A stretch of 64,000 nucleotides of DNA, taken from positions 91,429-155,428 of the forward strand of contig VFJW01000033.1 of the NCBI GenBank assembly GCA_009885845.1. Reading direction: 5' to 3'. Under the pieces are notes generated by a model. It made no database searches and had not been told where the DNA came from. It saw nothing but the letters and a program-made list of their open reading frames with translations. Source of the DNA: Geobacter sp. (GTDB lineage Bacteria; Desulfobacterota; Desulfuromonadia; Geobacterales; Pseudopelobacteraceae). Position 1 is the stretch's first letter; every line of letters starts with the position of its first letter. This document shows, piece after piece, positions 1 to 64,000 of the stretch. The position numbers and the translations under genes were made by a program.

Positions 1-1
1 G

Positions 2-658
2 CCGTTTCCGGATGAGATTGATTTCCTGCTGGCACATGCGGGACGCTTTCTCGAACGCCAACCGACCCGTTCCGACATTCTCAGCACTTTTGCCGGACTC
101 AGGCCACTGCTCGGAGGAGAAAGGGGAAAGAAAACCGCACAGCTGAGCCGTGAATACCATCTGTCTGTTTCCGCTTCGGGGCTCGTTACTATTACCGGCG
201 GCAAATGGACCACCTATCGCAGCATGGCTGCTGTCGCGGTTGATGCTGCTGCCAACCGGGGTGGACTTGATCCACGTCCGTCGACTACCCGTTCACTGCG
301 CCTGCATGGCTGGGAAGCGCCATTAGTCAAATCGGGCGCACCGGACGGATATGGTTCCGACCGAGGACTGCTTGAACAACTTGCCGGTGAACACCCGGGG
401 TGGAAAGAGCAGTTGCACCCTCGCCTCCCCTGCACGACCGCTGAGATAATCTGGGCTGTGCGTTCCGAATGGGCACGAAGCGTGGAAGACGTACTTGCCC
501 GACGTACCCGGTCCCTCTTTCTGGACGCGGCTGCCAGCCGTGAAATCGCCCCCAGGGTGGCCCGCCTGATGGCAGCAGAACTTGGACGCGATCAAGCCTG
601 GCAAACTGAACAACTGGAACGTATTGACGTATATTCGAGGCAGTTTCTACCGGCCTGA
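2..658 (+). CDS. glpD: Glycerol-3-phosphate dehydrogenase, C-terminal part (5' truncated by window)
   Basis: The frame enters from the left edge and ends at the TGA at 656-658, giving about 218 residues. It is the C-terminal part of an FAD-dependent glycerol-3-phosphate dehydrogenase, which oxidises G3P to dihydroxyacetone phosphate and passes electrons to membrane quinones. Visible landmarks are STFAGLRPLL, SREYHL and ITGGKWTTYR (cap and FAD-contact region), followed by the helical DAO C-terminal domain. The ORF track begins at an internal Met (224) only because the true start lies outside the window. The next gene follows after 24 bp and carries a glycerophospholipid-type acyltransferase domain, so a shared transcript is plausible. 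Confidence 0.9.
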   Translation, partial: PFPDEIDFLLAHAGRFLERQPTRSDILSTFAGLRPLLGGERGKKTAQLSREYHLSVSASGLVTITGGKWTTYRSMAAVAVDAAANRGGLDPRPSTTRSLRLHGWEAPLVKSGAPDGYGSDRGLLEQLAGEHPGWKEQLHPRLPCTTAEIIWAVRSEWARSVEDVLARRTRSLFLDAAASREIAPRVARLMAAELGRDQAWQTEQLERIDVYSRQFLPA

Positions 659-682
659 GAGGCCACCCGAAAAGGACATACC

Positions 683-2833
683 ATGATTTATTCCGCCTAT
701 CTTGCCACTGGTCAGATGATTGCCTTCATGGAGGGTCTCTCCAAAATAAATGTCAGGGTCCACGGTCAGGAAATGATACCGGACGGTTCAATAATCTTTG
801 TCGTCAATCATTTTACCCGTATTGAAACCCTCCTGCTTCCCTATCACATCCATACACACACTCACGTTCCGGTCTGGTCGTTGGCCGATCACTCCTTTTT
901 TGAAGGCACTATCAGTGGTTTTCTGGCGAGAATCGGTGCGATTTCAACCAGAGATCCTGACCGGGACCGCCTGATCGTTAAAACCCTTTTGACCGGCGAA
1001 ACAGACTGGATCATTTTCCCTGAAGGGCAAATGGTCAAGGACAGGGAGGCCGTCACCAAACCCTCCATCTTAGGACTGTATCGTGGCAAACAGCGGACAG
1101 CCCATACCGGAGCGGCAACTCTCGCGCTGCGCACCGAATTTTATCGTAAACGTCTGCAGCACCTGCTTGCAGAAAATCCTGCTGAAACGGAACGCTTGCA
1201 AAATCTGTTTCAGATCGACGACCTGGAGCCGGTTCTGACCGGAAAAACATGGATCGTTCCGATCAACCTCACCTATTATCCGCTCCGGGCACGTGAAAAT
1301 GTGCTCAGTACCCTGGCTGATCGTTTTGCAGGCAATATTTCTGACCGACTGCGGGAGGAACTTCTGACTGAGGGATCCATGTTTTTTGAAGGAGTGGATA
1401 TCGACATCCGCTTTGGTCAGGCCATTCCGGTTTCGGAGTCACTCACCTCCCCCCGGATTATGCAGGACATGTTTTCCCTGAGACAGATAAATTTTGACGA
1501 CCAGCTCCCATCCCTCCCGGACATGCGCCAGGAAGCGACAACCCTGATGCACCGTTTCATGGCCGACATCTACAGTATGACCACAGTCAATCACGATCAT
1601 CTTTTTGCATCCCTGCTCAAGTCGCTTCCCTTTAACAGGATTTCCGAAGACGATTTCCGGCGACGTGTTTTTCTGCTGACCGATCTCGTCCCCGACAAAA
1701 CACTGGTCTTTTGCCACCAAAGCCTTGAGGTTGGTCAGATTGCCTTGCTGACTGATGACCGCTACCACAAATACCGCGACTTCCTGGAATTGGCCCGGGA
1801 AACCGGTGTCGTCCGCTGCGAAGATGGGTATCTGTTCCGGAATAGTGCTCACTTTTCTGCTGAGAGCCAATTGCACCGGATACGAATCGATAACCCGCTC
1901 GGAGTTGCGGCAAATGAAGTACAGCCGCTGTCAGGTCTGAAGCGTCAGGTGCGCTGGATGGCATGGCTGCCGGAAACACTGGTCCGCCACCGGGTTTCCA
2001 AAGTTCTGCAGCGTCAGGCGGCTGATCAATATGAAGCCGACTACGTACAATTCCGTCACCTTGTCGAGTCCAAAGAGCGTACTGTCGGCGCGCCTTTTTT
2101 ATTGAAGGGGACTTCACGGCAACTTGGCATCGTATTGGTACACGGTTTTCTGGCGGCCCCGCTCGAGATGAGAGAGCTTGCCGACTATCTGCACGGCAAA
2201 GGATATTGGGTATACTCTGTTCGTCTCCGAGGACACGGGACTTCTTCTGAAGACCTTGCCACACGGGTCGGGAGCGACTGGACTGAGTCGGTTGACCTCG
2301 GCTATGCATTGATAAACAGTATATGCAGACGGGTTGTGATCGGCGGGTTTTCTTTTGGCGGCGGACTGGCGCTGGACAGTGCCACCCGCATTTCCGGTTT
2401 GGCCGGAGTTTTTGCGGTTTCACCACCTTTTCGCCTCCGGGATCTGTCAACTCACTTCGCAGCGGCAGTTGCCACCTGGAACAGTCTCATGGACACAATG
2501 AACTTCCACGGGGCGGAAAAAGAATATATTGAACACATCCCGGAACATCCTCTGATCAACTATACGCGGATTCCGGTAGCGGCACTGACGGAACTGGAGA
2601 ATTTCATGAGCGATCTTGAATCGCGACTGGCGAATGTGACGGTGCCGACCCTGGTTGTGCAGGGTCTCGGGGATCCGGTGGTCCGTTCTGATGAAACAGC
2701 GCGTACGTTTGATCTGCTCGGAGCGGAACAGAAGCGGTATCTGCCCCTCGACTTCAATCGGCACGGAATACTTGCGGGGGAGGGTTCAGAGAAGGTTCAT
2801 GCGGAGATTGCAGCATTTATTGCCGGGCTGTGA
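683..2833 (+). CDS. PlsC-type acyltransferase fused to alpha/beta hydrolase
   Basis: This 716-residue protein has two catalytic halves. Residues about 35-270 resemble a lysophospholipid acyltransferase, with the acceptor motif NHFTRIE (Glu where HX4D usually has Asp) near residue 42 and FPEGQ near 112. Residues about 475-716 form an alpha/beta hydrolase: an oxyanion-type VHGF near 486, nucleophile elbow GFSFGG near 553 and a late FNRHG that probably carries the catalytic His. The middle (about 280-470) matches nothing I recognise. A role in acyl-lipid or lysophospholipid remodelling is inferred from the two domains and the adjacent glpD. The start is supported by AAAGGA six bases upstream of ATG. 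No signal peptide is visible. Confidence 0.75.
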   Translation: MIYSAYLATGQMIAFMEGLSKINVRVHGQEMIPDGSIIFVVNHFTRIETLLLPYHIHTHTHVPVWSLADHSFFEGTISGFLARIGAISTRDPDRDRLIVKTLLTGETDWIIFPEGQMVKDREAVTKPSILGLYRGKQRTAHTGAATLALRTEFYRKRLQHLLAENPAETERLQNLFQIDDLEPVLTGKTWIVPINLTYYPLRARENVLSTLADRFAGNISDRLREELLTEGSMFFEGVDIDIRFGQAIPVSESLTSPRIMQDMFSLRQINFDDQLPSLPDMRQEATTLMHRFMADIYSMTTVNHDHLFASLLKSLPFNRISEDDFRRRVFLLTDLVPDKTLVFCHQSLEVGQIALLTDDRYHKYRDFLELARETGVVRCEDGYLFRNSAHFSAESQLHRIRIDNPLGVAANEVQPLSGLKRQVRWMAWLPETLVRHRVSKVLQRQAADQYEADYVQFRHLVESKERTVGAPFLLKGTSRQLGIVLVHGFLAAPLEMRELADYLHGKGYWVYSVRLRGHGTSSEDLATRVGSDWTESVDLGYALINSICRRVVIGGFSFGGGLALDSATRISGLAGVFAVSPPFRLRDLSTHFAAAVATWNSLMDTMNFHGAEKEYIEHIPEHPLINYTRIPVAALTELENFMSDLESRLANVTVPTLVVQGLGDPVVRSDETARTFDLLGAEQKRYLPLDFNRHGILAGEGSEKVHAEIAAFIAGL

Positions 2834-3021
2834 AGATTCCCGCCTTGCGCCAAACCACCTGACAAACGCAGTCAAATACAAGTGTCAGATGAGCGGAATA
2901 TGAAAACCAATAAGCGCCTTCAGGACAATTTGGAAGGTGATGGTTTCGGGGATCGTGTCTACCTGCTCAACTATCCGAACTAAATAATAAAAACACGGCG
3001 GCATGCTTTTTTTGAGGGCTT

Positions 3022-6000
3022 TTATACGTCTTTCCCGCATTCCTTTTGTGCAGATTTGTCCTGATACATCCTCTCATCACTCAGCTTTAATGCTTTTGCA
3101 AGCTGGTCCATATTTTCTGCAGTTGCAATTCCAAATGCGATGCTTACGCTGCCACTGGTGATTTCAGGGCAGTTCCTGATTCTCTCGACCGCTTCCTCCG
3201 CGACGTCACTGCCGGATTCCGGAAGAAGAACGGCAAATTCATCACCGCCGATGCGGGCAACTATATCTTCAGCCCGGAATACCGTCACGATAATCCGCGC
3301 CGCCAGACGGATCAAAGAATCCCCCGCGTCATGCCCCAATGTGTCATTGACTGTTTTAAGGCCATTGACATCAGCCATCACGATACTCACGGGAAACATT
3401 CTGCTGTGGGCAAACCGTTCCAGCTCTTCATCAAAAAAAGCCCGGTTATAGAGGTCGGTCAACGCATCGTGCGTATTGTCATGACGGAGCGTCATTTCAA
3501 TCTCTTTGCGGGTGGTAATATCATGGACGATACCTATGATGCCGATGACGGCGCCACTGTCATTAAAAATGGGGGTTTTGATCTTTTCCACGTAATTGAC
3601 CTTCCCCTCGCGATCAACAACGTACTCTTCAAAATATGTGCGATTACCGGATACGATGACATCATTGAAGTCTTTTTCATGCTTTTCGGCAAGTTCATGC
3701 GGATAAATGTCATAATCGCTCTTCCCGATCAGATCCTGCGGTGTCACCCCCAATTCATTGCAGAACGGATCGTTTACTGCGACATACATTCCCTCCTTGT
3801 TCTTAAGCCAGGCGATATTGGGAATATTGTTGAGAATTGCCTGCTGCTGTCGGATGACTTCGCTGATCCGCTCTTCAGCGAGTTTGCGGGCGGTGATATC
3901 CTCCATCGCCAGAAGGATGATGCGTGAGCCGATATTATCCCGGAAAATCTGCCGCGCGTTCAGCAGAATGGTCTTGCGGCCGATGCCGGGAAATTCATGT
4001 TCGACCTCGTAGCCGTTGATGACGGTATCAAGCGGGAGGATCTCCTCGATAAGCACCCGCAGCCGGGGAATATCCCACTGACGATTACCGAGGTCATAGA
4101 TGAAAATACCGATGGTTTCTTCGGGTGTGACCTTAAACGTTTCGTAGAAGCTGTGGTTGGCGGTAAGGATTTTCAGGTCCGAATTCAGCACCACCAGCGG
4201 CTCGCGCACGGTTTCGACGATGTTCTCGGCATATTCCAGTGCAATCTGGATTTCCGCTTCCAACTGTTTGCGGGCGGTAATATCCTCCATCGCCAGGAGG
4301 ATGATGCGTGAGCCGATATTTTCCCGGAAAATCTGCCGCGCATTCAGCAGAATCGTCTTACGGCCGATACCGGGAAAATCATGTTCGACCTCGTAACCGT
4401 TGATGACGGTATCAAGCGGGAGAATTTCCTCGACAAGTACCCGCAGCCGGGGAATATCCCACTGGCGGTTGCCGAGATCGTAGATGAAATTGCCGATGGT
4501 ATCTTCGGATGTGACCTTAAATGTCTCATAGAAGCTGTGGTTGGCGGTAAGGATCTTCAGGTCGGAATTCAGCACCACCATCGGCTCGCGCACGGTTTCG
4601 ACGATGTTCTCGGCATATTCCCGTGCAATCTGGATTTCCGCTTCCAGCTGCTTGCGGGCGGTGATATCCTCCATCGCCAGAAGGATGATGCGTGAGCCGA
4701 TATTATCCCGGAAAATCTGCCGGGCGTTGAGCAGAATGCTCTTGTGGCCGATATACGGGAAATCATGCTCAACTTCATAGCCGTTGATCACGGTATCCTG
4801 AGGGAGGATCTCTTCAACAAGAACCCGCAGCCGGGGAATATCCCACTGCCGGTTACCGAGATCATAGATAAAGTTCCCGATGGTATCTTCGGATGTGACC
4901 ATAAAGGTGTCGTAGAAGCTGTGGTTGGCGGTAAGTACCTTCAGGTCGGAATTCAGCACCACCAGCGGCTCGCGCACGGTCTCGACGATGTTCTCGGCAT
5001 ATTCCCGTGCAATCTGGATTTCCGCTTCCAGCTGCTTGCGGGCGGTAATATCCTCCATGGCCAGAAGGATAATATGCGAGCCGATATCCTCCCGGAAAAT
5101 CTGTCGTCCGTTCAGGAGAATCGTCTTGCGGCCGATCCCGGGGAAATCATGTTCGACCTCATAACCGTTGAACACGGTATCGTGAGGGAGGATATCCTCA
5201 AAAAGTACCCGCAGCTTGGGAATGTCCCACTGCCGGTTGCCGAGGTCATAGATGAAGTTTCCGATGGTTTCCCGGGGTGTGACCCTGAACGTCTCATAGA
5301 AACTGTGGTTGGCGGTAATTATCTTCAGGTCGGAATTCAGCACCACCAGCGGTTCGCGCACGGTCTCGACAATGTTCTCGGCATATTCCAGCGCATCCTG
5401 AATTTCTACTTCCAGCAGTTTGCGGGCGGTAATATCCTCCATGGCCAGGAGGATGATGCGTGAGGCAATATCCTCCCGGAAAATCTGCCGGGCATTCAGG
5501 AGAATCGTCTTACGGCCGATACCGGGAAAATCGTGTTCGACTTCATAGCCGTTGAACACGGTATCGTGAGGGAGGATTTCCTCAAAAAGTACCCGCAGTT
5601 TGGGAATGTCCCACTGCCGGTTGCCGAGGTCGTAGATAAAGTTTCCGATGGTTTCATGAGCCGTTACCTTGAAGGTTTCATAGAAACTGTGGTTGGCGGT
5701 CAGGATCTTCAGATCCGAATTCAGCACCACCAGCGGTTCGCGCACAGTCTCGACAATGTTCTCGGCATATTCCCGGGCATTCTGGATTTCAGTTTCCAGC
5801 TGCTTGCGTTCGCTGACATCCCTCATAATCCCGATGGCATGCCTCTTTCCCTTGATAGTCAGGGCCGATACGGAAAGCTCCATCGGAAATTCCGTCCCAT
5901 CCTTGCGGAGTGCTGAGACTTCATTCCTTTTGCCGATGAACGGACCGGTACCCTCTGCCCTGAATCGATCGAAACCCTTCTTTGCGCTGTCGCAGAGCCG

Positions 6001-6741
6001 TTTGGGAACAAACAGATTGTGGAAATCCTGCCCGATAATCTCAGCAGTAGAACTGCCGAACATTTTCTCCGCGGCAGCATTGCAGAATGTTACCGTTTCG
6101 CTGTCATCCATCATGATAATCGCGTCAACAGCCATTTCCGCCAGACGATACATCCGCTCTTCACTCACCCGCAGTGCATCCTCTGCCAGCTTGCGCCTCG
6201 TTATGTCGATCAGGGCGCATCGGCACTGCTGCCCCTGATCAGTCGCCTTGGCTTCAATCTGCAGGACAAGCGAAAGTTTTCCTTTACTGAGGAGCGCCAC
6301 CTCACAGGACTCCTTGCGTTGACTGTGAAATACCGTTCCGAGGAAGGCGGCGAACGCGGGACGATATTCTTGCGCAACGAACTGTCCGAAACGGGCGCCG
6401 ATCAATCGAGAACGCACCCGCCCCAGAAGAGTGGCGCCGCTGAGGTTCACGGAGCAGATGACGCCGTCGAGATCGAGCGTGGCGTAGCCGACCGGGGCAA
6501 AGTCGTAGAGATCAGTGTAGTTTTCCAGAGCCCGCTCCACTTCGTCCCGCGCCTTGCGGAGCTCTGCGTTCTGTATCTCCAGCTCAATCTGGTGAACTTC
6601 AAGCTCATGTACCAGCTTCTTCATGGCATCGTCAGTCCGGACAGGAAGCAATTCGTGCACCTGTGCACCAAGCCGCTCTTCCGCAGTGCGCCGCAAATCG
6701 GATGCATTTTTCATGAGGTTTTTCACAGTGCTGTTTTTCAT
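3022..6741 (-). CDS. Diguanylate cyclase with eight PAS domains (five tandem duplicates)
   Basis: Predicted c-di-GMP synthase of 1239 residues. After an N-terminal coiled segment come two PAS domains, then five nearly identical 128-residue PAS units sharing NIVETVREPL, YDLGNRQWDIP and NGYEVEH, then an eighth PAS and a C-terminal GGDEF domain. The active site ARIGGDEFAVLLPES lies near residue 1170, and RAED five residues before it forms the RxxD product-inhibition site. No EAL or HD-GYP domain and no membrane segments are seen, so it is probably a cytosolic sensor. I prefer the ATG at 6741 over the listed upstream start because AGGAGG sits six bases before it. It is the last gene of a minus-strand run behind an HD-GYP phosphodiesterase. 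Confidence 0.9.
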   Translation of the reverse strand: MKNSTVKNLMKNASDLRRTAEERLGAQVHELLPVRTDDAMKKLVHELEVHQIELEIQNAELRKARDEVERALENYTDLYDFAPVGYATLDLDGVICSVNLSGATLLGRVRSRLIGARFGQFVAQEYRPAFAAFLGTVFHSQRKESCEVALLSKGKLSLVLQIEAKATDQGQQCRCALIDITRRKLAEDALRVSEERMYRLAEMAVDAIIMMDDSETVTFCNAAAEKMFGSSTAEIIGQDFHNLFVPKRLCDSAKKGFDRFRAEGTGPFIGKRNEVSALRKDGTEFPMELSVSALTIKGKRHAIGIMRDVSERKQLETEIQNAREYAENIVETVREPLVVLNSDLKILTANHSFYETFKVTAHETIGNFIYDLGNRQWDIPKLRVLFEEILPHDTVFNGYEVEHDFPGIGRKTILLNARQIFREDIASRIILLAMEDITARKLLEVEIQDALEYAENIVETVREPLVVLNSDLKIITANHSFYETFRVTPRETIGNFIYDLGNRQWDIPKLRVLFEDILPHDTVFNGYEVEHDFPGIGRKTILLNGRQIFREDIGSHIILLAMEDITARKQLEAEIQIAREYAENIVETVREPLVVLNSDLKVLTANHSFYDTFMVTSEDTIGNFIYDLGNRQWDIPRLRVLVEEILPQDTVINGYEVEHDFPYIGHKSILLNARQIFRDNIGSRIILLAMEDITARKQLEAEIQIAREYAENIVETVREPMVVLNSDLKILTANHSFYETFKVTSEDTIGNFIYDLGNRQWDIPRLRVLVEEILPLDTVINGYEVEHDFPGIGRKTILLNARQIFRENIGSRIILLAMEDITARKQLEAEIQIALEYAENIVETVREPLVVLNSDLKILTANHSFYETFKVTPEETIGIFIYDLGNRQWDIPRLRVLIEEILPLDTVINGYEVEHEFPGIGRKTILLNARQIFRDNIGSRIILLAMEDITARKLAEERISEVIRQQQAILNNIPNIAWLKNKEGMYVAVNDPFCNELGVTPQDLIGKSDYDIYPHELAEKHEKDFNDVIVSGNRTYFEEYVVDREGKVNYVEKIKTPIFNDSGAVIGIIGIVHDITTRKEIEMTLRHDNTHDALTDLYNRAFFDEELERFAHSRMFPVSIVMADVNGLKTVNDTLGHDAGDSLIRLAARIIVTVFRAEDIVARIGGDEFAVLLPESGSDVAEEAVERIRNCPEITSGSVSIAFGIATAENMDQLAKALKLSDERMYQDKSAQKECGKDV
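3862..5781 (-). repeat. Five tandem 384-bp units encoding identical-type PAS domains
   Basis: The phrase tcctccatcgcc or tcctccatggcc recurs at exact 384-bp steps (3901, 4285, 4669, 5053, 5437). Five in-frame units of 128 codons are therefore stacked head to tail inside the diguanylate cyclase gene. The units differ mainly by scattered substitutions and keep the same length, which indicates recent duplication or ongoing homogenisation. The matching antisense ORFs in the track are shadows of these units. Confidence 0.95.
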
Positions 6742-6828
6742 CGCCGCCCTCCTGTCTGGTACCAAAATCCGGGAACCGCTGTTTTTCCCGCACCGTTCCG
6801 TTTCCTACCGGTATCCGGCGCCATGTGC

Positions 6829-8775
6829 TTACTCCGCAAGAATGTTTGAATCCAGACACACCTTGACAACGTGCGGGTCGAAGTGTGTTCCCGAAAGCGA
6901 CCGGAGATACTTGCGAACTTTTGTTACTGACCAGGAGGAGCGGTAGAGGCGGTCGGACCTCAGAGCATCCCACACGTCAACCACCGCAAAGATCCGCGCC
7001 ACAAGAGGAATCTGCTCACCTTTCAAGCCGAGCGGGTACCCGGTGCCGTCCCATTTTTCATGGTGGGCGTACGGGATGTCGAGTGCCAGACGGAGATAAC
7101 TGATCGGAGAGAGCATTTCGTAGGCAAAAACCGGATGTTTTTTCATCACGACCCATTCTGCCTCGGTCAATGTCTCATATTTGAGCAGGATCCCGTCCGG
7201 AATCCCCATCTTGCCGATGTCATGCAGCAGCGCACCCCAGCGGACCTGCACCAGCTCCGCTTCACTCAGACCGAACAACCGTGCCAGCTTGACGGTCAAC
7301 AGAGCCACCCTCTGGGTGTGCCCGGCTGTTTCATTGTCACGCAACTCCATCGCCCGCGACCACCCTTCGATGGTGGCGTCATACGCCTGAAAAAGGTCGG
7401 TGTTCGAATGCTGCAGGTCATCGAACAGGGTAACATTATCGATGGCAATCGCGGCCTGCGCCGCCAGAGCTTTCAGGAAATCAAGCCACTCGTCATCCCG
7501 TACCAGCCGGGAGCGGTGAAAGACCTCCAGCACCCCCACAACCTCTCCTTTCGCGATCAGCGGCACCCCGTAGTAGTTGACAAAATTCTCCCCGGCAAGA
7601 AGTATCCCGCGCAGAAAGGTGTCGTGTTCAAGCGCCAGATCATCAATATGCACGACTGTGCGTTCCTGGGCGGCACGGCCGGCATATCCTTCGCCGAACG
7701 GCTGGCTGACGTGCTTGATGGCACTGCTGGTAAAACCGCGACCAGCGACGTACTCCAGCGACTGAGACCGGGGATTGAACAGCAGTACGTCGGCGGCATC
7801 AACCTCCAGTTGAACAATGACATGGGTGAGGAGCGTAGACAGGCTGAGATTCAGGTCAAAACTGAAATTGATGGCACGGTCGATTTCAACCAGGGCGGTC
7901 AGATGTTCCACATGCCGCTGAATCCGTTCCTCTGCGTACTTGATGGCGCTGACGTCTGCGAACATCACCACTACCTGCCGCAGCACGCCGCTGCCGTTAA
8001 ACTCGGGATAGGCATTAACCAGCAGCCACCGGTGTTCTTCCTCCCCCTGCCGGACAATTCCCATGACCAGATTTTTCAGCACCTGCCCCGAGGCGATAAC
8101 CTGATTGAAGGGGTACTCGTCAGCGGGCATCGGGGTGCCGTCCTCGCGGATATAGTGCCAATCCAGATCGTGGGCCACCGTGCAGAGCAGTTGTTCCGGC
8201 AGCAGCCCGAGCAGCAGTGAGGCTTCGGGATTACACTGTATAATCCGGGTATCGGCGGCATGGACAACGACACCGATGGGCAGATTATTGATCAGCAGCC
8301 CGTGATCCTCCTCTTTTGCCAGCAGGTCCGCCTCGACTTTCCTCCGGGCGCTGATGTCACGGATATTACACTGAATAACCTTTTCATCACCAACCAGATA
8401 CACGTTGCTGACGAATTCCACCTGCATCTGACGACCATCTTTCGTCCGCAGCGGCAGGTTTTCGTAGCGCACATACTCACGCGTCTGCAATTCCTGGAAA
8501 GAGCGTTTACTGGCTTCAATATCCTTGAACGCACCGACCTCCCAGAGTTTCTTCTGCACGAATTCTTTCCGCGAGTAGCCCAGCATATTGATCAGGTACG
8601 GATTGACGTCACTGATTGCACCGGTCCCGGCATCCAGAATCAAAATACCATCCTGCGCTGATTCGAACAGGCGGCGGTAGCGAAGTTCCGAGTTTTTGAG
8701 CGTCTGCGTCGCCTTTGCCTGTTCGGGGGTGGGTATCCGGCGCGGCGCGTGTACCTCTGCAGCAGTCTGTTTCAT
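6829..8775 (-). CDS. PAS-PAS-GAF HD-GYP domain phosphodiesterase
   Basis: A 648-residue signalling protein predicted to hydrolyse c-di-GMP. PAS domains span about residues 30-145 and 155-280, a GAF domain about 290-440 and the HD-GYP domain about 455-640. The catalytic signature is complete: HTQRV, LLHDIGKMGIPD near 517, and HHEKWDGTGYP near 575. There are no membrane segments or receiver domain, so the input is likely a cytosolic ligand or redox state. It lies 23 bp downstream of the ferredoxin and 87 bp upstream of the diguanylate cyclase, so opposing c-di-GMP activities are probably co-transcribed. The ribosome binding site is weak (GTGAGAG). Confidence 0.9.
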   Translation of the reverse strand: MKQTAAEVHAPRRIPTPEQAKATQTLKNSELRYRRLFESAQDGILILDAGTGAISDVNPYLINMLGYSRKEFVQKKLWEVGAFKDIEASKRSFQELQTREYVRYENLPLRTKDGRQMQVEFVSNVYLVGDEKVIQCNIRDISARRKVEADLLAKEEDHGLLINNLPIGVVVHAADTRIIQCNPEASLLLGLLPEQLLCTVAHDLDWHYIREDGTPMPADEYPFNQVIASGQVLKNLVMGIVRQGEEEHRWLLVNAYPEFNGSGVLRQVVVMFADVSAIKYAEERIQRHVEHLTALVEIDRAINFSFDLNLSLSTLLTHVIVQLEVDAADVLLFNPRSQSLEYVAGRGFTSSAIKHVSQPFGEGYAGRAAQERTVVHIDDLALEHDTFLRGILLAGENFVNYYGVPLIAKGEVVGVLEVFHRSRLVRDDEWLDFLKALAAQAAIAIDNVTLFDDLQHSNTDLFQAYDATIEGWSRAMELRDNETAGHTQRVALLTVKLARLFGLSEAELVQVRWGALLHDIGKMGIPDGILLKYETLTEAEWVVMKKHPVFAYEMLSPISYLRLALDIPYAHHEKWDGTGYPLGLKGEQIPLVARIFAVVDVWDALRSDRLYRSSWSVTKVRKYLRSLSGTHFDPHVVKVCLDSNILAE

Positions 8776-8798
8776 GGCACTCTCACTTTCAATTTCAA

Positions 8799-8990
8799 TC
8801 AGTCCCGCCAGTAGATACAGGAAACCGGACAGACATCCATGGCCTCCTGCTGGATAGTGTCTTCGGTCTCCCCTCCCGGATCGTAGACTTCCGCCTTATC
8901 GTGGTCAGCCAGACGAAATACTTCCGGGACATTTATCACACAGAGTTCACACCCGATACACGCATCCTGATCCACCCATGGCTTTCTCAT
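8799..8990 (-). CDS. Small ferredoxin, single [4Fe-4S] cluster type
   Basis: This 63-residue protein has the arrangement CIGCELC near the N-terminus and CP(V)SC near the C-terminus, giving four likely ligands for one [4Fe-4S] cluster. The C-terminal half is acidic, as in single-cluster ferredoxins. It is presumably a soluble electron carrier. The ORF track starts four codons earlier, but that ATG lies within the GGAGGATG Shine-Dalgarno stretch. The second ATG (8990) has GGAGG five bases upstream and is the better start. Its position directly ahead of the HD-GYP and GGDEF genes is unusual and may link redox state to c-di-GMP turnover (inference). Confidence 0.85.
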   Translation of the reverse strand: MRKPWVDQDACIGCELCVINVPEVFRLADHDKAEVYDPGGETEDTIQQEAMDVCPVSCIYWRD

Positions 8991-9062
8991 GTCATCCTCC
9001 AATATTCCTATGATTCTGTTTGCACCGGTTTTTGCTACAGAGAGCTCCTGTCGGTGTTAGCC

Positions 9063-10691
9063 TCAACGCCGGCCACCACCCCGGCCATGGTCGCGACGCC
9101 ATGTCCCGATCCAGACGACGAGTGTGCCGATGATGCCGGCACTGACCATCCCTTCACCCAGATAATGATGATAACCGCCCAGTGGAGAGAGGACCAGCAT
9201 CGAGCCGCCGATCACGAGAGCCGCAGCTGCCATGGCAACAGTGAGCCGTTCGAGGATACGGCTGATGCGCCCTCCCAGAGCTTCAACTGTCGGAGCCTGC
9301 AGCCGCCCCAGATCACCCTCGGAGATACGGCGCAAAATACGGCGTGTGTCACCGGGTGCTTCAATTACCAGTCGCTCCAGTTCACGCGCAAACTTGCCGG
9401 TCTTTTCCTTTATCTTTCCCAGTGAAAAGTGCTGTTCTGTCAGGCGTGCTATTTCATCCCGAAACGAATCCATATAGTTGTGGTCCGGATCAAGCTGGCG
9501 GATCATCGCTTCAAGAATGACAAATGCCCGGGTGAGGAGAAAAAACTCCGGCGGATTGTGTACTCCGTTCCTGCTCCCGGCGCGCAGCAGCGAATCAAAT
9601 GCCTCCCCGATTGAAACCTCGGACTGATCGGAATTGTGGATTTCGTGCAGTACGGCTTTTATGTCAATAAGCAGCGACGAGTTGTTAACCTTTTCACTCC
9701 CCTGCGGCGCCATCTCGAGATATGCTTCCCTGGCACCCCGTGCGTCACCTTTGACGACAGCTTCGAGCAGAAGCGTCAATGATTCGCGCATCTGTTCGTC
9801 AAGTTCGCCGGTCATACCGAAATCGAGAAGAGAGAGCCGTCCATCCGGCATCACCAAGACGTTTCCGGGATGCGGGTCCGCATGAAACAGCCCTTCCTCA
9901 AAGATTGTCTGCAGCATCAGTCGCACCAGGGTGTTAATAGATTGCGCAATATTTTCCGGGTGCATTTCGGCGTAAAGATCGATCCGTTCTCCGTTTGAAA
10001 ACTCCATCGTGAGGACGTTTCCGGTTGAATATTCTGTCACGACATCAGGAATCCAGAGGCCCGGGATATCGGCAAGCGCAGAGCGGAACAGCAAAATGGA
10101 ACGCGCTTCGCGGCCGAAGTCGGTTTCACGGTTCAGGCTGTCGGCAAATTCACTCACAATAACAGGCAGATCGAGTGCGAGCAGACGTGGAAAGAGTGTT
10201 TCCCCCAGCGAAACCACATAGGTCATCGCCGCGATATCCGTGGAGATCATTTCTTCAAGGCCGGGACGCTGCACTTTTACCGCTACATGGCGTCCGTCAC
10301 GCAATGTGGCCTCATGCACCTGGGCAATGGTTGCCGCGGCAATCGGTGTTTCACTGAACGATGCGAACAGCTCAGCAAGCGGAGCGCCCAGTTCGTCTTC
10401 GACCGTAGAGCGTACCTCATCAAAACCGAGAGCCGGAAGCTGGTCATGCAGCTGTTCCAGCTCAGTTATGTAGGCTTCCGGCAGCAGATCACGCCGCATG
10501 GCAAGTACCTGACCGAATTTGAGACAGGCGAGTCCCAGCTCCTCAAAGGTTTTACGGACCTCCTTCGGCGGCGGCCAATGATTTTTGCCGCGCAGAGCGC
10601 CAAGGAACTTGTGCCGGGCAAGAACACGCATGATCTGCAGGAGCCGCGGTGCGACTCGCAGCAGGTTGCTATTATCGATAATTACTGCCAT
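9063..10691 (-). CDS. ABC1/UbiB/AarF family atypical kinase
   Basis: A 542-residue member of the UbiB/ADCK family, which support quinone biosynthesis or membrane lipid homeostasis. The family-specific KxGQ motif (CLKFGQ, residues 56-61), the Ala-rich ATP loop followed by IAQVH, HADPHPGN and LLDFGM are all present, so ATP binding should be intact. Two hydrophobic segments near the C-terminus (about 480-535) form the usual membrane anchor. The start ATG has AGGAAAG just upstream. It follows a small membrane protein by 16 bp and precedes the ferredoxin by 72 bp. Its assignment specifically to ubiquinone or menaquinone synthesis cannot be made from sequence alone. Confidence 0.88.
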   Translation of the reverse strand: MAVIIDNSNLLRVAPRLLQIMRVLARHKFLGALRGKNHWPPPKEVRKTFEELGLACLKFGQVLAMRRDLLPEAYITELEQLHDQLPALGFDEVRSTVEDELGAPLAELFASFSETPIAAATIAQVHEATLRDGRHVAVKVQRPGLEEMISTDIAAMTYVVSLGETLFPRLLALDLPVIVSEFADSLNRETDFGREARSILLFRSALADIPGLWIPDVVTEYSTGNVLTMEFSNGERIDLYAEMHPENIAQSINTLVRLMLQTIFEEGLFHADPHPGNVLVMPDGRLSLLDFGMTGELDEQMRESLTLLLEAVVKGDARGAREAYLEMAPQGSEKVNNSSLLIDIKAVLHEIHNSDQSEVSIGEAFDSLLRAGSRNGVHNPPEFFLLTRAFVILEAMIRQLDPDHNYMDSFRDEIARLTEQHFSLGKIKEKTGKFARELERLVIEAPGDTRRILRRISEGDLGRLQAPTVEALGGRISRILERLTVAMAAAALVIGGSMLVLSPLGGYHHYLGEGMVSAGIIGTLVVWIGTWRRDHGRGGGRR

Positions 10692-10707
10692 GGACTTTCC
10701 TCGTCAG

Positions 10708-10860
10708 TTATACAGCAGAAGCCGGGGGCTGCTGTCTTCCTTCGAATCGTTCCCAGTATTTCTGACGACGGTCCGATTCTTTCCCCATGGTCCATTTACT
10801 CCAGATGACATACACAACAGCTGTCCATACCCACATAACAACCATTCCGACGAGATCCAT
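10708..10860 (-). CDS. Small single-pass membrane protein (50 aa)
   Basis: The ORF track lists a 93-residue frame, but the credible start is an internal ATG at 10860 preceded by AAGGAG at seven bases. That gives a 50-residue protein beginning MDLVGMVVMWVWTAVVYVIW, one hydrophobic helix followed by a charged, Arg/Lys/Glu-rich tail. No family is recognised. It sits 16 bp upstream of the UbiB-like gene and downstream of the coiled-coil gene, suggesting one operon, and it may be a membrane partner of the UbiB-like kinase (inference from position only). Confidence 0.6.
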   Translation of the reverse strand: MDLVGMVVMWVWTAVVYVIWSKWTMGKESDRRQKYWERFEGRQQPPASAV

Positions 10861-10933
10861 TGCGCGCTCCTTTTTTTCGCTGACTTCTGCAGCCGCTCGT
10901 AATGCATACCGCCTGAAGCCTTTCGTTTTAAAG

Positions 10934-11221
10934 CTATTTAAAACGGGATCTGGCCGAATCAACGGCTTCGCTAATGGCACTCCAGGCAAGATCTATTCCT
11001 GATTTCATATCTTCCAGAGCGCTTCCTCCGGCCCGCTGAAGCTCTTCAACCTTCTGCTTTGCAACTGCCTGTTTCGCTTTCAGTGACTCAATCTGTTCGT
11101 GGTACTCCTTCCGGAGATCTTCCGTAACTCCGCCCGCCTTTGTGGAAAGCAGGTCAATCTCGGCATTCAGCTCATCCAGCTTTGCATGCATCTTGCGCAG
11201 GTACTCGTCTCTGCTGTTCAT
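10934..11221 (-). CDS. Small coiled-coil protein (95 aa)
   Basis: The protein is almost entirely alpha-helical heptad sequence, rich in Lys, Glu, Leu and Ala (KMHAKLDELNAEIDLL), and has no signal peptide or Cys residues. Short soluble coiled-coil proteins of this kind are common in Geobacter-type genomes and are sometimes annotated as stress-response or apolipoprotein-like, but no defined function can be given. The start is supported by AAGGAG seven bases before ATG. It is the first gene of the minus-strand run leading to UbiB-like, ferredoxin and c-di-GMP genes. A block of sequence 80-150 bp upstream is shared with the upstream region of the NarX-like kinase near 36.1 kb. Confidence 0.65.
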   Translation of the reverse strand: MNSRDEYLRKMHAKLDELNAEIDLLSTKAGGVTEDLRKEYHEQIESLKAKQAVAKQKVEELQRAGGSALEDMKSGIDLAWSAISEAVDSARSRFK

Positions 11222-11301
11222 GATAGTTCTCCTTGCATTCAGTCTGATCTTCGCAGTTGGAATGACGTACGATCGGGTCAGTAAAAGGTGCCTGTGTCAG
11301 T

Positions 11302-11370
11302 ATAATAGCAGGCTGTTTCAGGAGGGACTATGGGCAGGTGTCCGTATTTGCTATAGGATAATCGGCCATA
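11302..11370 (-). promoter_or_regulatory. Upstream block shared with the 36.1-kb kinase locus
   Basis: On the minus strand this block contains GGACACCTGCC and, further on, AAACAGCCTGCTATTAT. The same order of motifs occurs at 36155-36222. In both cases the block begins about 80 bp upstream of a minus-strand start codon (11221 and 36072). The TATTAT could be a -10 element. Whether this is a shared promoter or a dispersed repeat is not decided. Confidence 0.4.
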
Positions 11371-11481
11371 ATCCGTCAGGCGATGGCCGGTACTACGGTG
11401 CGAGTCAGTCTTATACTCCGCTGCAGGGTGATGCTTTATTGCCGGAATCATCTGCAACATGCCATGCCTGGCTCACAAAAC

Positions 11482-11515
11482 GGAGCGGCCGACTATTTTA
11501 CCGTCGGCCTCTCCG
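11482..11515 (-). terminator. Probable terminator of the first orphan ATPase gene
   Basis: Read on the minus strand, CGGAG-A-GGCCGAC pairs with GTCGGCC-G-CTCCG across a nine-base loop and is followed by TTTTG. It lies downstream of the ATPase stop codon at 11635. A very similar hairpin in the same orientation occurs at 13137-13165, so the pair also forms a direct repeat around the ATPase gene. Confidence 0.55.
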
Positions 11516-11531
11516 TTACAACTACTAATTC

Positions 11532-11573
11532 GTTTTCATCCGGAAACTCCGGATGTGAAACTGTTTGTTTCGG
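11532..11573 (+). repeat. Left-end fragment of the 176-bp inverted-repeat element
   Basis: About 42 bp beginning GTTTTCATCCGGAAACTCC match the first part of the complete elements at 26693 and 27778, including the internal palindrome ATCCGGA / TCCGGAT and the following CTGTTTGTTTC. The rest of the element is absent, so this is a solo end or relic. Confidence 0.7.
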
Positions 11574-11634
11574 CCAGACACTAGTTAGTGGTCGAGATGT
11601 GGGAAAGACTTGTTTGTCAGAAGTTTTTCTTATC

Positions 11635-12954
11635 TTATCGACCGGCACCAAGTCCCATCAGAAATTTTGCCACCGGAATGCACTGTACCCTGCCACCGGC
11701 GGTATCGATTACATCCTCAAAATCATTGGTCACCAGTATCGATTCTGCTGCTTCATGGCCTTCCGGAGGTTTTTGGAAACAGGCCAACTCCCGATCCGGT
11801 ATGCTGGTCACTGATACATCGTCATACCAGACTTGAATCCGCTTGGTGATCTTCATTCCCTCCTTGACCACAAAGTCAGTATCGCTACCATCGGTGTGAT
11901 AGTAGACTTCCTCATGATGCCGCTTCAGGTGGCAGAAGACCACGTTTTCCACCAACCAGCCCATATCTTCGGAAAATGCAAAGGCGATCCGGTTGCGAAG
12001 CCCCGTGTCGATGGCATACGGCTTGAATCCGGCCCGCATAGTGCTCTTGAGCGAATAGGAAAACATCTGCAGCTGAAACAGCAGATAGCTTTCCATGATG
12101 GCCGATACGTAGTTTTCGGTTTTGTCCTGGGAGATGGTGAAGTTGTTCTTCAGCTTGGTGATGCTGGTTAGTTTGGCGACGTTGGTCAGTAAGTATACTG
12201 CCAGATTGCGCAGGTTGGACACATCCCTGATCTCGTAGCGGGTAACGATGTCCCGGTAGAGCAGATCCTCAAAATAGTTTTTGAGCAACAGCTCCTTGTC
12301 ATCGGTTGATTCTCTCAGCACCACTTCCGGGAATCCGCCGTACTTCAGGTAATCACTGAACGCTTTTCTGACGACTGCTTTCCGGGTCGTATAGTCAAGT
12401 TCGGTCACGACCTCCAGATTATTGAACCGCAGAAATTCCTGAAACGAAAGCGGGTAGACCTCAAACGACACATGCCTGCCGGTCAGCTTTGTGCCGATCT
12501 CGCGTGACAACATTTGTGACGATGAGCCGGTGACGAATATCTTGATATCCTCTGTTTCACTGCGGCCCCGAACCCAGCTCTCCCAGCCGGGTACATTCTG
12601 CACTTCATCCATGAAGAGCCAGCATTTCCCTTCCGGCTGCACCCGATCCCGGTAGGTTCGATATATCTGCTCCAGCAGTTCCACCGAGTATTCGGAAGAG
12701 AACAGCGGCTCTTCCAGATTGACCCGCAGGATCGAGGTCGGCGGCACCTTTCGGGCAAGCAGCTCCCGGATCACCTGCGCCATAAGGGTTGACTTGCCGC
12801 AGCGACGCACCCCTTTGAGGATAACAACTTCCTTGGAGTCAAGCTGTCCGAGGCAGTCAGGGAGAAGATCCCTCTTGATACCGGCATCGATGTTGCCGGT
12901 GGTCCAGTAGCGATTGTAGGAAGAGAGGATTTCGTAGAGTTTGGTCGTTTGCAT
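11635..12954 (-). CDS. Orphan AAA-family ATPase with DUF4143-type C-terminal domain
   Basis: A 439-residue ATPase with Walker A GVRRCGKST near residue 45 and Walker B FMDEVQNV near 120, followed by the sensor-type ITGSSS stretch (FVTGSSSQM). The C-terminal half matches the DUF4143 pattern and ends in a region with SDTDFVVKEG and a later IQVWYD, which may be a remnant PD-(D/E)XK nuclease-like fold. Families of this kind are lineage-expanded, usually occur alone, and have no settled function. The start ATG has GGTGG six bases upstream. It is not part of a neighbouring operon and has a palindrome over its promoter. A second, different orphan ATPase lies at 58.7 kb. Confidence 0.85.
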   Translation of the reverse strand: MQTTKLYEILSSYNRYWTTGNIDAGIKRDLLPDCLGQLDSKEVVILKGVRRCGKSTLMAQVIRELLARKVPPTSILRVNLEEPLFSSEYSVELLEQIYRTYRDRVQPEGKCWLFMDEVQNVPGWESWVRGRSETEDIKIFVTGSSSQMLSREIGTKLTGRHVSFEVYPLSFQEFLRFNNLEVVTELDYTTRKAVVRKAFSDYLKYGGFPEVVLRESTDDKELLLKNYFEDLLYRDIVTRYEIRDVSNLRNLAVYLLTNVAKLTSITKLKNNFTISQDKTENYVSAIMESYLLFQLQMFSYSLKSTMRAGFKPYAIDTGLRNRIAFAFSEDMGWLVENVVFCHLKRHHEEVYYHTDGSDTDFVVKEGMKITKRIQVWYDDVSVTSIPDRELACFQKPPEGHEAAESILVTNDFEDVIDTAGGRVQCIPVAKFLMGLGAGR

Positions 12955-12961
12955 GGTGTAC

Positions 12962-13010
12962 CACCGATATACTTAATGTTTTGGTTTATTTTATAACCGG
13001 TATATCGGTG
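12962..13010 (-). promoter_or_regulatory. Inverted repeat over promoter of ATPase gene 1 (candidate operator)
   Basis: CACCGATATAC (12962-12972) and GTATATCGGTG (13000-13010) are perfect 11-bp inverted copies. On the minus strand one arm lies between a TTGACT -35-like and a TAAAAT -10-like sequence, and the other contains the GGTGG ribosome binding site. A dimeric repressor, possibly the ATPase itself, could bind here (inference). Confidence 0.55.
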
Positions 13011-13136
13011 AGTCAAGCTTTATCCGAAATTTACACGTCAAAAAAAGAGGAAACGCGAGATTTCTGGTGATGGATGAGGAAATATGATTCAATGTACTCA
13101 CGTAACCAGCATGCGACCTACTCTTCGAACAAATAG

Positions 13137-13165
13137 GAAAGGCCGACTTTCTTACAGTCGGCCTC
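13137..13165 (-). terminator. Terminator-like hairpin after the DJ-1/OsmC operon
   Basis: On the minus strand GAGGCCGAC-tgtaagaaa-GTCGGCC is followed by TTTCC. It sits about 65 bp after the stop codon of the DJ-1-like gene (13231) and is a good candidate for ending the 16276-13231 operon. Confidence 0.55.
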
Positions 13166-13230
13166 CCATTAAAACGTGTCTTCGATGTGTCTGTTTTCTC
13201 ACCCGTAACAGGTTCACCGGCGTATCACGT

Positions 13231-13905
13231 TCACAACTGCTCTAACACCGCTTGTGCCACCGCCTCTGACGAAGCGGGGTTCTGGCCGGTAATCAGGTTG
13301 CCGTCGTGAACAGAAAATGATTGCCAGTCAGCTCCTTTGGCATAATTGCCGCCGCATTTTTGCAATTCATCCTCTACGAGGAACGGTACAACATTGGTCA
13401 GTCCGACAGCAGCCTCTTCCGAGTTGGAAAATCCGGTGACCTGTTTCCCCTGCACCAGTGGCGAACCATCCGGCGCCTTGGCGTGGCGTAATACCCCCGG
13501 CGCGTGACATACCGCCGAAACAGGCTTGCCCTGGGCATACATAGTCTCAATTAAAACAATAGAGCACCTGTCCTCTGCCAAATCCCATAACGGCCCGTGG
13601 CCACCGGGATAAAACAGCGCGTCGTAATCATCAGCACAAAGATCTCTTAAAATTTTGGTATGTGCCAAAGCTGATTGCGCTTCCTTGTCCGCTTTGAATC
13701 GAGCCGTTGCAGCCGTTTGAGAATCTACTTCATCACTCTTCGGATCAAGCGGCGGTTGTCCCCCTTTCGGCGAAGCCAGGGTAATTTCAACGCCGGCATC
13801 TTTGAAAACATAGTACGGGGCAGCAAATTCCTCCAGCCAGAAACCGGTTTTTTTGCCTGTGCTGCCAAGCTCGGAATGTGACGTCAGTACCATCAGGATT
13901 TTCAT
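13231..13905 (-). CDS. DJ-1/PfpI family protein (class I glutamine amidotransferase-like, Hsp31 type)
   Basis: A 224-residue protein of the DJ-1/PfpI superfamily. The nucleophile elbow AVCHAPGVL places the reactive Cys at residue 133, and YPGGHGPLWDL supplies the conserved GGHG loop. The length and the insertion around residues 50-80 fit the Hsp31-like glyoxalase III/deglycase subgroup, which detoxifies methylglyoxal or acts as a stress protein. AAGGAG precedes the ATG. The start codon overlaps the stop of the upstream hydrolase-OsmC gene by four bases (ATGA), so the two are translationally coupled. Together with the OsmC fusion this suggests carbonyl and peroxide stress defence. Confidence 0.88.
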   Translation of the reverse strand: MKILMVLTSHSELGSTGKKTGFWLEEFAAPYYVFKDAGVEITLASPKGGQPPLDPKSDEVDSQTAATARFKADKEAQSALAHTKILRDLCADDYDALFYPGGHGPLWDLAEDRCSIVLIETMYAQGKPVSAVCHAPGVLRHAKAPDGSPLVQGKQVTGFSNSEEAAVGLTNVVPFLVEDELQKCGGNYAKGADWQSFSVHDGNLITGQNPASSEAVAQAVLEQL

Positions 13906-15167
13906 GGTTGTTTCTCCTTTGTGTCTTCGACGTTAATGTTGATTTCAGGTCGCAATGTAGTCCCGATCCGTACTTCTCCTGTCAAGGTGCGGTGTACCGG
14001 ACAGTGTCCGGCAATCTCCAGCAAGCGCTGACGCTGCACTTCGTCCAGATTGCCATGAAGCTCAAGCTCCCGGTCGATACTGTCGATCTGGCGTGCCTTC
14101 TCGTCGCACTCCTGACAATCTTTAGCGTGGATTTTCTGATGTGAAAGCCGTACCACCACCTCCTCCAGCGGCCACCCCTTGCTCTGCGCATACATTCTGA
14201 TTGTCATGCCGGTGCAGGCGCCGAGGGCTGACAGCAGATATTCGTAGGGGGAAGGGCCTTCATTACCGCCGCCGTATGCCACCGGTTCATCGGCCACAAG
14301 CGGAAAGCCGTTGGCAAACAACTCGGTGCGAAAACCATCGGCTCCGGTGCGTGCCGTAACCCGGTTGTCAACCACCTCCGACTGGATATGCGCAGAAGCC
14401 GGCGGGTCTGATCGTGTCAGGTAGCGAGTGGCCCAGGTGGCAATTATGCCGCCTGCGTAAGCGGAGTCCCGGGCATCGGAAAGAAGATGGTCGGCCGAAT
14501 CGAGCGATATGAAACTCTTGGGATGAGTCGCGGCCTGGTAAATGGCAGCGGCGTTTTCTATCGCCACCACCCGGTCGTGCGGCGAATGCAGCACCAGCAG
14601 CGCGGCTTTAAGACGTGTTTCTGCCGGGTGCTGAGCCGCCAGATCGTCCAGCAGGCTTTTACGGATGATGAAATCGCGTCCGTTAATGCTGACGGTTGCC
14701 TGGCCCGACTGTTCGATCTGTTCCGCCGACGCTCCCAGCAGATGTCTCAGACCGGCAGGGTTGAACGGTGCGGCGATAATTGCCACGGCTGCTGTCGAGG
14801 TGATCGCAGCAGCGGCGGCAAGCACGGCCGTCCCCCCCAGAGAATGGCCGATGAGCAGCCGGGGTGCCTCATATTCTCGCTCCAGAAAAGTGGCGGCCGC
14901 GATAAGGTCGCTCACTTCGGAAGAAAATGATGTCGTGGAAAAGTCCCCCTCACTCTCTCCCAGGCCGGTGAAGTCAAAACGCAGCACGGCGATGCGAGCC
15001 CTGCTCAGGGCGCGTGAAATGTTCACCACCGCTTTCAAGTCTTTTGAACAGGTGAAGCAGTGCGCAAACAGGGCATAGGCCAACGGCTGCTCGTCATCGG
15101 GCAGTTCCAGCCGGGCGGCAAGCTGCTCACCACGGTTATTGGCAAAAGTGATATTCCTGGTATTCAT
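13902..15167 (-). CDS. Bifunctional alpha/beta hydrolase - OsmC fusion protein
   Basis: The 421-residue protein joins an N-terminal alpha/beta hydrolase (nucleophile elbow GHSLGG with Ser109, preceded by FDFTGLGES) to a C-terminal OsmC/Ohr-type domain from about residue 265. The OsmC half has GACTGMT with one likely peroxidatic Cys and GHCPVHRTL with the second. This fusion is a recurrent bacterial architecture. OsmC domains reduce organic hydroperoxides, while the hydrolase substrate is unknown. The start has GAGG five bases upstream. It sits 14 bp after the ADP-ribosylglycohydrolase-like gene and overlaps the DJ-1-like gene, forming a three-gene operon. Confidence 0.88.
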
Positions 15168-15181
15168 AACTGCCTCAATAC

Positions 15182-16276
15182 TCAGGCTGTACAGTGCCTT
15201 TCATTAACCTGCTTTGCCAGATCTGCTGCCAACGCGCAGAGGGTGCCGGAGTCTTCAAGCCCGCTCAGAAAACGTGCCGGAATATTCGAATAGCCGACCT
15301 GCGCTCCCGCCAGAGCCCCGGCCAGGATCGCCCGCGCCTGATTCTGGCCGCCGCCATTTACCGCGTGCAATACGGCTGATTCAAAATCATCGTGAAAACG
15401 CGCCGCCAGGTAATAGGCCGCCGGTATCTGGTGATAGATGGCGCAGGGCATGCCGTACACGAGCGACACTTTCCAGGCAGGTTCGATGCGGATGTCCGGA
15501 TCAACTGCTGCGGCAGCCATGTATGACGGGGTGAGCAGGGCATCCGGAGAGGCAAATTTTCCGGCGCGGGGCGGATCAGGATCGCCGGGACGCGGTGGTT
15601 GTAGATTGTCGCCGGTCACAGCGTGAAAGGGGAGCGCTCCGTCGTGAACTAGTTTCATCAAGCGGCTCGACAGCCTGGTGTCCAGCGCGTGCCCCTGAAC
15701 CAGCAGACCCAAAACCGAGCCGAAGGCAACGGTCATGGACACGATGGTTGTATCATTCTGAGTCAGAACCGTGTTGTCGGCGATACTGCCGGCAAGGCGG
15801 GCGGGGTCGAGCGCATAGCGCACCGCCAGCGCCAGGGTGCGCTCAATCGCCTCGGTTGTATCCGCGTGGCCGCCGGTTTGCTCCCACGGCAGCCTCAGCT
15901 TCACTCTCTTCTGCCACAGATCGCGAATCGACTGGCTGGTGTAAAAGCCCGGCCCGTTGATCGGCGTGCCATCCAGCAGCGGCAGCAGCTCTTCATCCAT
16001 GCGGCGGCAGAAGTCGGCCTCGTCATAGCCACCACATTCCACCAGCGAGCGGAGCGTCAGTTTGAGGATGAAGCCGGCCTGGGAGAGCTGGCCAGCCTTC
16101 ATGCCGAAATGGTAACGGTCCGGTTGCGGGTCGGTATAGTCGCTGATCCAGCCGCCATAGTCGCGGCGCAACTCGGCAAGGTCATAATACCAGTGCGGCC
16201 CGAGTCCCATTGCATCTCCGATAAAGGCGCCCATGATGGCGCCGGCCGCACGATCCTGTATGGTTGTGTCAGACAT
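15182..16276 (-). CDS. ADP-ribosylglycohydrolase-fold protein lacking metal-site residues
   Basis: The 364-residue protein has the DraG/ARH fold signature GAFIGDAMGLGPHWYYD and the C-terminal LHAVNGGGQNQARAILAGALAG, where active family members carry GGDTDT. Where the first metal motif TDDT is expected, the sequence reads KAGQLSQAGF. Both dinuclear-metal sites therefore look lost, so ADP-ribose hydrolysis is doubtful and a binding or structural role is possible. The ATG at 16276 has GGAG six bases upstream and replaces the longer track start. It is probably the first gene of an operon with the hydrolase-OsmC and DJ-1-like genes. Confidence 0.75.
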   Translation of the reverse strand: MSDTTIQDRAAGAIMGAFIGDAMGLGPHWYYDLAELRRDYGGWISDYTDPQPDRYHFGMKAGQLSQAGFILKLTLRSLVECGGYDEADFCRRMDEELLPLLDGTPINGPGFYTSQSIRDLWQKRVKLRLPWEQTGGHADTTEAIERTLALAVRYALDPARLAGSIADNTVLTQNDTTIVSMTVAFGSVLGLLVQGHALDTRLSSRLMKLVHDGALPFHAVTGDNLQPPRPGDPDPPRAGKFASPDALLTPSYMAAAAVDPDIRIEPAWKVSLVYGMPCAIYHQIPAAYYLAARFHDDFESAVLHAVNGGGQNQARAILAGALAGAQVGYSNIPARFLSGLEDSGTLCALAADLAKQVNERHCTA

Positions 16277-16368
16277 GGTAAGCTCCGGCTGTCTTGTTTT
16301 TCCGGCACAGGTCAGCGATACTCCAGATTTCGCCACCCTGCGCGGCAATGTACAGAAACACGAATATT

Positions 16369-17301
16369 CTAGGCTGCATCAGAATTACTACCTTTCTTCC
16401 CCATGATGATCGAGGTGATGATTGATATAAACAAGACGCCAAAGATCACTCCAAGTGAAAAATGGATCGGAATTTCATAGCGGGTATCCGCCAACAGCAT
16501 CTTGATCCCGACAAATGCCAAAACAAAAGATACGCCCAGCTTTAAATATGCAAACATGCCCATCACATTGGACAGGAGAAAATAAAGTGCCCTGAGCCCC
16601 ATAATGGCAAAGACATTGGAGGTATAGACGATAAAGGGGTCTCTGGTCACGGCGAAGACTGCCGGTAAGGAGTCCAATGCAAAGATGACATCACTCCATT
16701 CCACCATGATGAGCGCCAGAAAAAGCGGAGTGGCAGCACGAGCACCCAGTTTGTTGATAATAAATCTGTTGCCATGCAACCGCTTGGTGATCGGAAGAAA
16801 TCTTCTGATCAATTTTACCAGCAGATTCTTCTCCGGCTCGATCTTCTCCGCGCCTCCAAATGCCATCTTGATGCCGGTAATGATCAGAATCCCGCCAAAA
16901 ACGTAGATCAACCAATGAAAGGTCTCCAGTAGTTCAATCCCGATAAAGATAAAAATTCCTCTCAGAATCAACGCACCGATAATGCCCCATTTGAGTATCT
17001 TCGGCTGGTATAGGCGGGGAACATGGAAGTAGGAAAAGATCATGATGAATACGAAGAGGTTGTCAACCGAGAGTGATTTCTCTATGACATACCCGGTAAA
17101 AAACTCAAGTGCCTTAATCTTGCCCAGGTAGTAGTAGACCCCGACGTTAAATATCATGGCTAGGGTGATCCAGACCCCTGACCACGTCAGTGCCTCGCGG
17201 AATGAAATCTCGTGACTCTTCCGACTAAGGCCAAGATCGACGATCAGCATAGTCACAACCAGCAGACTGAATGCGCTCCACATCAATGTTTGATCTGACA
17301 T
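16369..17301 (-). CDS. TerC/Alx family integral membrane protein
   Basis: About 310 residues with roughly eight or nine membrane helices. Conserved acidic membrane motifs VDNLFVF and VEWSDVIFALDS place it in the TerC/Alx family, which exports or handles divalent metals (notably Mn2+) and was first linked to tellurite resistance. The track starts at TTG. The next codon, ATG at 17301, has AGGAG seven bases upstream and overlaps the stop of the preceding gene (TGATG), so translational coupling is likely. No yybP-ykoY-type riboswitch is apparent, as the upstream space is filled by the partner gene. Confidence 0.88.
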   Translation of the reverse strand: MSDQTLMWSAFSLLVVTMLIVDLGLSRKSHEISFREALTWSGVWITLAMIFNVGVYYYLGKIKALEFFTGYVIEKSLSVDNLFVFIMIFSYFHVPRLYQPKILKWGIIGALILRGIFIFIGIELLETFHWLIYVFGGILIITGIKMAFGGAEKIEPEKNLLVKLIRRFLPITKRLHGNRFIINKLGARAATPLFLALIMVEWSDVIFALDSLPAVFAVTRDPFIVYTSNVFAIMGLRALYFLLSNVMGMFAYLKLGVSFVLAFVGIKMLLADTRYEIPIHFSLGVIFGVLFISIITSIIMGKKGSNSDAA

Positions 17302-17525
17302 CAAGTATCTCCTCTCATACGGTTAATACGATCTTTTACCGCTACGAGGAGCTTTTTCGCCCAGATGAACTCGGTGGCTAGCAGAGCCAGGCCGACCGGT
17401 ATCACTACAATAGCCGGTCCGGGCAGCACGATCATGACTATCCCAATTGCCAGTGAAGTAAAGCCGATCACGATCACAACCAGCCGTTTGGCCTGTTTAA
17501 CTGTATGGATGATAATATGCTTCAT
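17301..17525 (-). CDS. Small two-helix membrane protein, PGPGW-type
   Basis: A 74-residue protein with two hydrophobic helices separated by VLPGPAIVVIPVGL. The Pro-Gly turn followed by a second helix is typical of the PGPGW family of putative membrane proteins, whose function is unknown. AGGGTG lies seven bases ahead of the ATG. Its stop overlaps the TerC start, so it is likely co-translated with TerC and may be an accessory to it (inference from position). Confidence 0.7.
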   Translation of the reverse strand: MKHIIIHTVKQAKRLVVIVIGFTSLAIGIVMIVLPGPAIVVIPVGLALLATEFIWAKKLLVAVKDRINRMRGDT

Positions 17526-17604
17526 GATTCACCCTGTTCATGTACGGCACATGTAAACCCGAATGCAGCCAAGCACCTGGCGGCCATTACTGGCTGCTGG
17601 TAAT

Positions 17605-18726
17605 TTACTTTTTCTCTCCGGAATAAGTTATCCGGTAGATTGCACCCATTTTGTCATCTGAAACAAGGATTGAGCCGTCGGGCATGATCTGCAGGTCAAC
17701 CGGCCGCCCCCAGGGACTTCCGTTCTGCAGCCAACCCTGTGCAAAAACTTCATACGATTTGGCCCGGTTTTCCCTGAGACGAACCAGAGTGATCCGGTAG
17801 CCGCTGGGATCGCTACGGTTCCAGGAGCCATGCTCGGCGATGAAAATCTGATCGCGGTAGCTTTCGGGGAACATGGCGCCGGTGTAGAATCTCATGCCAA
17901 GTGACGCCACATGCGCACCAAGCTCCATCTCCGGCAGGACAAATTCATCCTTGCGCCAGGTTTTGCCATATTCGGGATCGTGTATGTTCTTCCCGTGCAG
18001 GTAGGGGAAACCGAAGTGTAATCCCGCTCTGGTTGCACGATTCAGTTCATCCGGCGGCTGGTTATCCCCCAGCCAGTCACGACCGTTGTCGGTGAACCAG
18101 AGTTCGCCGCTGCGGGGATGCCAGTCGAACCCGACCGTGTTGCGCACGCCGCGGGCAAAGATCTCCAGCTTACTGCCGTCCGGGTTCATGCGCATGATCG
18201 AGGCGAAGCGTGGATCTTTCTCCTCGCAGACGTTGCAGGGGGCTCCCACCGGCACATAGAGCCTGCCATCCGGCCCAAAGCGGATGAATTTCCAGCCATG
18301 GTGACTTTTGTCAGGAAAGGAGGCGTTTACGACCACCGCTGCGGGCGGCTTACGGAGATGTGTCTCGATCGCGTCGAAGCGGAGTACACGGTTGATTTCG
18401 GCAACGTAAAGGGCGCCATCGCGAAAGGCCACCCCGTTAGGTGACCTTAAACCACTGGCTATGGTGATAACCTCGTCAGCTGTGCCGTCGCCGTTGCGGT
18501 CGACAATGGCATAGACCTTACCCTCGTTACGACTGCCGACAAACAGGGTGCCCTTTGTACCGAGCGTCATGGAACGGGCGCCCGGCACGTTGGCGGTGTA
18601 GACGGATATGCTGAAACCGGGAGGTAGCGAAATGTCAGCCAGTCTTGCCTGGTTGCTGCACGCGGTGCTCGCCGTCAGGGTGAGTATTATTGAGACAAGT
18701 ATCCTTAATGAGCCCTGAATTGACAT
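17605..18726 (-). CDS. PQQ-type sugar/sorbosone dehydrogenase-like beta-propeller lipoprotein
   Basis: A 373-residue exported protein with an N-terminal hydrophobic signal ending TASTAC, possibly a lipobox. The body matches the soluble glucose/sorbosone dehydrogenase beta-propeller family: SGLRSPNGVAFRDG, HGWKFIRFGPDGRLYVPVGAPCN, GVRNTVGFDWHP and IFIAEHGSWNRSDP. Such proteins oxidise sugars or aldoses with PQQ in the periplasm, but many homologues lack proven activity. It starts only six bases after the ZIP transporter stop, so both are probably co-transcribed. Confidence 0.82.
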   Translation of the reverse strand: MSIQGSLRILVSIILTLTASTACSNQARLADISLPPGFSISVYTANVPGARSMTLGTKGTLFVGSRNEGKVYAIVDRNGDGTADEVITIASGLRSPNGVAFRDGALYVAEINRVLRFDAIETHLRKPPAAVVVNASFPDKSHHGWKFIRFGPDGRLYVPVGAPCNVCEEKDPRFASIMRMNPDGSKLEIFARGVRNTVGFDWHPRSGELWFTDNGRDWLGDNQPPDELNRATRAGLHFGFPYLHGKNIHDPEYGKTWRKDEFVLPEMELGAHVASLGMRFYTGAMFPESYRDQIFIAEHGSWNRSDPSGYRITLVRLRENRAKSYEVFAQGWLQNGSPWGRPVDLQIMPDGSILVSDDKMGAIYRITYSGEKK

Positions 18727-18732
18727 GTCCCA

Positions 18733-19548
18733 TCACCCAAGTGCCACGTCAAGAATCATCATTACCGAAAAGCCCGTCATGGTCGCCATGGTTACCAGGT
18801 CTATGTTCGCCGCAATCCGCTGGGATTCGGGAATGAGCTCTTCTACAACAACAAAGATCATTGCTCCGGCAGCAAAGCAGAGTGCATAGGGAAGGATGCT
18901 CTGCATCTGCATAACAAACAGTACTCCGACAACTCCGGCAACCGGTTCAACCATTCCTGAAGCCTGCCCCAACATAAAGCTTTTCTTCTGCCCCATGCCT
19001 TCCCTTCTCAGCGGCATGGATACCGCCGTCCCCTCCGGAAAATTTTGCAGCCCGATTCCGATGGCCAGCGCAATGGCGCCGCCGAGGGTGGCGGAAGGGA
19101 GGCCGACCATGACTGCGCCGAAAGCGACACCGACGGCAAGCCCCTCAGGGATGTTGTGCAGAGTGATGGCGAGAACCAGCAGGGTACTTCTCTGCCAGGA
19201 CGTTTTGATCCCCTCGCTTTGATCGGTTGCCAGACCCGGATGCAGGTGGGGAAGCAGGCGATCGGTAAGCCTCATGAAAATGCCGCCCCCCATGAATCCG
19301 ATTGTAGCGGTCAGCCAGGGTATCTGTCCCATTTGCTGGGCCATTTCGATGCCGGGCGCGAGCAGCGACCAGAAGCTTGCGGCAATCATGACTCCGGCAG
19401 CAAAGCCGAGCATCGAATCCATAAGTTTTTGGTTGACCACTTTCGCGAAAAACACGAGGGCCGCACCGGCGGCAGTAACGCCCCACGTGAAAAAGGTGGC
19501 GATCAGTACCTGGGTAATCGGACTGAATTGCTGCATAAATTCGACCAC
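18733..19548 (-). CDS. ZIP family divalent metal transporter
   Basis: A 271-residue polytopic membrane protein with about eight helices and the two paired metal motifs of ZIP proteins, HNIPEGLAVG in helix 4 and LQNFPEGTAVS in helix 5. It should move Zn2+ or related divalent cations (GufA-like subgroup). The listed first codon is GTG with GGGGAG seven bases upstream, and an in-frame ATG lies four codons later; the GTG is slightly better placed. It is adjacent to the sugar-dehydrogenase-like gene and 29 bp after the TPM gene. Confidence 0.9.
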   Translation of the reverse strand: MVEFMQQFSPITQVLIATFFTWGVTAAGAALVFFAKVVNQKLMDSMLGFAAGVMIAASFWSLLAPGIEMAQQMGQIPWLTATIGFMGGGIFMRLTDRLLPHLHPGLATDQSEGIKTSWQRSTLLVLAITLHNIPEGLAVGVAFGAVMVGLPSATLGGAIALAIGIGLQNFPEGTAVSMPLRREGMGQKKSFMLGQASGMVEPVAGVVGVLFVMQMQSILPYALCFAAGAMIFVVVEELIPESQRIAANIDLVTMATMTGFSVMMILDVALG

Positions 19549-19577
19549 TATATTACTCCCCGGAACCTGAGCTTCGC

Positions 19578-20213
19578 TTACACAATCACTTCGTCAGGCA
19601 GTTCGTTCGTATCATCCGCCGCTCGCGGGAAATGCTCTTTAAGTACCGCACCCAGCTTTTCAATGGCAGCGCAGAGCCCTTCAAAGGCATGATCCTCCCT
19701 GATTTTACCTGCCAGTTCCCCGGCTAGTGCCTGCCATAACTGCTGTCCGATCCGCTCATTAATTCCCCGGTCACCCAGAATCCAGACCTTATGTTCCAGA
19801 GTGGAGATGAAAATCAGTATGCCGGTCTCATCTCTCGTGCGATAGAGTTTTTTCTCGAAAAATGCGCGAATAGCACGCTCCCGAACCGCCTCCACCACCC
19901 GTTTTTTTCCCGCCAGCGCCAGCTTGAACCGTGGAAAGCGGCGCATGAATAAAAGAGCCGGATACCAGAACAGGATAACTGCCGGAATATATGACCAGAT
20001 CGTTACCTGATGCAGCGAAACTGCGGCAACAAGGGCGACGAAGGCCGACAGCAGCAGGGCTCCCAGAAATTCGGCTTCCCGGTAACTGTCGCTTGTGTCA
20101 ACCACCATGACCGCAATCTCGCCGGACGTATCTAGTTCGGCCTTTTTTACCAGAGTGCTAATCTTCTCTCTTTCCGGCTCAGTGAAAAAATTGCTGGCAT
20201 TATTTCTGTTCAT
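19578..20213 (-). CDS. TPM-domain membrane protein (TLP18.3/Psb32-like)
   Basis: A 211-residue protein with a TPM domain that begins SGEIAVMVVDTSDSYREAE and ends with FISTLEHKVWILGDRGI. Two hydrophobic helices (about residues 50-95) are inserted in it. TPM proteins cluster with LemA and YgcG-like proteins, as here, and are thought to act in envelope quality control. The track begins at TTG, but the ATG at 20213 follows GGGGGA and overlaps the upstream stop (TAATG). Third gene of the lemA operon. Confidence 0.82.
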   Translation of the reverse strand: MNRNNASNFFTEPEREKISTLVKKAELDTSGEIAVMVVDTSDSYREAEFLGALLLSAFVALVAAVSLHQVTIWSYIPAVILFWYPALLFMRRFPRFKLALAGKKRVVEAVRERAIRAFFEKKLYRTRDETGILIFISTLEHKVWILGDRGINERIGQQLWQALAGELAGKIREDHAFEGLCAAIEKLGAVLKEHFPRAADDTNELPDEVIV

Positions 20214-21049
20214 TACCAATCCCCCGATGCTCCACCACCGCCAAAACTTCCACCACCGCCGGAAAAACCGCCAAATCCTCCGCCAGATGCACCTCCGCCA
20301 AATCCCCCACCGATGAACGGTATGCCGCTGCCGAACAGGAATATAACCACAAGACCAAGGACAAAGCCTGCGGCACCCAAAAGCGCCAGCACAATAATCC
20401 CGAGACCTGGAAAAGTCAGAAAGCCGATCAGCGGCAGGCCTGCCGCACCGACTGCGCCACCCAGAAATTTTGAAAACGATCCAAGGAAGACGACAGCTAC
20501 CAGAAGAAAAACCAGCAGGGTAAATGCCGGATTGGCGCTCTTCTTTCCCTGCTTCAGGTCGCGCGGTTCTGCCTGGTATTCCCCCCTGACAACCTTCATG
20601 ATTGACGAAACGCCCGCCGTTATGCCGGTGTCATAATCATTTTTCCTGAAATGGGGAGACATATCACCGCGGATAATCCTTCCGGAGACCAGATCAGTCA
20701 GCACCCCTTCCAAACCAAACCCAACCTCGATCCTGATCTTACGTTCCTGCTTTGCAATCAGCAAAATTACGCCGTTATCCAGCTTTGTCCGGCCGATTTT
20801 CCACGCCTCAGCAACCTTGATCGAGTATCCTTCCAGGCTTTCGCCTTCCAGAGAGTTAATGGTCAGCACAACTATTTGCGTTGAGTCGCTTTTTTCAAAA
20901 TCGGCAAGCGCCTGTTCCAGCCTCCCTGATACACCGGGAGACAGCATGTTCGCGTAGTCGTTTACACGGCCACGGAGCTGCGGCACCTCAAGCGCACAAG
21001 CAAGGTGGGAGTGCAACAGCAACACCACTATGACGCACAATATTTTCAT
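20213..21049 (-). CDS. YgcG-like TPM-domain protein, exported, Gly-rich C-terminus
   Basis: A 278-residue protein with a cleavable signal (LLLHSHLACALEVP), a periplasmic TPM domain (RVNDYANMLSP, QIVVLTINSLEG, RKIRIEVGFGLEGVLTD), two membrane helices and a C-terminal Gly/Ser/Phe-rich tail ending GGGGASGDW. This is the standard YgcG architecture found next to lemA. The function is unproven but is tied to membrane stress. It lies 21 bp after lemA and its stop overlaps the next start. Confidence 0.85.
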   Translation of the reverse strand: MKILCVIVVLLLHSHLACALEVPQLRGRVNDYANMLSPGVSGRLEQALADFEKSDSTQIVVLTINSLEGESLEGYSIKVAEAWKIGRTKLDNGVILLIAKQERKIRIEVGFGLEGVLTDLVSGRIIRGDMSPHFRKNDYDTGITAGVSSIMKVVRGEYQAEPRDLKQGKKSANPAFTLLVFLLVAVVFLGSFSKFLGGAVGAAGLPLIGFLTFPGLGIIVLALLGAAGFVLGLVVIFLFGSGIPFIGGGFGGGASGGGFGGFSGGGGSFGGGGASGDW

Positions 21050-21070
21050 GATCGCCTGAATAAGGACGTC

Positions 21071-21655
21071 TTAAAACTTAACTTTTGGTGCTGTCTTTGC
21101 CCCTTCGTCAGCCTTGAACGGCTCCTTACGAGTGAGATGAAGCAAGAGCGAATTGGTCAGGCTGTTGGGAAAGGTTCTGATACTGGTATTAAAATCCTGA
21201 ACAGCCTTGTTGTAGCCCACCCTTGACACATTGATCCTGTTTTCTGTCCCCTCAAGCTGATTCTGCAGATTCATGAAATTCTGATTTGCCTTAAGATCTG
21301 GATAGCGCTCCACCACCACCATGAGCCTGGAGAGGGCGCCGGAAAGCTGTCCCTGTGCCTGCTGAAATTTTTCCAGCGCCTGGGGGTTATTGACAAGATC
21401 CTTGGAAACCTGCAGGGAACCTACTTTGGCGCGCGCTTCGGTGACAGCCGTCAAGGTGTCGGCCTCGTGTTTAGCATACCCTTTTACCACTTCGACCAGG
21501 TTGGGGATCATATCGGCTCGCCGCTGGTAGGAGGCCTCGACATCGCCCCAGGCCGCAAAAACCGCCTCTTCGGCCGCCTGCATGCTGTTGTAGCCGCAGC
21601 CGCCAAGCAGGCCCAGGCTGAGAAGAGTAATGATCAAAATTGTGATCCGTTTCAT
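21071..21655 (-). CDS. lemA: LemA family lipoprotein
   Basis: A 194-residue LemA protein with a lipoprotein signal (LGLLGGC) and the family core AAWGDVEASYQRRADMIPNLVEVVKGYA, which forms a long helical hairpin. LemA proteins are membrane anchored and co-occur with TPM/YgcG proteins in envelope homeostasis. AAGGAGG sits six bases before the ATG. A 26-codon leader reading frame ends on the lemA start (ATGA overlap), which suggests translational coupling. Confidence 0.88.
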   Translation of the reverse strand: MKRITILIITLLSLGLLGGCGYNSMQAAEEAVFAAWGDVEASYQRRADMIPNLVEVVKGYAKHEADTLTAVTEARAKVGSLQVSKDLVNNPQALEKFQQAQGQLSGALSRLMVVVERYPDLKANQNFMNLQNQLEGTENRINVSRVGYNKAVQDFNTSIRTFPNSLTNSLLLHLTRKEPFKADEGAKTAPKVKF

Positions 21656-21732
21656 AATGCCTCCTTGAATCTATAAATGTATATTTGAGGTTTGCGAAAA
21701 GCCGGCGTAGGAAAACAGGTAAATAACGGCAT
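21652..21732 (-). CDS. 26-residue leader ORF translationally coupled to lemA
   Basis: Too short for the ORF track. The ATG at 21732 is preceded by AAAGGAGG at five bases, one of the strongest ribosome binding sites in the window. The frame runs 26 codons (MPLFTCFPTPAFRKPQIYIY...) and its TGA overlaps the lemA ATG as ATGA. The lemA Shine-Dalgarno lies within its last codons. The peptide resembles nothing known, and its role is more likely to be setting lemA translation than acting as a protein. It could also be a chance frame. Confidence 0.45.
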   Translation of the reverse strand: MPLFTCFPTPAFRKPQIYIYRFKEAL

Positions 21733-21766
21733 GATTACCTCCTTTCGGTGACAGGTTTTGCCGCGA

Positions 21767-23986
<2,220 letters not shown>

Positions 23987-24126
23987 TTAAATCAAGGCGT
24001 TTTGTTGCGGCTCCCGAACGACAACCCAGAGGTGCCGTCGCGGTACGCAATCAATGGATCGTCCGATGGCTCGATGTTGCCGCTAAACATCTCCTCCCTG
24101 ATTGTGGCGACTTCTTCCTGAATGCG

Positions 24127-24552
24127 TTACGTCACCAGAATTGCGTCCATGGTGATGGTCGCATTCAAGAGCCGTGAAACAGGGCAGCCTGCTTTTGCCT
24201 CCTGCGCCAGCCCGGCAAAAACTTCAGGAGTGGCTCCGGGTACGGTGGCGTTGACTTTCAGATGGCTTTCGGTAATGGTCCACCCTGCGTCTTTTTTCTC
24301 GAACGTAACAACGGCTGTTGTATCGATTTTATCAGCGAGCAGTCCGGCGTTGCCCAGTTGAACTGAAAGCGCCATGGAAAAGCAGCCGGCGTGTGCTGCA
24401 GCGATCAGTTCTTCCGGATTGGTGCCGATTCCACTCTCGAAGCGTGTACTGAATGAATATTGGGCTTGTGCCAGCACACCACTTTCAGTTGAAACTCTTC
24501 CTTTTCCCTCTTTGAGACTTCCTTGCCATACGGCTGATGCTTGTCGTTTCAT
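24127..24552 (-). CDS. OsmC family peroxiredoxin
   Basis: A 141-residue classical OsmC protein that reduces organic hydroperoxides with two Cys residues, here in [12 protein letters not shown] and [11 protein letters not shown]. Size and order of motifs match OsmC rather than Ohr. AGGAGG precedes the ATG. The stop is 164 bp from katG on the same strand and the ferritin-like gene is 21 bp upstream, so transcription with peroxide-defence genes is likely. Confidence 0.92.
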
Positions 24553-24573
24553 GTGATCCTCCTATTATTCATA

Positions 24574-25080
24574 TCAATTCTCCTTGAATGCGCGGATCAT
24601 CAGCTCATAGTCCTCAAGCAGCGACTGCAGATCCTCTTCGTGCTCAACCTCCTGCTGCAGAATGGTCAGCACCATGTTGTAGGTAACCGGATCCTTTTCC
24701 CTGGTGATGTCCATTAAACGCTTGTAAACGCCAATGGCGCATTGTTCGCCTTTGATATTCTGCTCAAGCAATCTCTTCACAAACGGGTCGTCCGGTGCGT
24801 CGTATCCGCAATTAGTGAATGTGTACCACTCTTCCGGCCTGGTAACCGGGACTCCACCCAGCTGAATGATGCGCATTGCCACCATATCGGCGTGCAGCAA
24901 CTCTTCGGTCGCATGCTGCAGCAACTCGGCTCCAACTGCGTCCTTCATCGGCCCCTTGACCAGCTTTGCACCAAGCCAGTACTGGTAATAAGCCAGCCAT
25001 TCGTCACAATACGCCCTGCGTAACAACTCCAGAAGTTCATCAACATCCATCCCGATAATTTCACGTCCTTTTGATCCCAT
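24574..25080 (-). CDS. Ferritin-like (Dps/bacterioferritin-type) di-iron protein
   Basis: A 168-residue four-helix-bundle protein. Likely di-iron ligands are visible in DEWLAYYQYW, HATEELLHADM, IKGEQCAIGVY and QQEVEHEEDL, the Glu and ExxH spacing of ferritin-like iron-oxidising sites. It is close to the Dps-like/bacterioferritin subgroup that stores iron and consumes peroxide. An alternative start is the ATG eleven codons in, with neither ribosome binding site decisive. It sits 21 bp upstream of osmC. Confidence 0.82.
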   Translation of the reverse strand: MGSKGREIIGMDVDELLELLRRAYCDEWLAYYQYWLGAKLVKGPMKDAVGAELLQHATEELLHADMVAMRIIQLGGVPVTRPEEWYTFTNCGYDAPDDPFVKRLLEQNIKGEQCAIGVYKRLMDITREKDPVTYNMVLTILQQEVEHEEDLQSLLEDYELMIRAFKEN

Positions 25081-25238
25081 ATCTAAATTTTCCTTTCAGT
25101 GCCAGCCGCCTCTATTATTCCGTCTTCAAGCTCCCGAATGATCAAATTTACCTGGCAGTATCACACCTGTAATGCTTTGATAGCTCATGCTGGTGTTCTC
25201 CTGATATTTTTTACTGCGAACAGATCATCTGTGCCTTT

Positions 25239-26288
25239 TCAGGATTTCTTCAGGCTCGCAATATCGATGACAAAGCGGTAATGTACGTCACTTTTCAGTA
25301 CCCTCTCGTACGCCTCATTGACCTTCTGAATCGGAATCACCTCAACGTCGGAAACCACATTGTGCTCAGCGCAGAAATCAAGCATCTCCTGGGTTTCCCG
25401 GATGCCGCCGATAAGCGATCCGGCCAGTTTCCGGCGCTGCATGACCAACGATCCGGCGGCAAGCGGCATCGGTTCGGGGATGCCTACCAGCACCATGGTG
25501 CCGTCACGGCGGAGCAGATTCAGATAGTCGTTGTAATCATGTTTCGCCGAGATGGTGTCGAGAATGAAATCGAATCGCTTGGCGTTGACCTCAAATACAC
25601 CCTTTTCACCCGTGGCGATGAAGTCATCCGCACCAAGAGCCAGGGCATCATCGCGTTTGCCGGGTGAATGACTGAGTACCGTGACAAATGCGCCCATTGC
25701 CTTGGCGATCTTTACCCCCATGTGACCAAGCCCTCCCAATCCCACTATGGCAACATAGTCGCCGGCCTTGACACCGAAATGTCGCAAGGGTGAATAGGTG
25801 GTGATGCCCGCACAGAGCAGCGGCGCCACCCGTTCCAGAGGCAATCCGGCTGGAATACGTAAAACATAATCCTCACTCACGGTGATACAGGTAGAGTAGC
25901 CTCCATAGGTCAGCGTTTTTCCGTCCTGCTCGTAACTATTGTACGTAGCGCTCATCCCGGCTTCGCAGAATTGCTCCTCACCTTCTTTGCAGGCTTCACA
26001 TTCATGGCATGAGTCGACAAAGCAGCCTACGCCGACAGTGTCGCCGATTTTCCATTTGCTGACATGCCGACCCGCTTTCACGACAGTGCCGACGATCTCG
26101 TGGCCGGGTACCATGGGGAAAATGGAGCCGCCCCACTCGTCGCGGACCTGATGAATATCGGAATGACAGACACCGCAATAGAGAATATCAATGAGCACTT
26201 CGTGCGGACCGGGATCGCGACGTTCGATTGAATACGGCACGAGCGGTGTTTTTGCAGTAATAGCAGCATACGCAGCAGTAGTATTCAT
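25239..26288 (-). CDS. Zinc-dependent alcohol dehydrogenase (YahK/cinnamyl-alcohol type)
   Basis: A 349-residue medium-chain dehydrogenase that reduces aldehydes with NADPH or oxidises alcohols. The catalytic zinc ligands are in CGVCHSD and GHEIVG, the structural zinc loop is CHECEACKEGEEQFC, and the Rossmann motif is GLGGLGHMGVK. It belongs to the YahK/CAD subgroup that prefers NADPH and aldehydes. AAGGAG lies ten bases before the ATG. It is monocistronic by spacing and consistent with carbonyl detoxification alongside the DJ-1-like gene. Confidence 0.92.
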   Translation of the reverse strand: MNTTAAYAAITAKTPLVPYSIERRDPGPHEVLIDILYCGVCHSDIHQVRDEWGGSIFPMVPGHEIVGTVVKAGRHVSKWKIGDTVGVGCFVDSCHECEACKEGEEQFCEAGMSATYNSYEQDGKTLTYGGYSTCITVSEDYVLRIPAGLPLERVAPLLCAGITTYSPLRHFGVKAGDYVAIVGLGGLGHMGVKIAKAMGAFVTVLSHSPGKRDDALALGADDFIATGEKGVFEVNAKRFDFILDTISAKHDYNDYLNLLRRDGTMVLVGIPEPMPLAAGSLVMQRRKLAGSLIGGIRETQEMLDFCAEHNVVSDVEVIPIQKVNEAYERVLKSDVHYRFVIDIASLKKS

Positions 26289-26365
26289 AACGGTGCATCT
26301 CCTTTTCGTTGTTACTCATTTCTACCCCGGGAAATACCAATACGGATACATGAGTGAACTTCTTT

Positions 26366-26545
26366 CTATCTGTTTTTAGATTCATCTCTGGTTTTTGATG
26401 TATCTCTCACCGGATCTACACCTAATGTTACCCATCCACTTGCGCGCTTGAATTTTTCTATCAGATTCAGAGCAATCAATTTGTCAAGCTGCGATTCTCT
26501 GACATAATCATAATGGTTTTTGTCGCGCTTTATCTGAATCAGCAT
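26366..26545 (-). CDS. Small conserved-type protein (59 aa) missing from the ORF track
   Basis: One residue below the track cut-off. The ATG at 26545 has GGAGG seven bases upstream. The sequence starts MLIQIKRDKNHYDYVRESQL and contains FKRASGWVTLGVDPVR. From memory this resembles a family of small Geobacter proteins with the consensus KYDYV...FKRSSGWVTIGVDPIR, of unknown function, but I cannot confirm this with a search. No membrane segment or Cys motif is present. Its start overlaps the stop of a 25-codon frame that looks like a transposase N-terminus. Confidence 0.65.
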   Translation of the reverse strand: MLIQIKRDKNHYDYVRESQLDKLIALNLIEKFKRASGWVTLGVDPVRDTSKTRDESKNR

Positions 26546-26616
26546 GGTGATCCCTCCGTACCCGGCTTCTTACAATTCTGCATCAATACATTAAGGAGTT
26601 CATCGGTTGTTGTCAT
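26539..26616 (-). pseudogene. Possible N-terminal remnant of an IS256-type transposase
   Basis: A 25-codon frame begins MTTTDELLNVLMQNCKKP with GGAGGAG just before its ATG. The first 18 residues resemble the start of IS256-family transposases (a short Met-x-x-x-ELL...YKKP segment), after which similarity ends and a stop follows. No further transposase sequence is seen, so at most this is a relic whose start signal now leads into the 59-residue gene (overlap ATGCTGA). Confidence 0.4.
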
Positions 26617-26692
26617 CGTCTCCTCCAGAAATCGAGTAAGAACAACTACACGGTCAAAATGGTCGTGGCTGAAGCCGACTTATCATCTATCA

Positions 26693-26868
26693 GTTTCCAT
26701 CCGGAAACTCCGGATGAGAAACCGTTGGTTTCTGGTTCGGAGAGGAGTAATTTTCCGTTCCGGCAAGGAAATCGAGGAATTGCGCGGAGGCGTACACCGG
26801 TACGCCACACAAGCAATACCGAAGATTGACGCCGCCAGAGCGGAAAAGAACCCTTTCCGGACAGAAAC
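26693..26868 (+). mobile_element. 176-bp inverted-repeat element, copy A (MITE-like)
   Basis: Ends are GTTTCCATCCGGAAA and, inverted, GTTTCTGTCCGGAAA. The length and internal sequence match the copy at 27778-27953 nearly throughout. The left end is itself a palindrome and the interior has GGCGTAC / GGTACGCC. No clear target duplication flanks this copy. It codes for nothing; the frames crossing it are artefacts. Confidence 0.8.
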
Positions 26869-26969
26869 TATTTATTGGTCAGCCTGACAATCACGACGGC
26901 CAGCATAACCAGCATGACCAGGCCGATCAGCACCCAGACCCACATTTCTCCGCCCGCCAATTGATCCAT
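26868..26969 (-). CDS. Possible 33-residue membrane peptide
   Basis: The frame starts MDQLAGGEMWVWVLIGLVML and continues as one strongly hydrophobic helix ending VRLTNK. Its TAG stop spans the junction with the adjoining 176-bp element, which may have trimmed an originally longer gene. The ribosome binding site is poor for the first ATG (GGGTGG directly adjacent), and a second ATG eight codons in is no better. Composition favours a real membrane peptide, but support is limited. Confidence 0.35.
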   Translation of the reverse strand: MDQLAGGEMWVWVLIGLVMLVMLAVVIVRLTNK

Positions 26970-27071
26970 CCACCCATCATTCCGTCTGAATTGTTCGGCA
27001 TACGGCACCTCGCACTGTTGAAATTGCTATTCTGTCCACCGCGTAACGCAAAGCGTGCAACAGGATATCTG

Positions 27072-27458
27072 TTACAACTGCCCGATGACTTTTTTGAGTT
27101 TCACCTGTATCTCTTCAGCAATGCCCTGCAGCACTTTGTTCGGTATTGCCTGCATGGAGGCAAGCGGATCTACGGCTGACACTTCAATTTTGCCATTATC
27201 CAGTTCCTGGACGATTACATTGCAGGGGAGCATTGTGCCTATTTTGGGTTCTGCCACCAATGCACGGTAGGCGAACGGGGGATTACAGGCGCCAAGAATG
27301 GTGTAATTGGGGAATTCAACATTCAGTTTTCTCTTCAATGTTTCCTTCACGTCAATCTCGGTAAGAATTCCGAACCCTTCGTTTTTCAATTCCTCTATTA
27401 CCCGCGTGACCGCTTTCTCAAAATCAACGTTCATTATTTTGCTGAAGTAATATGACAT
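27072..27458 (-). CDS. DUF302 domain protein
   Basis: A 128-residue single-domain protein matching DUF302: FEKAVTRVIEELKNEGFGILTEIDVKETL, then YTILGACNPPFAYRAL and MLPCNVIVQEL. These proteins adopt a ferredoxin-like or heme/metal-binding fold and often sit with electron-transfer or copper genes; no activity is established. Two Cys residues (GACNPP, LPCNV) are conserved family positions. GGGAG precedes the ATG. No operon partner on this strand. Confidence 0.88.
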   Translation of the reverse strand: MSYYFSKIMNVDFEKAVTRVIEELKNEGFGILTEIDVKETLKRKLNVEFPNYTILGACNPPFAYRALVAEPKIGTMLPCNVIVQELDNGKIEVSAVDPLASMQAIPNKVLQGIAEEIQVKLKKVIGQL

Positions 27459-27777
27459 GACTGTTCTCCCTTACCTGCTGTGTGAGGGCGTACCCTGACT
27501 GCCACTTCGCGCAGGTCATCACGTTCCTTGATGAACCGTGAGATTACGTCAGCTAGACTGTAACATCCGGTTCAGGGAATTGAGATTGGCGGATGTCTGA
27601 ATTTGCCGTAAGAAGTCAAGACAACAGATGGCAGGAGATTCCGAGGGGGATACTGCGAAGTTGTCCTATGATGGTGGAAACAGCCCATACGGGAAGAATC
27701 AACGATAGCGGCATTTCAAATAAGAGTTAATTGGTGAATGTCCGTTATTACAAACAGATGTCAGGAAGTATTACATA
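27459..27777. other. Intergenic region without recognisable gene
   Basis: No small gene with a ribosome binding site was found on either strand. It contains one TTGTCCTATG (27661), a motif also present in the conserved upstream modules at 36258 and 62993, but without their other parts. Confidence 0.5.
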
Positions 27778-27953
27778 GTTTCCATCCGGAAACTCCGGAT
27801 GTGAAACTGTTGGTTTCTGATTCGGAGAGGAGGAGTTTTTCGTTCTGGCAAGGAAATCGAGGCATTGTGCGGAGGCGTACTCCGGTACGCCGCACAAACA
27901 AGGCCGAAGATTGACGCCGCCAGAGCGTAAAAGAACCCTTTCCGGATAGAAAC
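27778..27953 (+). mobile_element. 176-bp inverted-repeat element, copy B, with 6-bp target duplication
   Basis: Terminal inverted repeats GTTTCCATCCGGAAA / GTTTCTATCCGGAAA match at 14 of 15 bases. TACATA flanks the element directly on both sides (27772-27777 and 27954-27959), as expected for a transposed element. It has no coding capacity and would need a transposase supplied in trans. Confidence 0.85.
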
Positions 27954-28090
27954 TACATAGGGAAATCAGAAAATACGGCGCGATTACGTCCTATGAAAAT
28001 GTCGTACTCATTCTTCACTACGCGATATAATACCCGTTGCTATGCTTCTGTTTTTCAAGTAATAAGATCACAGTAATTCAGGTAAAATCT

Positions 28091-28205
28091 TTTGTCCGGA
28101 AACGCCGAAAGAGAAACCGTTGGTTTCAGGTTTTGAAATGTGTGTGTTTCCTGTGCCGGCAAGAGATGCACGTGATTGCGCAGGCGAAGTTTCCGGAGGT
28201 ACATC
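28091..28205 (+). repeat. Degenerate copy of the 176-bp element at the kinase 5' end
   Basis: GTCCGGAAACGCCG, GAGAAACCGTTGGTTTC, TGCCGGCAAG and GATTGCGCAGGCG follow the order of the intact element. The copy ends a few bases before the preferred kinase start, and CCGGAGG within it is the likely ribosome binding site. It explains the odd N-terminus of the longer frame in the ORF track. Confidence 0.7.
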
Positions 28206-28210
28206 GATAC

Positions 28211-31200
28211 ATGGTCGATCAGGAATCCAGGTTCGTAAAACCGGCTTACCTTTTCAGCGGTGTGGCCGCACTGATCGGACTCTACCTGACGAGCCGCTTC
28301 AGCTATCTGCTCTTCCATTCCCTCGTCGAGATATTCTCTGTTATCGTCGCGTGCGGAATTTTCATCATCGCCTGGAATACCCGCCGCATCATGAACAACA
28401 ATTACTTCCTCCTTTTCGGCATCGCCTCTCTTTTCATCGCTGTCGTCGATCTTCTCCACACCCTCGCCTACAAGGGGATGAATGTTTTCCCCGGATACGG
28501 CCCCAACCTCGCCACTCAGCTCTGGATTGTCGAACGCTATCTGCTGGGTTTCTCCCTGTTAGCGGCCCCGTTCTTTCTCGACCGCACGCTGCGGGGGGAG
28601 CGTGCCATGGCAATGTTCTTCGTGACCACCGCACTCCTTCTAGCTGCCGTTTTCGGTGGTGTCTTCCCCGATTGCTTCGTGGAAGGGAGCGGGCTCACTC
28701 CATTCAAAATCGGGAGTGAGTACGTCGTCTCCTGTATACTCGTCGGCTCACTCTTCTACATGAGAGGGAAGGGCGAGTTCTTTGAACAACAGGTGATGCA
28801 GCTCATTTCCAGCGCCATAGCCCTGTTCATCGCCTCGGGGCTTGCCTTCACCATCTACACCGACGTCTATGGCATCAGCAATATGGTCGGCCATTTTTTC
28901 AAGTTAACCGGTTATTTCCTGCTCTACAAGGCCCTGATCGAGACCGGTCTGGTGAAGCCCTACGGCCTCATTTTCCGGGAGATCAAGGAGAGCGAGGTGC
29001 GGCTCCGGAAAGCCAACGAGAATCTCCAGGAAGCCAATGAAGAACTTCAGGCGCAACGCGAGGAACTTCAGGAAGTTAATGAGGAACTACAGGCTCAAGG
29101 TGAGGAACTTCAGGCTCAAGGTGAGGAACTTCAGGCTCAAGGTGAGGAACTTCAGACGCAGAACCACGAGTTGGCGCAGTTATGGGAGAAATCCAAACAG
29201 GCTGAAGAGGCGCTGGCAGAGAGCGAACAGCAGGTCAGGCATAAACTGGACAGTATAATTTCTCCGGAAGGAGATATCGGCAGTCTGGATCTTGCCGACA
29301 TCATCGACGTCCGGCAGATGCAATTGCTCTTTGCCGATTTTTACAAGCTGTCAGGGATGCCGATGGGCCTGCTGGATGTCAACGGCAAGGTTCTGGTCGG
29401 CGTGGGCTGGCAGGAAGTCTGTACTGAATTCCACCGCGCCAATTCCGAATCCTGCCGGAATTGTGTCGAAAGCGACGTTATACTGTCGGCAGGTATCCCC
29501 CGTGGCGAGTACAGGATTTACAAGTGCAGAAACAGCATGTGGGACGTGGCGACTCCTGTCATGATCGGCGACAGACACTTCGGCAACCTCTTCATCGGGC
29601 AGTTTTTCTTTGAGGACGAACCGCTTGATTATGAACTTTTCCGGGCGCAGGCCAGACAGTACGCATTCGATGAAAGTAAGTACATCACCGCCCTCGAAGC
29701 TGTGCCGCGACTGAGCAGGGAAACCCTGCACGCCTGCATGTCCTTCTTCATGAATCTTGCCGACATGATTTCACGGATGAGCTACAGCAATCTCAAGCTG
29801 GCCCGCTCCCTCGCAGAACGCGATTCTTTGATGGCGCTGCTGGCCGATAGCGAGGAGCAGTTTCGTACTCTGGCGGATTCCATCCCCAACCTTGCATGGT
29901 CGGCAACCGGCGACGGCTACATTACGTGGTACAACCGGCGCTGGTATGAGTACACCGGCATGACTCCGGAACAGTTGGAGGGGTGGGGATGGCAGAGCGT
30001 GCATGATCATAAAGTCCTGCCCGAGGTTCTGGAACGGTGGATGATGTCGATAGCAACCGGTCAGTCGTTTGAGATGGAATTCCCGCTGCGTGGAGCCGAC
30101 GGGCAATTCCGCTCCTTCCTGACGCGTGTGCTGCCGTTGAAGGATTCGGCCGGTCAGGTTCTTCGCTGGTTTGGCACCAATACTGACATCTCTGCTATGA
30201 AGCAGGTCGAAGAGGAGCTGCTTCGGGCCAAGGAGGAGTGGGAACGTACCTTCGACAGCGTACCCGACCTGATTGCCATCATCGATGACAATCACCGGGT
30301 GATGCGCTTGAACAGGGCGATGGCCGCCCGCCTCGGACGCGAGCCGGAGGAGTGTCTGGGCCTGCCCTGTTACAACGTGGTCCACGGGTTGAATATGCCT
30401 CCGGAGTTTTGTCCGCACTCCAAGACGATTGAGGATGGCAGGGAACATAATTTCGAGCTGAGTGAGGAGCGGCTGGGGGGAAACTTCCTCGTTTCCACAA
30501 CGCCGCTTATGGACCGGGAAAGTCGAATGATCGGTTCGGTTCACGTGGCGCGCGACATCACCGAACGAAAAAGTGCCGAGGAGGCACTGAAAAAGTTGAA
30601 TGATGAGCTGGAAAACCGGGTTGAGGAACGGACAAAGGAGCTGGCTGCATCCATTGAGAGCCTGAAGCTTGAGATTGTTGAGCGGGAAATAGCAGAAAAA
30701 TCCTTGAGGGAGGAGACCTCCAAACGCCTGCAAGCCCTGGAATCACTTCGTGAAAAGGAGCAGATGCTCCTCCAGCAGAGCCGTCAGGCGGCCATGGGCG
30801 AGATGATCGGCAACATCGCCCATCAGTGGCGGCAACCTCTGAATACTCTGGGGCTTTATACACAAAAGCTCGGAGTGTGTTACGACATGCCCAGCTTCAA
30901 TAAAGAGTTTCTGGACAATTCCATTGCCAAATCTATGGAAATTATCAAGCATATGTCCAAAACTATTGACGATTTCAGAGACTATTTTAAACCGGAAAAA
31001 GAAAAAACTGATTTCTATGTGAGTGAGGCGATTAAAAATACATTGTCCCTACTGGAAGGCAACTTTCATAATCCGAAGATCACAATTGATTTCGTAGAGC
31101 AGATCAATCCTGTCATCAATGGCTATCAAAACGAATTTGCTCAAGTGTTTCTCAATATCCTGAATAATGCCAGGGACGCTATAATTGAACGTAAAATCAA

Positions 31201-31468
31201 TGATGCCCGGATAACAATCACGATATGCAGTGAAGAAGGCTGCGCTGTTGTAACTGTCTCTGACAACGCCGGGGGAATACCTGAAGAGATCATTAACAAA
31301 GTATTCGACCCCTACTTTACCACCAAAGGTCCGCAGCACGGGACCGGAGTTGGGCTCTTCATGTCAAAAAACATTATAGAAAAGAATATGGGAGGAAAAC
31401 TTACCGTATGCAACACTGTCGCCGGCGCTGAATTCAGGATTGAAGTGGGGAATGGAACTCAAAACTAA
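28211..31468 (+). CDS. Membrane histidine kinase: MASE3-like, coiled coil, PocR, PAS-PAS, HisKA, HATPase
   Basis: A 1085-residue sensor. Residues about 10-250 hold several membrane helices resembling MASE3. A Gln/Glu-rich coiled coil (about 260-340) with three identical QAQGEEL heptads follows. Residues about 350-550 match a PocR ligand-sensing domain (GLLDVNGKVLVGVGWQEVC, SCRNCVESD, LFIGQFFFE), then two PAS domains. The phospho-acceptor His lies in NIAHQWRQPLN near 869. The HATPase boxes are NILNNARDAI, DNAGGI, VFDPYFTTKG and GTGVGLF. There is no receiver domain. I place the start at ATG 28211 because the earlier frame (from 28037) reads through a degenerate repeat element. The convergent response regulator at 31.5 kb may be its partner. 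Confidence 0.88.
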   Translation: MVDQESRFVKPAYLFSGVAALIGLYLTSRFSYLLFHSLVEIFSVIVACGIFIIAWNTRRIMNNNYFLLFGIASLFIAVVDLLHTLAYKGMNVFPGYGPNLATQLWIVERYLLGFSLLAAPFFLDRTLRGERAMAMFFVTTALLLAAVFGGVFPDCFVEGSGLTPFKIGSEYVVSCILVGSLFYMRGKGEFFEQQVMQLISSAIALFIASGLAFTIYTDVYGISNMVGHFFKLTGYFLLYKALIETGLVKPYGLIFREIKESEVRLRKANENLQEANEELQAQREELQEVNEELQAQGEELQAQGEELQAQGEELQTQNHELAQLWEKSKQAEEALAESEQQVRHKLDSIISPEGDIGSLDLADIIDVRQMQLLFADFYKLSGMPMGLLDVNGKVLVGVGWQEVCTEFHRANSESCRNCVESDVILSAGIPRGEYRIYKCRNSMWDVATPVMIGDRHFGNLFIGQFFFEDEPLDYELFRAQARQYAFDESKYITALEAVPRLSRETLHACMSFFMNLADMISRMSYSNLKLARSLAERDSLMALLADSEEQFRTLADSIPNLAWSATGDGYITWYNRRWYEYTGMTPEQLEGWGWQSVHDHKVLPEVLERWMMSIATGQSFEMEFPLRGADGQFRSFLTRVLPLKDSAGQVLRWFGTNTDISAMKQVEEELLRAKEEWERTFDSVPDLIAIIDDNHRVMRLNRAMAARLGREPEECLGLPCYNVVHGLNMPPEFCPHSKTIEDGREHNFELSEERLGGNFLVSTTPLMDRESRMIGSVHVARDITERKSAEEALKKLNDELENRVEERTKELAASIESLKLEIVEREIAEKSLREETSKRLQALESLREKEQMLLQQSRQAAMGEMIGNIAHQWRQPLNTLGLYTQKLGVCYDMPSFNKEFLDNSIAKSMEIIKHMSKTIDDFRDYFKPEKEKTDFYVSEAIKNTLSLLEGNFHNPKITIDFVEQINPVINGYQNEFAQVFLNILNNARDAIIERKINDARITITICSEEGCAVVTVSDNAGGIPEEIINKVFDPYFTTKGPQHGTGVGLFMSKNIIEKNMGGKLTVCNTVAGAEFRIEVGNGTQN
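29090..29152 (+). repeat. Three exact 21-bp tandem repeats in kinase coiled coil
   Basis: caggctcaaggtgaggaact(t) is repeated three times without change, each unit coding one heptad of the linker. Diverged copies flank it. Slippage here would change the coiled-coil length by whole heptads without breaking the frame. Confidence 0.9.
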
Positions 31469-31500
31469 TTCCCCCCAATCGGGCCATACAGACAATTTAT

Positions 31501-31884
31501 TTATCTCCCCAGACAGCACTCGATTGAAGCAAACAGATCTTTGAAATCGATAGGTTTGCGAACTATTTCGCAATTGACACCGGTCAGGGCGAAAATATCA
31601 TGTTTGTTCCGGTCGCTGTGGGCCGTGACTACAATGACTCTGGTGTCAGCCTTGATCGCAGGTATCCTGCTGATCATCCAGGTTCCATCCATTTCAGGCA
31701 TGCTGATATCGGTGATGACGATATCGGGCAGATATCTGATGAAGCTGTCGAGACCGGCTTTGCCATCTCCGGCGCTATAGATGCGGGCGTTCGGGAATTT
31801 TATTTCCAGAATGCTGCCGAGTATTTCGCTGGAATCTTTATCATCCTCAACCAGCAAGATGATTTTCGATTGTGCCTGAGTCAC
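31501..31884 (-). CDS. Single-domain response regulator (CheY-like)
   Basis: A 127-residue receiver with no output domain. Landmarks: acidic pair LLVEDD, phospho-acceptor Asp in VITDISMPEMDG, Thr in VVTAHSD and Lys in IVRKPIDF. The listed frame starts 25 codons earlier, but that stretch is an out-of-frame reading of a decayed kinase. The GTG at 31884 directly follows the kinase relic's TAA (GTGTAAGGTG) and is the natural coupled start. It probably once served the lost kinase and may now serve the convergent kinase ending 32 bp away. Confidence 0.82.
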   Translation of the reverse strand: MTQAQSKIILLVEDDKDSSEILGSILEIKFPNARIYSAGDGKAGLDSFIRYLPDIVITDISMPEMDGTWMISRIPAIKADTRVIVVTAHSDRNKHDIFALTGVNCEIVRKPIDFKDLFASIECCLGR

Positions 31885-31885
31885 C

Positions 31886-32048
31886 TTACACCTCGATCCG
31901 GAACTCGGCTCCCTCTTCGATGTTACGAACCGAGAGCCTCCCTCCCATGCTGTTTTCAATGATGCTCCCGGACATATGAACAGACCGATGCCGGTCCCCT
32001 GCTGCGGCCCTTTGGTGGTAACAGGGATCGAATATCATTTCCATAGTT
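31886..32048 (-). pseudogene. Decayed C-terminus of a histidine kinase
   Basis: Reading the minus strand with frame changes gives ...ETTMEMIFDP, then KGPQQGTGIGLF, then IIENSMGG and finally EEGAEFRIEV stop. The matching stretch of the intact kinase at 28.2-31.5 kb reads VFDPYFTTKGPQHGTGVGLF...GAEFRIEV. Compared with it there is a 2-base deletion after IFDP and a 2-base insertion after GLF. Everything upstream of the ATPase F-box is missing, replaced by a fragment of the 176-bp element. Confidence 0.85.
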
Positions 32049-32049
32049 G

Positions 32050-32110
32050 TCTCATCCAGCCTCTGAAACAGAAGCCAGCCGGTTCACCTTCGGAGTTTCC
32101 GGATGGAAAC
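32050..32110 (-). repeat. Fragment of the 176-bp element abutting the kinase pseudogene
   Basis: On the minus strand it begins GTTTCCATCCGGAAACTCCG, followed by a diverged CTGGCTTCTG-type continuation that aligns with the first 60 bases of the intact elements. It lies exactly where the homology to the kinase ends, so the element or recombination at it probably caused the truncation. Confidence 0.7.
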
Positions 32111-32193
32111 AAGTTTATATAGCTTATTTCCATATTTGCAACAGGTAATGACAGAATAGTACCAGAGATCGTCCGGCAGATCCGGAATTGGTA

Positions 32194-32694
32194 TTATCCA
32201 TTCATCTCGGAATCCGGAAGATACAGGATAGAGCGGTAGCGGCGCAGGTCGGCAACATGGTCACGGTCGGCTTCGCTCAGTGCTGCGAAGAGCTGCTGCA
32301 TTGATGCTTCCTTGAATTTCAGAGACGTATGAGCATGCAGGTCGGCAAGTTTTTCTTCCATTTCAACCGCTTTTGAAATCGCAATCTTGAGATCCGGCTT
32401 GACATTCTTGATGTTACTCATGAGTTCCAGAAGTTTGAACTGGATCGAATATGCCGTTCGCATACTGTCTTGCAAAACTTCGAATTCAGTCTCTTCCCAG
32501 AGTCGAATTGCCAGTTCGAACTGTTTCTGATGATTCTCTTCCTCAAGTGCCGTTTTCTTCCAGAGCTGTGACGCTTCGGGGTTATCCTCATAGATGCTGC
32601 TGTAATGGTGGTACAACTCCGCACAAAGCCCCTCAATGCCTCTGCAGACATCCAGGAAAGTTTTTCTGGCCATCTTGTCGTTTATCTCGTTCAT
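32194..32694 (-). CDS. Ferritin-like/rubrerythrin-type protein
   Basis: A 166-residue helical protein with the pattern of a ferritin-like bundle: GIEGLCAELYHHY, ALEEENHQKQFELAIRL, KAVEMEEKLADLHAHTS and DRDHVADLRRY, which provide several Glu and His residues as possible metal ligands. No rubredoxin-type Cys tail is present. The ATG at 32694 has AAGGAG six bases upstream; the longer track start lacks one. It follows the oxidoreductase gene by 67 bp on the same strand. Confidence 0.65.
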   Translation of the reverse strand: MNEINDKMARKTFLDVCRGIEGLCAELYHHYSSIYEDNPEASQLWKKTALEEENHQKQFELAIRLWEETEFEVLQDSMRTAYSIQFKLLELMSNIKNVKPDLKIAISKAVEMEEKLADLHAHTSLKFKEASMQQLFAALSEADRDHVADLRRYRSILYLPDSEMNG

Positions 32695-32761
32695 TCTGAA
32701 CTCCTTTGATTCGTGAGGCAGCAGGGTAAGCCGTCCTTCTGCCCCACCGGGGAATGAAGTT

Positions 32762-33793
32762 TCAAGCCTGCGCGACCTGTACGATCTGCTTGCCAAAGTT
32801 TTTGCCCTCGAACAGTCCCATGAAGGCCCGGGGGGCGTTTTCCAGCCCGTTGATGATGTCCTCGCGGTACTTGATGACCCCTTCAGCCAGCCAGTTGCTC
32901 ATCTGCCGATGGAATTCGGCATAGCGGTGCCCGTAGTCATCATAAATAATGAAGCCCTGCATTCTGATCCGCTTGACAAGCAGCGTGCGGGTCAGCAGTC
33001 CCAGTCGATCGGCACCCTGCGGCAGGTCGGTGTCGTTGTATTGTCCGATCAACCCGCAGAGCGGGATCCGTGCACGGCTGTTCAGCAGCGGCAGTACGGC
33101 ATCGAATACCGCACCGCCGACGTTCTCGAAGTAGACGTCTATGCCGTTCGGACAGGCCTCGGCCAACTGCTCGGGGAAGTTGAATCTGCGGTGGTTTATG
33201 CAGATGTCGAAGCCGAGCTCTTCGAACACATAACAGCACTTTTCGGCGCTGCCGGCGATACCGACCACCCGGCACCCCCTGAGCTTGGCGATCTGCCCCA
33301 CAACCGAACCGACAGCGCCACTCGCGGCGGAGACGACAACGGTTTCCCCCGCCTTCGGCTGCCCGATGTCAAGCAGTCCCATGTAGGCCGTAAAACCGGG
33401 CATGCCGAGGACACCGAGGGCGAGCGATTTGTGCTCCATGTCGGCATCGAGTCTGGTGAGACCCGCGCCGTCGGAGAGGGCGTAATCCTGCCAGCCGCTG
33501 TAGCCGAGCACCACGTCGCCCGGCCGGTACTCCGGATGCAGGGAGGTCTCTACCCGCGAAACGGTGCCTCCGACCATCACGTCACCGACCGCCAGCGGCG
33601 GAGCGTAGGAGGGGGCATCGCTCATGCGGCCGCGCATATACGGGTCAAGCGAAAGCAGCAGAGTGCGCAGCAGTATCTGCCCGGCTGCCGGTACGGGAAC
33701 GGCGAGCAGTTCCTGGCGGAAGTTTTCAGCCGTCGGCATACCGAACGGCCGGGAATTCATAACGATCCTGCGATTACCGCTGCCGTGTTCCAT
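32762..33793 (-). CDS. NADP-dependent oxidoreductase (leukotriene B4 dehydrogenase/curcumin reductase-like)
   Basis: A 343-residue zinc-independent medium-chain reductase. DPYMRGRM near residue 50 and the nucleotide-binding run VVSAASGAVGSVVGQIAKLRGCRVVGIAGS are typical of the PTGR/YncB group, which reduces alpha,beta-unsaturated ketones with NADPH. No zinc-binding Cys cluster is present. GAGGTG lies seven bases ahead of the ATG, and the preceding ferritin-like gene ends six bases upstream. Part of a three-gene minus-strand operon. Confidence 0.9.
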   Translation of the reverse strand: MEHGSGNRRIVMNSRPFGMPTAENFRQELLAVPVPAAGQILLRTLLLSLDPYMRGRMSDAPSYAPPLAVGDVMVGGTVSRVETSLHPEYRPGDVVLGYSGWQDYALSDGAGLTRLDADMEHKSLALGVLGMPGFTAYMGLLDIGQPKAGETVVVSAASGAVGSVVGQIAKLRGCRVVGIAGSAEKCCYVFEELGFDICINHRRFNFPEQLAEACPNGIDVYFENVGGAVFDAVLPLLNSRARIPLCGLIGQYNDTDLPQGADRLGLLTRTLLVKRIRMQGFIIYDDYGHRYAEFHRQMSNWLAEGVIKYREDIINGLENAPRAFMGLFEGKNFGKQIVQVAQA

Positions 33794-33799
33794 GTGATG

Positions 33800-34345
33800 T
33801 CACCTCGTCTGGAAAAGATACTGTTTATTGTTGAGCGGCTGGTTGCTGCGTCTCAGGTTTTTCCGCACATAACCGATCCGGGCTTCCGTGCCGGCCGTTT
33901 TCATGATCCTCCGGTACTCTTTCCGGAGCGTGGTGCATTGTTCTCCGGTTGTAGTGATGAGCCGGTCAAACAGAGCATGGGCATGCGGTTCCCTGATGGT
34001 TTCCAGAAATACGGTGTACCACTTGATACAGACCAGTTTCTCTTCAAGTGCTATCCGCAGCGCGTCAGTTTCCGTTGCAGAGGCTTCAATCGACTGGAGA
34101 AGCCGGCTGTAGAACGGGTTGGCGTACAGGTTATTCTCGTTGAGGATAGTGACGAGTTCTTCCCGGTCCCCCTCATACAGATTGCAGAACATTTCAAGAT
34201 GCGTTTTTCCCTGGAGCGCAAGGCTTTCGAATACCCTCCGGGTATTGCTGTCATGCACAATTCCTATGACGGCATGATAAAAGCCGAGACTCCGGTTTTC
34301 AATGTTGATTGCAGCTGCAATTGCGGCATTCTGCATGGCATTCAT
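33800..34345 (-). CDS. Ferritin-like protein, divergent
   Basis: A 181-residue largely helical protein. NIENRSLGFYHAVIG, QGKTHLEMFCNLY and IALEEKLVCIKWYTVFLETI have the Glu/His spacing of ferritin-like (rubrerythrin-type) bundles, but one expected ExxH is hard to place, so iron binding is uncertain. The start at 34345 has AAGGAG six bases upstream, and the longer track start has no ribosome binding site. It is the first gene of the operon with the oxidoreductase and the second ferritin-like gene. Confidence 0.55.
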   Translation of the reverse strand: MNAMQNAAIAAAINIENRSLGFYHAVIGIVHDSNTRRVFESLALQGKTHLEMFCNLYEGDREELVTILNENNLYANPFYSRLLQSIEASATETDALRIALEEKLVCIKWYTVFLETIREPHAHALFDRLITTTGEQCTTLRKEYRRIMKTAGTEARIGYVRKNLRRSNQPLNNKQYLFQTR

Positions 34346-34605
34346 GGCGCGCTCCTTCAGTCCGGGGAGGTACGGACGCCGGCTGTCTGCCGGCATACCG
34401 ACTCTGAACAGGTTTTCTACGTGCGTGCACTATATCATCTTGTTTGTGGCAGGGAGATGGGTGGATGTCTGTTTTTTCAGTCGGAAATACAGGCAGAAAC
34501 GGCAGGTTTTTATGAAAAAAAGGGTGCGAGGTTATCCTATGAGGAGGTAATACATAAATCCGGTTATGCACGTTGCTCACGTGAAATTTCGCAATCAAAA
34601 ATAAT

Positions 34606-34628
34606 CCCCTCTCCCTGAGGGAGAGGGC
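34606..34628 (-). terminator. REP-type palindrome acting as likely terminator
   Basis: CCCTCTCCCT pairs with AGGGAGAGGG around one base. On the minus strand it is followed by ATTATTTTT, which fits a Rho-independent terminator for the kinase-regulator pair ending at 34679. The flanking ctagggtgaggggg is typical of the widespread CCCTCTCCC intergenic repeat. The rest of the 333-bp gap (34346-34678) shows nothing else. Confidence 0.6.
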
Positions 34629-34678
34629 TAGGGTGAGGGGGAGGTTACAATGAAATCTGTATTTCGCCGCTTCTCCCC

Positions 34679-35311
34679 TTACAGCAGATTGTTTTCAATA
34701 ACGAACCGGGTTATTTCCGCATTGTTCTTCATGTTCAGCTTGCGGAGGATATGGGCCCGGTAGGTGCTGACGGTCTTGACGCTCAAAGAAAGCTCGTCGG
34801 CAATTTTGCCGACCGTTTTGCCGGAGCCGATCAGGCTCATTACCTGGTATTCCCGGTTGGAGAGGCTATGCTGGAGTTCCTGCTGGCTGACATCGCTGAG
34901 ACCGGTGACGAGAGACTCTGCCAGTACCGAACTCACATATTTTTTCCCCCGCGAAATTTTGTAGAGCGCATCAAGGAGTTCCGTCGAAGGACTGCTCTTG
35001 GTCAGGTAGCCGGATGCTCCCGACTTGTAGGCGCGGAGCGCAAACTGCTCCTCGGGATGCATACTGAGGACAAGAACCGGCAGCTTCGGCCTGATGTTCT
35101 TCAGCTCCACCAGCACATCAAGTCCGTTTCTCCCCGGCATGGTGATATCAAGAATCACTATGTCATACTCCTTGCCTTGCACTTTGCTCAGCAGTTCCTG
35201 CCCGTTGACCGCTTCGTCGACAACAGTCATGTCTACTGTTGTTTCAATAACCTGCTTGAGCCCTTCCCTGAAAATGGCGTGATCATCGGCAATTATTATC
35301 CTGACGGACAT
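34679..35311 (-). CDS. NarL/FixJ-type response regulator
   Basis: A 210-residue DNA-binding regulator. The receiver has DDHAIFREGL and phospho-acceptor Asp in VILDITMPGRNGLD; the LuxR-type helix-turn-helix is LSNREYQVMSLIGSGKTVGKIADEL followed by SVKTVSTYRAHILRKL. GGAGG precedes the ATG. It starts two bases after the kinase stop, so the two are a coupled pair. Targets unknown. Confidence 0.93.
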   Translation of the reverse strand: MSVRIIIADDHAIFREGLKQVIETTVDMTVVDEAVNGQELLSKVQGKEYDIVILDITMPGRNGLDVLVELKNIRPKLPVLVLSMHPEEQFALRAYKSGASGYLTKSSPSTELLDALYKISRGKKYVSSVLAESLVTGLSDVSQQELQHSLSNREYQVMSLIGSGKTVGKIADELSLSVKTVSTYRAHILRKLNMKNNAEITRFVIENNLL

Positions 35312-35313
35312 GG

Positions 35314-36072
35314 TTAATCCTCCTTCTCTGATAACGGCAATCGTACAAAAAGTGCGGTTCCCTGCGTAGGGGAGCCGAATATTCTCAATTTTCCTCCGAG
35401 CGACTTTGCCCGCTCCTGCATTGTTGCGATGCCAAAAGAGAGCGGGCTGTTCTTCTCCTCCGCACGGAGTCCCCGGCCATTATCGCGAACCGAGAGCATC
35501 AGCCACCCTTTTCGTTCCACCAGATTCAACTCTATATGAGTGGCGCCGGAGTGGCGTTCAACATTGGACAGCGCTTCCTGCACTATCCGGAAAATTGCCG
35601 TTGACACCGTGTGATCCACCCTCTTCTCCGGGAGAATAATAACCGTCTTGCAGGTTATCCCGCCCCGTTTACTGATTTTCTGAACCTTCCACTCCAGAGC
35701 CGCAGCAAGCCCCAGCAGATCGAGCATTACCGGTCGCAATTCCGAAGAGATTCGCTGCACGGTCACAATAGATGAAGAAATCAACTCCTCGATAACGGCG
35801 GAACGGGCGACAAGCTGCGTGTGATCCTGGAACCCCGTCATCAGGAGAGACATATTCAGCTGAATGGCCGCCAGCTTCTGCCCCAGATCTTCCTGAAGTT
35901 CCCGGGCGAATGCCGTACGCTCTTCCTCCTGGACCTCCATAAGTCTGGCCACAAGATTATGCTGTATGATCAGCGCACGTTCCTGTGCTTCAGCACGCGC
36001 TGAATGCCGGGATTTTCTCCCCACCTGACTCCCGGCGGCAGGTGCTGCACTCCTGTCAGTACCTGTTTTCAA
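35314..36072 (-). CDS. NarX-type histidine kinase lacking its phospho-acceptor histidine
   Basis: A 252-residue cytosolic kinase-like protein of the HisKA_3 (NarX/DegS) family. The dimerisation motif reads FARELQEDLGQKLAAIQ, whereas the family has RELHD/E; the acceptor His position (residue 60) is Gln, encoded by CAG. The ATPase domain appears intact (EALSNVERHSGA, VRDNGRGL, FGIATMQERAKSLGG). It has no membrane helix or sensory domain. The start is TTG with AGAGGA six bases upstream. It may act as a phosphatase, as a partner in a heterodimer, or be inactive. Confidence 0.85.
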   Translation of the reverse strand: MKTGTDRSAAPAAGSQVGRKSRHSARAEAQERALIIQHNLVARLMEVQEEERTAFARELQEDLGQKLAAIQLNMSLLMTGFQDHTQLVARSAVIEELISSSIVTVQRISSELRPVMLDLLGLAAALEWKVQKISKRGGITCKTVIILPEKRVDHTVSTAIFRIVQEALSNVERHSGATHIELNLVERKGWLMLSVRDNGRGLRAEEKNSPLSFGIATMQERAKSLGGKLRIFGSPTQGTALFVRLPLSEKED

Positions 36073-36154
36073 TGCATGTCCTCTTTAAGTTAGTTCAGCA
36101 AAATCAACGTTCCATCTGCACAATATCCCCGGCAGGCAGGACACAGATGGTCGC

Positions 36155-36222
36155 ATAATAACAGGCTGTTTCCAAAGAGTATATAGGCAGGTGTCCCTGT
36201 TTTTGCTCGGACGGCCGACCAT
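36155..36222 (-). promoter_or_regulatory. Upstream block shared with the 11.3-kb locus
   Basis: On the minus strand GGACACCTGCC and AAACAGCCTGTTATTAT occur in the same order as at 11302-11370 and at the same distance (about 83 bp) from the start codon at 36072. TATTAT could be the -10 of the kinase-regulator operon. Confidence 0.4.
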
Positions 36223-36257
36223 ATTCCTATCGGTGATTCTGCCGGTCTGTGTACGAT

Positions 36258-36399
36258 TTTGTCCTATGCGACTCCAGTATCCGGTTTGCTTTTGCATTTC
36301 CTTCACCTCCCCTGTCAGACCGCATTCTTACCTCCTCCATAGGACAAATTGCTCCCCCATCCGATGTATCACCTATCTACCGGTATCTGAAACACCCAT
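36258..36399 (+). promoter_or_regulatory. Conserved upstream module (copy 1) ahead of WecA-like gene
   Basis: Ordered motifs shared with 62993-63117: TTGTCCTA, TTCACCTCC, GTCAG, ATAG(g/c)ACAAA, then CACCTAT-N16-CAC(c/t)(c/t)AT with CTGAAACAC between. Here TTTGTCCTATG (36258-36268) and CATAGGACAAA (36338-36348) are perfect inverted copies. The CACCTAT pair has a 23-bp period in both places, suggesting tandem regulator binding. It lies about 135 bp before the WecA-like ATG. Confidence 0.5.
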
Positions 36400-36533
36400 A
36401 AATAATTCGGATATCCTCCGATTATTTTTAATTTAAAAAGCGGGTACTGTTACCTGCAAACACAAAATTCTTTACCGTGTGTTATTGATTTTTCCGCTTT
36501 CATTCGCAGCCAGACACCGAGAGGAGTCATGTC

Positions 36534-37862
36534 ATGACGTACATCATACCCTGTCTTGCCTCATTCCTTCTCACTGCGGTTCTCACTCCGCAGATAATCC
36601 GCCTTGCCACGACGTGCAACTGCCTGGACATACCGGGAGGGCGGCGACTGCACAAAGAGGCAACTCCACGGTGGGGCGGCGTGGCGTTTTTTATCGGTGT
36701 GCTGCCGTTCCTCTGTCTGGAAAACGGAGACGGCAGCCTGACGGCGTACCTTGCCGCAGCGGCCCTGCTCGTCGCTATGGGGATGGTGGATGATCGTAGA
36801 TCACTCGGCTGGAAACCGAAAATCACCATCATGGCCGCCGCCGCCGCTCTTGTCATATCCGGCGGGGACATTACCGTTCACCAGATCGGATTCTACGGCT
36901 CTCTCGGGCGGGTGGAACTCGGGGCGTTCAGCATCCCCTTCACCTTCATAAGCATTGTCGGCATCACCAACGCCATCAATCTCCTCGACGGCCTGAACGG
37001 ACTTGCCGGGGGCGTCTCGCTGCTCGGATTCCTGTTCATGGGGATAGCAGCGCTCCTCGCCGGCAACATACCGGTTGCGGTTATCTGCTTTACCTTCGTA
37101 GGGGCCCTCGGCGCTTTTCTCCTCTACAACTTTCCCGCAGCCCGGATCTTCATGGGGGACAGTGGCAGCCTCTTTCTCGGCTTCTCTCTTGCCGTTACCG
37201 CTCTGCTGCTGACCCAGGGGCCGACCTCGTCCGTTGATTCAATGTTCCCGACGCTGGTGCTGCTGCTTCCCATCTTCGATACCCTCCGGGTACTGCTGGT
37301 ACGGCTCCTGAACGGGAAAAATCCATTCAGGGCAGACAACCTTCACCTGCATTACCTGCTGGTGAACAAGAACATTTCCCCAGCGAATGTGACACTGCTG
37401 TTCTGGGCATTGACGGCGATATTCGGAGGCATCGCACTCTCACTGACAGCCGGAACATCGGAATCATATCTTGCCGTAGTGTTTGTAGTTTCAATACTCC
37501 TCGGCTTCTGGACCACCTGTCTGGGACGAAAGCGCCCGACTGGTGAAAAAAGGTGCCCCGAGGCATATTTACCGAACACCATCGAAGCATATTCGACCGG
37601 ATTCAGCAGTTATGATACTACCGGCATGGGCTTCACCAGCAAGAGAGGGATGAGCGTGCTCAAATGGATGGTGAGCATGGGTGTTATGCTTCTGGCCACG
37701 CAGGCTTATGCGGTGCCCTATTACCGGTTTGACAAAAAAACGACCAATCAAGCCGAGATTGTATCTCTTAACAAAGCCAGTGCCGTATCCGATTTGCGGC
37801 TGCAGATCAACAAGGGAAACCCATTTACAAATCCAGCAGCACTGGAGAAAAACTATGAATAA
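36534..37862 (+). CDS. WecA/TagO-like undecaprenyl-phosphate sugar-1-phosphate transferase with secreted-type tail
   Basis: The first 320 residues or so form a polytopic membrane enzyme of glycosyltransferase family 4 that starts lipid-linked polysaccharide synthesis. Motifs: VDDRRSLGWKPK, NAINLLDGLNGLAGG, FMGDSGSLFLGF and ADNLHLHYLL. The last 90 residues are unusual: after LGRKRP comes a linker, then MSVLKWMVSMGVMLLATQAYA, which looks like a complete signal peptide, and a short polar tail. An internal ATG at 37650 preceded by AGAGAGG could produce this part separately. The stop overlaps the next gene by eight bases. Confidence 0.85.
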   Translation: MTYIIPCLASFLLTAVLTPQIIRLATTCNCLDIPGGRRLHKEATPRWGGVAFFIGVLPFLCLENGDGSLTAYLAAAALLVAMGMVDDRRSLGWKPKITIMAAAAALVISGGDITVHQIGFYGSLGRVELGAFSIPFTFISIVGITNAINLLDGLNGLAGGVSLLGFLFMGIAALLAGNIPVAVICFTFVGALGAFLLYNFPAARIFMGDSGSLFLGFSLAVTALLLTQGPTSSVDSMFPTLVLLLPIFDTLRVLLVRLLNGKNPFRADNLHLHYLLVNKNISPANVTLLFWALTAIFGGIALSLTAGTSESYLAVVFVVSILLGFWTTCLGRKRPTGEKRCPEAYLPNTIEAYSTGFSSYDTTGMGFTSKRGMSVLKWMVSMGVMLLATQAYAVPYYRFDKKTTNQAEIVSLNKASAVSDLRLQINKGNPFTNPAALEKNYE

Positions 37863-38988
37863 CAAGATTGTAAATATTGCCGCCATGCTCATTCTAACAC
37901 AGATCGGCACGTTGCCGGTTCTGGCAGCCTCGCCGGTCGGATCTCCGACTCCGCTCGACAAAAAGCTTTCCGCAGCCGCTGTGACTGGTACTCAAACGGC
38001 AAAATCTTCCGTTCAAATCACATCGGTACTGGAGCGTTTCCGGACTTATTCCGGGCCGCGAACACCTGCGGCCCTGGTGGCGCTGTTTGCCGCGCCGGTT
38101 ACAGCAGCAACCATTCATCAACACCCCGAAGTCGCCCTGAGTGATGGTGCCTCAATTGTCAAGATTACAGTTGATGCTGGGCCTCAGGAGAACAAGTCCC
38201 CCAATATTGCCTTCAACGAGGCAAAACTGATCTCTCTAAAGCAAAACAAACCGGGAAAATGGGATATTGAAGCGCTTCCGGACGGCGGAACCTGGAATGT
38301 TTCGCTGATCCTGCTGACCGGTTCAGATTCGAGAACAGTTCCTCTCACCGTAGCCCCGATATTGCCGGCAGGAACAGATCTCAGCGAACGGGGATTTATC
38401 ACTTTTCTTGGCGGCGCCAAGGCAGCCTCTCAGCCTCTACAGGATTTGAACGGTGATGGCCGCCGTGACTATCTGGATGACTACATCTTCACCGCCAACT
38501 ACCTGGCCAGGCCGAACAGCGCGACAGCCGGTTCTGATTCCGGGCAAACCCCTGAGGCACAACATCCCGTTACCACTCAGAAATCGGATATCCAATATTC
38601 GGATGACAGGCAGAGCTCTGAATTGCAAGGTTCAGGTGTAAAACAAAACTCTGAACCACAAGAAATTGAAAGTAGTCAAGGTTCTAATTCTGTCCAGACT
38701 GCAACGCCACAGCCTGTTCCCGGAGGAACAGGAATAGAGATGCCGCCGGTGCCAGTAGCACCAACGGTAACAGCGCCAGTAACACCATCAGTAATAGCCC
38801 CAACAGTTGCTCCAACGCAAACAGAGCCGACTTCAACACCAACAACAGATCCGTCGCCACTGCCGGAACCAGTGCCAGCGCCGGAAATACAGCTTGATAC
38901 CACGCCGGACAGACATAATCTGATTAACAGGAACGAACGGGCTCGTAAAATCAAGGAGCTCCTTCAGCCATCACCAACAACTAACTAG
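37855..38988 (+). CDS. Secreted protein with single dockerin-like calcium loop and Pro/Thr-rich tail
   Basis: The ORF track begins upstream in another frame; the likely start is ATG 37855 with GGAG seven bases before, overlapping the end of the WecA-like gene. The 377-residue product has a signal peptide ending LPVLAAS, a central domain I do not recognise, then DLNGDGRRDYLDDYIFTANYL, an EF-hand/dockerin-like calcium loop. A Gln/Ser-rich stretch and a long Pro/Thr/Val repeat follow, as in cell-wall or matrix spacers. It may be an extracellular matrix protein linked to the polysaccharide made by its neighbour (inference). Confidence 0.7.
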   Translation: MNNKIVNIAAMLILTQIGTLPVLAASPVGSPTPLDKKLSAAAVTGTQTAKSSVQITSVLERFRTYSGPRTPAALVALFAAPVTAATIHQHPEVALSDGASIVKITVDAGPQENKSPNIAFNEAKLISLKQNKPGKWDIEALPDGGTWNVSLILLTGSDSRTVPLTVAPILPAGTDLSERGFITFLGGAKAASQPLQDLNGDGRRDYLDDYIFTANYLARPNSATAGSDSGQTPEAQHPVTTQKSDIQYSDDRQSSELQGSGVKQNSEPQEIESSQGSNSVQTATPQPVPGGTGIEMPPVPVAPTVTAPVTPSVIAPTVAPTQTEPTSTPTTDPSPLPEPVPAPEIQLDTTPDRHNLINRNERARKIKELLQPSPTTN

Positions 38989-39018
38989 TTTCCATCCGGA
39001 AACTCCGGATGTGAAACT
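38988..39018 (+). repeat. Solo left end of the 176-bp element
   Basis: GTTTCCATCCGGAAACTCCGGATGTGAAACT is identical to the left 31 bp of copy B and folds as a palindrome. It spans the last base of the secreted-protein stop and precedes the SCO1 gene, where it may act as a transcript hairpin. Confidence 0.75.
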
Positions 39019-39046
39019 ATTGATGAATATCCTGAAGGAGATGTGT

Positions 39047-39625
39047 ATGAGACGTCAGTCACTGATAATAATGTTTTTTCCTGTTTTGTTGTTCCTGTTG
39101 ATAGCCATCAACTCGGCGGCCGCTGAAGATTTTAAGTACAAGCGCACCATTGAGAGCTACACCATGCCGGATGTCACGCTGGTCTCCCAGAACAACACCC
39201 GGATCAATTTCAAGAAACTGATTGATTCGGACAAGCCGGTGGTGGTTGACTTTATCTACGGCACCTGTACCACCATCTGCCCGGTGCTCTCAGCCGGTTA
39301 TTCCAGTCTGCAGCGGAAGCTTGACAAGAACAGCGCCAATGTTCAGTTGATTTCAATCTCCATTGATCCGGAAAATGATACACCGAAAGTCATGAAGGAA
39401 TACCTGAAGCGCTATCGGGCCAAGCCGGGTTGGGACTTTTTCACCGGCAGCCGTGCAGATATCGACAAAGTCATGTATGCCTTCAATGCCTATATCCCCA
39501 ACAAAATGTATCACTATCCGCTGACCTTGATCCGAAACCCCAAGGATGGCACCTGGGTCCGGATCTTCGGTTTGACCAGCACTTCTGAATTTGTAAACGA
39601 ATATAAAAAAGTCGGCGGCATTTAA
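39047..39625 (+). CDS. SCO1/SenC/PrrC family copper chaperone-like protein
   Basis: A 192-residue thioredoxin-fold protein with an N-terminal signal/anchor (FFPVLLFLLIAINSAAAED). The copper site is complete: CTTICP supplies the CxxxC pair and YHYPLTLI the downstream His. SCO proteins deliver copper or maintain thiols for copper enzymes, classically cytochrome oxidase CuA. Here the likely client is the multicopper oxidase three genes downstream. The start at 39047 has AAGGAG six bases upstream; the track start lies in the repeat hairpin. Confidence 0.9.
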   Translation: MRRQSLIIMFFPVLLFLLIAINSAAAEDFKYKRTIESYTMPDVTLVSQNNTRINFKKLIDSDKPVVVDFIYGTCTTICPVLSAGYSSLQRKLDKNSANVQLISISIDPENDTPKVMKEYLKRYRAKPGWDFFTGSRADIDKVMYAFNAYIPNKMYHYPLTLIRNPKDGTWVRIFGLTSTSEFVNEYKKVGGI

Positions 39626-39654
39626 CCCCTCTAAATCTCCCTTTATGCCCCAGA

Positions 39655-39706
39655 GGGTACTTACCTAAGGGGAGACTTCAAGGCTTCCCCCCTTAGGTAA
39701 GTACCC
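39655..39706 (+). repeat. Perfect 18-bp inverted repeat hairpin
   Basis: GGGTACTTACCTAAGGGG (39655-39672) and its exact complement (39689-39706) enclose a 16-base loop. Outer sequences aacccctctaaatctccctt and gggactgaggggggtt extend the pairing. It lies between the SCO1 and FKBP genes and resembles the pyrimidine-rich intergenic palindromes at 34.6 and 63.6 kb. It lacks a T-run, so it may stabilise or partly end the SCO1 transcript. Confidence 0.8.
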
Positions 39707-39785
39707 AAAGGGCCTAAAGGGGGACTGAGGGGGGTTAGATTTAGATGTCACATGGTACTAGATAGAATTTTCCTGGGAGGAATGA

Positions 39786-40520
39786 ATGAAAAACATCGTC
39801 GTAATGAGCGTAACCGCAATGATGCTGATGGCTGTACAGGTACCGGCCAAAGAAGTGCAGCAGCTCAATACTCAAAATGACAAGGTCAGTTACGGTATCG
39901 GGGTTGACATGGCGAGGAATCTCAAAAAGCAGGGCATTGACGCCGATCTTGAGCTGGTGATCAAGGGAATGCGTGATGCTTCCTCAGGCGCCAGGCTGCT
40001 GATAAGCGATGCCGAAATGCAGAAGTCGTTGGCCGATTATCAAAAGGAGCTTGCCGGCAAGCAGGCCCAGCTCAGGGTGTTGGCAGCAGAAAAAAATAAA
40101 AGGGTTGGTACGGCCTATCTCAAGGCAAACATGAAAAAAGATGGCGTTGTGGCGCTCCCCAGCGGTCTGCAGTACAAAATTATCAAAGACGGCACCGGTG
40201 TCAAACCGGCGGAAAACGACAATGTTACCTGCCGTTACCGGGGTACGCTTATTGATGGCACCGAATTTGACAGCTCGGAGATGCTGGGTTATCCGGTGAC
40301 GTTCAATGTGAAAGACAGCGTAGTCAGCGGCTGGGCGGAAGCTCTCAAACTGATGCCGAGCGGTTCAAAGTGGCAAGTGGTCATTCCGCCGGAACTGGCA
40401 TATGGCGAAAAAGGCGCAGGTCGCGATATCGGGCCTAATTCAACCTTGCTGTATGAAATTGAACTCATTGCTGTCAACGCTGCCCCTGTAGCCTTAAATA
40501 CGAAGGATGCACTCAAATGA
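39786..40520 (+). CDS. FKBP-type peptidyl-prolyl isomerase (Mip/FkpA-like)
   Basis: A 244-residue exported protein: signal peptide (MLMAVQVPAKEV), helical N-terminal dimerisation domain with KVSYGIGVDMARNLKKQGID, and a C-terminal FKBP fold (about residues 140-235) with GLQYKIIKDGTG, GTEFDSSEMLGYPVTF, VVSGWAEALKLM and IPPELAYGEKG. Such periplasmic isomerases assist folding. It overlaps the next gene by four bases (ATGA), tying it to the cytochrome fusion and multicopper oxidase, whose large Pro-rich domains may be clients. Confidence 0.92.
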   Translation: MKNIVVMSVTAMMLMAVQVPAKEVQQLNTQNDKVSYGIGVDMARNLKKQGIDADLELVIKGMRDASSGARLLISDAEMQKSLADYQKELAGKQAQLRVLAAEKNKRVGTAYLKANMKKDGVVALPSGLQYKIIKDGTGVKPAENDNVTCRYRGTLIDGTEFDSSEMLGYPVTFNVKDSVVSGWAEALKLMPSGSKWQVVIPPELAYGEKGAGRDIGPNSTLLYEIELIAVNAAPVALNTKDALK

Positions 40521-42325
40521 AAGCGGCATCGCCTTTCAATATATCCACGCGGAGTACCGTCGCATTACTGTTGCTGCTCTTGATGCTTTTCAGCGTACCC
40601 GGTTGGGGGAGCGGGCAGGAAATGCCTGTGTCCACACCGGCTGAAATGCTGCAGTGGGGTGAACTCATGTACCGGGACGGCCTGCTTCCTTCTGGCGAAT
40701 CGATGAAGGCCACCATCAACGGTGATGTCACGGTGCCCGGTAACGCCTTCAGCTGCGTCAGCTGCCACTTGCGCAGCGGCATCGGCTCGGTCGAGGGGCA
40801 GTACGTTTCTCCTCCGACCAACGGCCGGAAACTGTTCAAGCCCTACTATCAATACGACCCTGACCCGCAGGACTATTCAATAATCAAAAAATCCATGAAT
40901 GAAGGTCGGGAGCCGGTGCTGCCGTTATATCGCCCCGCTTTTACCGACCAGACCCTGGCTGCGGCAATTCGGGAAGGTGTAAGCCCGAGCGGCCGGCGAC
41001 TCAAGGAAATCATGCCCCGCTATCTGCTCGAAGACCGGGACATGGCGATTCTTACCTCCTACCTGAAGACCCTTTCGGACGAAGTCTCACCGGGAGTTGA
41101 CAAACAGTACAAGACGATCCGCTTTGCCACGGTCATTGCCGGCGATGTTCCCGCTGCTGACCGCAAGGAGATGCTCGCTACAGTAGACGCCATTATTGAA
41201 CTGCATAACAAAAACGCCAAGGTAAAGAACCGACGCCAAAACCTGGGCACGGAAATAAAGGAGGCTGACTTCAATTATCCCATGTTTACGCTGTCCCGCT
41301 GGGAGTTGAAGGGGCCGGCATCAACCTGGCGGGCTCAACTGGACGAGCACTACCGCAAGGAACCGGTTTTCGCATTGTTGGGCGGACTCTCCGCCGCCCA
41401 TTGGCAGCCGATGCATGAATTCAGCGAGCAGAACAAAATCCCCTGTCTGCTGCCGATAACCGACCTGCCGGTGGTCTCCGATACCGACTGGTACACCCTT
41501 TATTTCAACAAGGGCATGTACCAGGAAGGTGATACGACGGCCCGCTATCTGGCCTTGAATTCCGATCCTGCTGCCGACGGCGCGGTGCTTCAGGTTGTTG
41601 AGGATTCGGCGCGTGCCCGGGCGGTGGCGGGCGGCTTCCTTGAAGCCTGGAAAGAGATTGGCCGCACCGAGCCTGAGACGATCTACCTCCCCCCCGGTGA
41701 GCGTATCAGCGCAGCGATGCTCCGTAAGCTTAATGAGCAGAAACACCCTGCCGCTCTCATGCTCTGGACAGCCGCCGGCACACTCCAGGCGGTGGATGCG
41801 CTGGCGGCCGACAGAGAACGGGTGAAGATGGTCTTTGTCTCATCTTCCTTGCTGCAGCAGGATCTGTGGGCGCTTCCGGAGAAAGCCCGTGACGTTACCT
41901 ACATCACTTACCCCTACCGGCTTGACGATGGTAAGGATCTGTATACCGTCAACTCCCGATTGTGGCTGGAAAAACGCACCATCCCCGACGGCGGCAAGCG
42001 GATCTCAACACGGATGTTTTCGCTCTCCAACGTCCTCTTGGAGCCGTTTCAGGTGGTCAGGAGAGACTATAACCCGAACGGCCTGGGCAAAGGCCAGGTC
42101 ACGATGGAGAATCAGTTTGAGATGATGATGCATGTCAAACGCAATTATTACCGGGATTACCTGTTTGACGTCATCGGCATGTTCGCCGACAAACTCAGCA
42201 TTGATTATGAACGGCTCAGCTTTGGCCCCGGCCAGCGCTACGCATCAAAGGGGTGCTACATCGTCCAGCTTTCCGGCGGCCCCAAAGCAGAGCTGATCAA
42301 AAAAAGCGACTGGGTTATTCATTAG
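40517..42325 (+). CDS. Cytochrome c fused to periplasmic ligand-binding protein domain
   Basis: A 602-residue exported protein. After a signal peptide (LLLLLLMLFSVPGWGSG) comes a single-heme cytochrome c domain with CVSCH near residue 80 and Met candidates around KEIMPRYL. From about residue 195 the sequence follows a type-1 periplasmic binding protein (ABC/LivJ-like) fold: IRFATVIAGD, VFALLGGLSAAHWQPM, IPCLLPITDLPV, WYTLYFNKGMYQEGD and LMLWTAAGTLQAVDAL. The fusion suggests a redox protein whose state depends on a bound ligand. Coupled to the FKBP gene upstream and 72 bp before the multicopper oxidase. Confidence 0.85.
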   Translation: MKAASPFNISTRSTVALLLLLLMLFSVPGWGSGQEMPVSTPAEMLQWGELMYRDGLLPSGESMKATINGDVTVPGNAFSCVSCHLRSGIGSVEGQYVSPPTNGRKLFKPYYQYDPDPQDYSIIKKSMNEGREPVLPLYRPAFTDQTLAAAIREGVSPSGRRLKEIMPRYLLEDRDMAILTSYLKTLSDEVSPGVDKQYKTIRFATVIAGDVPAADRKEMLATVDAIIELHNKNAKVKNRRQNLGTEIKEADFNYPMFTLSRWELKGPASTWRAQLDEHYRKEPVFALLGGLSAAHWQPMHEFSEQNKIPCLLPITDLPVVSDTDWYTLYFNKGMYQEGDTTARYLALNSDPAADGAVLQVVEDSARARAVAGGFLEAWKEIGRTEPETIYLPPGERISAAMLRKLNEQKHPAALMLWTAAGTLQAVDALAADRERVKMVFVSSSLLQQDLWALPEKARDVTYITYPYRLDDGKDLYTVNSRLWLEKRTIPDGGKRISTRMFSLSNVLLEPFQVVRRDYNPNGLGKGQVTMENQFEMMMHVKRNYYRDYLFDVIGMFADKLSIDYERLSFGPGQRYASKGCYIVQLSGGPKAELIKKSDWVIH

Positions 42326-42397
42326 CAGGCAGGCTGTTTAAAACCGCGAAGTACACCCTGAAAATTATTTCAGGATCAAAGAGTAAGGAGGTTCTCC

Positions 42398-45300
42398 ATG
42401 AGACCTAAAAGTAGTACCGCCAAGAGACTGCTGTCACTCATCACCGCAATTTCGGTAATGACGATGTGCGCCGCATCCACGGTGTTTGCCGCCCCGCCAA
42501 ACACCACATTCCTCCCGGATTTCAGCAAGGAATTGCTGACTCCGACCTCCCAGGCCGCAACCGCCTGGACAAACACCATCCCCAATGCCCTGGCAGATTA
42601 TTACACCTTTATCCCTTACTCGAATGCCGATGCCCTAGCAATGGGGATAAGGGCAGGAGCCGCCCCCGGATCCTCCAACTGTGGGGTCTCGGCAGACTGC
42701 TACACTATCTCTGCCAGAAAGTTCGGCCAGCCGACCTCTCTGGAGTACCTGAAGAATCCCGCCATCCTCAACGCAAATCTGTTCCCCGGCACCGGCCTGC
42801 TGCAGGCTGGCGGGGTAACGCCATTTTACAATCACAACACACTAACCGGTACCCTTACCACTGCATGGGGATATGGCTCCGGCGGCGCCGGCTGGATGCC
42901 GAACTATCCTGCCGGACCAACCCTTGTTAAAGGCAATGCCCCGACTGCCTTCCAGAATGTGCCTTTTAACGCCACCTTCGGACCGGGCCAAAATGGTGAT
43001 CCGGCTGCCAAAGGCATCTGGCACTTTCCGGCTCCGACCATCAAGGGCACTAAAAATCGCCCGGTCTATGTCCAGTGGCTCAATGATCTGCCCAACGAAA
43101 AGCCTGCCGGCTTTGACCCTTCAATTGATTGCGGTCTCAACGCCCCTTACGGATTCCCGTACAATCGCCTGGTTACCCATGTTCATGGCGCCCATGTGGG
43201 CCCCGAGAGCGACGGCCTGACCACGGCCTGGTACACGCCGAACTTTGCTCTGCAGGGCGAAGGTGCGTTTCCTTCGTCGGCTTATACCACCTTTGGACCG
43301 CCGGGCACCTACAAGTACCCGATGGATCAGGAAGCCAGCACCATCTGGTATCATGACCATGCCATGGGTACAACGCACCTTAATACGAACATGGGTATGG
43401 CGGGATTCTTCCCGATTACCGACATGAATGAGCAGTCGCTGTTGACACCGCTTGCAGGCCCAGCCAGGGCCCTGCCCAACACTCTCTATGACTACGGGTT
43501 TGCCCTGCAGGATCGCAATTACGACACTACCGCCCAGATGGTGATGCCGGACTACGGCATTTACAACAGGGCCGATCCCGCCTGTACTCTCACTGTCGAC
43601 GGCCTGCCTGATCCGACAACCTGCCCAAGGCTGCAATGGATGAAAGAAGTTGACGGCCATTTAGTGCCCTATGTCGCCGGCAGCCCGCTTCTGTTAAACG
43701 CCAACAACATCGGTTTTGCCAATTTAACAGGTCCTTATGAATTGCCGGGCCAGGGCGCGCCGTTCCCGGCCGCCAGCGCCACACTTGAGTATTTTGGCAA
43801 TATGCCGGTCGTCAACGGCGTTACTTATGGCAAAATCGACATGGAAGCGCGCATTAACCGCATGCGCTTCATCGGCGGCACCGATTCACGTGCCTGGATC
43901 ATGCAGTTGGTGCGCCAGGACACCATGGCTGTAGTACCTTTCTATCAGATTGGTTCCGAGCAGGGACTGCTCAACAAGCCGGTGCTGCGCAATGTAATTG
44001 ACCTGATGCCGGGTGAGCGTATTGACGTGCTGGTTGACTTTAATGGTATTCCTGCAGCGACCAAGGTCAAGATGATGAACCTTGGCGGCGATACACCGTA
44101 TTCCGGTTATCAGGATTATCTCGCCGGCGCCATCACTCCCTCTGCCGATATTCCGCAAATCATGGAGTTCAATGTCATTGCAAAGGGTGGGAATTCCAAT
44201 TCCACACCGATTGCTACGCTTTTAGCTGCAGCGACCCCGCTGCGCCCACAAACCGTTGCTTTGGCCGATGGATCCGGTTTGCCTATAGTGCTAAAGGGAG
44301 CACCGGTCGTGACACGTAATGTTTCCCTGATAGAAATCACCGATCAGTATGGCCGTACCATGCCGACAATAGACGGCAGGGGCTTTTTACCGCCGGGTGT
44401 GCCGGTAACGGAAATCATCCTGCCGGGTCAGGTTGAGCAATGGGATATCATCAACACAACCGTTGATGCGCACCCCATGCACATCCATCAGGTTGCATTT
44501 CAAACGCTTAACCGTCAGGCAATCGATCTTTTCATTGCTCCGGGAGTAGACATAGCAAACCAGAACTTCACCGCGCCCACATATACGCCGGCAGGTGCTG
44601 TGCTTCCTGCTGATATATGGGATGCAGGCGAGAAGGATACAGTCCAGTGCCCACCGGGTTATGTAACCCGCGTAAAGATGGTGTTTGACGTGCTGGGTGA
44701 TTATGTCTGGCATTGCCACATCCTCTCACACGAAGAGCATGACATGATGCGTCCGTTCAAGGTTACCAATCAGGCGGTCGCACCAACCTTTGTCAATGTT
44801 CCGGCAATCAATACGGAAGGGCGCTACACAGTTGCCTGGGGCGGAACCGCAATACCGGGAGCCCAGTTTGTTTTGCAGGAGAAAGTCGGCGCCGGCGCCT
44901 TCGCAACCATCTACACCGGTGCATCTACTAAGGTGGATCTCTTCAGACCTGTTGCCGGAACTTACAGCTATCAGGTTGGCGTTGCCGCAACGGCATTTGG
45001 TGCAGGAACATTTACTGCCAGTCCATTCACGGCAGTATCCAATGGCGACGTCGCTTTTTCTCCGACGGCGACTGTTTTGGTTGCATTCACTTCCACCATG
45101 CTCACCCCGGCTAACACTGCAATTCTTGCCGGTGCAAGCCAGGTCTTTACCTGGGCAAATACAAATGCTGCTGCCTATCAGTTGTGGATTGGTACAACCG
45201 TAGGGGCGCTCAACCTAGGGAAGTTTCCTGCAATCGGAACTACAGCCACCACCGCCACGGTAACTGGTCTTCCTACTAACGGCAGCACGGTTAACGTCCG

Positions 45301-45922
45301 GCTCTGGTCACTGATAGGCACAACGTGGTCCTTCAATGACTACACCTACACATCGGGATCGGTAGCGGGTGTGGCCAACATGGTCACCCCGGCCAATGCA
45401 ACAACACTTACAGGTGCAAGCCAGGCCTTTACCTGGACTAATGCCGGAGCTACCCTCTATCAGGCATGGGTTGGTACAACACTAGGATCCAATAACCTTG
45501 GCATGTTCCCATCACCAGCATCGGCTGCAACTACTACCACTGTTACTGGCCTTCCCATTAACGGCAGCCCGGTTTTCGTCCGACTCTGGTCGAAGAACGG
45601 AGTAACGTGGTCTTCCAATGACTACACATATACAGCAGCGAGTCCAGCAGTAATGATTTCTCCAATCAGCCCTTCAACTCTTGCAGGGGCAAGTCGGGTC
45701 TTTACCTGGAGTAATACTGGTGCTACTGCTTACCAGTTGTGGGTTGGTGCAACCGCTGGGTCGCTCAGCATTGGGAAGTTCCCCAATGTAGGATCTGCAG
45801 CAACCACCGCCACTGTGACCGGCCTGCCTGCTAACGGCGGCGCTATCAACGTCCGTCTCTGGTCACAACTTGCAGATGGTACCTGGATTTTCAACGATTA
45901 CCCATATATCTCCGGTCCATAA
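42398..45922 (+). CDS. Large exported multicopper oxidase with three C-terminal repeats (OmpB-like)
   Basis: A 1174-residue protein with signal peptide (MTMCAASTVFAAPP). All copper motifs are present: HVHGAHVG near 260 and WYHDHAMG near 317 (type 2/3 sites), HPMHIHQVAF near 691 and WHCHILSHEEHDMM near 770 (type 1 and trinuclear). The last 400 residues contain Fn3-like sequence and three similar units of about 95 residues, each with LTGASQAFTW, YQxWVGTT, VTGLPxNG and VRLWS. Geobacter OmpB, a multicopper protein needed for Fe(III) oxide reduction, has comparable size; equivalence here is an inference. GTAAGGAGG precedes the ATG, and a terminator follows. Confidence 0.88.
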   Translation: MRPKSSTAKRLLSLITAISVMTMCAASTVFAAPPNTTFLPDFSKELLTPTSQAATAWTNTIPNALADYYTFIPYSNADALAMGIRAGAAPGSSNCGVSADCYTISARKFGQPTSLEYLKNPAILNANLFPGTGLLQAGGVTPFYNHNTLTGTLTTAWGYGSGGAGWMPNYPAGPTLVKGNAPTAFQNVPFNATFGPGQNGDPAAKGIWHFPAPTIKGTKNRPVYVQWLNDLPNEKPAGFDPSIDCGLNAPYGFPYNRLVTHVHGAHVGPESDGLTTAWYTPNFALQGEGAFPSSAYTTFGPPGTYKYPMDQEASTIWYHDHAMGTTHLNTNMGMAGFFPITDMNEQSLLTPLAGPARALPNTLYDYGFALQDRNYDTTAQMVMPDYGIYNRADPACTLTVDGLPDPTTCPRLQWMKEVDGHLVPYVAGSPLLLNANNIGFANLTGPYELPGQGAPFPAASATLEYFGNMPVVNGVTYGKIDMEARINRMRFIGGTDSRAWIMQLVRQDTMAVVPFYQIGSEQGLLNKPVLRNVIDLMPGERIDVLVDFNGIPAATKVKMMNLGGDTPYSGYQDYLAGAITPSADIPQIMEFNVIAKGGNSNSTPIATLLAAATPLRPQTVALADGSGLPIVLKGAPVVTRNVSLIEITDQYGRTMPTIDGRGFLPPGVPVTEIILPGQVEQWDIINTTVDAHPMHIHQVAFQTLNRQAIDLFIAPGVDIANQNFTAPTYTPAGAVLPADIWDAGEKDTVQCPPGYVTRVKMVFDVLGDYVWHCHILSHEEHDMMRPFKVTNQAVAPTFVNVPAINTEGRYTVAWGGTAIPGAQFVLQEKVGAGAFATIYTGASTKVDLFRPVAGTYSYQVGVAATAFGAGTFTASPFTAVSNGDVAFSPTATVLVAFTSTMLTPANTAILAGASQVFTWANTNAAAYQLWIGTTVGALNLGKFPAIGTTATTATVTGLPTNGSTVNVRLWSLIGTTWSFNDYTYTSGSVAGVANMVTPANATTLTGASQAFTWTNAGATLYQAWVGTTLGSNNLGMFPSPASAATTTTVTGLPINGSPVFVRLWSKNGVTWSSNDYTYTAASPAVMISPISPSTLAGASRVFTWSNTGATAYQLWVGATAGSLSIGKFPNVGSAATTATVTGLPANGGAINVRLWSQLADGTWIFNDYPYISGP

Positions 45923-45948
45923 TCGTTTGTAAATTCCATAAATGATAT

Positions 45949-45979
45949 AAAAGGCATCCTGAACTTCAGGATGCCTTTT
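45949..45979 (+). terminator. Rho-independent terminator of the multicopper oxidase operon
   Basis: AAAAGGCATCCTGAA pairs perfectly with TTCAGGATGCCTTTT over a single-base loop, ending in a T-run. It lies 27 bp after the stop codon. Confidence 0.92.
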
Positions 45980-46100
45980 AAATTTCTGCTTATTATCTAT
46001 ATTTAATCATATATTTAATCATACTTGACAATATTAAGTTTCTGATATTATTTGTTTGTTATGCATTATCTGTGTGATAAAGTCGCCAGTAATTAAAGTA

Positions 46101-46315
46101 ACTAGACTTTAGACTTACAGCGCCCCCTCCCCACCGTCAAGGTGGGTTGCGGAGCAGCTCTTTGATTGTCAAACCAACTTGAATTTACGCGGCCTTAGCC
46201 CGGTCCGGTGGATATTCATAGTAGCGCGCGACCCACGACCTTGACCCCGCTGTAAAGCTATTTTTCGGGCAAAGCAACATTTTTCAAAGATCGCTACAGA
46301 AGTCTAAAGTCCAGT
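46101..46315. mobile_element. 215-bp transposon-derived element with 16-bp TIRs and 6-bp duplication
   Basis: ACTAGACTTTAGACTT (46101-46116) and the inverted ACTGGACTTTAGACTT (46300-46315) match at 15 of 16 bases. AAAGTA flanks both ends directly (46095-46100 and 46316-46321). Inside, the minus strand has a short frame ending SRSWVARYYEYPPDRAKAA (stop at 46185), perhaps a transposase tail. It is a small non-autonomous relic located exactly between the multicopper oxidase operon and the AT-rich polysaccharide island. Confidence 0.85.
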
Positions 46316-46398
46316 AAAGTAAAACAAGTTAAGAATTGGGGTCGATCAAAAAAAAGTAGCTCTTGCTGTTTTTTCGTCACCAGGGGTTTTAAACCACC

Positions 46399-47784
46399 AT
46401 GTTTATTGCTAAAATAAGTAACTATATAAGCTATTTGTCTCATAAGCCATTTGATACAACTACTCCTGAGGGGTGCCACCGGGAAAGGTATCGTCTTGCC
46501 CTGTGGTCTGTATTGGCAAACACCTTCAGCACTGGTATTTCAATGTTTGCATTGTTGATAACGGTTCCTATGACGTTGCCTTATCTCGGAAAAGAGCGGT
46601 TTGGCGTGTGGATGACAGTTTCAAGCATTGCGGCGCTTTTGTCTTTTCTCGACTTTGGAATAGGAAATGGGCTCATTAATAGGGTTGCACATGCTAATTC
46701 CAAGGGTGACTCAAAAGAATTAAGTTTTATTATCACCCACGGTTTGGCACTGCTGACGCTAATCGGTTTAGTAATTGGTCTATTTACTTTCCCTTTGATG
46801 AATTATTTACCTTGGGAAAAAATAATTAAAGTTAGTGATACTGCGAACTCTTCGGAGATACATACCACCCTGTTTGTTTTTCTTTTCATATTCGTAGCCA
46901 GCATTCCATTAAACACGATTCAAAAGATATTTCAGGGCATGCAGTTAGCTTGGCAAGCGCATCTGATACGGGGGTTAGGTTCCTTTATCTCATTGATTGC
47001 AGTCTATTTGTTAGCTAAGCAACACGCTGGCGTACCTAGTCTTCTATTTGCGACATTTGGGATCCAAACAGTTTTTCCATTGATACTGTTGTGTGTTCTT
47101 ATAAAAATGAATGTAATTCAATTTAGTGCATTCAGGCATCAGGGCTGGATTTCTGAATCATCCTCGCTGATTAAGACCGGAGGGCTGTTCTTTCTTTTAC
47201 AAATAAGTGGGTTACTTGTTTGGAGTATTGATTCAATTATTATCTCATCCACTTTGGGCGCAGCCAGCGTAACCAAATTTGCGTTGATACAAAGACTTTT
47301 TCAGTTTGTTCTCGTTCCACTTGCAATTATTAATTCTCCTCTGTGGAGTGCGTATGCTGATGCACATATTCGTGGTGATAAATCGTTTATCGCACAGACC
47401 CTGAAAAAATCATTAATTTCAACGATGCTGATTGCCTTGACCAGTGTTGTGTTAATCTCTTCGTTGTCATCACATATTTTCAGGTTATGGATTCACGACG
47501 TGAGTATTGTTCCCTCTTCTTTAGTATGGAGTTACGGACTTCTCATTTTTTTAATGGCAACCGGTAATTCATTGGCAATGTTCCTAAATGGAGTCGGAGA
47601 AATTAAAAGTCAGGTTTATACCGTTAGTTTTTTTTGTCTGATTGCCGTGCCATTAAAATACTTCAGCATCACTAAATTCGGCATCGTGGGCTTAATATGG
47701 ACAACAATAATTTCTTATGCAGTCGCTGTTTTAATGCCCTATTTTACATTCTTTAGGCCGAGATTAATGCGTTACTTCGTATGA
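46399..47784 (+). CDS. wzx: Wzx-type polysaccharide flippase
   Basis: A 461-residue polytopic protein with about twelve hydrophobic helices, matching the polysaccharide transport (MATE/MOP) family: TLPYLGKERFGVWMTVSS and FLDFGIGNGLINRVA are the standard N-terminal signature. It should flip lipid-linked repeat units across the inner membrane. The ribosome binding site is poor. Codon use is AT-rich compared with the multicopper oxidase gene upstream, marking the start of the island. A decayed wzx of different sequence lies at 57 kb. Confidence 0.88.
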   Translation: MFIAKISNYISYLSHKPFDTTTPEGCHRERYRLALWSVLANTFSTGISMFALLITVPMTLPYLGKERFGVWMTVSSIAALLSFLDFGIGNGLINRVAHANSKGDSKELSFIITHGLALLTLIGLVIGLFTFPLMNYLPWEKIIKVSDTANSSEIHTTLFVFLFIFVASIPLNTIQKIFQGMQLAWQAHLIRGLGSFISLIAVYLLAKQHAGVPSLLFATFGIQTVFPLILLCVLIKMNVIQFSAFRHQGWISESSSLIKTGGLFFLLQISGLLVWSIDSIIISSTLGAASVTKFALIQRLFQFVLVPLAIINSPLWSAYADAHIRGDKSFIAQTLKKSLISTMLIALTSVVLISSLSSHIFRLWIHDVSIVPSSLVWSYGLLIFLMATGNSLAMFLNGVGEIKSQVYTVSFFCLIAVPLKYFSITKFGIVGLIWTTIISYAVAVLMPYFTFFRPRLMRYFV

Positions 47785-47871
47785 CTCGTATTTCACAGTA
47801 TCATGCTGCCAAAATCAACTCATAAGTATGACAATTTTTTTTAGATCTTTTTATATAGGAAAATAAACTAC

Positions 47872-48789
47872 ATGAATCAAATTACGTGCCCGCTTTGTCA
47901 ATCCACAGACATGAAGATAGTTGAATCCATCAAAACGTCTGATATCGTGGAAGCTTATTTGCGCATTTTGAGTGTGACAACAAATTTTCAGACGGACCAG
48001 GTTCGTTATTTGGTTTGCTCTCGTTGCAATCTGGGATTTTTTGACCCAATGGCTACGGGTGATAAAAAGCTTTATGAACAACTACAGCAGTTTGATTGGT
48101 ATTACATGAGCGACAAACCTGAATATTCCCTTGCAAAAAAATACCTTCCCAGATCAGGGAAAGTTCTGGAAGTCGGTTCGGGCAAAGCTGCATTTGCTGA
48201 GATTGTGGGCAAAGATCGTTATGTAGGTCTTGAATTTAATGATGAAGCTATTTCGCGAGCAAAATCTATAAGTGTAACCCTTATTAAAGAGTCAATAGAA
48301 AGTTATGCAGCACGGTGTCCTAACCAATACTCAGCAGTAGTTTCTTTTCAGGTGCTTGAACATGTTTCGAATCCAGCCGCGTTTGTTCAAGGGTGTGTTG
48401 ATTCTCTTCAAGTAGGCGGGCATCTTATTTTGGCAGTGCCGAATCACGACGGAATTTGTGGATTGGCTCAGAACAGTATTTTGGACCTCCCACCCCACCA
48501 CGTTAGTCACTGGTCTGATAAAACAATGCATTATCTCGCTAAGCAATATGATTTGGAGATGGTTGCAATTGATTTTGAGAACATTGCCGACTTTCACGTG
48601 CCGTGGGCGGCAAGGGCAATTTATGAGCAGAAACTACGAAATTTCTTTAGATTAAATTTTAAATTGCTCGACATAAGTCTTTTTAGCAGGTTCCTAGGAA
48701 AAGTTGCATCAATTATAGCTCGGATTATTCCTCCAGATTTAAGTGCAATAAAAGGACATACGGTATTAGTTTGTTATCGTAAAAAATGA
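47872..48789 (+). CDS. SAM-dependent methyltransferase with N-terminal zinc ribbon
   Basis: A 305-residue class I methyltransferase. CPLC near the start and CSRC about 45 residues later form a likely zinc ribbon. The SAM site is VLEVGSGKAAFAEI, followed by VVSFQVLEHVSNP. This architecture is common in O-antigen and capsule clusters, where it modifies sugars or amino-sugar groups. AGGAAAATAAACTAC precedes the ATG. The exact substrate is unknown. Confidence 0.85.
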   Translation: MNQITCPLCQSTDMKIVESIKTSDIVEAYLRILSVTTNFQTDQVRYLVCSRCNLGFFDPMATGDKKLYEQLQQFDWYYMSDKPEYSLAKKYLPRSGKVLEVGSGKAAFAEIVGKDRYVGLEFNDEAISRAKSISVTLIKESIESYAARCPNQYSAVVSFQVLEHVSNPAAFVQGCVDSLQVGGHLILAVPNHDGICGLAQNSILDLPPHHVSHWSDKTMHYLAKQYDLEMVAIDFENIADFHVPWAARAIYEQKLRNFFRLNFKLLDISLFSRFLGKVASIIARIIPPDLSAIKGHTVLVCYRKK

Positions 48790-48941
48790 GACTATAAAGT
48801 GCAATAATAACTGGTCACTGGTCACGGTGGTGGATGAAGTTTCCCATTTAGCAGCATCTATCTAGCGTGAAGAATATTTATCATGATTTAATATGGCATA
48901 AAGGGACTTGCAGTAAATGAACATGACGAGATTTGTGGCAT

Positions 48942-50183
48942 ATGAATATTAGTCTGTTATCTTCTGATTCAATTGGTGGTGCCGCGCGAGCAGCCTTGCG
49001 TCTGCATCAAGCTTTGGTAGCAGACAGTCAGGTTAATTCGAAAATGATTGTTCGGCAAAAAGTTAACGACGATTGGCGGATAACAGGCCCAGAAGGCAAG
49101 CTTGCAAATGCTGCCTCGATGTTTCGACTCACTTTGGACGGTTTGCCAACACACTTGCAGCGCACTGCAAAATTGATACCTCATTCAGCTGCGTGGGTGA
49201 GTACAATTAGTTCAAATGCGATTAATCACTCAGATGCGGATGTGATCAATTTGCATTGGATTTGTGCGGGTTTTTTATCAATTGAAGAAATTGGCCGAAT
49301 CACCAAGCCTGTTGTTTGGACGCTGCATGATATGTGGCCTTTTTGCGGAGCCGAGCATCTAGCAAAATATGATGAGAATTCTCGCTGGCACACGGGGTAC
49401 AGTAAAACAAATCGAGACCCTCTGGACAGAGGTTTAGATATTGATCGTTGGGTATGGCTGCGCAAGCAAAAAGCCTGGCAAAGGCCAATGCACATCGTTA
49501 CCCCAAGCCGGTGGATGGCTGAGTGCGCTTCTTCCAGCTTATTGATGCACAATTGGAACATTACCGTTATACCTAACACGCTGGATTTGAATAAATACAA
49601 ACCTATTCCAAAATTATTAGCTCGCAATATTTTGTGTCTTCCATTGAAAGCAAAACTGATTATGTTCGGTGCTATTCGAGGTGTCGAGGCTCAACATAAG
49701 GGATGGGATTTACTGCAAACCGCTTTGACTCGCGTTGCGCAGCATTTGCCTGATGCGCAATGTATCATCTTTGGGCAGAACGAACCAAAGGATCCACCAA
49801 CAATTGGGATGCCGCTGAATTGGATGGGCCATTTGCATGATGATTACACGCTGGCTTTGCTCTATAGCGCCGCTGATGTGGTGGTAGTGCCCTCGCGGCA
49901 AGAAAATTTGCCGCAAACAGGAACAGAAGCACACGCATGTGGTTGCCCTGTAGTGGCTTTCGATGCAACAGGTTTACGAGATGTTGTTGTGCACGGTCAG
50001 ACGGGCTATTTGGCAGGGCCATATAGCAGTGAAGATTTGGCAAAAGGTATAGAGTGGGTTCTAGCAGATGAAGAGCGTCACGCTCGTTTGTCCGCTCTAG
50101 CGCGGGAACGTGCTGTTAGATTATGGTCTCATCAGGTTGTGGTGTCTCAATATCAGGAAGTTTTTCGGCGGGCGATGGAGTAA
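48942..50183 (+). CDS. Glycosyltransferase family 4 protein
   Basis: A GT-B retaining glycosyltransferase of about 413 residues. N-terminal SSDSIGGAARAALRLHQAL is the acceptor-domain start of the WcaC-like subgroup, and the C-terminal domain has VVVPSRQENLPQTGTEAHACGCPVVAF, the nucleotide-sugar binding region with the E-x7-E-type motif. I start it at ATG 48942; the track uses a TTG three codons earlier. It adds one sugar to the lipid-linked repeat unit; donor unknown. Confidence 0.88.
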   Translation: MNISLLSSDSIGGAARAALRLHQALVADSQVNSKMIVRQKVNDDWRITGPEGKLANAASMFRLTLDGLPTHLQRTAKLIPHSAAWVSTISSNAINHSDADVINLHWICAGFLSIEEIGRITKPVVWTLHDMWPFCGAEHLAKYDENSRWHTGYSKTNRDPLDRGLDIDRWVWLRKQKAWQRPMHIVTPSRWMAECASSSLLMHNWNITVIPNTLDLNKYKPIPKLLARNILCLPLKAKLIMFGAIRGVEAQHKGWDLLQTALTRVAQHLPDAQCIIFGQNEPKDPPTIGMPLNWMGHLHDDYTLALLYSAADVVVVPSRQENLPQTGTEAHACGCPVVAFDATGLRDVVVHGQTGYLAGPYSSEDLAKGIEWVLADEERHARLSALARERAVRLWSHQVVVSQYQEVFRRAME

Positions 50184-50266
50184 CGCTTTGTGTCTATTCG
50201 GGCAGAGGCACCATTTCATAAATGCTCTATTGAACATTCTATGTAGCATATTGAAAGTTATAACAG

Positions 50267-51484
50267 ATGAGACCTGATTTATATATATTAGAGTACCTCT
50301 TGCCATTCAACTCCTACATTGCTGAGTTTTTATGTGCTTTGGCTTTAGTATTTATATTAAACAAGCTTATAGTAGGCAGTTATATTAATGGATTAGCATT
50401 TATCTCAATTGCCACTTCGATTGTATTTACAGTAATTATAGATCTCATGACGAATAATTTGTTGACGACTGATAATTTTTTTCAGTTTTGTTATGTTGAT
50501 GCTGCTTTATTTGTTGTTGTGCTGTTTATGTACAAAAAGTTTATTACGCATGCAAAACAAATCAATTTTGCAATGATAGCGGAGCAACTGACACGTAACG
50601 AATTGGCATTAATATTTATTTTTTTGATTGCGCAACTGTTAATTACTATCACAAATGTCAATTGGGATGGGTCGAGCAGAATCGCTTATCAGACGCAGAG
50701 ATGGTATACTTTCGTGCGGTTGATAACAGAGTTGTTAAATCCATTATCGATTTTCCTGGTTTTCTTGTTAGCAAGGTGTAATCGCACTTTTGTTGCATTA
50801 TGTATTGCATCTCTTGTAGTTGTTACGTCTGTTTGTTCTGGCAGTAAAGCTGGGTTCCTGTTCAGTTTTTTAACTATGTTTTTGTTGTATCGAGACCTGG
50901 TTGGCATAACTAGGCGAGAAGTAAGATACTTGTATGTTTTATCAATTATGTTTGTAACGGCATCATTATTAAATCTATATTTATTAGGTATCACTCCTGA
51001 TAAATTATTTGAAAGATTTGTGTACTTTGCAGAATCTACAATAATGCTTTATCCAGCCGCAGATCCTACCACAGCATGTAAAGATACTTCCTTGATTTCA
51101 AATATACACAGAGGCATTGCACGTTTGGTCGGCGATTCATCTGCAACTGATATAGATACTCTTTTTGGTTATGCTTTATCGAAAGAATTTTACGGAGATA
51201 ATACACTTACAGGACCGAATGCCAGAATCGGGTCATATGCATTATGCGCATTTCCAGGATGGAATGTGTTGGTTTTGTACACAATTATTATTTTGTATTT
51301 GTCGTTTTCATGGAAATTATTTCTTGTTTTTGTTTCTCGTGGTGGGCTTGGTCTTTTAATGATCTGCCCGTTCTATGTCAGCGTTTTAGTATATATAGTA
51401 ATGGATTATAATGCTGCCATGGCGCTTTTAACATCGATGATCATTTTAATGCTATTTATAATTGCTGAAGATATCGCTCGTTAG
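50267..51484 (+). CDS. Wzy-like polysaccharide polymerase (multi-pass membrane protein)
   Basis: A 405-residue protein with around ten hydrophobic helices and one large polar loop (about residues 245-320), the typical layout of Wzy polymerases. Sequence families are too diverse for a firm match, but position beside wzx and glycosyltransferases supports joining of repeat units in the periplasm. SGSKAGFLFSFLTMFLLYRD resembles the OafB/Wzy-type core. Strongly AT-rich coding sequence. Confidence 0.72.
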   Translation: MRPDLYILEYLLPFNSYIAEFLCALALVFILNKLIVGSYINGLAFISIATSIVFTVIIDLMTNNLLTTDNFFQFCYVDAALFVVVLFMYKKFITHAKQINFAMIAEQLTRNELALIFIFLIAQLLITITNVNWDGSSRIAYQTQRWYTFVRLITELLNPLSIFLVFLLARCNRTFVALCIASLVVVTSVCSGSKAGFLFSFLTMFLLYRDLVGITRREVRYLYVLSIMFVTASLLNLYLLGITPDKLFERFVYFAESTIMLYPAADPTTACKDTSLISNIHRGIARLVGDSSATDIDTLFGYALSKEFYGDNTLTGPNARIGSYALCAFPGWNVLVLYTIIILYLSFSWKLFLVFVSRGGLGLLMICPFYVSVLVYIVMDYNAAMALLTSMIILMLFIIAEDIAR

Positions 51485-51734
51485 CTACATAAAAAATGTA
51501 TCGGCACATACATTTCCCTACATTACTTGCATAATCGCATTCAAAATAGTTAAAGCCTTACTTTTAATGGCCGGTTTTCTTAAAAAGATATTCAACCTTC
51601 ATATTAGTTGCTGTTTCATTTGTACCGTGGATAAAAGGAGTGTTTTACACAATGCCTAAAACAAGATATAGAATATTTATTCTAAATTTTAATTATTTAG
51701 ATAGTTTGTTTTTTATGAAACATACTTATTTATT

Positions 51735-52472
51735 ATGCTAAATATCATTATAGCAACAAAAAACCCAGTATGGGAAAAGCTTAATTTATGTTTAACATCA
51801 ATTGCATCTTTAGAATCTGCCGACAAGATTAAAGTGATTTTTGTATACAGTGGTAGTTTATGCGACATTAATATTGGAATAACAGCAAGATTTGAGGACT
51901 TTGTATTGTGCGAAATGGATGCACAAGGAGTTTATGCCGCATATAACAGGGGACTGGATTTTATAAAAGATGGATATGTGTTTTTTATGGGTGACGACGA
52001 TATTGTTTTACCTGGCTTGGATAGTGTTATCTCAAATATCATTGAGGATCAAATAGACGTTGATCTGATAGGTTGTAAGTCTTATATGCAATTGACTGAA
52101 AAACTATCCACGTTGCCGGTGTTTAAGATCATGGTACTGTGGAAAAATTGGTGTCATCAATGTTGCCTGTATAACTCTAACCTGTTTGATGATGAAAGAT
52201 TTGCAGTGCAGTATCAGATTCAGGCTGATCATGCTTTTAATATTATGGCGATATCATTAAAAAGTCGCAGGTGGATTCATTTCCCTTTTTTGATATCATA
52301 TTTCACCAAAGGTGGTATTTCCAGCAACAAAAACGATCTGATATTTAGAGACGAATTGCCAATAATTGCAAAAACATATTTCGGTCTTATTGGTTATTTA
52401 TTTTGTTTAATTAGGCGTTTTCTTTCAAACATTATTAAAGGGCGACCAACTGAAACCAGAGGTAACTTTTAA
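51735..52472 (+). CDS. Glycosyltransferase family 2 protein
   Basis: A 245-residue GT-A inverting transferase. IIIATKNP at the N-terminus, GVYAAYNRGLDFIKDGYVFFMGDDD with the metal-binding Asp cluster, and QADHAFN define a WcaA-like GT2 domain. A membrane-associated helix follows near the C-terminus. It is the last + strand gene of the island. The 250 bp before it (51485-51734) hold only an unconvincing small frame. No clear ribosome binding site. Confidence 0.82.
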   Translation: MLNIIIATKNPVWEKLNLCLTSIASLESADKIKVIFVYSGSLCDINIGITARFEDFVLCEMDAQGVYAAYNRGLDFIKDGYVFFMGDDDIVLPGLDSVISNIIEDQIDVDLIGCKSYMQLTEKLSTLPVFKIMVLWKNWCHQCCLYNSNLFDDERFAVQYQIQADHAFNIMAISLKSRRWIHFPFLISYFTKGGISSNKNDLIFRDELPIIAKTYFGLIGYLFCLIRRFLSNIIKGRPTETRGNF

Positions 52473-52558
52473 TGTAATGGACTAATTTCTTTAAATTATA
52501 TTCATCTATACAATACCTAAGAAAGGAAGATATTTACTGTTGATGGGTTCCTAAAATT

Positions 52559-52772
52559 TTATATTTCGTCCGCTTCAATTCCAAATATCATTCTTTCTTC
52601 CGCCTTTGCCGGAATCCTTACTGCATAGTAACGGTTTGGCCTTATTAACGCTGTGCGCACCCCTTTCTTATTCATTCAAGCAGCGGTCCTCGCAGATACC
52701 TGCCATCAACCAACAGCCGTGAACAAAAAAACCGCCGATTAAACCAGTTGCTCCGGTCGTCAAAATATTTAT
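52559..52772 (-). pseudogene. Remnant of an NAD-dependent sugar epimerase
   Basis: The minus strand reads ILTTGATGLIGG, the dinucleotide-binding start of SDR epimerases, then after a frame change SRLLVDGRYLRGPLL, and in another frame RYYAVRIPAKAEERMIFG before a stop. The start codon position is ATA, directly after the TAG of the upstream glycosyltransferase (TAGATA, from a presumed TAGATG coupling). The gene is truncated to its first 70 codons or so and frameshifted. Confidence 0.55.
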
Positions 52773-53767
52773 CTACTTCCAAGAATATCCAATATCCAAC
52801 TGCGCAATGAATATTTCGAAACGAAGTCATCACTCAGGGGGGGTGTTTCCGCTTCTAGGAAAAGTGAAAGTACAGATGGATTAGTACGATCTATTACGCA
52901 TATTCTCTTTGGATCATAGAAATCATGTTGCATAACGAAACTATTCGTTGTTATCAGTTTTTTGCCTGAAGCAATCATTTCAAAGGTGCGCATTGTTAGC
53001 CCAGAATTATTGGGGTGTTCTATATCGATGACGGCGGAACACTTTTTTAATTGCGTGGAAATTGTCGCAAAAGGCATAGGTTTAAAAATAAAGCGTGACC
53101 TATCCAATGTTCTCATAAATGGGTCTAATATCATCCGAAAAGCATACTCAACCCTGCTTCGTGAGAACAGCCAATAATCAAAATCGATATTTTTCGGCAA
53201 TGATCGTTTAATCATGGAGATTACCTTCGGCCGGTCACTATGCAGAGTCCCGACAAAAAATAATCGTAAATTATTAGTTTTGATTTCTCTGTCAAGGTAC
53301 TTGTCGAGAAAAAACAGTGGACGGAATCTGAACTGTTTAAACTGCTTGCAGTCTTTAGGGTCATAACTGGAGATATCATCAAAACACGATAACTTCAATT
53401 TTATTTCTTTAATAGTTGACACACTGTCCCAAAGGTGACAAACCACGCGGGCCCGTGGATATCGTTTACGTAGCGTCTGTATAAAAAAGGGTGACAAGCC
53501 TTCACCTCTAATTATGAAAATCAGATCACATTGCTCAGTACCGTATTTTTCTAGCCACTTTAAAAAGTAGAAATTCGAATAATAACTTCCGAGCTTCGGA
53601 AACAACCTAATAAATCCTTTAACCCATGGATGTTCAGACGGGCGGTCGCTACTAAATGATACGTCTGCTCCCATATTCTGCATCTCAAGAAGAATTTCCT
53701 TTTCATAACCAAAATACTTTGGGCAGAAGAAAATGATTTTTTTCCCGAACAGGGGTAGGTTTGTCAT
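52769..53767 (-). CDS. Putative glycosyltransferase (CgeB-like GT-B fold)
   Basis: A 332-residue protein lacking classical motifs but with a GT-B-like order: N-terminal KIIFFCPKYFGYEKEILLEMQ, central VCHLWDSVS, and C-terminal NNSGLTMRTFEMIASGKKLITTNS, where the E of RTFEMIASG matches the nucleotide-sugar site of CgeB-type enzymes. It is embedded between a sugar acetyltransferase (four-base overlap) and an epimerase relic. Donor and acceptor unknown. Confidence 0.65.
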   Translation of the reverse strand: MTNLPLFGKKIIFFCPKYFGYEKEILLEMQNMGADVSFSSDRPSEHPWVKGFIRLFPKLGSYYSNFYFLKWLEKYGTEQCDLIFIIRGEGLSPFFIQTLRKRYPRARVVCHLWDSVSTIKEIKLKLSCFDDISSYDPKDCKQFKQFRFRPLFFLDKYLDREIKTNNLRLFFVGTLHSDRPKVISMIKRSLPKNIDFDYWLFSRSRVEYAFRMILDPFMRTLDRSRFIFKPMPFATISTQLKKCSAVIDIEHPNNSGLTMRTFEMIASGKKLITTNSFVMQHDFYDPKRICVIDRTNPSVLSLFLEAETPPLSDDFVSKYSLRSWILDILGSR

Positions 53768-54291
53768 GTTTTAACTTTCACCACAGCAGGTACACCAATC
53801 GCTAATGCACCATCTGGAACTGATTCTGTCACAAGAGAATTTGCAGCAACGACTGCATTCTGTCCTATCTGTATACCTCCCAATACTATCGCTCCAGCTC
53901 CAATTACGACGCCGTCTCTAAGCTTAGGTCGAGCGTCCGGATTGAATTCTAAGTCTGCGAATTTCGCCCCTAATGTTACCCCTTGAAATATAGTAACATT
54001 ACTGCCTAACTCTGCGGCTCCAATAACTGTACCGGATGTATGGGGGATCATAAGACCTGGGCCGATCTTGCAGCGCGGCGTCACTTCCAGACCAAACAAT
54101 ATGACATTGGCAAGTGAGAAAAACATACTTATCGGTCGAAGAAGGCGGCTTCCATAGCACAATTGAGAGAGTCTAATCAATAAAACAGGCACAAACCGAG
54201 GATGTATGAGCTTAATCCACAATCGAAGCCCTGAAGCTTGACCAAGCCGCAATAAATCAGCTTTAAGAAGTGATATTAATGTTGTCGGCAT
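53764..54291 (-). CDS. Hexapeptide-repeat acetyltransferase (CysE/serine acetyltransferase-like)
   Basis: A 175-residue left-handed beta-helix protein. IPHTSGTVIGAAELGSNVTIFQGVTLG and VVIGAGAIVLGGIQIG show the hexapeptide repeats, and the His in IPHTSG is the catalytic base of the CysE group. In a polysaccharide cluster such proteins usually acetylate sugars. I choose ATG 54291 (AGGG nine bases upstream), which overlaps the epimerase end by 29 bp. The track frame is 35 codons longer. Confidence 0.82.
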   Translation of the reverse strand: MPTTLISLLKADLLRLGQASGLRLWIKLIHPRFVPVLLIRLSQLCYGSRLLRPISMFFSLANVILFGLEVTPRCKIGPGLMIPHTSGTVIGAAELGSNVTIFQGVTLGAKFADLEFNPDARPKLRDGVVIGAGAIVLGGIQIGQNAVVAANSLVTESVPDGALAIGVPAVVKVKT

Positions 54292-55444
54292 GGATATACA
54301 CCCTCCCTTTGCCCATAAGACCACGTCCCTGAAGTTCGAAGACCGATTTCTGATAAGCTGTTTTGTCTTCCAGAGGTTGTGTTTCTGCCCAGGCAAGAAA
54401 TTTGTGCAGACCTTCCTGGAACGGAATTAATGGTTTAAAGTTCAAAACCGATTCTAGGCGGCGCGTTGAAGCTTTGTTGTGTCGGATGTCGCCAAGTCGG
54501 AAAGCACCCAACACTCTGATTTCAGAATTGTTACCAAAATAATTGTTTATTTCTTGAGCAACAGTGATAACAGGTACCGTCTCACCGGTACCGACATTCA
54601 AAGCACCCACAAAAGGACCAGTGTGCATTACCGCTCGCATGGTTGCTTCAACAACATCGTCAATGTACACAAAGTCTCGCGATTCCAAGCCATCTTCATA
54701 GACATCAATGGGGTGACCCTGGCGGGCCAAATTGGAAAAAACTGCAAGAATACCGGTATAGGGATTTTTTAGAGATTGTCCGGGCCCGAAGACATTTTGA
54801 TAGCGCAATGCAAAAGCATTTAATTCATTTGTGCGGGCATGCATCAAAATAGCTTGTTCCTGCACCTGTTTAGTCAGTCCGTATATTGACATCGGGCGGA
54901 AAGGCGCTGTTTCATCTGTGTCAGCCAGCGAGACAACCTGTTCACATTCAGGACAATAGAGCTCAAAATCTCCAGAAGACATGCGGGAGTTGGTGCGGGA
55001 TTCAGGGATAACGAGACCATGTTCTGGGCATGTATAGCTGCCTTCACCGTAAATGGCACGACTGGATGCAACAATTAATGAACGGACGGAGCTCCCGGAT
55101 TTTCTGTTTTGTAGTATATCAAGCAGGTTGGCCGTTCCCTGGACATTCACATCAAAATAACGGGATATCTCATACATTGATTGCCCGGTTCCGGTCTCAG
55201 CGGCTAAATGAATGACAACATCAGTATTTTCGAGTGCATTGAGCAAATTCGCCCTATCTCTGATATCAGCCTTGACAAGCTCCACGTGAGGAGCAATGTC
55301 GTCGGGGAGACTGTCGTTAATTCCATGAATCTGAGGAAGGAAATTATCGTAAATCCTAACGGAGCAATTTGAGAGCAAGAGTTTTCTACAAACATTCCTG
55401 CCGATAAAACCAGCGCCTCCGGTAATCAAAACTGTTGGCTTCAT
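54263..55444 (-). CDS. NAD-dependent sugar epimerase/dehydratase with Cys-rich insert (dTDP-rhamnose 4-epimerase-like)
   Basis: A 393-residue extended SDR enzyme: TGGAGFIG nucleotide site, VIHLAAETGTGQS, YGLTKQ catalytic Tyr-Lys, and FVYIDDVVEA. Between the Rossmann fold and the catalytic Tyr it has TCPEHG and LYCPECEQ, four Cys/His candidates for a zinc site, a feature of WbiB-like dTDP-L-rhamnose 4-epimerases. Substrate assignment is tentative. It makes an activated sugar for the island. Confidence 0.82.
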   Translation of the reverse strand: MKPTVLITGGAGFIGRNVCRKLLLSNCSVRIYDNFLPQIHGINDSLPDDIAPHVELVKADIRDRANLLNALENTDVVIHLAAETGTGQSMYEISRYFDVNVQGTANLLDILQNRKSGSSVRSLIVASSRAIYGEGSYTCPEHGLVIPESRTNSRMSSGDFELYCPECEQVVSLADTDETAPFRPMSIYGLTKQVQEQAILMHARTNELNAFALRYQNVFGPGQSLKNPYTGILAVFSNLARQGHPIDVYEDGLESRDFVYIDDVVEATMRAVMHTGPFVGALNVGTGETVPVITVAQEINNYFGNNSEIRVLGAFRLGDIRHNKASTRRLESVLNFKPLIPFQEGLHKFLAWAETQPLEDKTAYQKSVFELQGRGLMGKGRVYIHADNINITS

Positions 55445-55461
55445 AAAATTCCTAGAGCAAT

Positions 55462-56688
55462 TTATTTCAAAACGTCTCTTTGATTCCTGATACTTGAAAC
55501 ATGTACCAAATACTTCATCAAAGAAAAATATCTGTTCGGCCCTACCACTCGCAACAATAGTCTCAAAAACATATTAATAATGTTAATAGCAGATGAAAAC
55601 TTATCCATGTCTTTGAATGTATAGCGTTGTGCGGGTTGAAATTTCCTAAGCGCCAATCGATGTTTGATAGCAAAAGCATATACTCTCAAATTAGAAGAAA
55701 AAGGATTCTTCACGTCTGTAAAAGTATCTTCCAGCGCTGCATAGAACCTTCTCAACGCCGGTGTTATGTAAGTCCCGTCATCAAAATAGTCATTCGAATA
55801 TTTTTGTGATGAGAATTTTGACTCGCCATTTGATTTTAGCAGCACTGCATATTCATCCAACAGCTCGTGAAGATCTGGTCTGCTACCGGTAGCAAATCTT
55901 GATTGTTTATGTGCTATTGCATGGGGATCGTCATTACTGAATGAACTGAAATGAAAGAAGTAAAGTGGAGAATCCTTATTTACATACCATTTATCATCAC
56001 GTTTTGAGAGTATTCTCTCGTGGAGATTCCAGAAAGCGACATTCAACCCCAGATCCCTCAAAACCTTAAGGTTTGGAAAAAAACAGGGAGCAAGATCAAC
56101 CCATTTCTGATCTACAGCCAGACCAATTTGAGGCTCATAAAAACCGAGCTTCAGGCATCTTTCTGACCACCAATCGAGAAATGCAATTCCTTCTTCACAT
56201 CGGCTTACACCGACAAATCCCAAATTAAAAGAACCCATCCTCGAAAAATCCACATCAGATGGATTCATTCCGTCCAATACAGGCGTCATGGCGTGCGGTG
56301 TCACAACAACTGAATGAGTATCAAGACAGTCATAAACAGGTTGCAGATAGTTGTATATTTTAATATCTGGATCAATATAAAGAACTTTTTCATATCTAGA
56401 TAACAACATTTTGAGGCATGTAGGTTTTACATTAGTACTGAGTTCAATAATATCGAACTTGAATGCATAACAATCAAAGTTTTCAATTAAAAGATCTTCT
56501 GCCCAAATTATATTTACATCAGTCAAAATCGATTCTATCTCTGTACTTTTTCTATCAATTAAAAGGAGATAGAAATCAGTATCTTTATGATAGTTCAGAA
56601 ATGATTCTTTTAAAATAAGGGCTTTTGAAAGAAAATTTACTGCACAAATGGTGACCGCAGCGTTTTTAACCTTTGGGGATAACAGCAT
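55462..56688 (-). CDS. Putative GT-A type glycosyltransferase (GT8-like)
   Basis: A 408-residue protein starting VTICAVNFLSKALILKESF, with KMLLSRYEKVLYIDPDIKIY providing a DxD-type metal/nucleotide-sugar motif and MGSFNLGFVGVSR the GT8-like acceptor loop. The C-terminal 130 residues are not recognised. I prefer ATG 56688 (GGAG five bases upstream). First gene of the minus-strand half of the island. Moderately AT-rich. Confidence 0.7.
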   Translation of the reverse strand: MLLSPKVKNAAVTICAVNFLSKALILKESFLNYHKDTDFYLLLIDRKSTEIESILTDVNIIWAEDLLIENFDCYAFKFDIIELSTNVKPTCLKMLLSRYEKVLYIDPDIKIYNYLQPVYDCLDTHSVVVTPHAMTPVLDGMNPSDVDFSRMGSFNLGFVGVSRCEEGIAFLDWWSERCLKLGFYEPQIGLAVDQKWVDLAPCFFPNLKVLRDLGLNVAFWNLHERILSKRDDKWYVNKDSPLYFFHFSSFSNDDPHAIAHKQSRFATGSRPDLHELLDEYAVLLKSNGESKFSSQKYSNDYFDDGTYITPALRRFYAALEDTFTDVKNPFSSNLRVYAFAIKHRLALRKFQPAQRYTFKDMDKFSSAINIINMFLRLLLRVVGPNRYFSLMKYLVHVSSIRNQRDVLK

Positions 56689-56867
56689 ACAATCTCCGAT
56701 TTTAAATTCAGATTTTATACTTATCCAATAGACAGGGAACAATGCCTGCTATCATTTCATGAATTATTTTTGTTGTCATCTTGACAACAAAATGGATTTC
56801 GATTACAAAAGCCCGGTCGTAAGCTTTTGTAAAGAATATCTGAGATTAAACAGCTTTCAGGCCATGT

Positions 56868-57260
56868 TCAATTATCATATTCACAAATAACATTTTGATT
56901 TATTTCTGGGCGCAGCTGGCCGGACATCTTGAATAAATTTGAAATCAAAAACGGGGACAAAGAAGTGGCAATAACAACACTAACAACACCCATTACCGCC
57001 ATAATAACTAGAGCCGTCCAAACCAACCCAGAGAATTCTTTTACATCTTTCATGCCTAATCGCTGGGCGATAATTTGAGTAAGCGCTCTTCCTAATCCGA
57101 GATCAACAGGCTGAAATAGCCAATGAACATCCAAGCCAACGTAAGGACACCAACGCGATCAGTCCACAAACCTTTGATCAGCAAGGGATTGTAAACAATA
57201 CCCAAAATAGCAGCAAGGTCTGCTCCACGAGATTGATTTTGGTATTTTTAGCAATTATTT
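56868..57260 (-). pseudogene. Truncated and frameshifted wzx flippase
   Basis: Pieced across frames the minus strand reads KNTKINL, then LGIVYNPLLIKGLWTDRVGVLTLAWMFIGYFSL, then DLGLGRALTQIIAQRLGMKD and two further helices. This is the N-terminal third of a Wzx flippase, broken by at least two frameshifts and cut off after about 130 codons. It is unrelated in sequence to the intact wzx at 46.4 kb and marks the right boundary of the island. Confidence 0.8.
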
Positions 57261-57367
57261 TCCCACTATTAATTTGGTTGCTACAGTTTTTTCTTCTATC
57301 ATTCAAAAAAACCTCAACACGGATCAGAAGCCATATTTCAAGCGGTTGCGAGATTTTGACTAGGAGC

Positions 57368-58558
57368 CTATCCCCGACTGATTATGCTCTTCCAACGGAC
57401 TCTTTCGGGCTCCGACATTTTGCTGACTCTCTCCATTGCAAACGCCAGACAACAGGAGACGAATAGGGAGAAGATCATTGTTTTGATTACGACCTTGCTC
57501 CTCGCAGGCTTGCTCTTTCTCTCCGGCACCTTCGCCACCTGCAAGATCTGAAACGGCGAAACATCCTTGGCCTCGGACAGCTTCGTCACTTCATACTGCT
57601 TGGTCAGCAATTCAACCAGCATCTCCTGAATCTTGAAATCCCGCATCAGCCGCAGGTACTCCTGCCCCAGCTGCGGCATACTCCCGACCGATGGAATTGA
57701 ACTGCTCCCGCCGCCCATTCCTTCCAGTTTGCCAATCTGCGCCCGTAAATTGGCTACCATGGTTTTGGTCGTTTTTACCTCCTGGCTCGATTCGGTAAAT
57801 TGCCTCAGGAAGGTGGAAAGTTGCACCTCCTGGGCAGCGAGCTGAGCACGCAACTGCGCCACACCTTCGATGGTCGCCTTTGCCTGATCGGTTACCGACA
57901 CGGCCTTGTTCTTTGATTGAAAGATTTTGAGCGCATCTTCCGCCTTTGTCAGATCGGCACGGGCTGCGGAAATACGTTCTTCCAGATATATGCGGTTCTT
58001 ACCGGCCGAGGTCATGTTGAGCCGGACCGCCAGTTTCCCCAATTCCTCCACGTAAGTATTGGCCATCTCTGCGGCCCGTTTCGGATTTTTATCATTCACG
58101 GCAATGGTTATGACGCCGTCCTTTTTGCCTGTTGTAATAATGACATTTTTGTCCAATGCCGCGTACGTATTCACCCGTAACTTTTCCTTGTAGACTTCCA
58201 TCAGCTTGAAGCGGTCAATGAGCGGATCCTTGACCGTCTCGCTCCTAAGCATGGTCATATACAAGTCAGCCTTGGTCGGTCCGCCCAGTCCAGACCCAGC
58301 GATGCCGGCCAAGCCGCCAAGCTGTCCAAACATGGCCCCCATAACCCCTTTGTCGTCCTCCATCGGCAAAATCATGGCCTTTGCGGTGTATATACTCGGC
58401 AGCAGCAGAACGACGATGATACTCAAGATCGTGGCTGAAAGTGTGAAACCGGCGATCAGACGTCTGTGCCTAAAGAGTATGGCCAAGTAGTCTAAAATTC
58501 TGACGGTTGGCGCAGATTGCTGGGACGTGCTGGAATGATGATCGGTATTTTGTTGCAT
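57368..58558 (-). CDS. Wzz/GumC-type polysaccharide chain-length protein
   Basis: A 396-residue inner-membrane protein with helices near residues 35-55 and 360-380 and a long periplasmic coiled-coil region between, the polysaccharide co-polymerase layout. SIYTAKAMILP after helix 1 and PERKSKPARSKVVI before helix 2 are the conserved Wzz boundaries. No kinase domain. GGAG precedes the ATG. It was probably directly downstream of the export gene before the ATPase cassette separated them. Confidence 0.9.
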   Translation of the reverse strand: MQQNTDHHSSTSQQSAPTVRILDYLAILFRHRRLIAGFTLSATILSIIVVLLLPSIYTAKAMILPMEDDKGVMGAMFGQLGGLAGIAGSGLGGPTKADLYMTMLRSETVKDPLIDRFKLMEVYKEKLRVNTYAALDKNVIITTGKKDGVITIAVNDKNPKRAAEMANTYVEELGKLAVRLNMTSAGKNRIYLEERISAARADLTKAEDALKIFQSKNKAVSVTDQAKATIEGVAQLRAQLAAQEVQLSTFLRQFTESSQEVKTTKTMVANLRAQIGKLEGMGGGSSSIPSVGSMPQLGQEYLRLMRDFKIQEMLVELLTKQYEVTKLSEAKDVSPFQILQVAKVPERKSKPARSKVVIKTMIFSLFVSCCLAFAMERVSKMSEPERVRWKSIISRG

Positions 58559-58711
58559 TGCTTACTCCGGAAAATCTGTTCAGGGTTCGAGGTTCAAGTT
58601 CAGACTTCCTGATCCAGATGGGTTGTTATCGGTTTTTTCAGCAAATAAACTTGGCACCAAAGTGGCTTCAATCTCATCCGTAAGTTACTAAACAGTTTTG
58701 GTCTTGAGTCA

Positions 58712-60100
58712 TCATTGTAACTCCCACCCGTCTACCAGTAACACTCCATCTTGAAGAGCCAGCTTTCGCATACCATCCGTGTATCCGCTCTTGCTGAACA
58801 GGATGAAACACTCTCGGCGCGGATCCTTACCCCATACGACGAGTTTTGCCTTGCGTTGAAGGTTGCGGTAGATATCCTCACCGACCGGATTTATGCTCCA
58901 TTTACATTCACCAAACCAGATCGTCTCGTTCTCTTCATCCAGCGCCACGAGGTCGATCTCTTCGTTCTTCAGCCACCATCTACCAATGGTGGAGAAGGTT
59001 ATCCTGCCAGATTTGAGAAGATTCAGGCAGAGTTCACGGCAGACATCCTCATAGACAAATGACAGATGTTGATCGAATGTATCCCTGATTTTGCCAAGCA
59101 GATAATCGGTATTGCCGATTTCCAGTCTGCTCCGGTGCGGGAAGACATATTTGAACCAGAACGAGAAAAATCTATCATGCAACCGATAGAGCCCAAGTCT
59201 GCTCTTGTCGGGATATTTTTCAGTAACCGGGATTTCCTTATCCACAAAACGGAGTGATCGGAGGATATCCAGATAGCGTGCAAGGTGTGACTTTTCAAAG
59301 CCGGTGTCGTTGATAATCTCCGACATCTTCCGTTTTCCTTGGGCGATGGCACGGAGGATGACAAAATAGTTGCGTGGTTCGCGTAACTCTTCTCGCAGCA
59401 GAAACTCAACCTCATTATGGAGAAACGACCCACGGTCAAGAATAAGGTCGTTGATGGCACTCTGTATTGTGGCGCCTGCGTCGAGCCGTTCTATATACGC
59501 CGGGATAGAACCGAAAACCCCGTAGATTTCCAGTCGCTGCTGCAAATTGGCCTCGGGGAAAAACTCCGCCAACGCCGTGAACGGCATTTCGCGAACTTCC
59601 AGAGAGGCGGTGCGTCTGCCGTAGAGCGGTGCTTTATAAAAGAGCACTTCCTCTTCCATCATGCCGACGCTCGATCCTAGAAGGATCAGGAATGCATTGC
59701 TCTCCTTCAGATGAGTGTCGATGCCTTTTTGAAATATTGAGGAAATCCCTTTGTTGGAGTTTACCAGATAGGGGAACTCATCGATTACTATGACGAGCCG
59801 TTCGTGTTCAGCCTTATCCTTAAGATACCGAAATAATTGCTGCCAGTCCCGAAAGCCTGATTCAGTCAGGATGGTGTCGCCAAAGAATTCACCAACTTCG
59901 TGTCCCAGGTTGCGGAGCTGCTCCCCTTCTGTAACGCTGTCGGCAAGGAAATAGATCGCCCTTTTGTCCCGGATAAATTCACGCACCAAACGGGTCTTGC
60001 CAACCCGCCGCCTGCCATAGAGCGGGATAAACTGAAAACCCGGCTTCTCGTAATACTTTTGTAAAAAAGCAAGTTCCTCTGTTCTACTGACGAATCGCAT
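58712..60100 (-). CDS. Orphan AAA ATPase with DUF234-type nuclease-like domain
   Basis: A 462-residue protein of the archaeal-type ATPase_2 group. Walker A is GRRRVGKTR near residue 30, Walker B is LVIVIDEFPYL, and the sensor is LLGSSVGMM. A winged-helix segment (ILRAIAQGKRKMSEI...) follows, then a DUF234 C-terminal domain with EEIDLVALDEENETIWFGECKW, the D...ExK pattern of PD-(D/E)XK nucleases. ATG 60100 (GGGG six bases upstream) is preferred to the GTG four codons earlier. It does not belong to the polysaccharide pathway. Confidence 0.85.
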   Translation of the reverse strand: MRFVSRTEELAFLQKYYEKPGFQFIPLYGRRRVGKTRLVREFIRDKRAIYFLADSVTEGEQLRNLGHEVGEFFGDTILTESGFRDWQQLFRYLKDKAEHERLVIVIDEFPYLVNSNKGISSIFQKGIDTHLKESNAFLILLGSSVGMMEEEVLFYKAPLYGRRTASLEVREMPFTALAEFFPEANLQQRLEIYGVFGSIPAYIERLDAGATIQSAINDLILDRGSFLHNEVEFLLREELREPRNYFVILRAIAQGKRKMSEIINDTGFEKSHLARYLDILRSLRFVDKEIPVTEKYPDKSRLGLYRLHDRFFSFWFKYVFPHRSRLEIGNTDYLLGKIRDTFDQHLSFVYEDVCRELCLNLLKSGRITFSTIGRWWLKNEEIDLVALDEENETIWFGECKWSINPVGEDIYRNLQRKAKLVVWGKDPRRECFILFSKSGYTDGMRKLALQDGVLLVDGWELQ

Positions 60101-60114
60101 GATTTGCCCCACAC

Positions 60115-60149
60115 AGTATAATTTAATTTTGCATAATCACAATTATACT
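60115..60149 (-). promoter_or_regulatory. Inverted repeat over promoter of ATPase gene 2 (candidate operator)
   Basis: AGTATAATT (60115-60123) and AATTATACT (60141-60149) are perfect 9-bp inverted copies. On the minus strand TTGTGA-N16-TATACT forms a reasonable promoter overlapping both arms, and the start codon follows 14 bases later. Position relative to the gene mirrors the palindrome of ATPase gene 1, although the sequences differ. Confidence 0.5.
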
Positions 60150-60239
60150 AAATGTTTCCGGGAAAGCAATGCAAAAGACTTATCTGCGGAGGCACATACA
60201 ACCTCTACCCATCCGGAAAAAACTGTCAGGGTTCGAGGT

Positions 60240-62804
60240 TCAAAGCCCTGCTGCAATCAGTACTCCTGCCGCAAGAGCAAGATTGCCGAGGATGATAGCG
60301 GTATCCTTGATTTCGCGCATCCAGGCGATGCGGTCGTATTTTTGAGGGACGATAACGGTGTCACCCGGCTCCAGGGTCGTGGACATGAATCCGCTAAATA
60401 TCAGGTTCTTAAACATTGAAACCTGCTGCCTGCTCAAGACCGTTCCATCCACCCGGACAATATAGATATCGCTTTCTTCCGCAGTTCTGATCGGGCCGCC
60501 CGCTTTCGCCAGATAAAACGCCACATCATCATCGTCAACCGGGATAAAGCTGGTCGGGTTATAGACCTGGCCGAGGACGTTGACGGCGTTAGGCATCTGG
60601 TTGACTTCCAACAGATCGCCACCCATGAGTTCGACGTCATAGCGGGAATTTTTGAACTTGTCGGGTGACTCCATGCGGATTACCAGACGCCCTTCAGCCT
60701 TCGATGTTTTTAGTAAAGCTATTGATCGCTGCAGGCTCTCCAAGGCCGCCCTGGTGGCCTCCAGCTCCTCCTTTGTGGAAGCGACCGAGGTAACTTCCGC
60801 TTGCTTTTTCAGGATGTCCTGCTCGGTTTTAGCCACAAACTCATCCATCCGTTTCTGTTGCAGCTCCCGGATGGACACCCTGGTAAATTTGGCGGCGCGC
60901 AGATATGCCTTATCGGTAAAGCCACCGGCCCGCTCGATCAGTGTGCTCAGTTTTTCCCCTTTATAGATCGGGTATACTCCGGGAAAACGGAATTCACCCT
61001 GGAGCGCTACATAGCGCTCTTTTTCTTCGGCCCAGTTGGGGATTTTCCTGATGCTCAACTCGTCAAACGGGGCAAGCAGCAGATTGTCCTTCGGGTTGCC
61101 TTTGATGGCCTCTTCCAGATCGATGACTATGGGAAACGACGAAACCGCCTCGCCGGTTTGCTTGATGCGATTTATCTCGGCATTTTTCAGATAGGCGGTG
61201 ATTTTGGGATTGCCTGCCAACAACAGGAGATCTCGCACCTTCATATTGGTAAAGAGGCGGTATTCTCCGGGGCGCTGCACCTCGCCGTTCACCTTGACCC
61301 TGGGCATTTCCTCCATCTCCCAGCGATAGAAAATCCGTATTTTGTCGAACTCCTTAAGTTCCAGGTCATGCGCGGGGTCACCCGCCAGCGCCTTGGCAAC
61401 ATTGACGAAGAGTTTTTCCGGGTGATAATCGGGAGGATAAAGCCGGGTGATTTCCGCGTCATCCTTGTAATATTCGGCGAGCAGATTGTCCTGCAGCAGC
61501 AGACTGCTCAGGCGCATGCCGCTCTTGAGCGCGTAGTCGCCGGGGCGCAGCACATAGCCGTCAAGTCTGACATGATCACGCAGGGTGGCGTCGATGGGGA
61601 AAATCTTGACGATGTCCAGGTCCTGGATGGCGACATTTTTTATGAGCTCGTCCAGGTTTTTACTCCCCACTTTCGGATCGATGTTGAAATCGGCCACCAC
61701 CTTCTTTTCATGGGCGGCAACCCGGGAAATCTGTACTCTCTGGAGGTAACCGGTGGGGAGCAAACCTTCCGCCAGACCGACCAGTTCACCCAGATCCTTT
61801 TCGTCTTTGAGTTCATAGAGAGCCGGTCTTTTTACGTTGCCGCCAATTCCGGCAACCCTGCCGATAACCGGCACAAAGATGGTGTCTCCGGGCTGGAGGC
61901 GAATGTCCCTGCTCTTGTCCCCTTTGAGAAAGAAATCGTAGAGATCAACCGTTTCGACGATCTTGCCCTCCCGCTTGATTTGGATAGTGCGCAGGGTGCC
62001 ACTTTTCAGCGGCCCGCCGGAGGCGCTGAGGGCATTAAGCAGCGTCGAGAGGGAACTCAGGTTGTAATCGCCCGGCGCTTTCACTTCGCCGACGACGAAC
62101 ACCTTGATGACCCGCAGTTTGCCCATGGTCACATTAAGGTTGAAATCTTTGAAATTCTTCGCCAGGCTGGCCTTCAACACGCCCGAAAGCCGGCCATAAG
62201 TGATACCCCAGACCTTTAGGCTTCCAACCTTGGGGAGTACTATTTCGCCGCTCCGATTAACCTCCAGTTCATACGTGCCTTCGACGACCCCCCAGAGATT
62301 GAGAATAATCCTGTCTCCCGGGCCGATGACGTAATCAGGGCCGACCGGGATATCGGTAAGCGGCGCAAAACCGGTCGCCGCCGGGCTGAAAAAGTTATAG
62401 CCGAACTGGGTAAGATTTTTAACCTTGTATGGCTGAGGCCGGCCAATGCCATCACTGTTTTCCTCGGCATTTTCTTCGGCTGCCACACTCTTTTCAATGG
62501 CGGAACTATCATCTTGATCCGTACCGTTTTCCATGCCTTTTTTATTCGTTTTTTCAGCAACGCCATCGGTTCCGGTATTTCCGGAGCTTTTCAGGGTTGC
62601 AGGTTCTGCCGGACGGTTAGCGGGAGGAGCTGGAGCTATTTTGGGCGCAGAGGGGGCGGTTGCGGCTGGACGATATGGTGATGGCGGCAGAGACTGTTTG
62701 GCCGGAACGGATGGCGGCAGTCCCTCGGCTTGAACACCATGACAATTAATCAACATGCCGACAAACCACATCAGAGTTATAAAATGTAATATTACATTTT
62801 TCAA
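60240..62804 (-). CDS. Wza-like polysaccharide export protein with multiple SLBB domains
   Basis: About 855 residues. After a signal peptide (LMWFVGMLINCHGVQAEG) comes a Pro-rich linker, the polysaccharide export domain (GPDYVIGPGDRIILNLWGVVEG) and at least four SLBB domains (for example VFVVGEVKAPGDYNLSS, VKVNGEVQRPGEYRLF, YVALQGEFRFPGVYPIY, VNVLGQVYNPTSF). The C-terminal helix is typical of outer-membrane Wza-type channels. The preferred start is TTG at 62804 with AGGAG seven bases upstream. The listed ATG is 25 codons earlier and spoils the signal peptide. Confidence 0.88.
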   Translation of the reverse strand: MKNVILHFITLMWFVGMLINCHGVQAEGLPPSVPAKQSLPPSPYRPAATAPSAPKIAPAPPANRPAEPATLKSSGNTGTDGVAEKTNKKGMENGTDQDDSSAIEKSVAAEENAEENSDGIGRPQPYKVKNLTQFGYNFFSPAATGFAPLTDIPVGPDYVIGPGDRIILNLWGVVEGTYELEVNRSGEIVLPKVGSLKVWGITYGRLSGVLKASLAKNFKDFNLNVTMGKLRVIKVFVVGEVKAPGDYNLSSLSTLLNALSASGGPLKSGTLRTIQIKREGKIVETVDLYDFFLKGDKSRDIRLQPGDTIFVPVIGRVAGIGGNVKRPALYELKDEKDLGELVGLAEGLLPTGYLQRVQISRVAAHEKKVVADFNIDPKVGSKNLDELIKNVAIQDLDIVKIFPIDATLRDHVRLDGYVLRPGDYALKSGMRLSSLLLQDNLLAEYYKDDAEITRLYPPDYHPEKLFVNVAKALAGDPAHDLELKEFDKIRIFYRWEMEEMPRVKVNGEVQRPGEYRLFTNMKVRDLLLLAGNPKITAYLKNAEINRIKQTGEAVSSFPIVIDLEEAIKGNPKDNLLLAPFDELSIRKIPNWAEEKERYVALQGEFRFPGVYPIYKGEKLSTLIERAGGFTDKAYLRAAKFTRVSIRELQQKRMDEFVAKTEQDILKKQAEVTSVASTKEELEATRAALESLQRSIALLKTSKAEGRLVIRMESPDKFKNSRYDVELMGGDLLEVNQMPNAVNVLGQVYNPTSFIPVDDDDVAFYLAKAGGPIRTAEESDIYIVRVDGTVLSRQQVSMFKNLIFSGFMSTTLEPGDTVIVPQKYDRIAWMREIKDTAIILGNLALAAGVLIAAGL

Positions 62805-62992
62805 AGGGCATCTCCTGTTGTTGTCCGTAAAATTTTGCGCAGTTTTTGCCTTCTGCCTGACTCCATCCAACAACTCCAATATGTGTGAAATAATAGCAGT
62901 TCTGCCCGAATTGACTATGAGCCGTCGTCCTTATTTGAAATAGGATAATTGAACGTTTGCTCTTAGGCTGTTGCACCATGCCGGGTAGTCGT

Positions 62993-63117
62993 TTGTCCTA
63001 GGTTTGCAATCAGGCAAGGGTTCCCCCGCTTCACCTCCTGATTGTCCCTTTCAGTCAGGTCATAGTCACCTCTGCCTATAGCACAAACACCTATGCGCCT
63101 GTTCCTGAAACACTTAT
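62993..63117 (+). promoter_or_regulatory. Conserved upstream module (copy 2)
   Basis: Shares ordered motifs with 36258-36399: TTGTCCTA, TTCACCTCC, GTCAGG, TATAGCACAAA, CACCTAT-N16-CACTTAT with CTGAAACAC between. The CACCTAT pair again has a 23-bp period. It lies on the + strand about 240 bp before a secreted-protein fragment and divergently upstream of the Wza-like gene. Confidence 0.5.
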
Positions 63118-63354
63118 GGAAATTGCAGACATCCGCTGAATATCATACTCTCCGCAATTGTGTATCCTTGGCGGCTCGATTTCCGGTTTTGATGAGGCGA
63201 TCAAGGCGGCGTACGACGACATGTACCAGGACACCAAAATGATTCGTGAATTCAGGGAGATGAAGAGGAACAAGCAAAAGGAAAGCACGGTTTCACAAAG
63301 ACTGTCAAAGTGTACAACAAGAAAACCCCGGATATGCTGAAAGGAGGGGTAGTT
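63118..63354 (+). other. Intergenic region with an unidentified reading-frame fragment
   Basis: The frame 63158-63340 reads GGSISGFDEAIKAAYDDMYQD then a Lys/Arg-rich stretch. It looks like genuine protein sequence but has no ribosome binding site and no match I recognise, so it may be the relic of a gene end. Nothing else is visible. Confidence 0.3.
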
Positions 63355-63567
63355 GTGAAATATTTTGTTTTTTGGAGTTTACTCGTCTTCAGTCCGGGAA
63401 TAGTTACTCCACACTCCGTATTTGCAGCTCCACCTGCGGCTGCGAGGGTCGTTTATCAGACTCTCCCCAAACCGGGGGAGAAGGTATCGATCAATGCAGA
63501 CTACTATTTCACCTACGGCTTCAACAAACAACCAAAGCTCGGCAAGGCATACAAATCAGTATGTTGA
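63355..63567 (+). CDS. Small exported protein, possibly truncated (70 aa)
   Basis: The GTG at 63355 is preceded by AAGGAGGGG and opens a signal peptide (KYFVFWSLLVFSPGIVTPHSVFAAPP). The mature part is only about 45 residues (LPKPGEKVSINADYYFTYGF...), resembling the first strands of an Ig-like or FixH-type periplasmic domain, and ends abruptly after KSVC. The short mature part suggests a truncation by frameshift. The conserved module at 62993 is upstream. Confidence 0.5.
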   Translation: MKYFVFWSLLVFSPGIVTPHSVFAAPPAAARVVYQTLPKPGEKVSINADYYFTYGFNKQPKLGKAYKSVC

Positions 63568-63636
63568 GGAGCCGAAGACGAGCCAACGAAGAGGGCGCTT
63601 TGATCTGGAATTGGAATAACATCTTTTATTTCGAAA

Positions 63637-63703
63637 GTCCCCTCTCCCTTGCCTAGAGGCACCTACTTTTGGTGACGCGAGGGGGTTAGGGGGGAGGGGA
63701 TTG
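63637..63703 (+). repeat. Pyrimidine/purine intergenic palindrome
   Basis: cccctctccc and ggggggagggg can pair around an internal stem-like region; same class as the repeats at 34606 and 39655. The surrounding 63568-63904 stretch contains no other gene or signal I can support. Confidence 0.6.
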
Positions 63704-63904
63704 TTTTATGTGTATGTTTACGTGTTCCAGCGTACTAGGACGGAATCTGATATTTCTTCCATTTTGACCGATGCGAATAACAGACATGCGCCAATTTCAG
63801 CAATAGCTGCAGTCGGATAGACTTGCGCTGCAAACGTATTTCATCGCTCCGGTTGAAGAGCCGGGTATCGCCGTCATATTCACCACAGCAGAGGAGCCCG
63901 CTCA

Positions 63905-64000
63905 ATGAAAAAGACCTGTTGCACGTTGTTCTGCGCAGCCTTACTTTTCGCGATTTCCGAAGGTGTCCTGGCTGCCGACATTTCTGTTGACTCCACCACC
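63905..64000 (+). CDS. Exported protein, N-terminus only (3' cut by window)
   Basis: ATG 63905 has AGAGGAG eight bases upstream and begins MKKTCCTLFCAALLFAISEG, a signal peptide with probable cleavage after VLAAD. Only 32 codons are in the window, so no family can be named. Confidence 0.65.
   Translation, partial: MKKTCCTLFCAALLFAISEGVLAADISVDSTT

Follow-up and report, generated by a model that had tools for sequence, protein, structure and literature searches.

The window, a 64,000-nucleotide stretch of a Geobacter sp. contig, holds an intact run of four plus-strand genes in the order SCO1, FKBP, cytochrome/binding-protein fusion and multicopper oxidase (MCO), and Pfam matches together with the translations confirmed all four, with their coordinates, as they had been given in an earlier note made from the sequence alone. 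Reading the translations directly, without a predictor, we found a Sec-type signal at the N-terminus of each of the four proteins. The gene overlap claimed for the unit is the ATGA that the FKBP and fusion genes have in common (40517-40520), and the claimed strong terminator corresponds to a plus-strand hairpin at 45945-45983 whose 19-nt arms are 95% complementary, followed by only a short T run. The hairpin upholds the 3' end of the proposed unit, but its start does not hold, as the unit begins at least one gene earlier, at 37855. Inside the operon, the gap between the SCO1 and FKBP genes contains an inverted repeat with 37-nt arms (39639-39722, no strand assigned), whereas the same gap in a related locus (L069) is short only. 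This repeat could represent a small mobile element or else a hairpin involved in processing; the case for an abundant repeat element is weak, the genome having a single, partial further copy, on contig C167. A WecA-like glycosyltransferase gene precedes the first gene of the unit, a position also kept in Geobacteraceae bacterium GWC2_53_11, and polysaccharide-type genes follow the operon, neighbours that fit a surface setting without proving it. Further upstream, on the minus strand, lies a NarL/NarX-type two-component pair (34679-36072), and a similar pair is found near the MofC cluster of locus L074; its inclusion in the module is unsupported, both proteins being nearby in L074 only.

The first of the four genes (39047-39625) encodes a SCO1/SenC copper chaperone (PF02630, 7e-20) with the copper ligands C74 and C78 of a CxxxC motif and H156, all three invariant in seven sequences. 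It is followed by an exported Mip-like peptidyl-prolyl isomerase of the FKBP type (39786-40520; PF01346 and PF00254, about 1e-25), which resembles MofB by its domains, the comparison being one of domains and not with the MofB sequence. The third gene (40517-42325) encodes a MofC-like fusion of 602 residues, assigned by domain content and not against Leptothrix MofC, in which a one-haem cytochrome c is joined to a type I periplasmic-binding-protein domain (PF13458, 9e-10). Its haem domain has no cytochrome Pfam match; the single haem site is CVSCH at residues 80-84 (C80-C83-H84) with M166 as the candidate axial ligand, and both the site and M166-P167 are invariant in fourteen sequences and in eight more diverse ones. 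The predicted model of the fusion matches periplasmic binding proteins, with aromatic-compound binding proteins among the many type I proteins returned, and supports a type I binding-protein fold only, its local details being too uncertain for a ligand to be named. An alignment further revealed an insertion of about 26 residues in the binding-protein domain (42035-42112), present in 8 of 55 sequences, all from the clade of the window's MofC, and absent from the other 47.

The last gene (42398-45922) encodes the secreted MCO, of 1174 residues, with a catalytic region at about residues 200-792 (PF07731, 2e-21, and PF07732). Four copper motifs provide the type 1 Cys-His-Met ligands and the type 2/3 histidines of an MCO: H261 and H263 (43178-43186), H319 and H321 within WYHDHAMG (43352-43360), H692, H695 and H697 (44471-44488), and H772-C773-H774 with H778 and M783, a type 1 copper site with Met (44711-44746). 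All four are preserved without change in eight aligned close relatives and again among fifteen more diverse sequences that include a CotA-like enzyme of Bacillus pumilus. The best solved structural relatives are CotA, phenoxazinone synthase and bilirubin oxidase; a contig scan with the MCO alignment recovered general copper motifs only and returned mostly CotA-like enzymes. As the AlphaFold model of the protein is poor, with a pLDDT below 50 in the tail, we draw no structural claim from it. The C-terminal tail consists of three tandem repeats of about 91 residues (45093-45907), which occur nowhere else in the genome of the window. A similar repeat, with 40% identity, ends a giant class II MCO in another genome (G096, locus L227), suggesting a common surface-attachment part, and judged by these sequences the tail seems to be passed among oxidase classes that are only distantly related. 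Weakly dockerin-like stretches form the end of some class I MCOs (L068, 6361-9168 on the minus strand, at the C-terminal end; L072, L074 and L075).

The gene that opens the unit (37855-38988, plus strand) overlaps its upstream gene by 8 nt and encodes an exported protein of 377 residues, a fifth component of the module that the earlier note had not listed. The protein has no Pfam match, and there is no Pfam family for the core that it shares with its relatives. Homologues lie, at varying positions, in or beside SCO1/MofC/MCO clusters of nine other genomes, as found among loci taken around MofC or MCO genes only. The window's protein carries the conserved C-terminal motif DLNGDGxxDYxDDYIFTANYL, of which D-x-N-x-DG-x-x-D-Y is common to all homologues and looks like a calcium-binding loop. 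Longer relatives in giant-MCO loci add an N-terminal cohesin domain (PF00963), at 4e-7 in L212 and, just below the cut-off, at 1e-4 in L213. At such marginal scores, a cohesin-dockerin-like pairing between these relatives and the ends of class I MCOs is possible.

To place the operon in a wider context, we surveyed 141 genomes of the order, 62-63 of which contain MofC-like genes, 80 in total. Among the 32 loci with readable flanks, some of those without a partner being cut by contig ends, SCO1 lies within 1 kb of MofC in 22, the MCO within 6 kb in 18 and the FKBP within 3.5 kb in 14. The exact order SCO1-FKBP-MofC-MCO recurs in Geobacteraceae bacterium GWC2_53_11 (L069 and L081) and in a second genus (G067, L070), so the arrangement is more than chance. 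The proposal that the four-gene order is conserved among relatives therefore holds in part: the order is exact in two other genomes and the pair of SCO1 and fusion is widespread, but the FKBP is more mobile and the oxidase may be of either of two classes. A block of four conserved genes is too strong a description, with the FKBP near MofC in fewer than half of the readable loci; rather, the neighbourhood counts and the repeated order indicate that the linkage is real and that its core is SCO1-MofC, the FKBP and the MCO varying more. Outside the order, clusters of MofC and SCO1 occur in the Burkholderiales family sampled via Polaromonas, and in Zoogloea, Thiodictyon and one Blastocatellia genome, and in a Sulfuricella genome MofC is clustered with FKBP and a giant MCO. 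In another family of the order, three loci (L236, L237 and L238) have FKBP genes lying between a giant MCO and one of CotA-like type, with no MofC nearby.

Two classes of MCO adjoin MofC across the order. The giant class, of about 1100-2250 residues, forms one clade in the tree (11 rows, support 100/100), apart from the separate Geobacterales clade that contains the window MCO. Profile scores draw the same line: the giant profile gives 1040-1097 bits for the MofC-adjoining giant MCOs of Burkholderiales and the other profile less than 115, whereas the window MCO reaches 109.6 bits against the giant profile and 1127.5 against that of its own class, which was built without it. By tree and scores alike, the window MCO lies outside the giant clade, which we call MofA-type from its position beside MofC in Burkholderiales and its length, not from MofA or OmpB sequences, and function is thus not directly transferable from that clade. 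Within 8 kb of the 80 MofC genes, a window-class MCO is found at 10, a giant-class MCO at 35 and both at none; the genome of the window has no giant-type MCO. Mapped on the MofC tree, the class of the partner requires several changes, so oxidase partners were probably exchanged more than once.

MofC, SCO1 and FKBP might form a service module independent of any one oxidase, whose client has repeatedly been swapped from one to the other of two deep MCO clades. The insertion in MofC would then be a docking element specific to the client, and the fifth protein, whose relatives bear cohesin domains, would be a cell-surface scaffold; we regard this scheme as tentative and, taken as a whole, rather doubtful. 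If the oxidase partner is indeed exchangeable while MofC, SCO1 and the fifth protein stay, MofC would serve MCOs in general, and its insertion would offer a specific place for testing client recognition.

The client of SCO1 can be narrowed down within the window genome. The usual metallation target of SCO1 proteins is the CuA site of cytochrome oxidase, yet no COX2/CuA subunit was found in this genome, which is 99% complete, and the window MCO is its sole Cu-oxidase_2 protein, which makes the operon's own MCO the evident client. Judging from this gene content, SCO1 most likely serves that oxidase. A second, weak SCO1-like match lies on another contig of the same genome. A single MCO of the window class, the lack of any giant-type MCO and the lack of a CuA oxidase make copper delivery from SCO1 to the MCO cleanly testable here.

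Clusters of the mofABC/ompB type are known from metal-oxidising and iron-reducing bacteria, with MofB as the FKBP and MofC as the cytochrome/binding-protein fusion, and related clusters have been published as candidate metal-redox systems (PMC5566968, PMC8218464). Since these have the same make-up, the module is a member of a described cluster type and not new in kind, and the SCO1/SenC gene beside MofC at the start of the four-gene run is a further feature of that type. Experiments since the description of the mof operon in 2000 have yet to settle what MofB and MofC do (PMC5566968). With mofABC of Leptothrix discophora and relatives such as Rubrivivax A210, the window shares the FKBP, the MofC fusion and a large secreted MCO; the Rubrivivax A210 operon has five genes, among them, as in the window, a copper chaperone and an exported protein of unknown nature (PMC8218464). 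The window differs in its gene order, in the 26-residue MofC insertion and in an MCO outside the giant clade of Burkholderiales MofC-adjoining enzymes. In the ompB cluster of Geobacter sulfurreducens (GSU1394-1398), compared by gene content and not by OmpB sequence, SCO1 likewise adjoins a MofC-like gene and a surface MCO, but there is no FKBP. The Slit_1812-1818 cluster of Sideroxydans lithotrophicus, compared by its description, also brings SCO1, a predicted cytochrome and MCOs together but, unlike the window, has three cupredoxin proteins; the Sideroxydans cluster of MCOs, SCO1 and cytochrome was more abundant on magnetite (PMC12016527). The oxidase class and the fifth component are not spelled out in the published mof/ompB descriptions consulted. 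The window also extends the candidate extracellular metal-redox enzymes of Geobacter relatives beyond OmpB/OmpC.

Taken together, the partners conserved with one another across the order, the export signals, the lack of a CuA oxidase for SCO1 and the published related clusters lend good support to the earlier note's view of the locus as a dedicated extracellular redox module. In such a module the oxidase may be the terminal enzyme and the role may be other than simple copper resistance, as the note proposed. We favour, at a probability of about 0.5, an operon of the mof/ompB type whose products build a single secreted MCO and serve it, with oxidation of an Fe(II)/Mn(II)-type surface donor as the most likely activity. 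As to metallation, folding, location, electron path and substrate, we infer the following scheme: SCO1 would deliver copper in the periplasm, the FKBP would assist the folding of this large oxidase or of its repeats, and the oxidase would reach the cell surface or pass beyond it and be attached there by its repeat tail. The MofC fusion would shuttle electrons one at a time between the oxidase and the cytochrome pool of the periplasm, or gate this transfer by binding a small ligand. At an oxic/anoxic border the oxidase would most likely use O2 to oxidise Fe(II), Mn(II) or a comparable electron donor at the surface, although a relative of Geobacter that lives anaerobically may seldom run the reaction in this O2-using direction. 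By analogy, then, we put Fe(II) or Mn(II) oxidation first for the substrate and the direction of electron flow, with phenol oxidation and OmpB-like Fe(III) reduction as live rivals.

The first of these rivals would make the oxidase a CotA/PhsA-like laccase or phenol oxidase that acts on humic or phenolic compounds outside the cell, the binding-protein domain of MofC binding an organic product or quinone. Its nearest solved structures and NCBIfam models (CotA, phenoxazinone synthase, o-aminophenol oxidase) speak for this, as do the organic substrates of its nearest solved relatives, bilirubin oxidase included, and the aromatic-compound binding proteins among the MofC structure matches. CotA/PhsA laccase-like MCOs indeed have the catalytic fold and copper ligands of the window MCO, but they are only about 30% identical to it, form a separate clade and mostly lack an adjoining SCO1/MofC cluster. 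The phenol-oxidase model, moreover, scores 165 against a cut-off of 950, and as the giant class also matches it, the match marks the fold only. A dedicated haem partner is also unusual for laccases, and we consider this reading unlikely.

Slightly less probable still is a conduit that carries electrons outward in the manner of G. sulfurreducens OmpB, in which the copper protein would aid anaerobic Fe(III) oxide reduction instead of using O2. The reduction of Fe(III) oxides depends on OmpB, a result cited in PMC5566968, and a G. soli OmpB homologue is up-regulated on solid acceptors, but the window genome lacks the giant class. Detoxification of copper by a CueO/CopA-like cuprous oxidase is improbable and was set aside as the main role: an MCO and a copper chaperone do share one operon and the CueO and CopA models match weakly, but the scores fall far below the curated cut-offs (89 against 525 and 28 against 479, respectively), and neither a haem-binding-protein partner nor large surface repeats are usual in copper-resistance operons.

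In one further locus (L206), an open frame of 520 residues matching SCO1 (7738-9297) directly overlaps a short MofC-like gene, and the two may represent a shortened or fused form that the SCO1-MofC pair takes in Burkholderiales.

Follow-up and report, generated by a model that had tools for sequence, protein, structure and literature searches.

How does a single gene enter a gene pair when it carries no transposase, and what leaves a copy of the target on either side of it? The question is raised by a locus of a Geobacter sp. genome, lying within the 64,000 nucleotides that were analysed as a whole and that we call here the window, where a gene for an ATPase separates two capsule-operon genes, one wza-like and one wzz-like. 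Defence genes of the solo type lie dispersed over genomes, yet the route taken by single genes without a transposase is rarely visible. Our preferred reading, to which we give a probability of about 60%, is that a laterally moved gene of the PDC-S27 type was taken up passively at a repeat-prone wza-wzz spacer, the 32 bp of which now stand on both sides of it. According to the list of open reading frames and Pfam, the gene order along the minus strand is wza-like, insert, wzz-like, with the following features:

60240-62879, minus strand: wza-like polysaccharide export protein (Poly_export and SLBB; Pfam PF02563, PF10531), upstream member of the split pair.
60212-60243, minus strand: left spacer copy (wza side), TTGAACCTCGAACCCTGACAGTTTTTTCCGGA, including the wza stop codon (repeat alignment; empty site of the relative G015).
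58598-60211, minus strand: inserted segment, 1614 bp, missing from G015 and from ten further congeners with wzz directly after wza.
60115-60149, minus strand: operator-like palindrome AGTATAATTGTGATTATGCAAAATTAAATTATACT, overlapping the predicted promoter and travelling with the gene in close copies (sequence comparison of close copies).
58712-60112, minus strand: ATPase_2/DUF234 gene for a predicted STAND-like ATPase with a C-terminal PD-(D/E)XK-type domain, PDC-S27 (Pfam, PADLOC, invariant residues, AF2, Foldseek).
58901-58954, minus strand: putative nuclease motif EID...GECKW (codons of D387, E402 and K404), invariant in 17 homologues.
58571-58603, minus strand: degenerate heptad array of four GAAC units, one every 7 nt; its first unit falls just beyond the duplicated segment, where the insert ends (sequence reading).
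58566-58597, minus strand: right spacer copy (wzz side), TTGAACCTCGAACCCTGAACAGATTTTCCGGA, extending into the wzz ribosome-binding site (repeat alignment).
57368-58558, minus strand: wzz-like chain-length determinant (Pfam PF02706, PF13807), downstream member of the split pair.

The bounds of the insert have been refined to the segment between the two repeats, whose only real open reading frame is that of the ATPase. Neither a transposase nor an integrase was found within these 1,614 bp, nor were paired ends, the one pair detected being a 23-nt imperfect match at chance level. I2, an inverted repeat joining the wzz start to the 5' side of the insert, was considered and dropped, being no larger than another chance pair. 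Elsewhere in the window, an 88-aa hydrophobic open reading frame downstream of wzz (56868-57134) resembles, by eye, a fragment of a polysaccharide flippase, and five 384-bp tandem repeats (88% alike; 3884-5808) lie within a large open reading frame on the minus strand (3022-6765).

Relatives of this genome show how the locus looks when it is empty. In G015, the nearest by wza (82% amino-acid identity), 34 nt separate the wza stop codon from the wzz ATG, the TTTGAACCT...GGAG spacer is present once and the ATPase is missing; in ten other congeners wzz starts 4-9 nt after wza; the insertion is therefore derived. The original prediction had proposed that the ATPase gene, as a unit of one gene that brings along its promoter palindrome but no transposase or integrase, had been put into a pre-existing wza-wzz pair, that a spacer repeat of about 30 bp on either side reflects duplication of the target, and that removing one copy together with the insert would give a normal spacer, to be looked for in close relatives. 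All of this is borne out, the empty site of G015 being as predicted, the repeat measuring 32 bp and the palindrome being kept in close copies of the gene. The repeat copies diverge by about 0.1 per site (three events in 32 bp), which is low against a wza dS of 0.96 to G015, so that the insertion is probably younger than the split from that relative, as estimated from these 32 bp alone.

The duplicated sequence, TTGAACCTCGAACCCTGA...TTTTCCGGA, stands at the end of wza and again before wzz. Its copies are identical at 27 of 32 positions when aligned ungapped, with the first 18 exact, whereas a gapped alignment reduces the difference to a deletion and an insertion of 1 nt each and a single substitution; the duplicated spacer has the form TTGAACC...CCGGAGTAAGCA. 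The genome contains no other pair of this kind, and the 17-mer core of the repeat, CAGGGTTCGAGGTTCAA, has no third copy in the 3.27 Mb at up to two mismatches. The longest segment common to both flanks of the insert is 18 nt, compared with a maximum of 10 in shuffled sequence. The tail ...TTTTCCGGA, which does not follow the heptad pattern and is native to the wzz side, is present in both copies, as expected if the target was duplicated. An assembly artefact was considered as the source of the repeat and is unlikely, because the identical stretch is just 18 nt long.

The inserted gene would encode a protein of 466 amino acids, or of 462 if translated from the ATG at 60100, which is the likely start in place of the GTG at 60112, because homologues begin with M[RQK]F[VI]NR. 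Pfam places the protein above cut-off in PF01637 and PF03008 (ATPase_2 and DUF234), and the PADLOC model PDLC04984 (PDC-S27) matches residues 6-437, nearly the whole protein, with an E value of 8.1e-49; NCBIfam gave no match for the gene. Residues G33..GKT40 of Walker A and D111E112 of Walker B, as well as E355, D387 and E402-x-K404, are invariant among 17 homologues. The AlphaFold (AF2) model is confident, with a pLDDT of 91, and among PDB entries Foldseek matches it best to two archaeal Walker ATPases (2qen and 2fna); ORC/Cdc6 and plant NLR proteins rank lower. According to a 2026 survey, PDC-S27 joins an ATPase to a PD-(D/E)XK domain in one protein and is a putative single-gene defence system, experimental validation still pending for most candidates of this kind (PMC12988326). 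Judged from its sequence, the ATPase is thus a single-gene candidate defence protein of the PDC-S27 family, an already known kind of protein at an unusually readable insertion. From family and fold, the STAND-like ATPase would sense a trigger and turn on the nuclease of PD-(D/E)XK type fused to it, phage being the most likely target, and the palindrome may be the site of autoregulation.

Close copies of the gene (86-91% amino-acid identity) occur in seven other genomes among the 141 searched in the order and in the MAG Kmv15, G051 having two of them, while no homologue between 48% and 86% identity was found in that same set; decayed remnants are present in G009, G011 and G052. The close copies lie in unrelated surroundings and have the palindrome upstream in common. 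Between families (G017, G051 and G008 against G035), the ATPase shows a dN of 0.03 and a dS of 0.5-0.65, compared with a dN of 0.57-0.59 and a dS near or at saturation for FolD of the same genomes, a contrast that serves as a guide, because in the other families the FolD compared may be a paralogue. This low divergence indicates lateral transfer across families. The nearest known copy stands at a dS of 0.85 from the window gene, and searches for phage, plasmid or viral carriage returned relatives below 44% identity or none. Among close copies, dN/dS is 0.02-0.08, so that the gene works under strong constraint; for a patchily distributed gene of defence type, such values (L003, L060-L068) seem unusually low.

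The spacer itself has a repetitive character. Heptads similar to those at the insertion are dispersed in some congeners, with 38 matches in G002, four or five in several others and none or one in controls, and in the arrays of the genus a period of 7 is strongly favoured over 5, 6, 8 and 9, in a partly biased sampling; in the genome of the window, no other match to this heptad type was found at up to three mismatches. In G047 (L041, G047:C96), a gene for a four-helix-bundle protein (TIGR02436) lies in the wza-wzz spacer with direct heptad arrays on both sides. That the wza-wzz spacer has taken up a different solo gene in each of two species, both bordered by heptad sequence, suggests a repeat-prone landing site, although two cases are few. 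A broader proposal, which we regard as doubtful, is that dispersed heptads of the TTGAACC/TTCAAGG type are landing sites for solo conflict genes in this genus, by a recombination route without an element-encoded enzyme; if it were true, the ATPase-nuclease and the four-helix-bundle gene would each have entered this spacer bordered by direct heptads. The N-terminus of the G047 wzz product consists of heptad-encoded NLEPEVKP-like repeats.

What, then, brought the gene into the spacer? The original prediction saw here a self-contained mobile ATPase that might itself drive insertion. In this model, the ATPase-nuclease would make a staggered cut in the target, and indeed a nuclease-type motif is fused to the ATPase, the copies occupy scattered sites and the target is duplicated here. 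However, flanking repeats of 20-40 bp were found at one of 25 loci, the window itself, and at none of the other 24, of which 9 hold close and 15 distant homologues; the window scores 18 nt in common between its flanks and the next best locus 11, in a search blind to duplications shorter than about 10 bp. Nor could a constant cassette length, which that prediction suggested testing, or fixed ends be made out: subclades share 25-134 bp of extra flanking DNA, to extents that differ from one subclade to another. In L061, L063 and L065 (assigned in L065 by homology to the other two), the ATPase stop codon is immediately followed by part of a "mobile mystery" A/B cassette common to them, and an internally deleted cassette of this kind lies upstream of the ATPase in L062; the flanks that accompany the gene are therefore arbitrary. 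A fixed cassette from palindrome to stop codon, read from the loss of flank homology, was also dropped, since neutral flanks are saturated at a dS of 0.5-2 and homology loss at these points is not readable as the ends of an element. Membership in a candidate defence family would, moreover, explain both the nuclease domain and the lateral spread with no role in transposition. The self-mobile ATPase is rejected as a general mechanism, and at this locus, too, it appears very improbable that the ATPase inserted itself. At L066, L062, L064, L063 and L067, clean single-cassette empty sites were not found, the contrasts being one-sided or on the scale of islands. One such contrast concerns a gene for a C92 papain-like peptidase and its neighbour, gene B (L066:5933-9986, L160:2611-5506, L158): the two adjoin in G018, whereas in G022 and G011 small genes lie at this site, among them the ATPase or a remnant of it, a nuclease of the GxxExxY type and an antitoxin of the Phd type.

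The strongest competitor, a possible but distinctly less favoured one, attributes the repeats to the heptads: the incoming DNA would have carried similar heptads, and recombination or annealing would have left one copy at each end, as with attL/attR or a single crossover with a circle. The repeat does consist of GAAC heptads, of which the right end of the insert has one more, and the dispersed arrays with their period of 7 and the G047 spacer speak in the same direction, but the tail outside the heptad pattern is found in both copies although it belongs to the wzz side, and other copies of the ATPase lack a repeat common to their two flanks. Att sites and Cas1-type integration typically show long direct repeats, which combine here with clean ends at the spacer, so that an enzyme acting in trans (a tyrosine recombinase, a casposase- or Cas1-like integrase, or a transposase) might have made the duplication of thirty-odd bp or the att repeats. 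This we consider unlikely, given that the insert ends carry no inverted repeats, no ends common to the copies could be made out and a common trans system should have left repeats at the other copies as well. Heptad DNA is also prone to slippage, and the spacer could have been duplicated in tandem before the gene entered between both copies; this would require two events at exactly one boundary, and a tandemly duplicated spacer was found in none of the relatives surveyed, which leaves it about as improbable as insertion by the ATPase.

A segment of about 1.6 kb with one PDC-S27-type gene and its autoregulatory-looking promoter has entered the wza-wzz spacer in this lineage. Under passive uptake, the foreign DNA would have been joined within the heptads where a break had left staggered ends, or else through template switching or microhomology, and fill-in would have duplicated the spacer; one of these events is probably the origin of the 32-bp duplication. 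The insertion could be tolerated, as the duplicate retains the ribosome-binding site of wzz and the three genes point in the same direction. Against passive capture, a repeat of 32 bp with clean ends looks like a target duplication made by an enzyme, which could be encoded elsewhere and act in trans; the distance of the nearest copy (dS 0.85), too far for a close donor, and the lack of a further match to the heptad type in this genome also weigh against it. This one spacer offers an empty site, an occupied site, a readable duplication and a different solo gene in a second species, which makes the route testable in strains. It also carries a warning, namely that long direct repeats around one copy are no signature of transposition until homologues have been checked.

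Compared with known systems, the gene shares domain order, size, single-gene layout and a close profile match (E 8e-49) with PDC-S27 (PADLOC; ATPase_2 plus DUF234), and nothing defining sets it apart, the subfamily of the window adding a conserved 35-bp operator and an unusually strong constraint. The archaeal STAND-type ATPases PABY2304 (2qen) and SSO1545 (2fna) agree with it in the fold of the ATPase (Foldseek E values of 4e-14 and 2e-11, the former also matching by sequence), but they measure about 350 amino acids as against 466 here, where the DUF234 nuclease-type domain is extra. Insertion sequences and transposons likewise duplicate their target on either side; here, by contrast, transposase and terminal inverted repeats are missing, shared ends could not be made out, the duplication is much longer and other copies lack it. 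An island of a tyrosine recombinase would show att-like direct repeats and a cognate integrase; the locus has a direct repeat, and the insert is without an integrase, though one could act in trans. The "mobile mystery" protein A/B cassettes (TIGR02612/TIGR02613) are small self-contained HTH-Fic pairs scattered through the same genus, and degenerate pieces of them abut some ATPase copies; their proteins are unrelated, and they are absent from the window insertion. Such cassettes, mostly 91-95% alike, were seen at L150-L156 (G007, G004, G024, twice in G017, G044 and G023), and the one in G024 adjoins a gene for an AAA_14/DUF4143 ATPase (PDC-S01; L152:2159-3394). The solo genes for four-helix-bundle proteins (S23/IVP-like, TIGR02436), finally, share the setting, the G047 copy sitting in this very spacer with direct heptad arrays on either side, and differ in the protein encoded and in having long arrays where the window has one 32-bp duplication.
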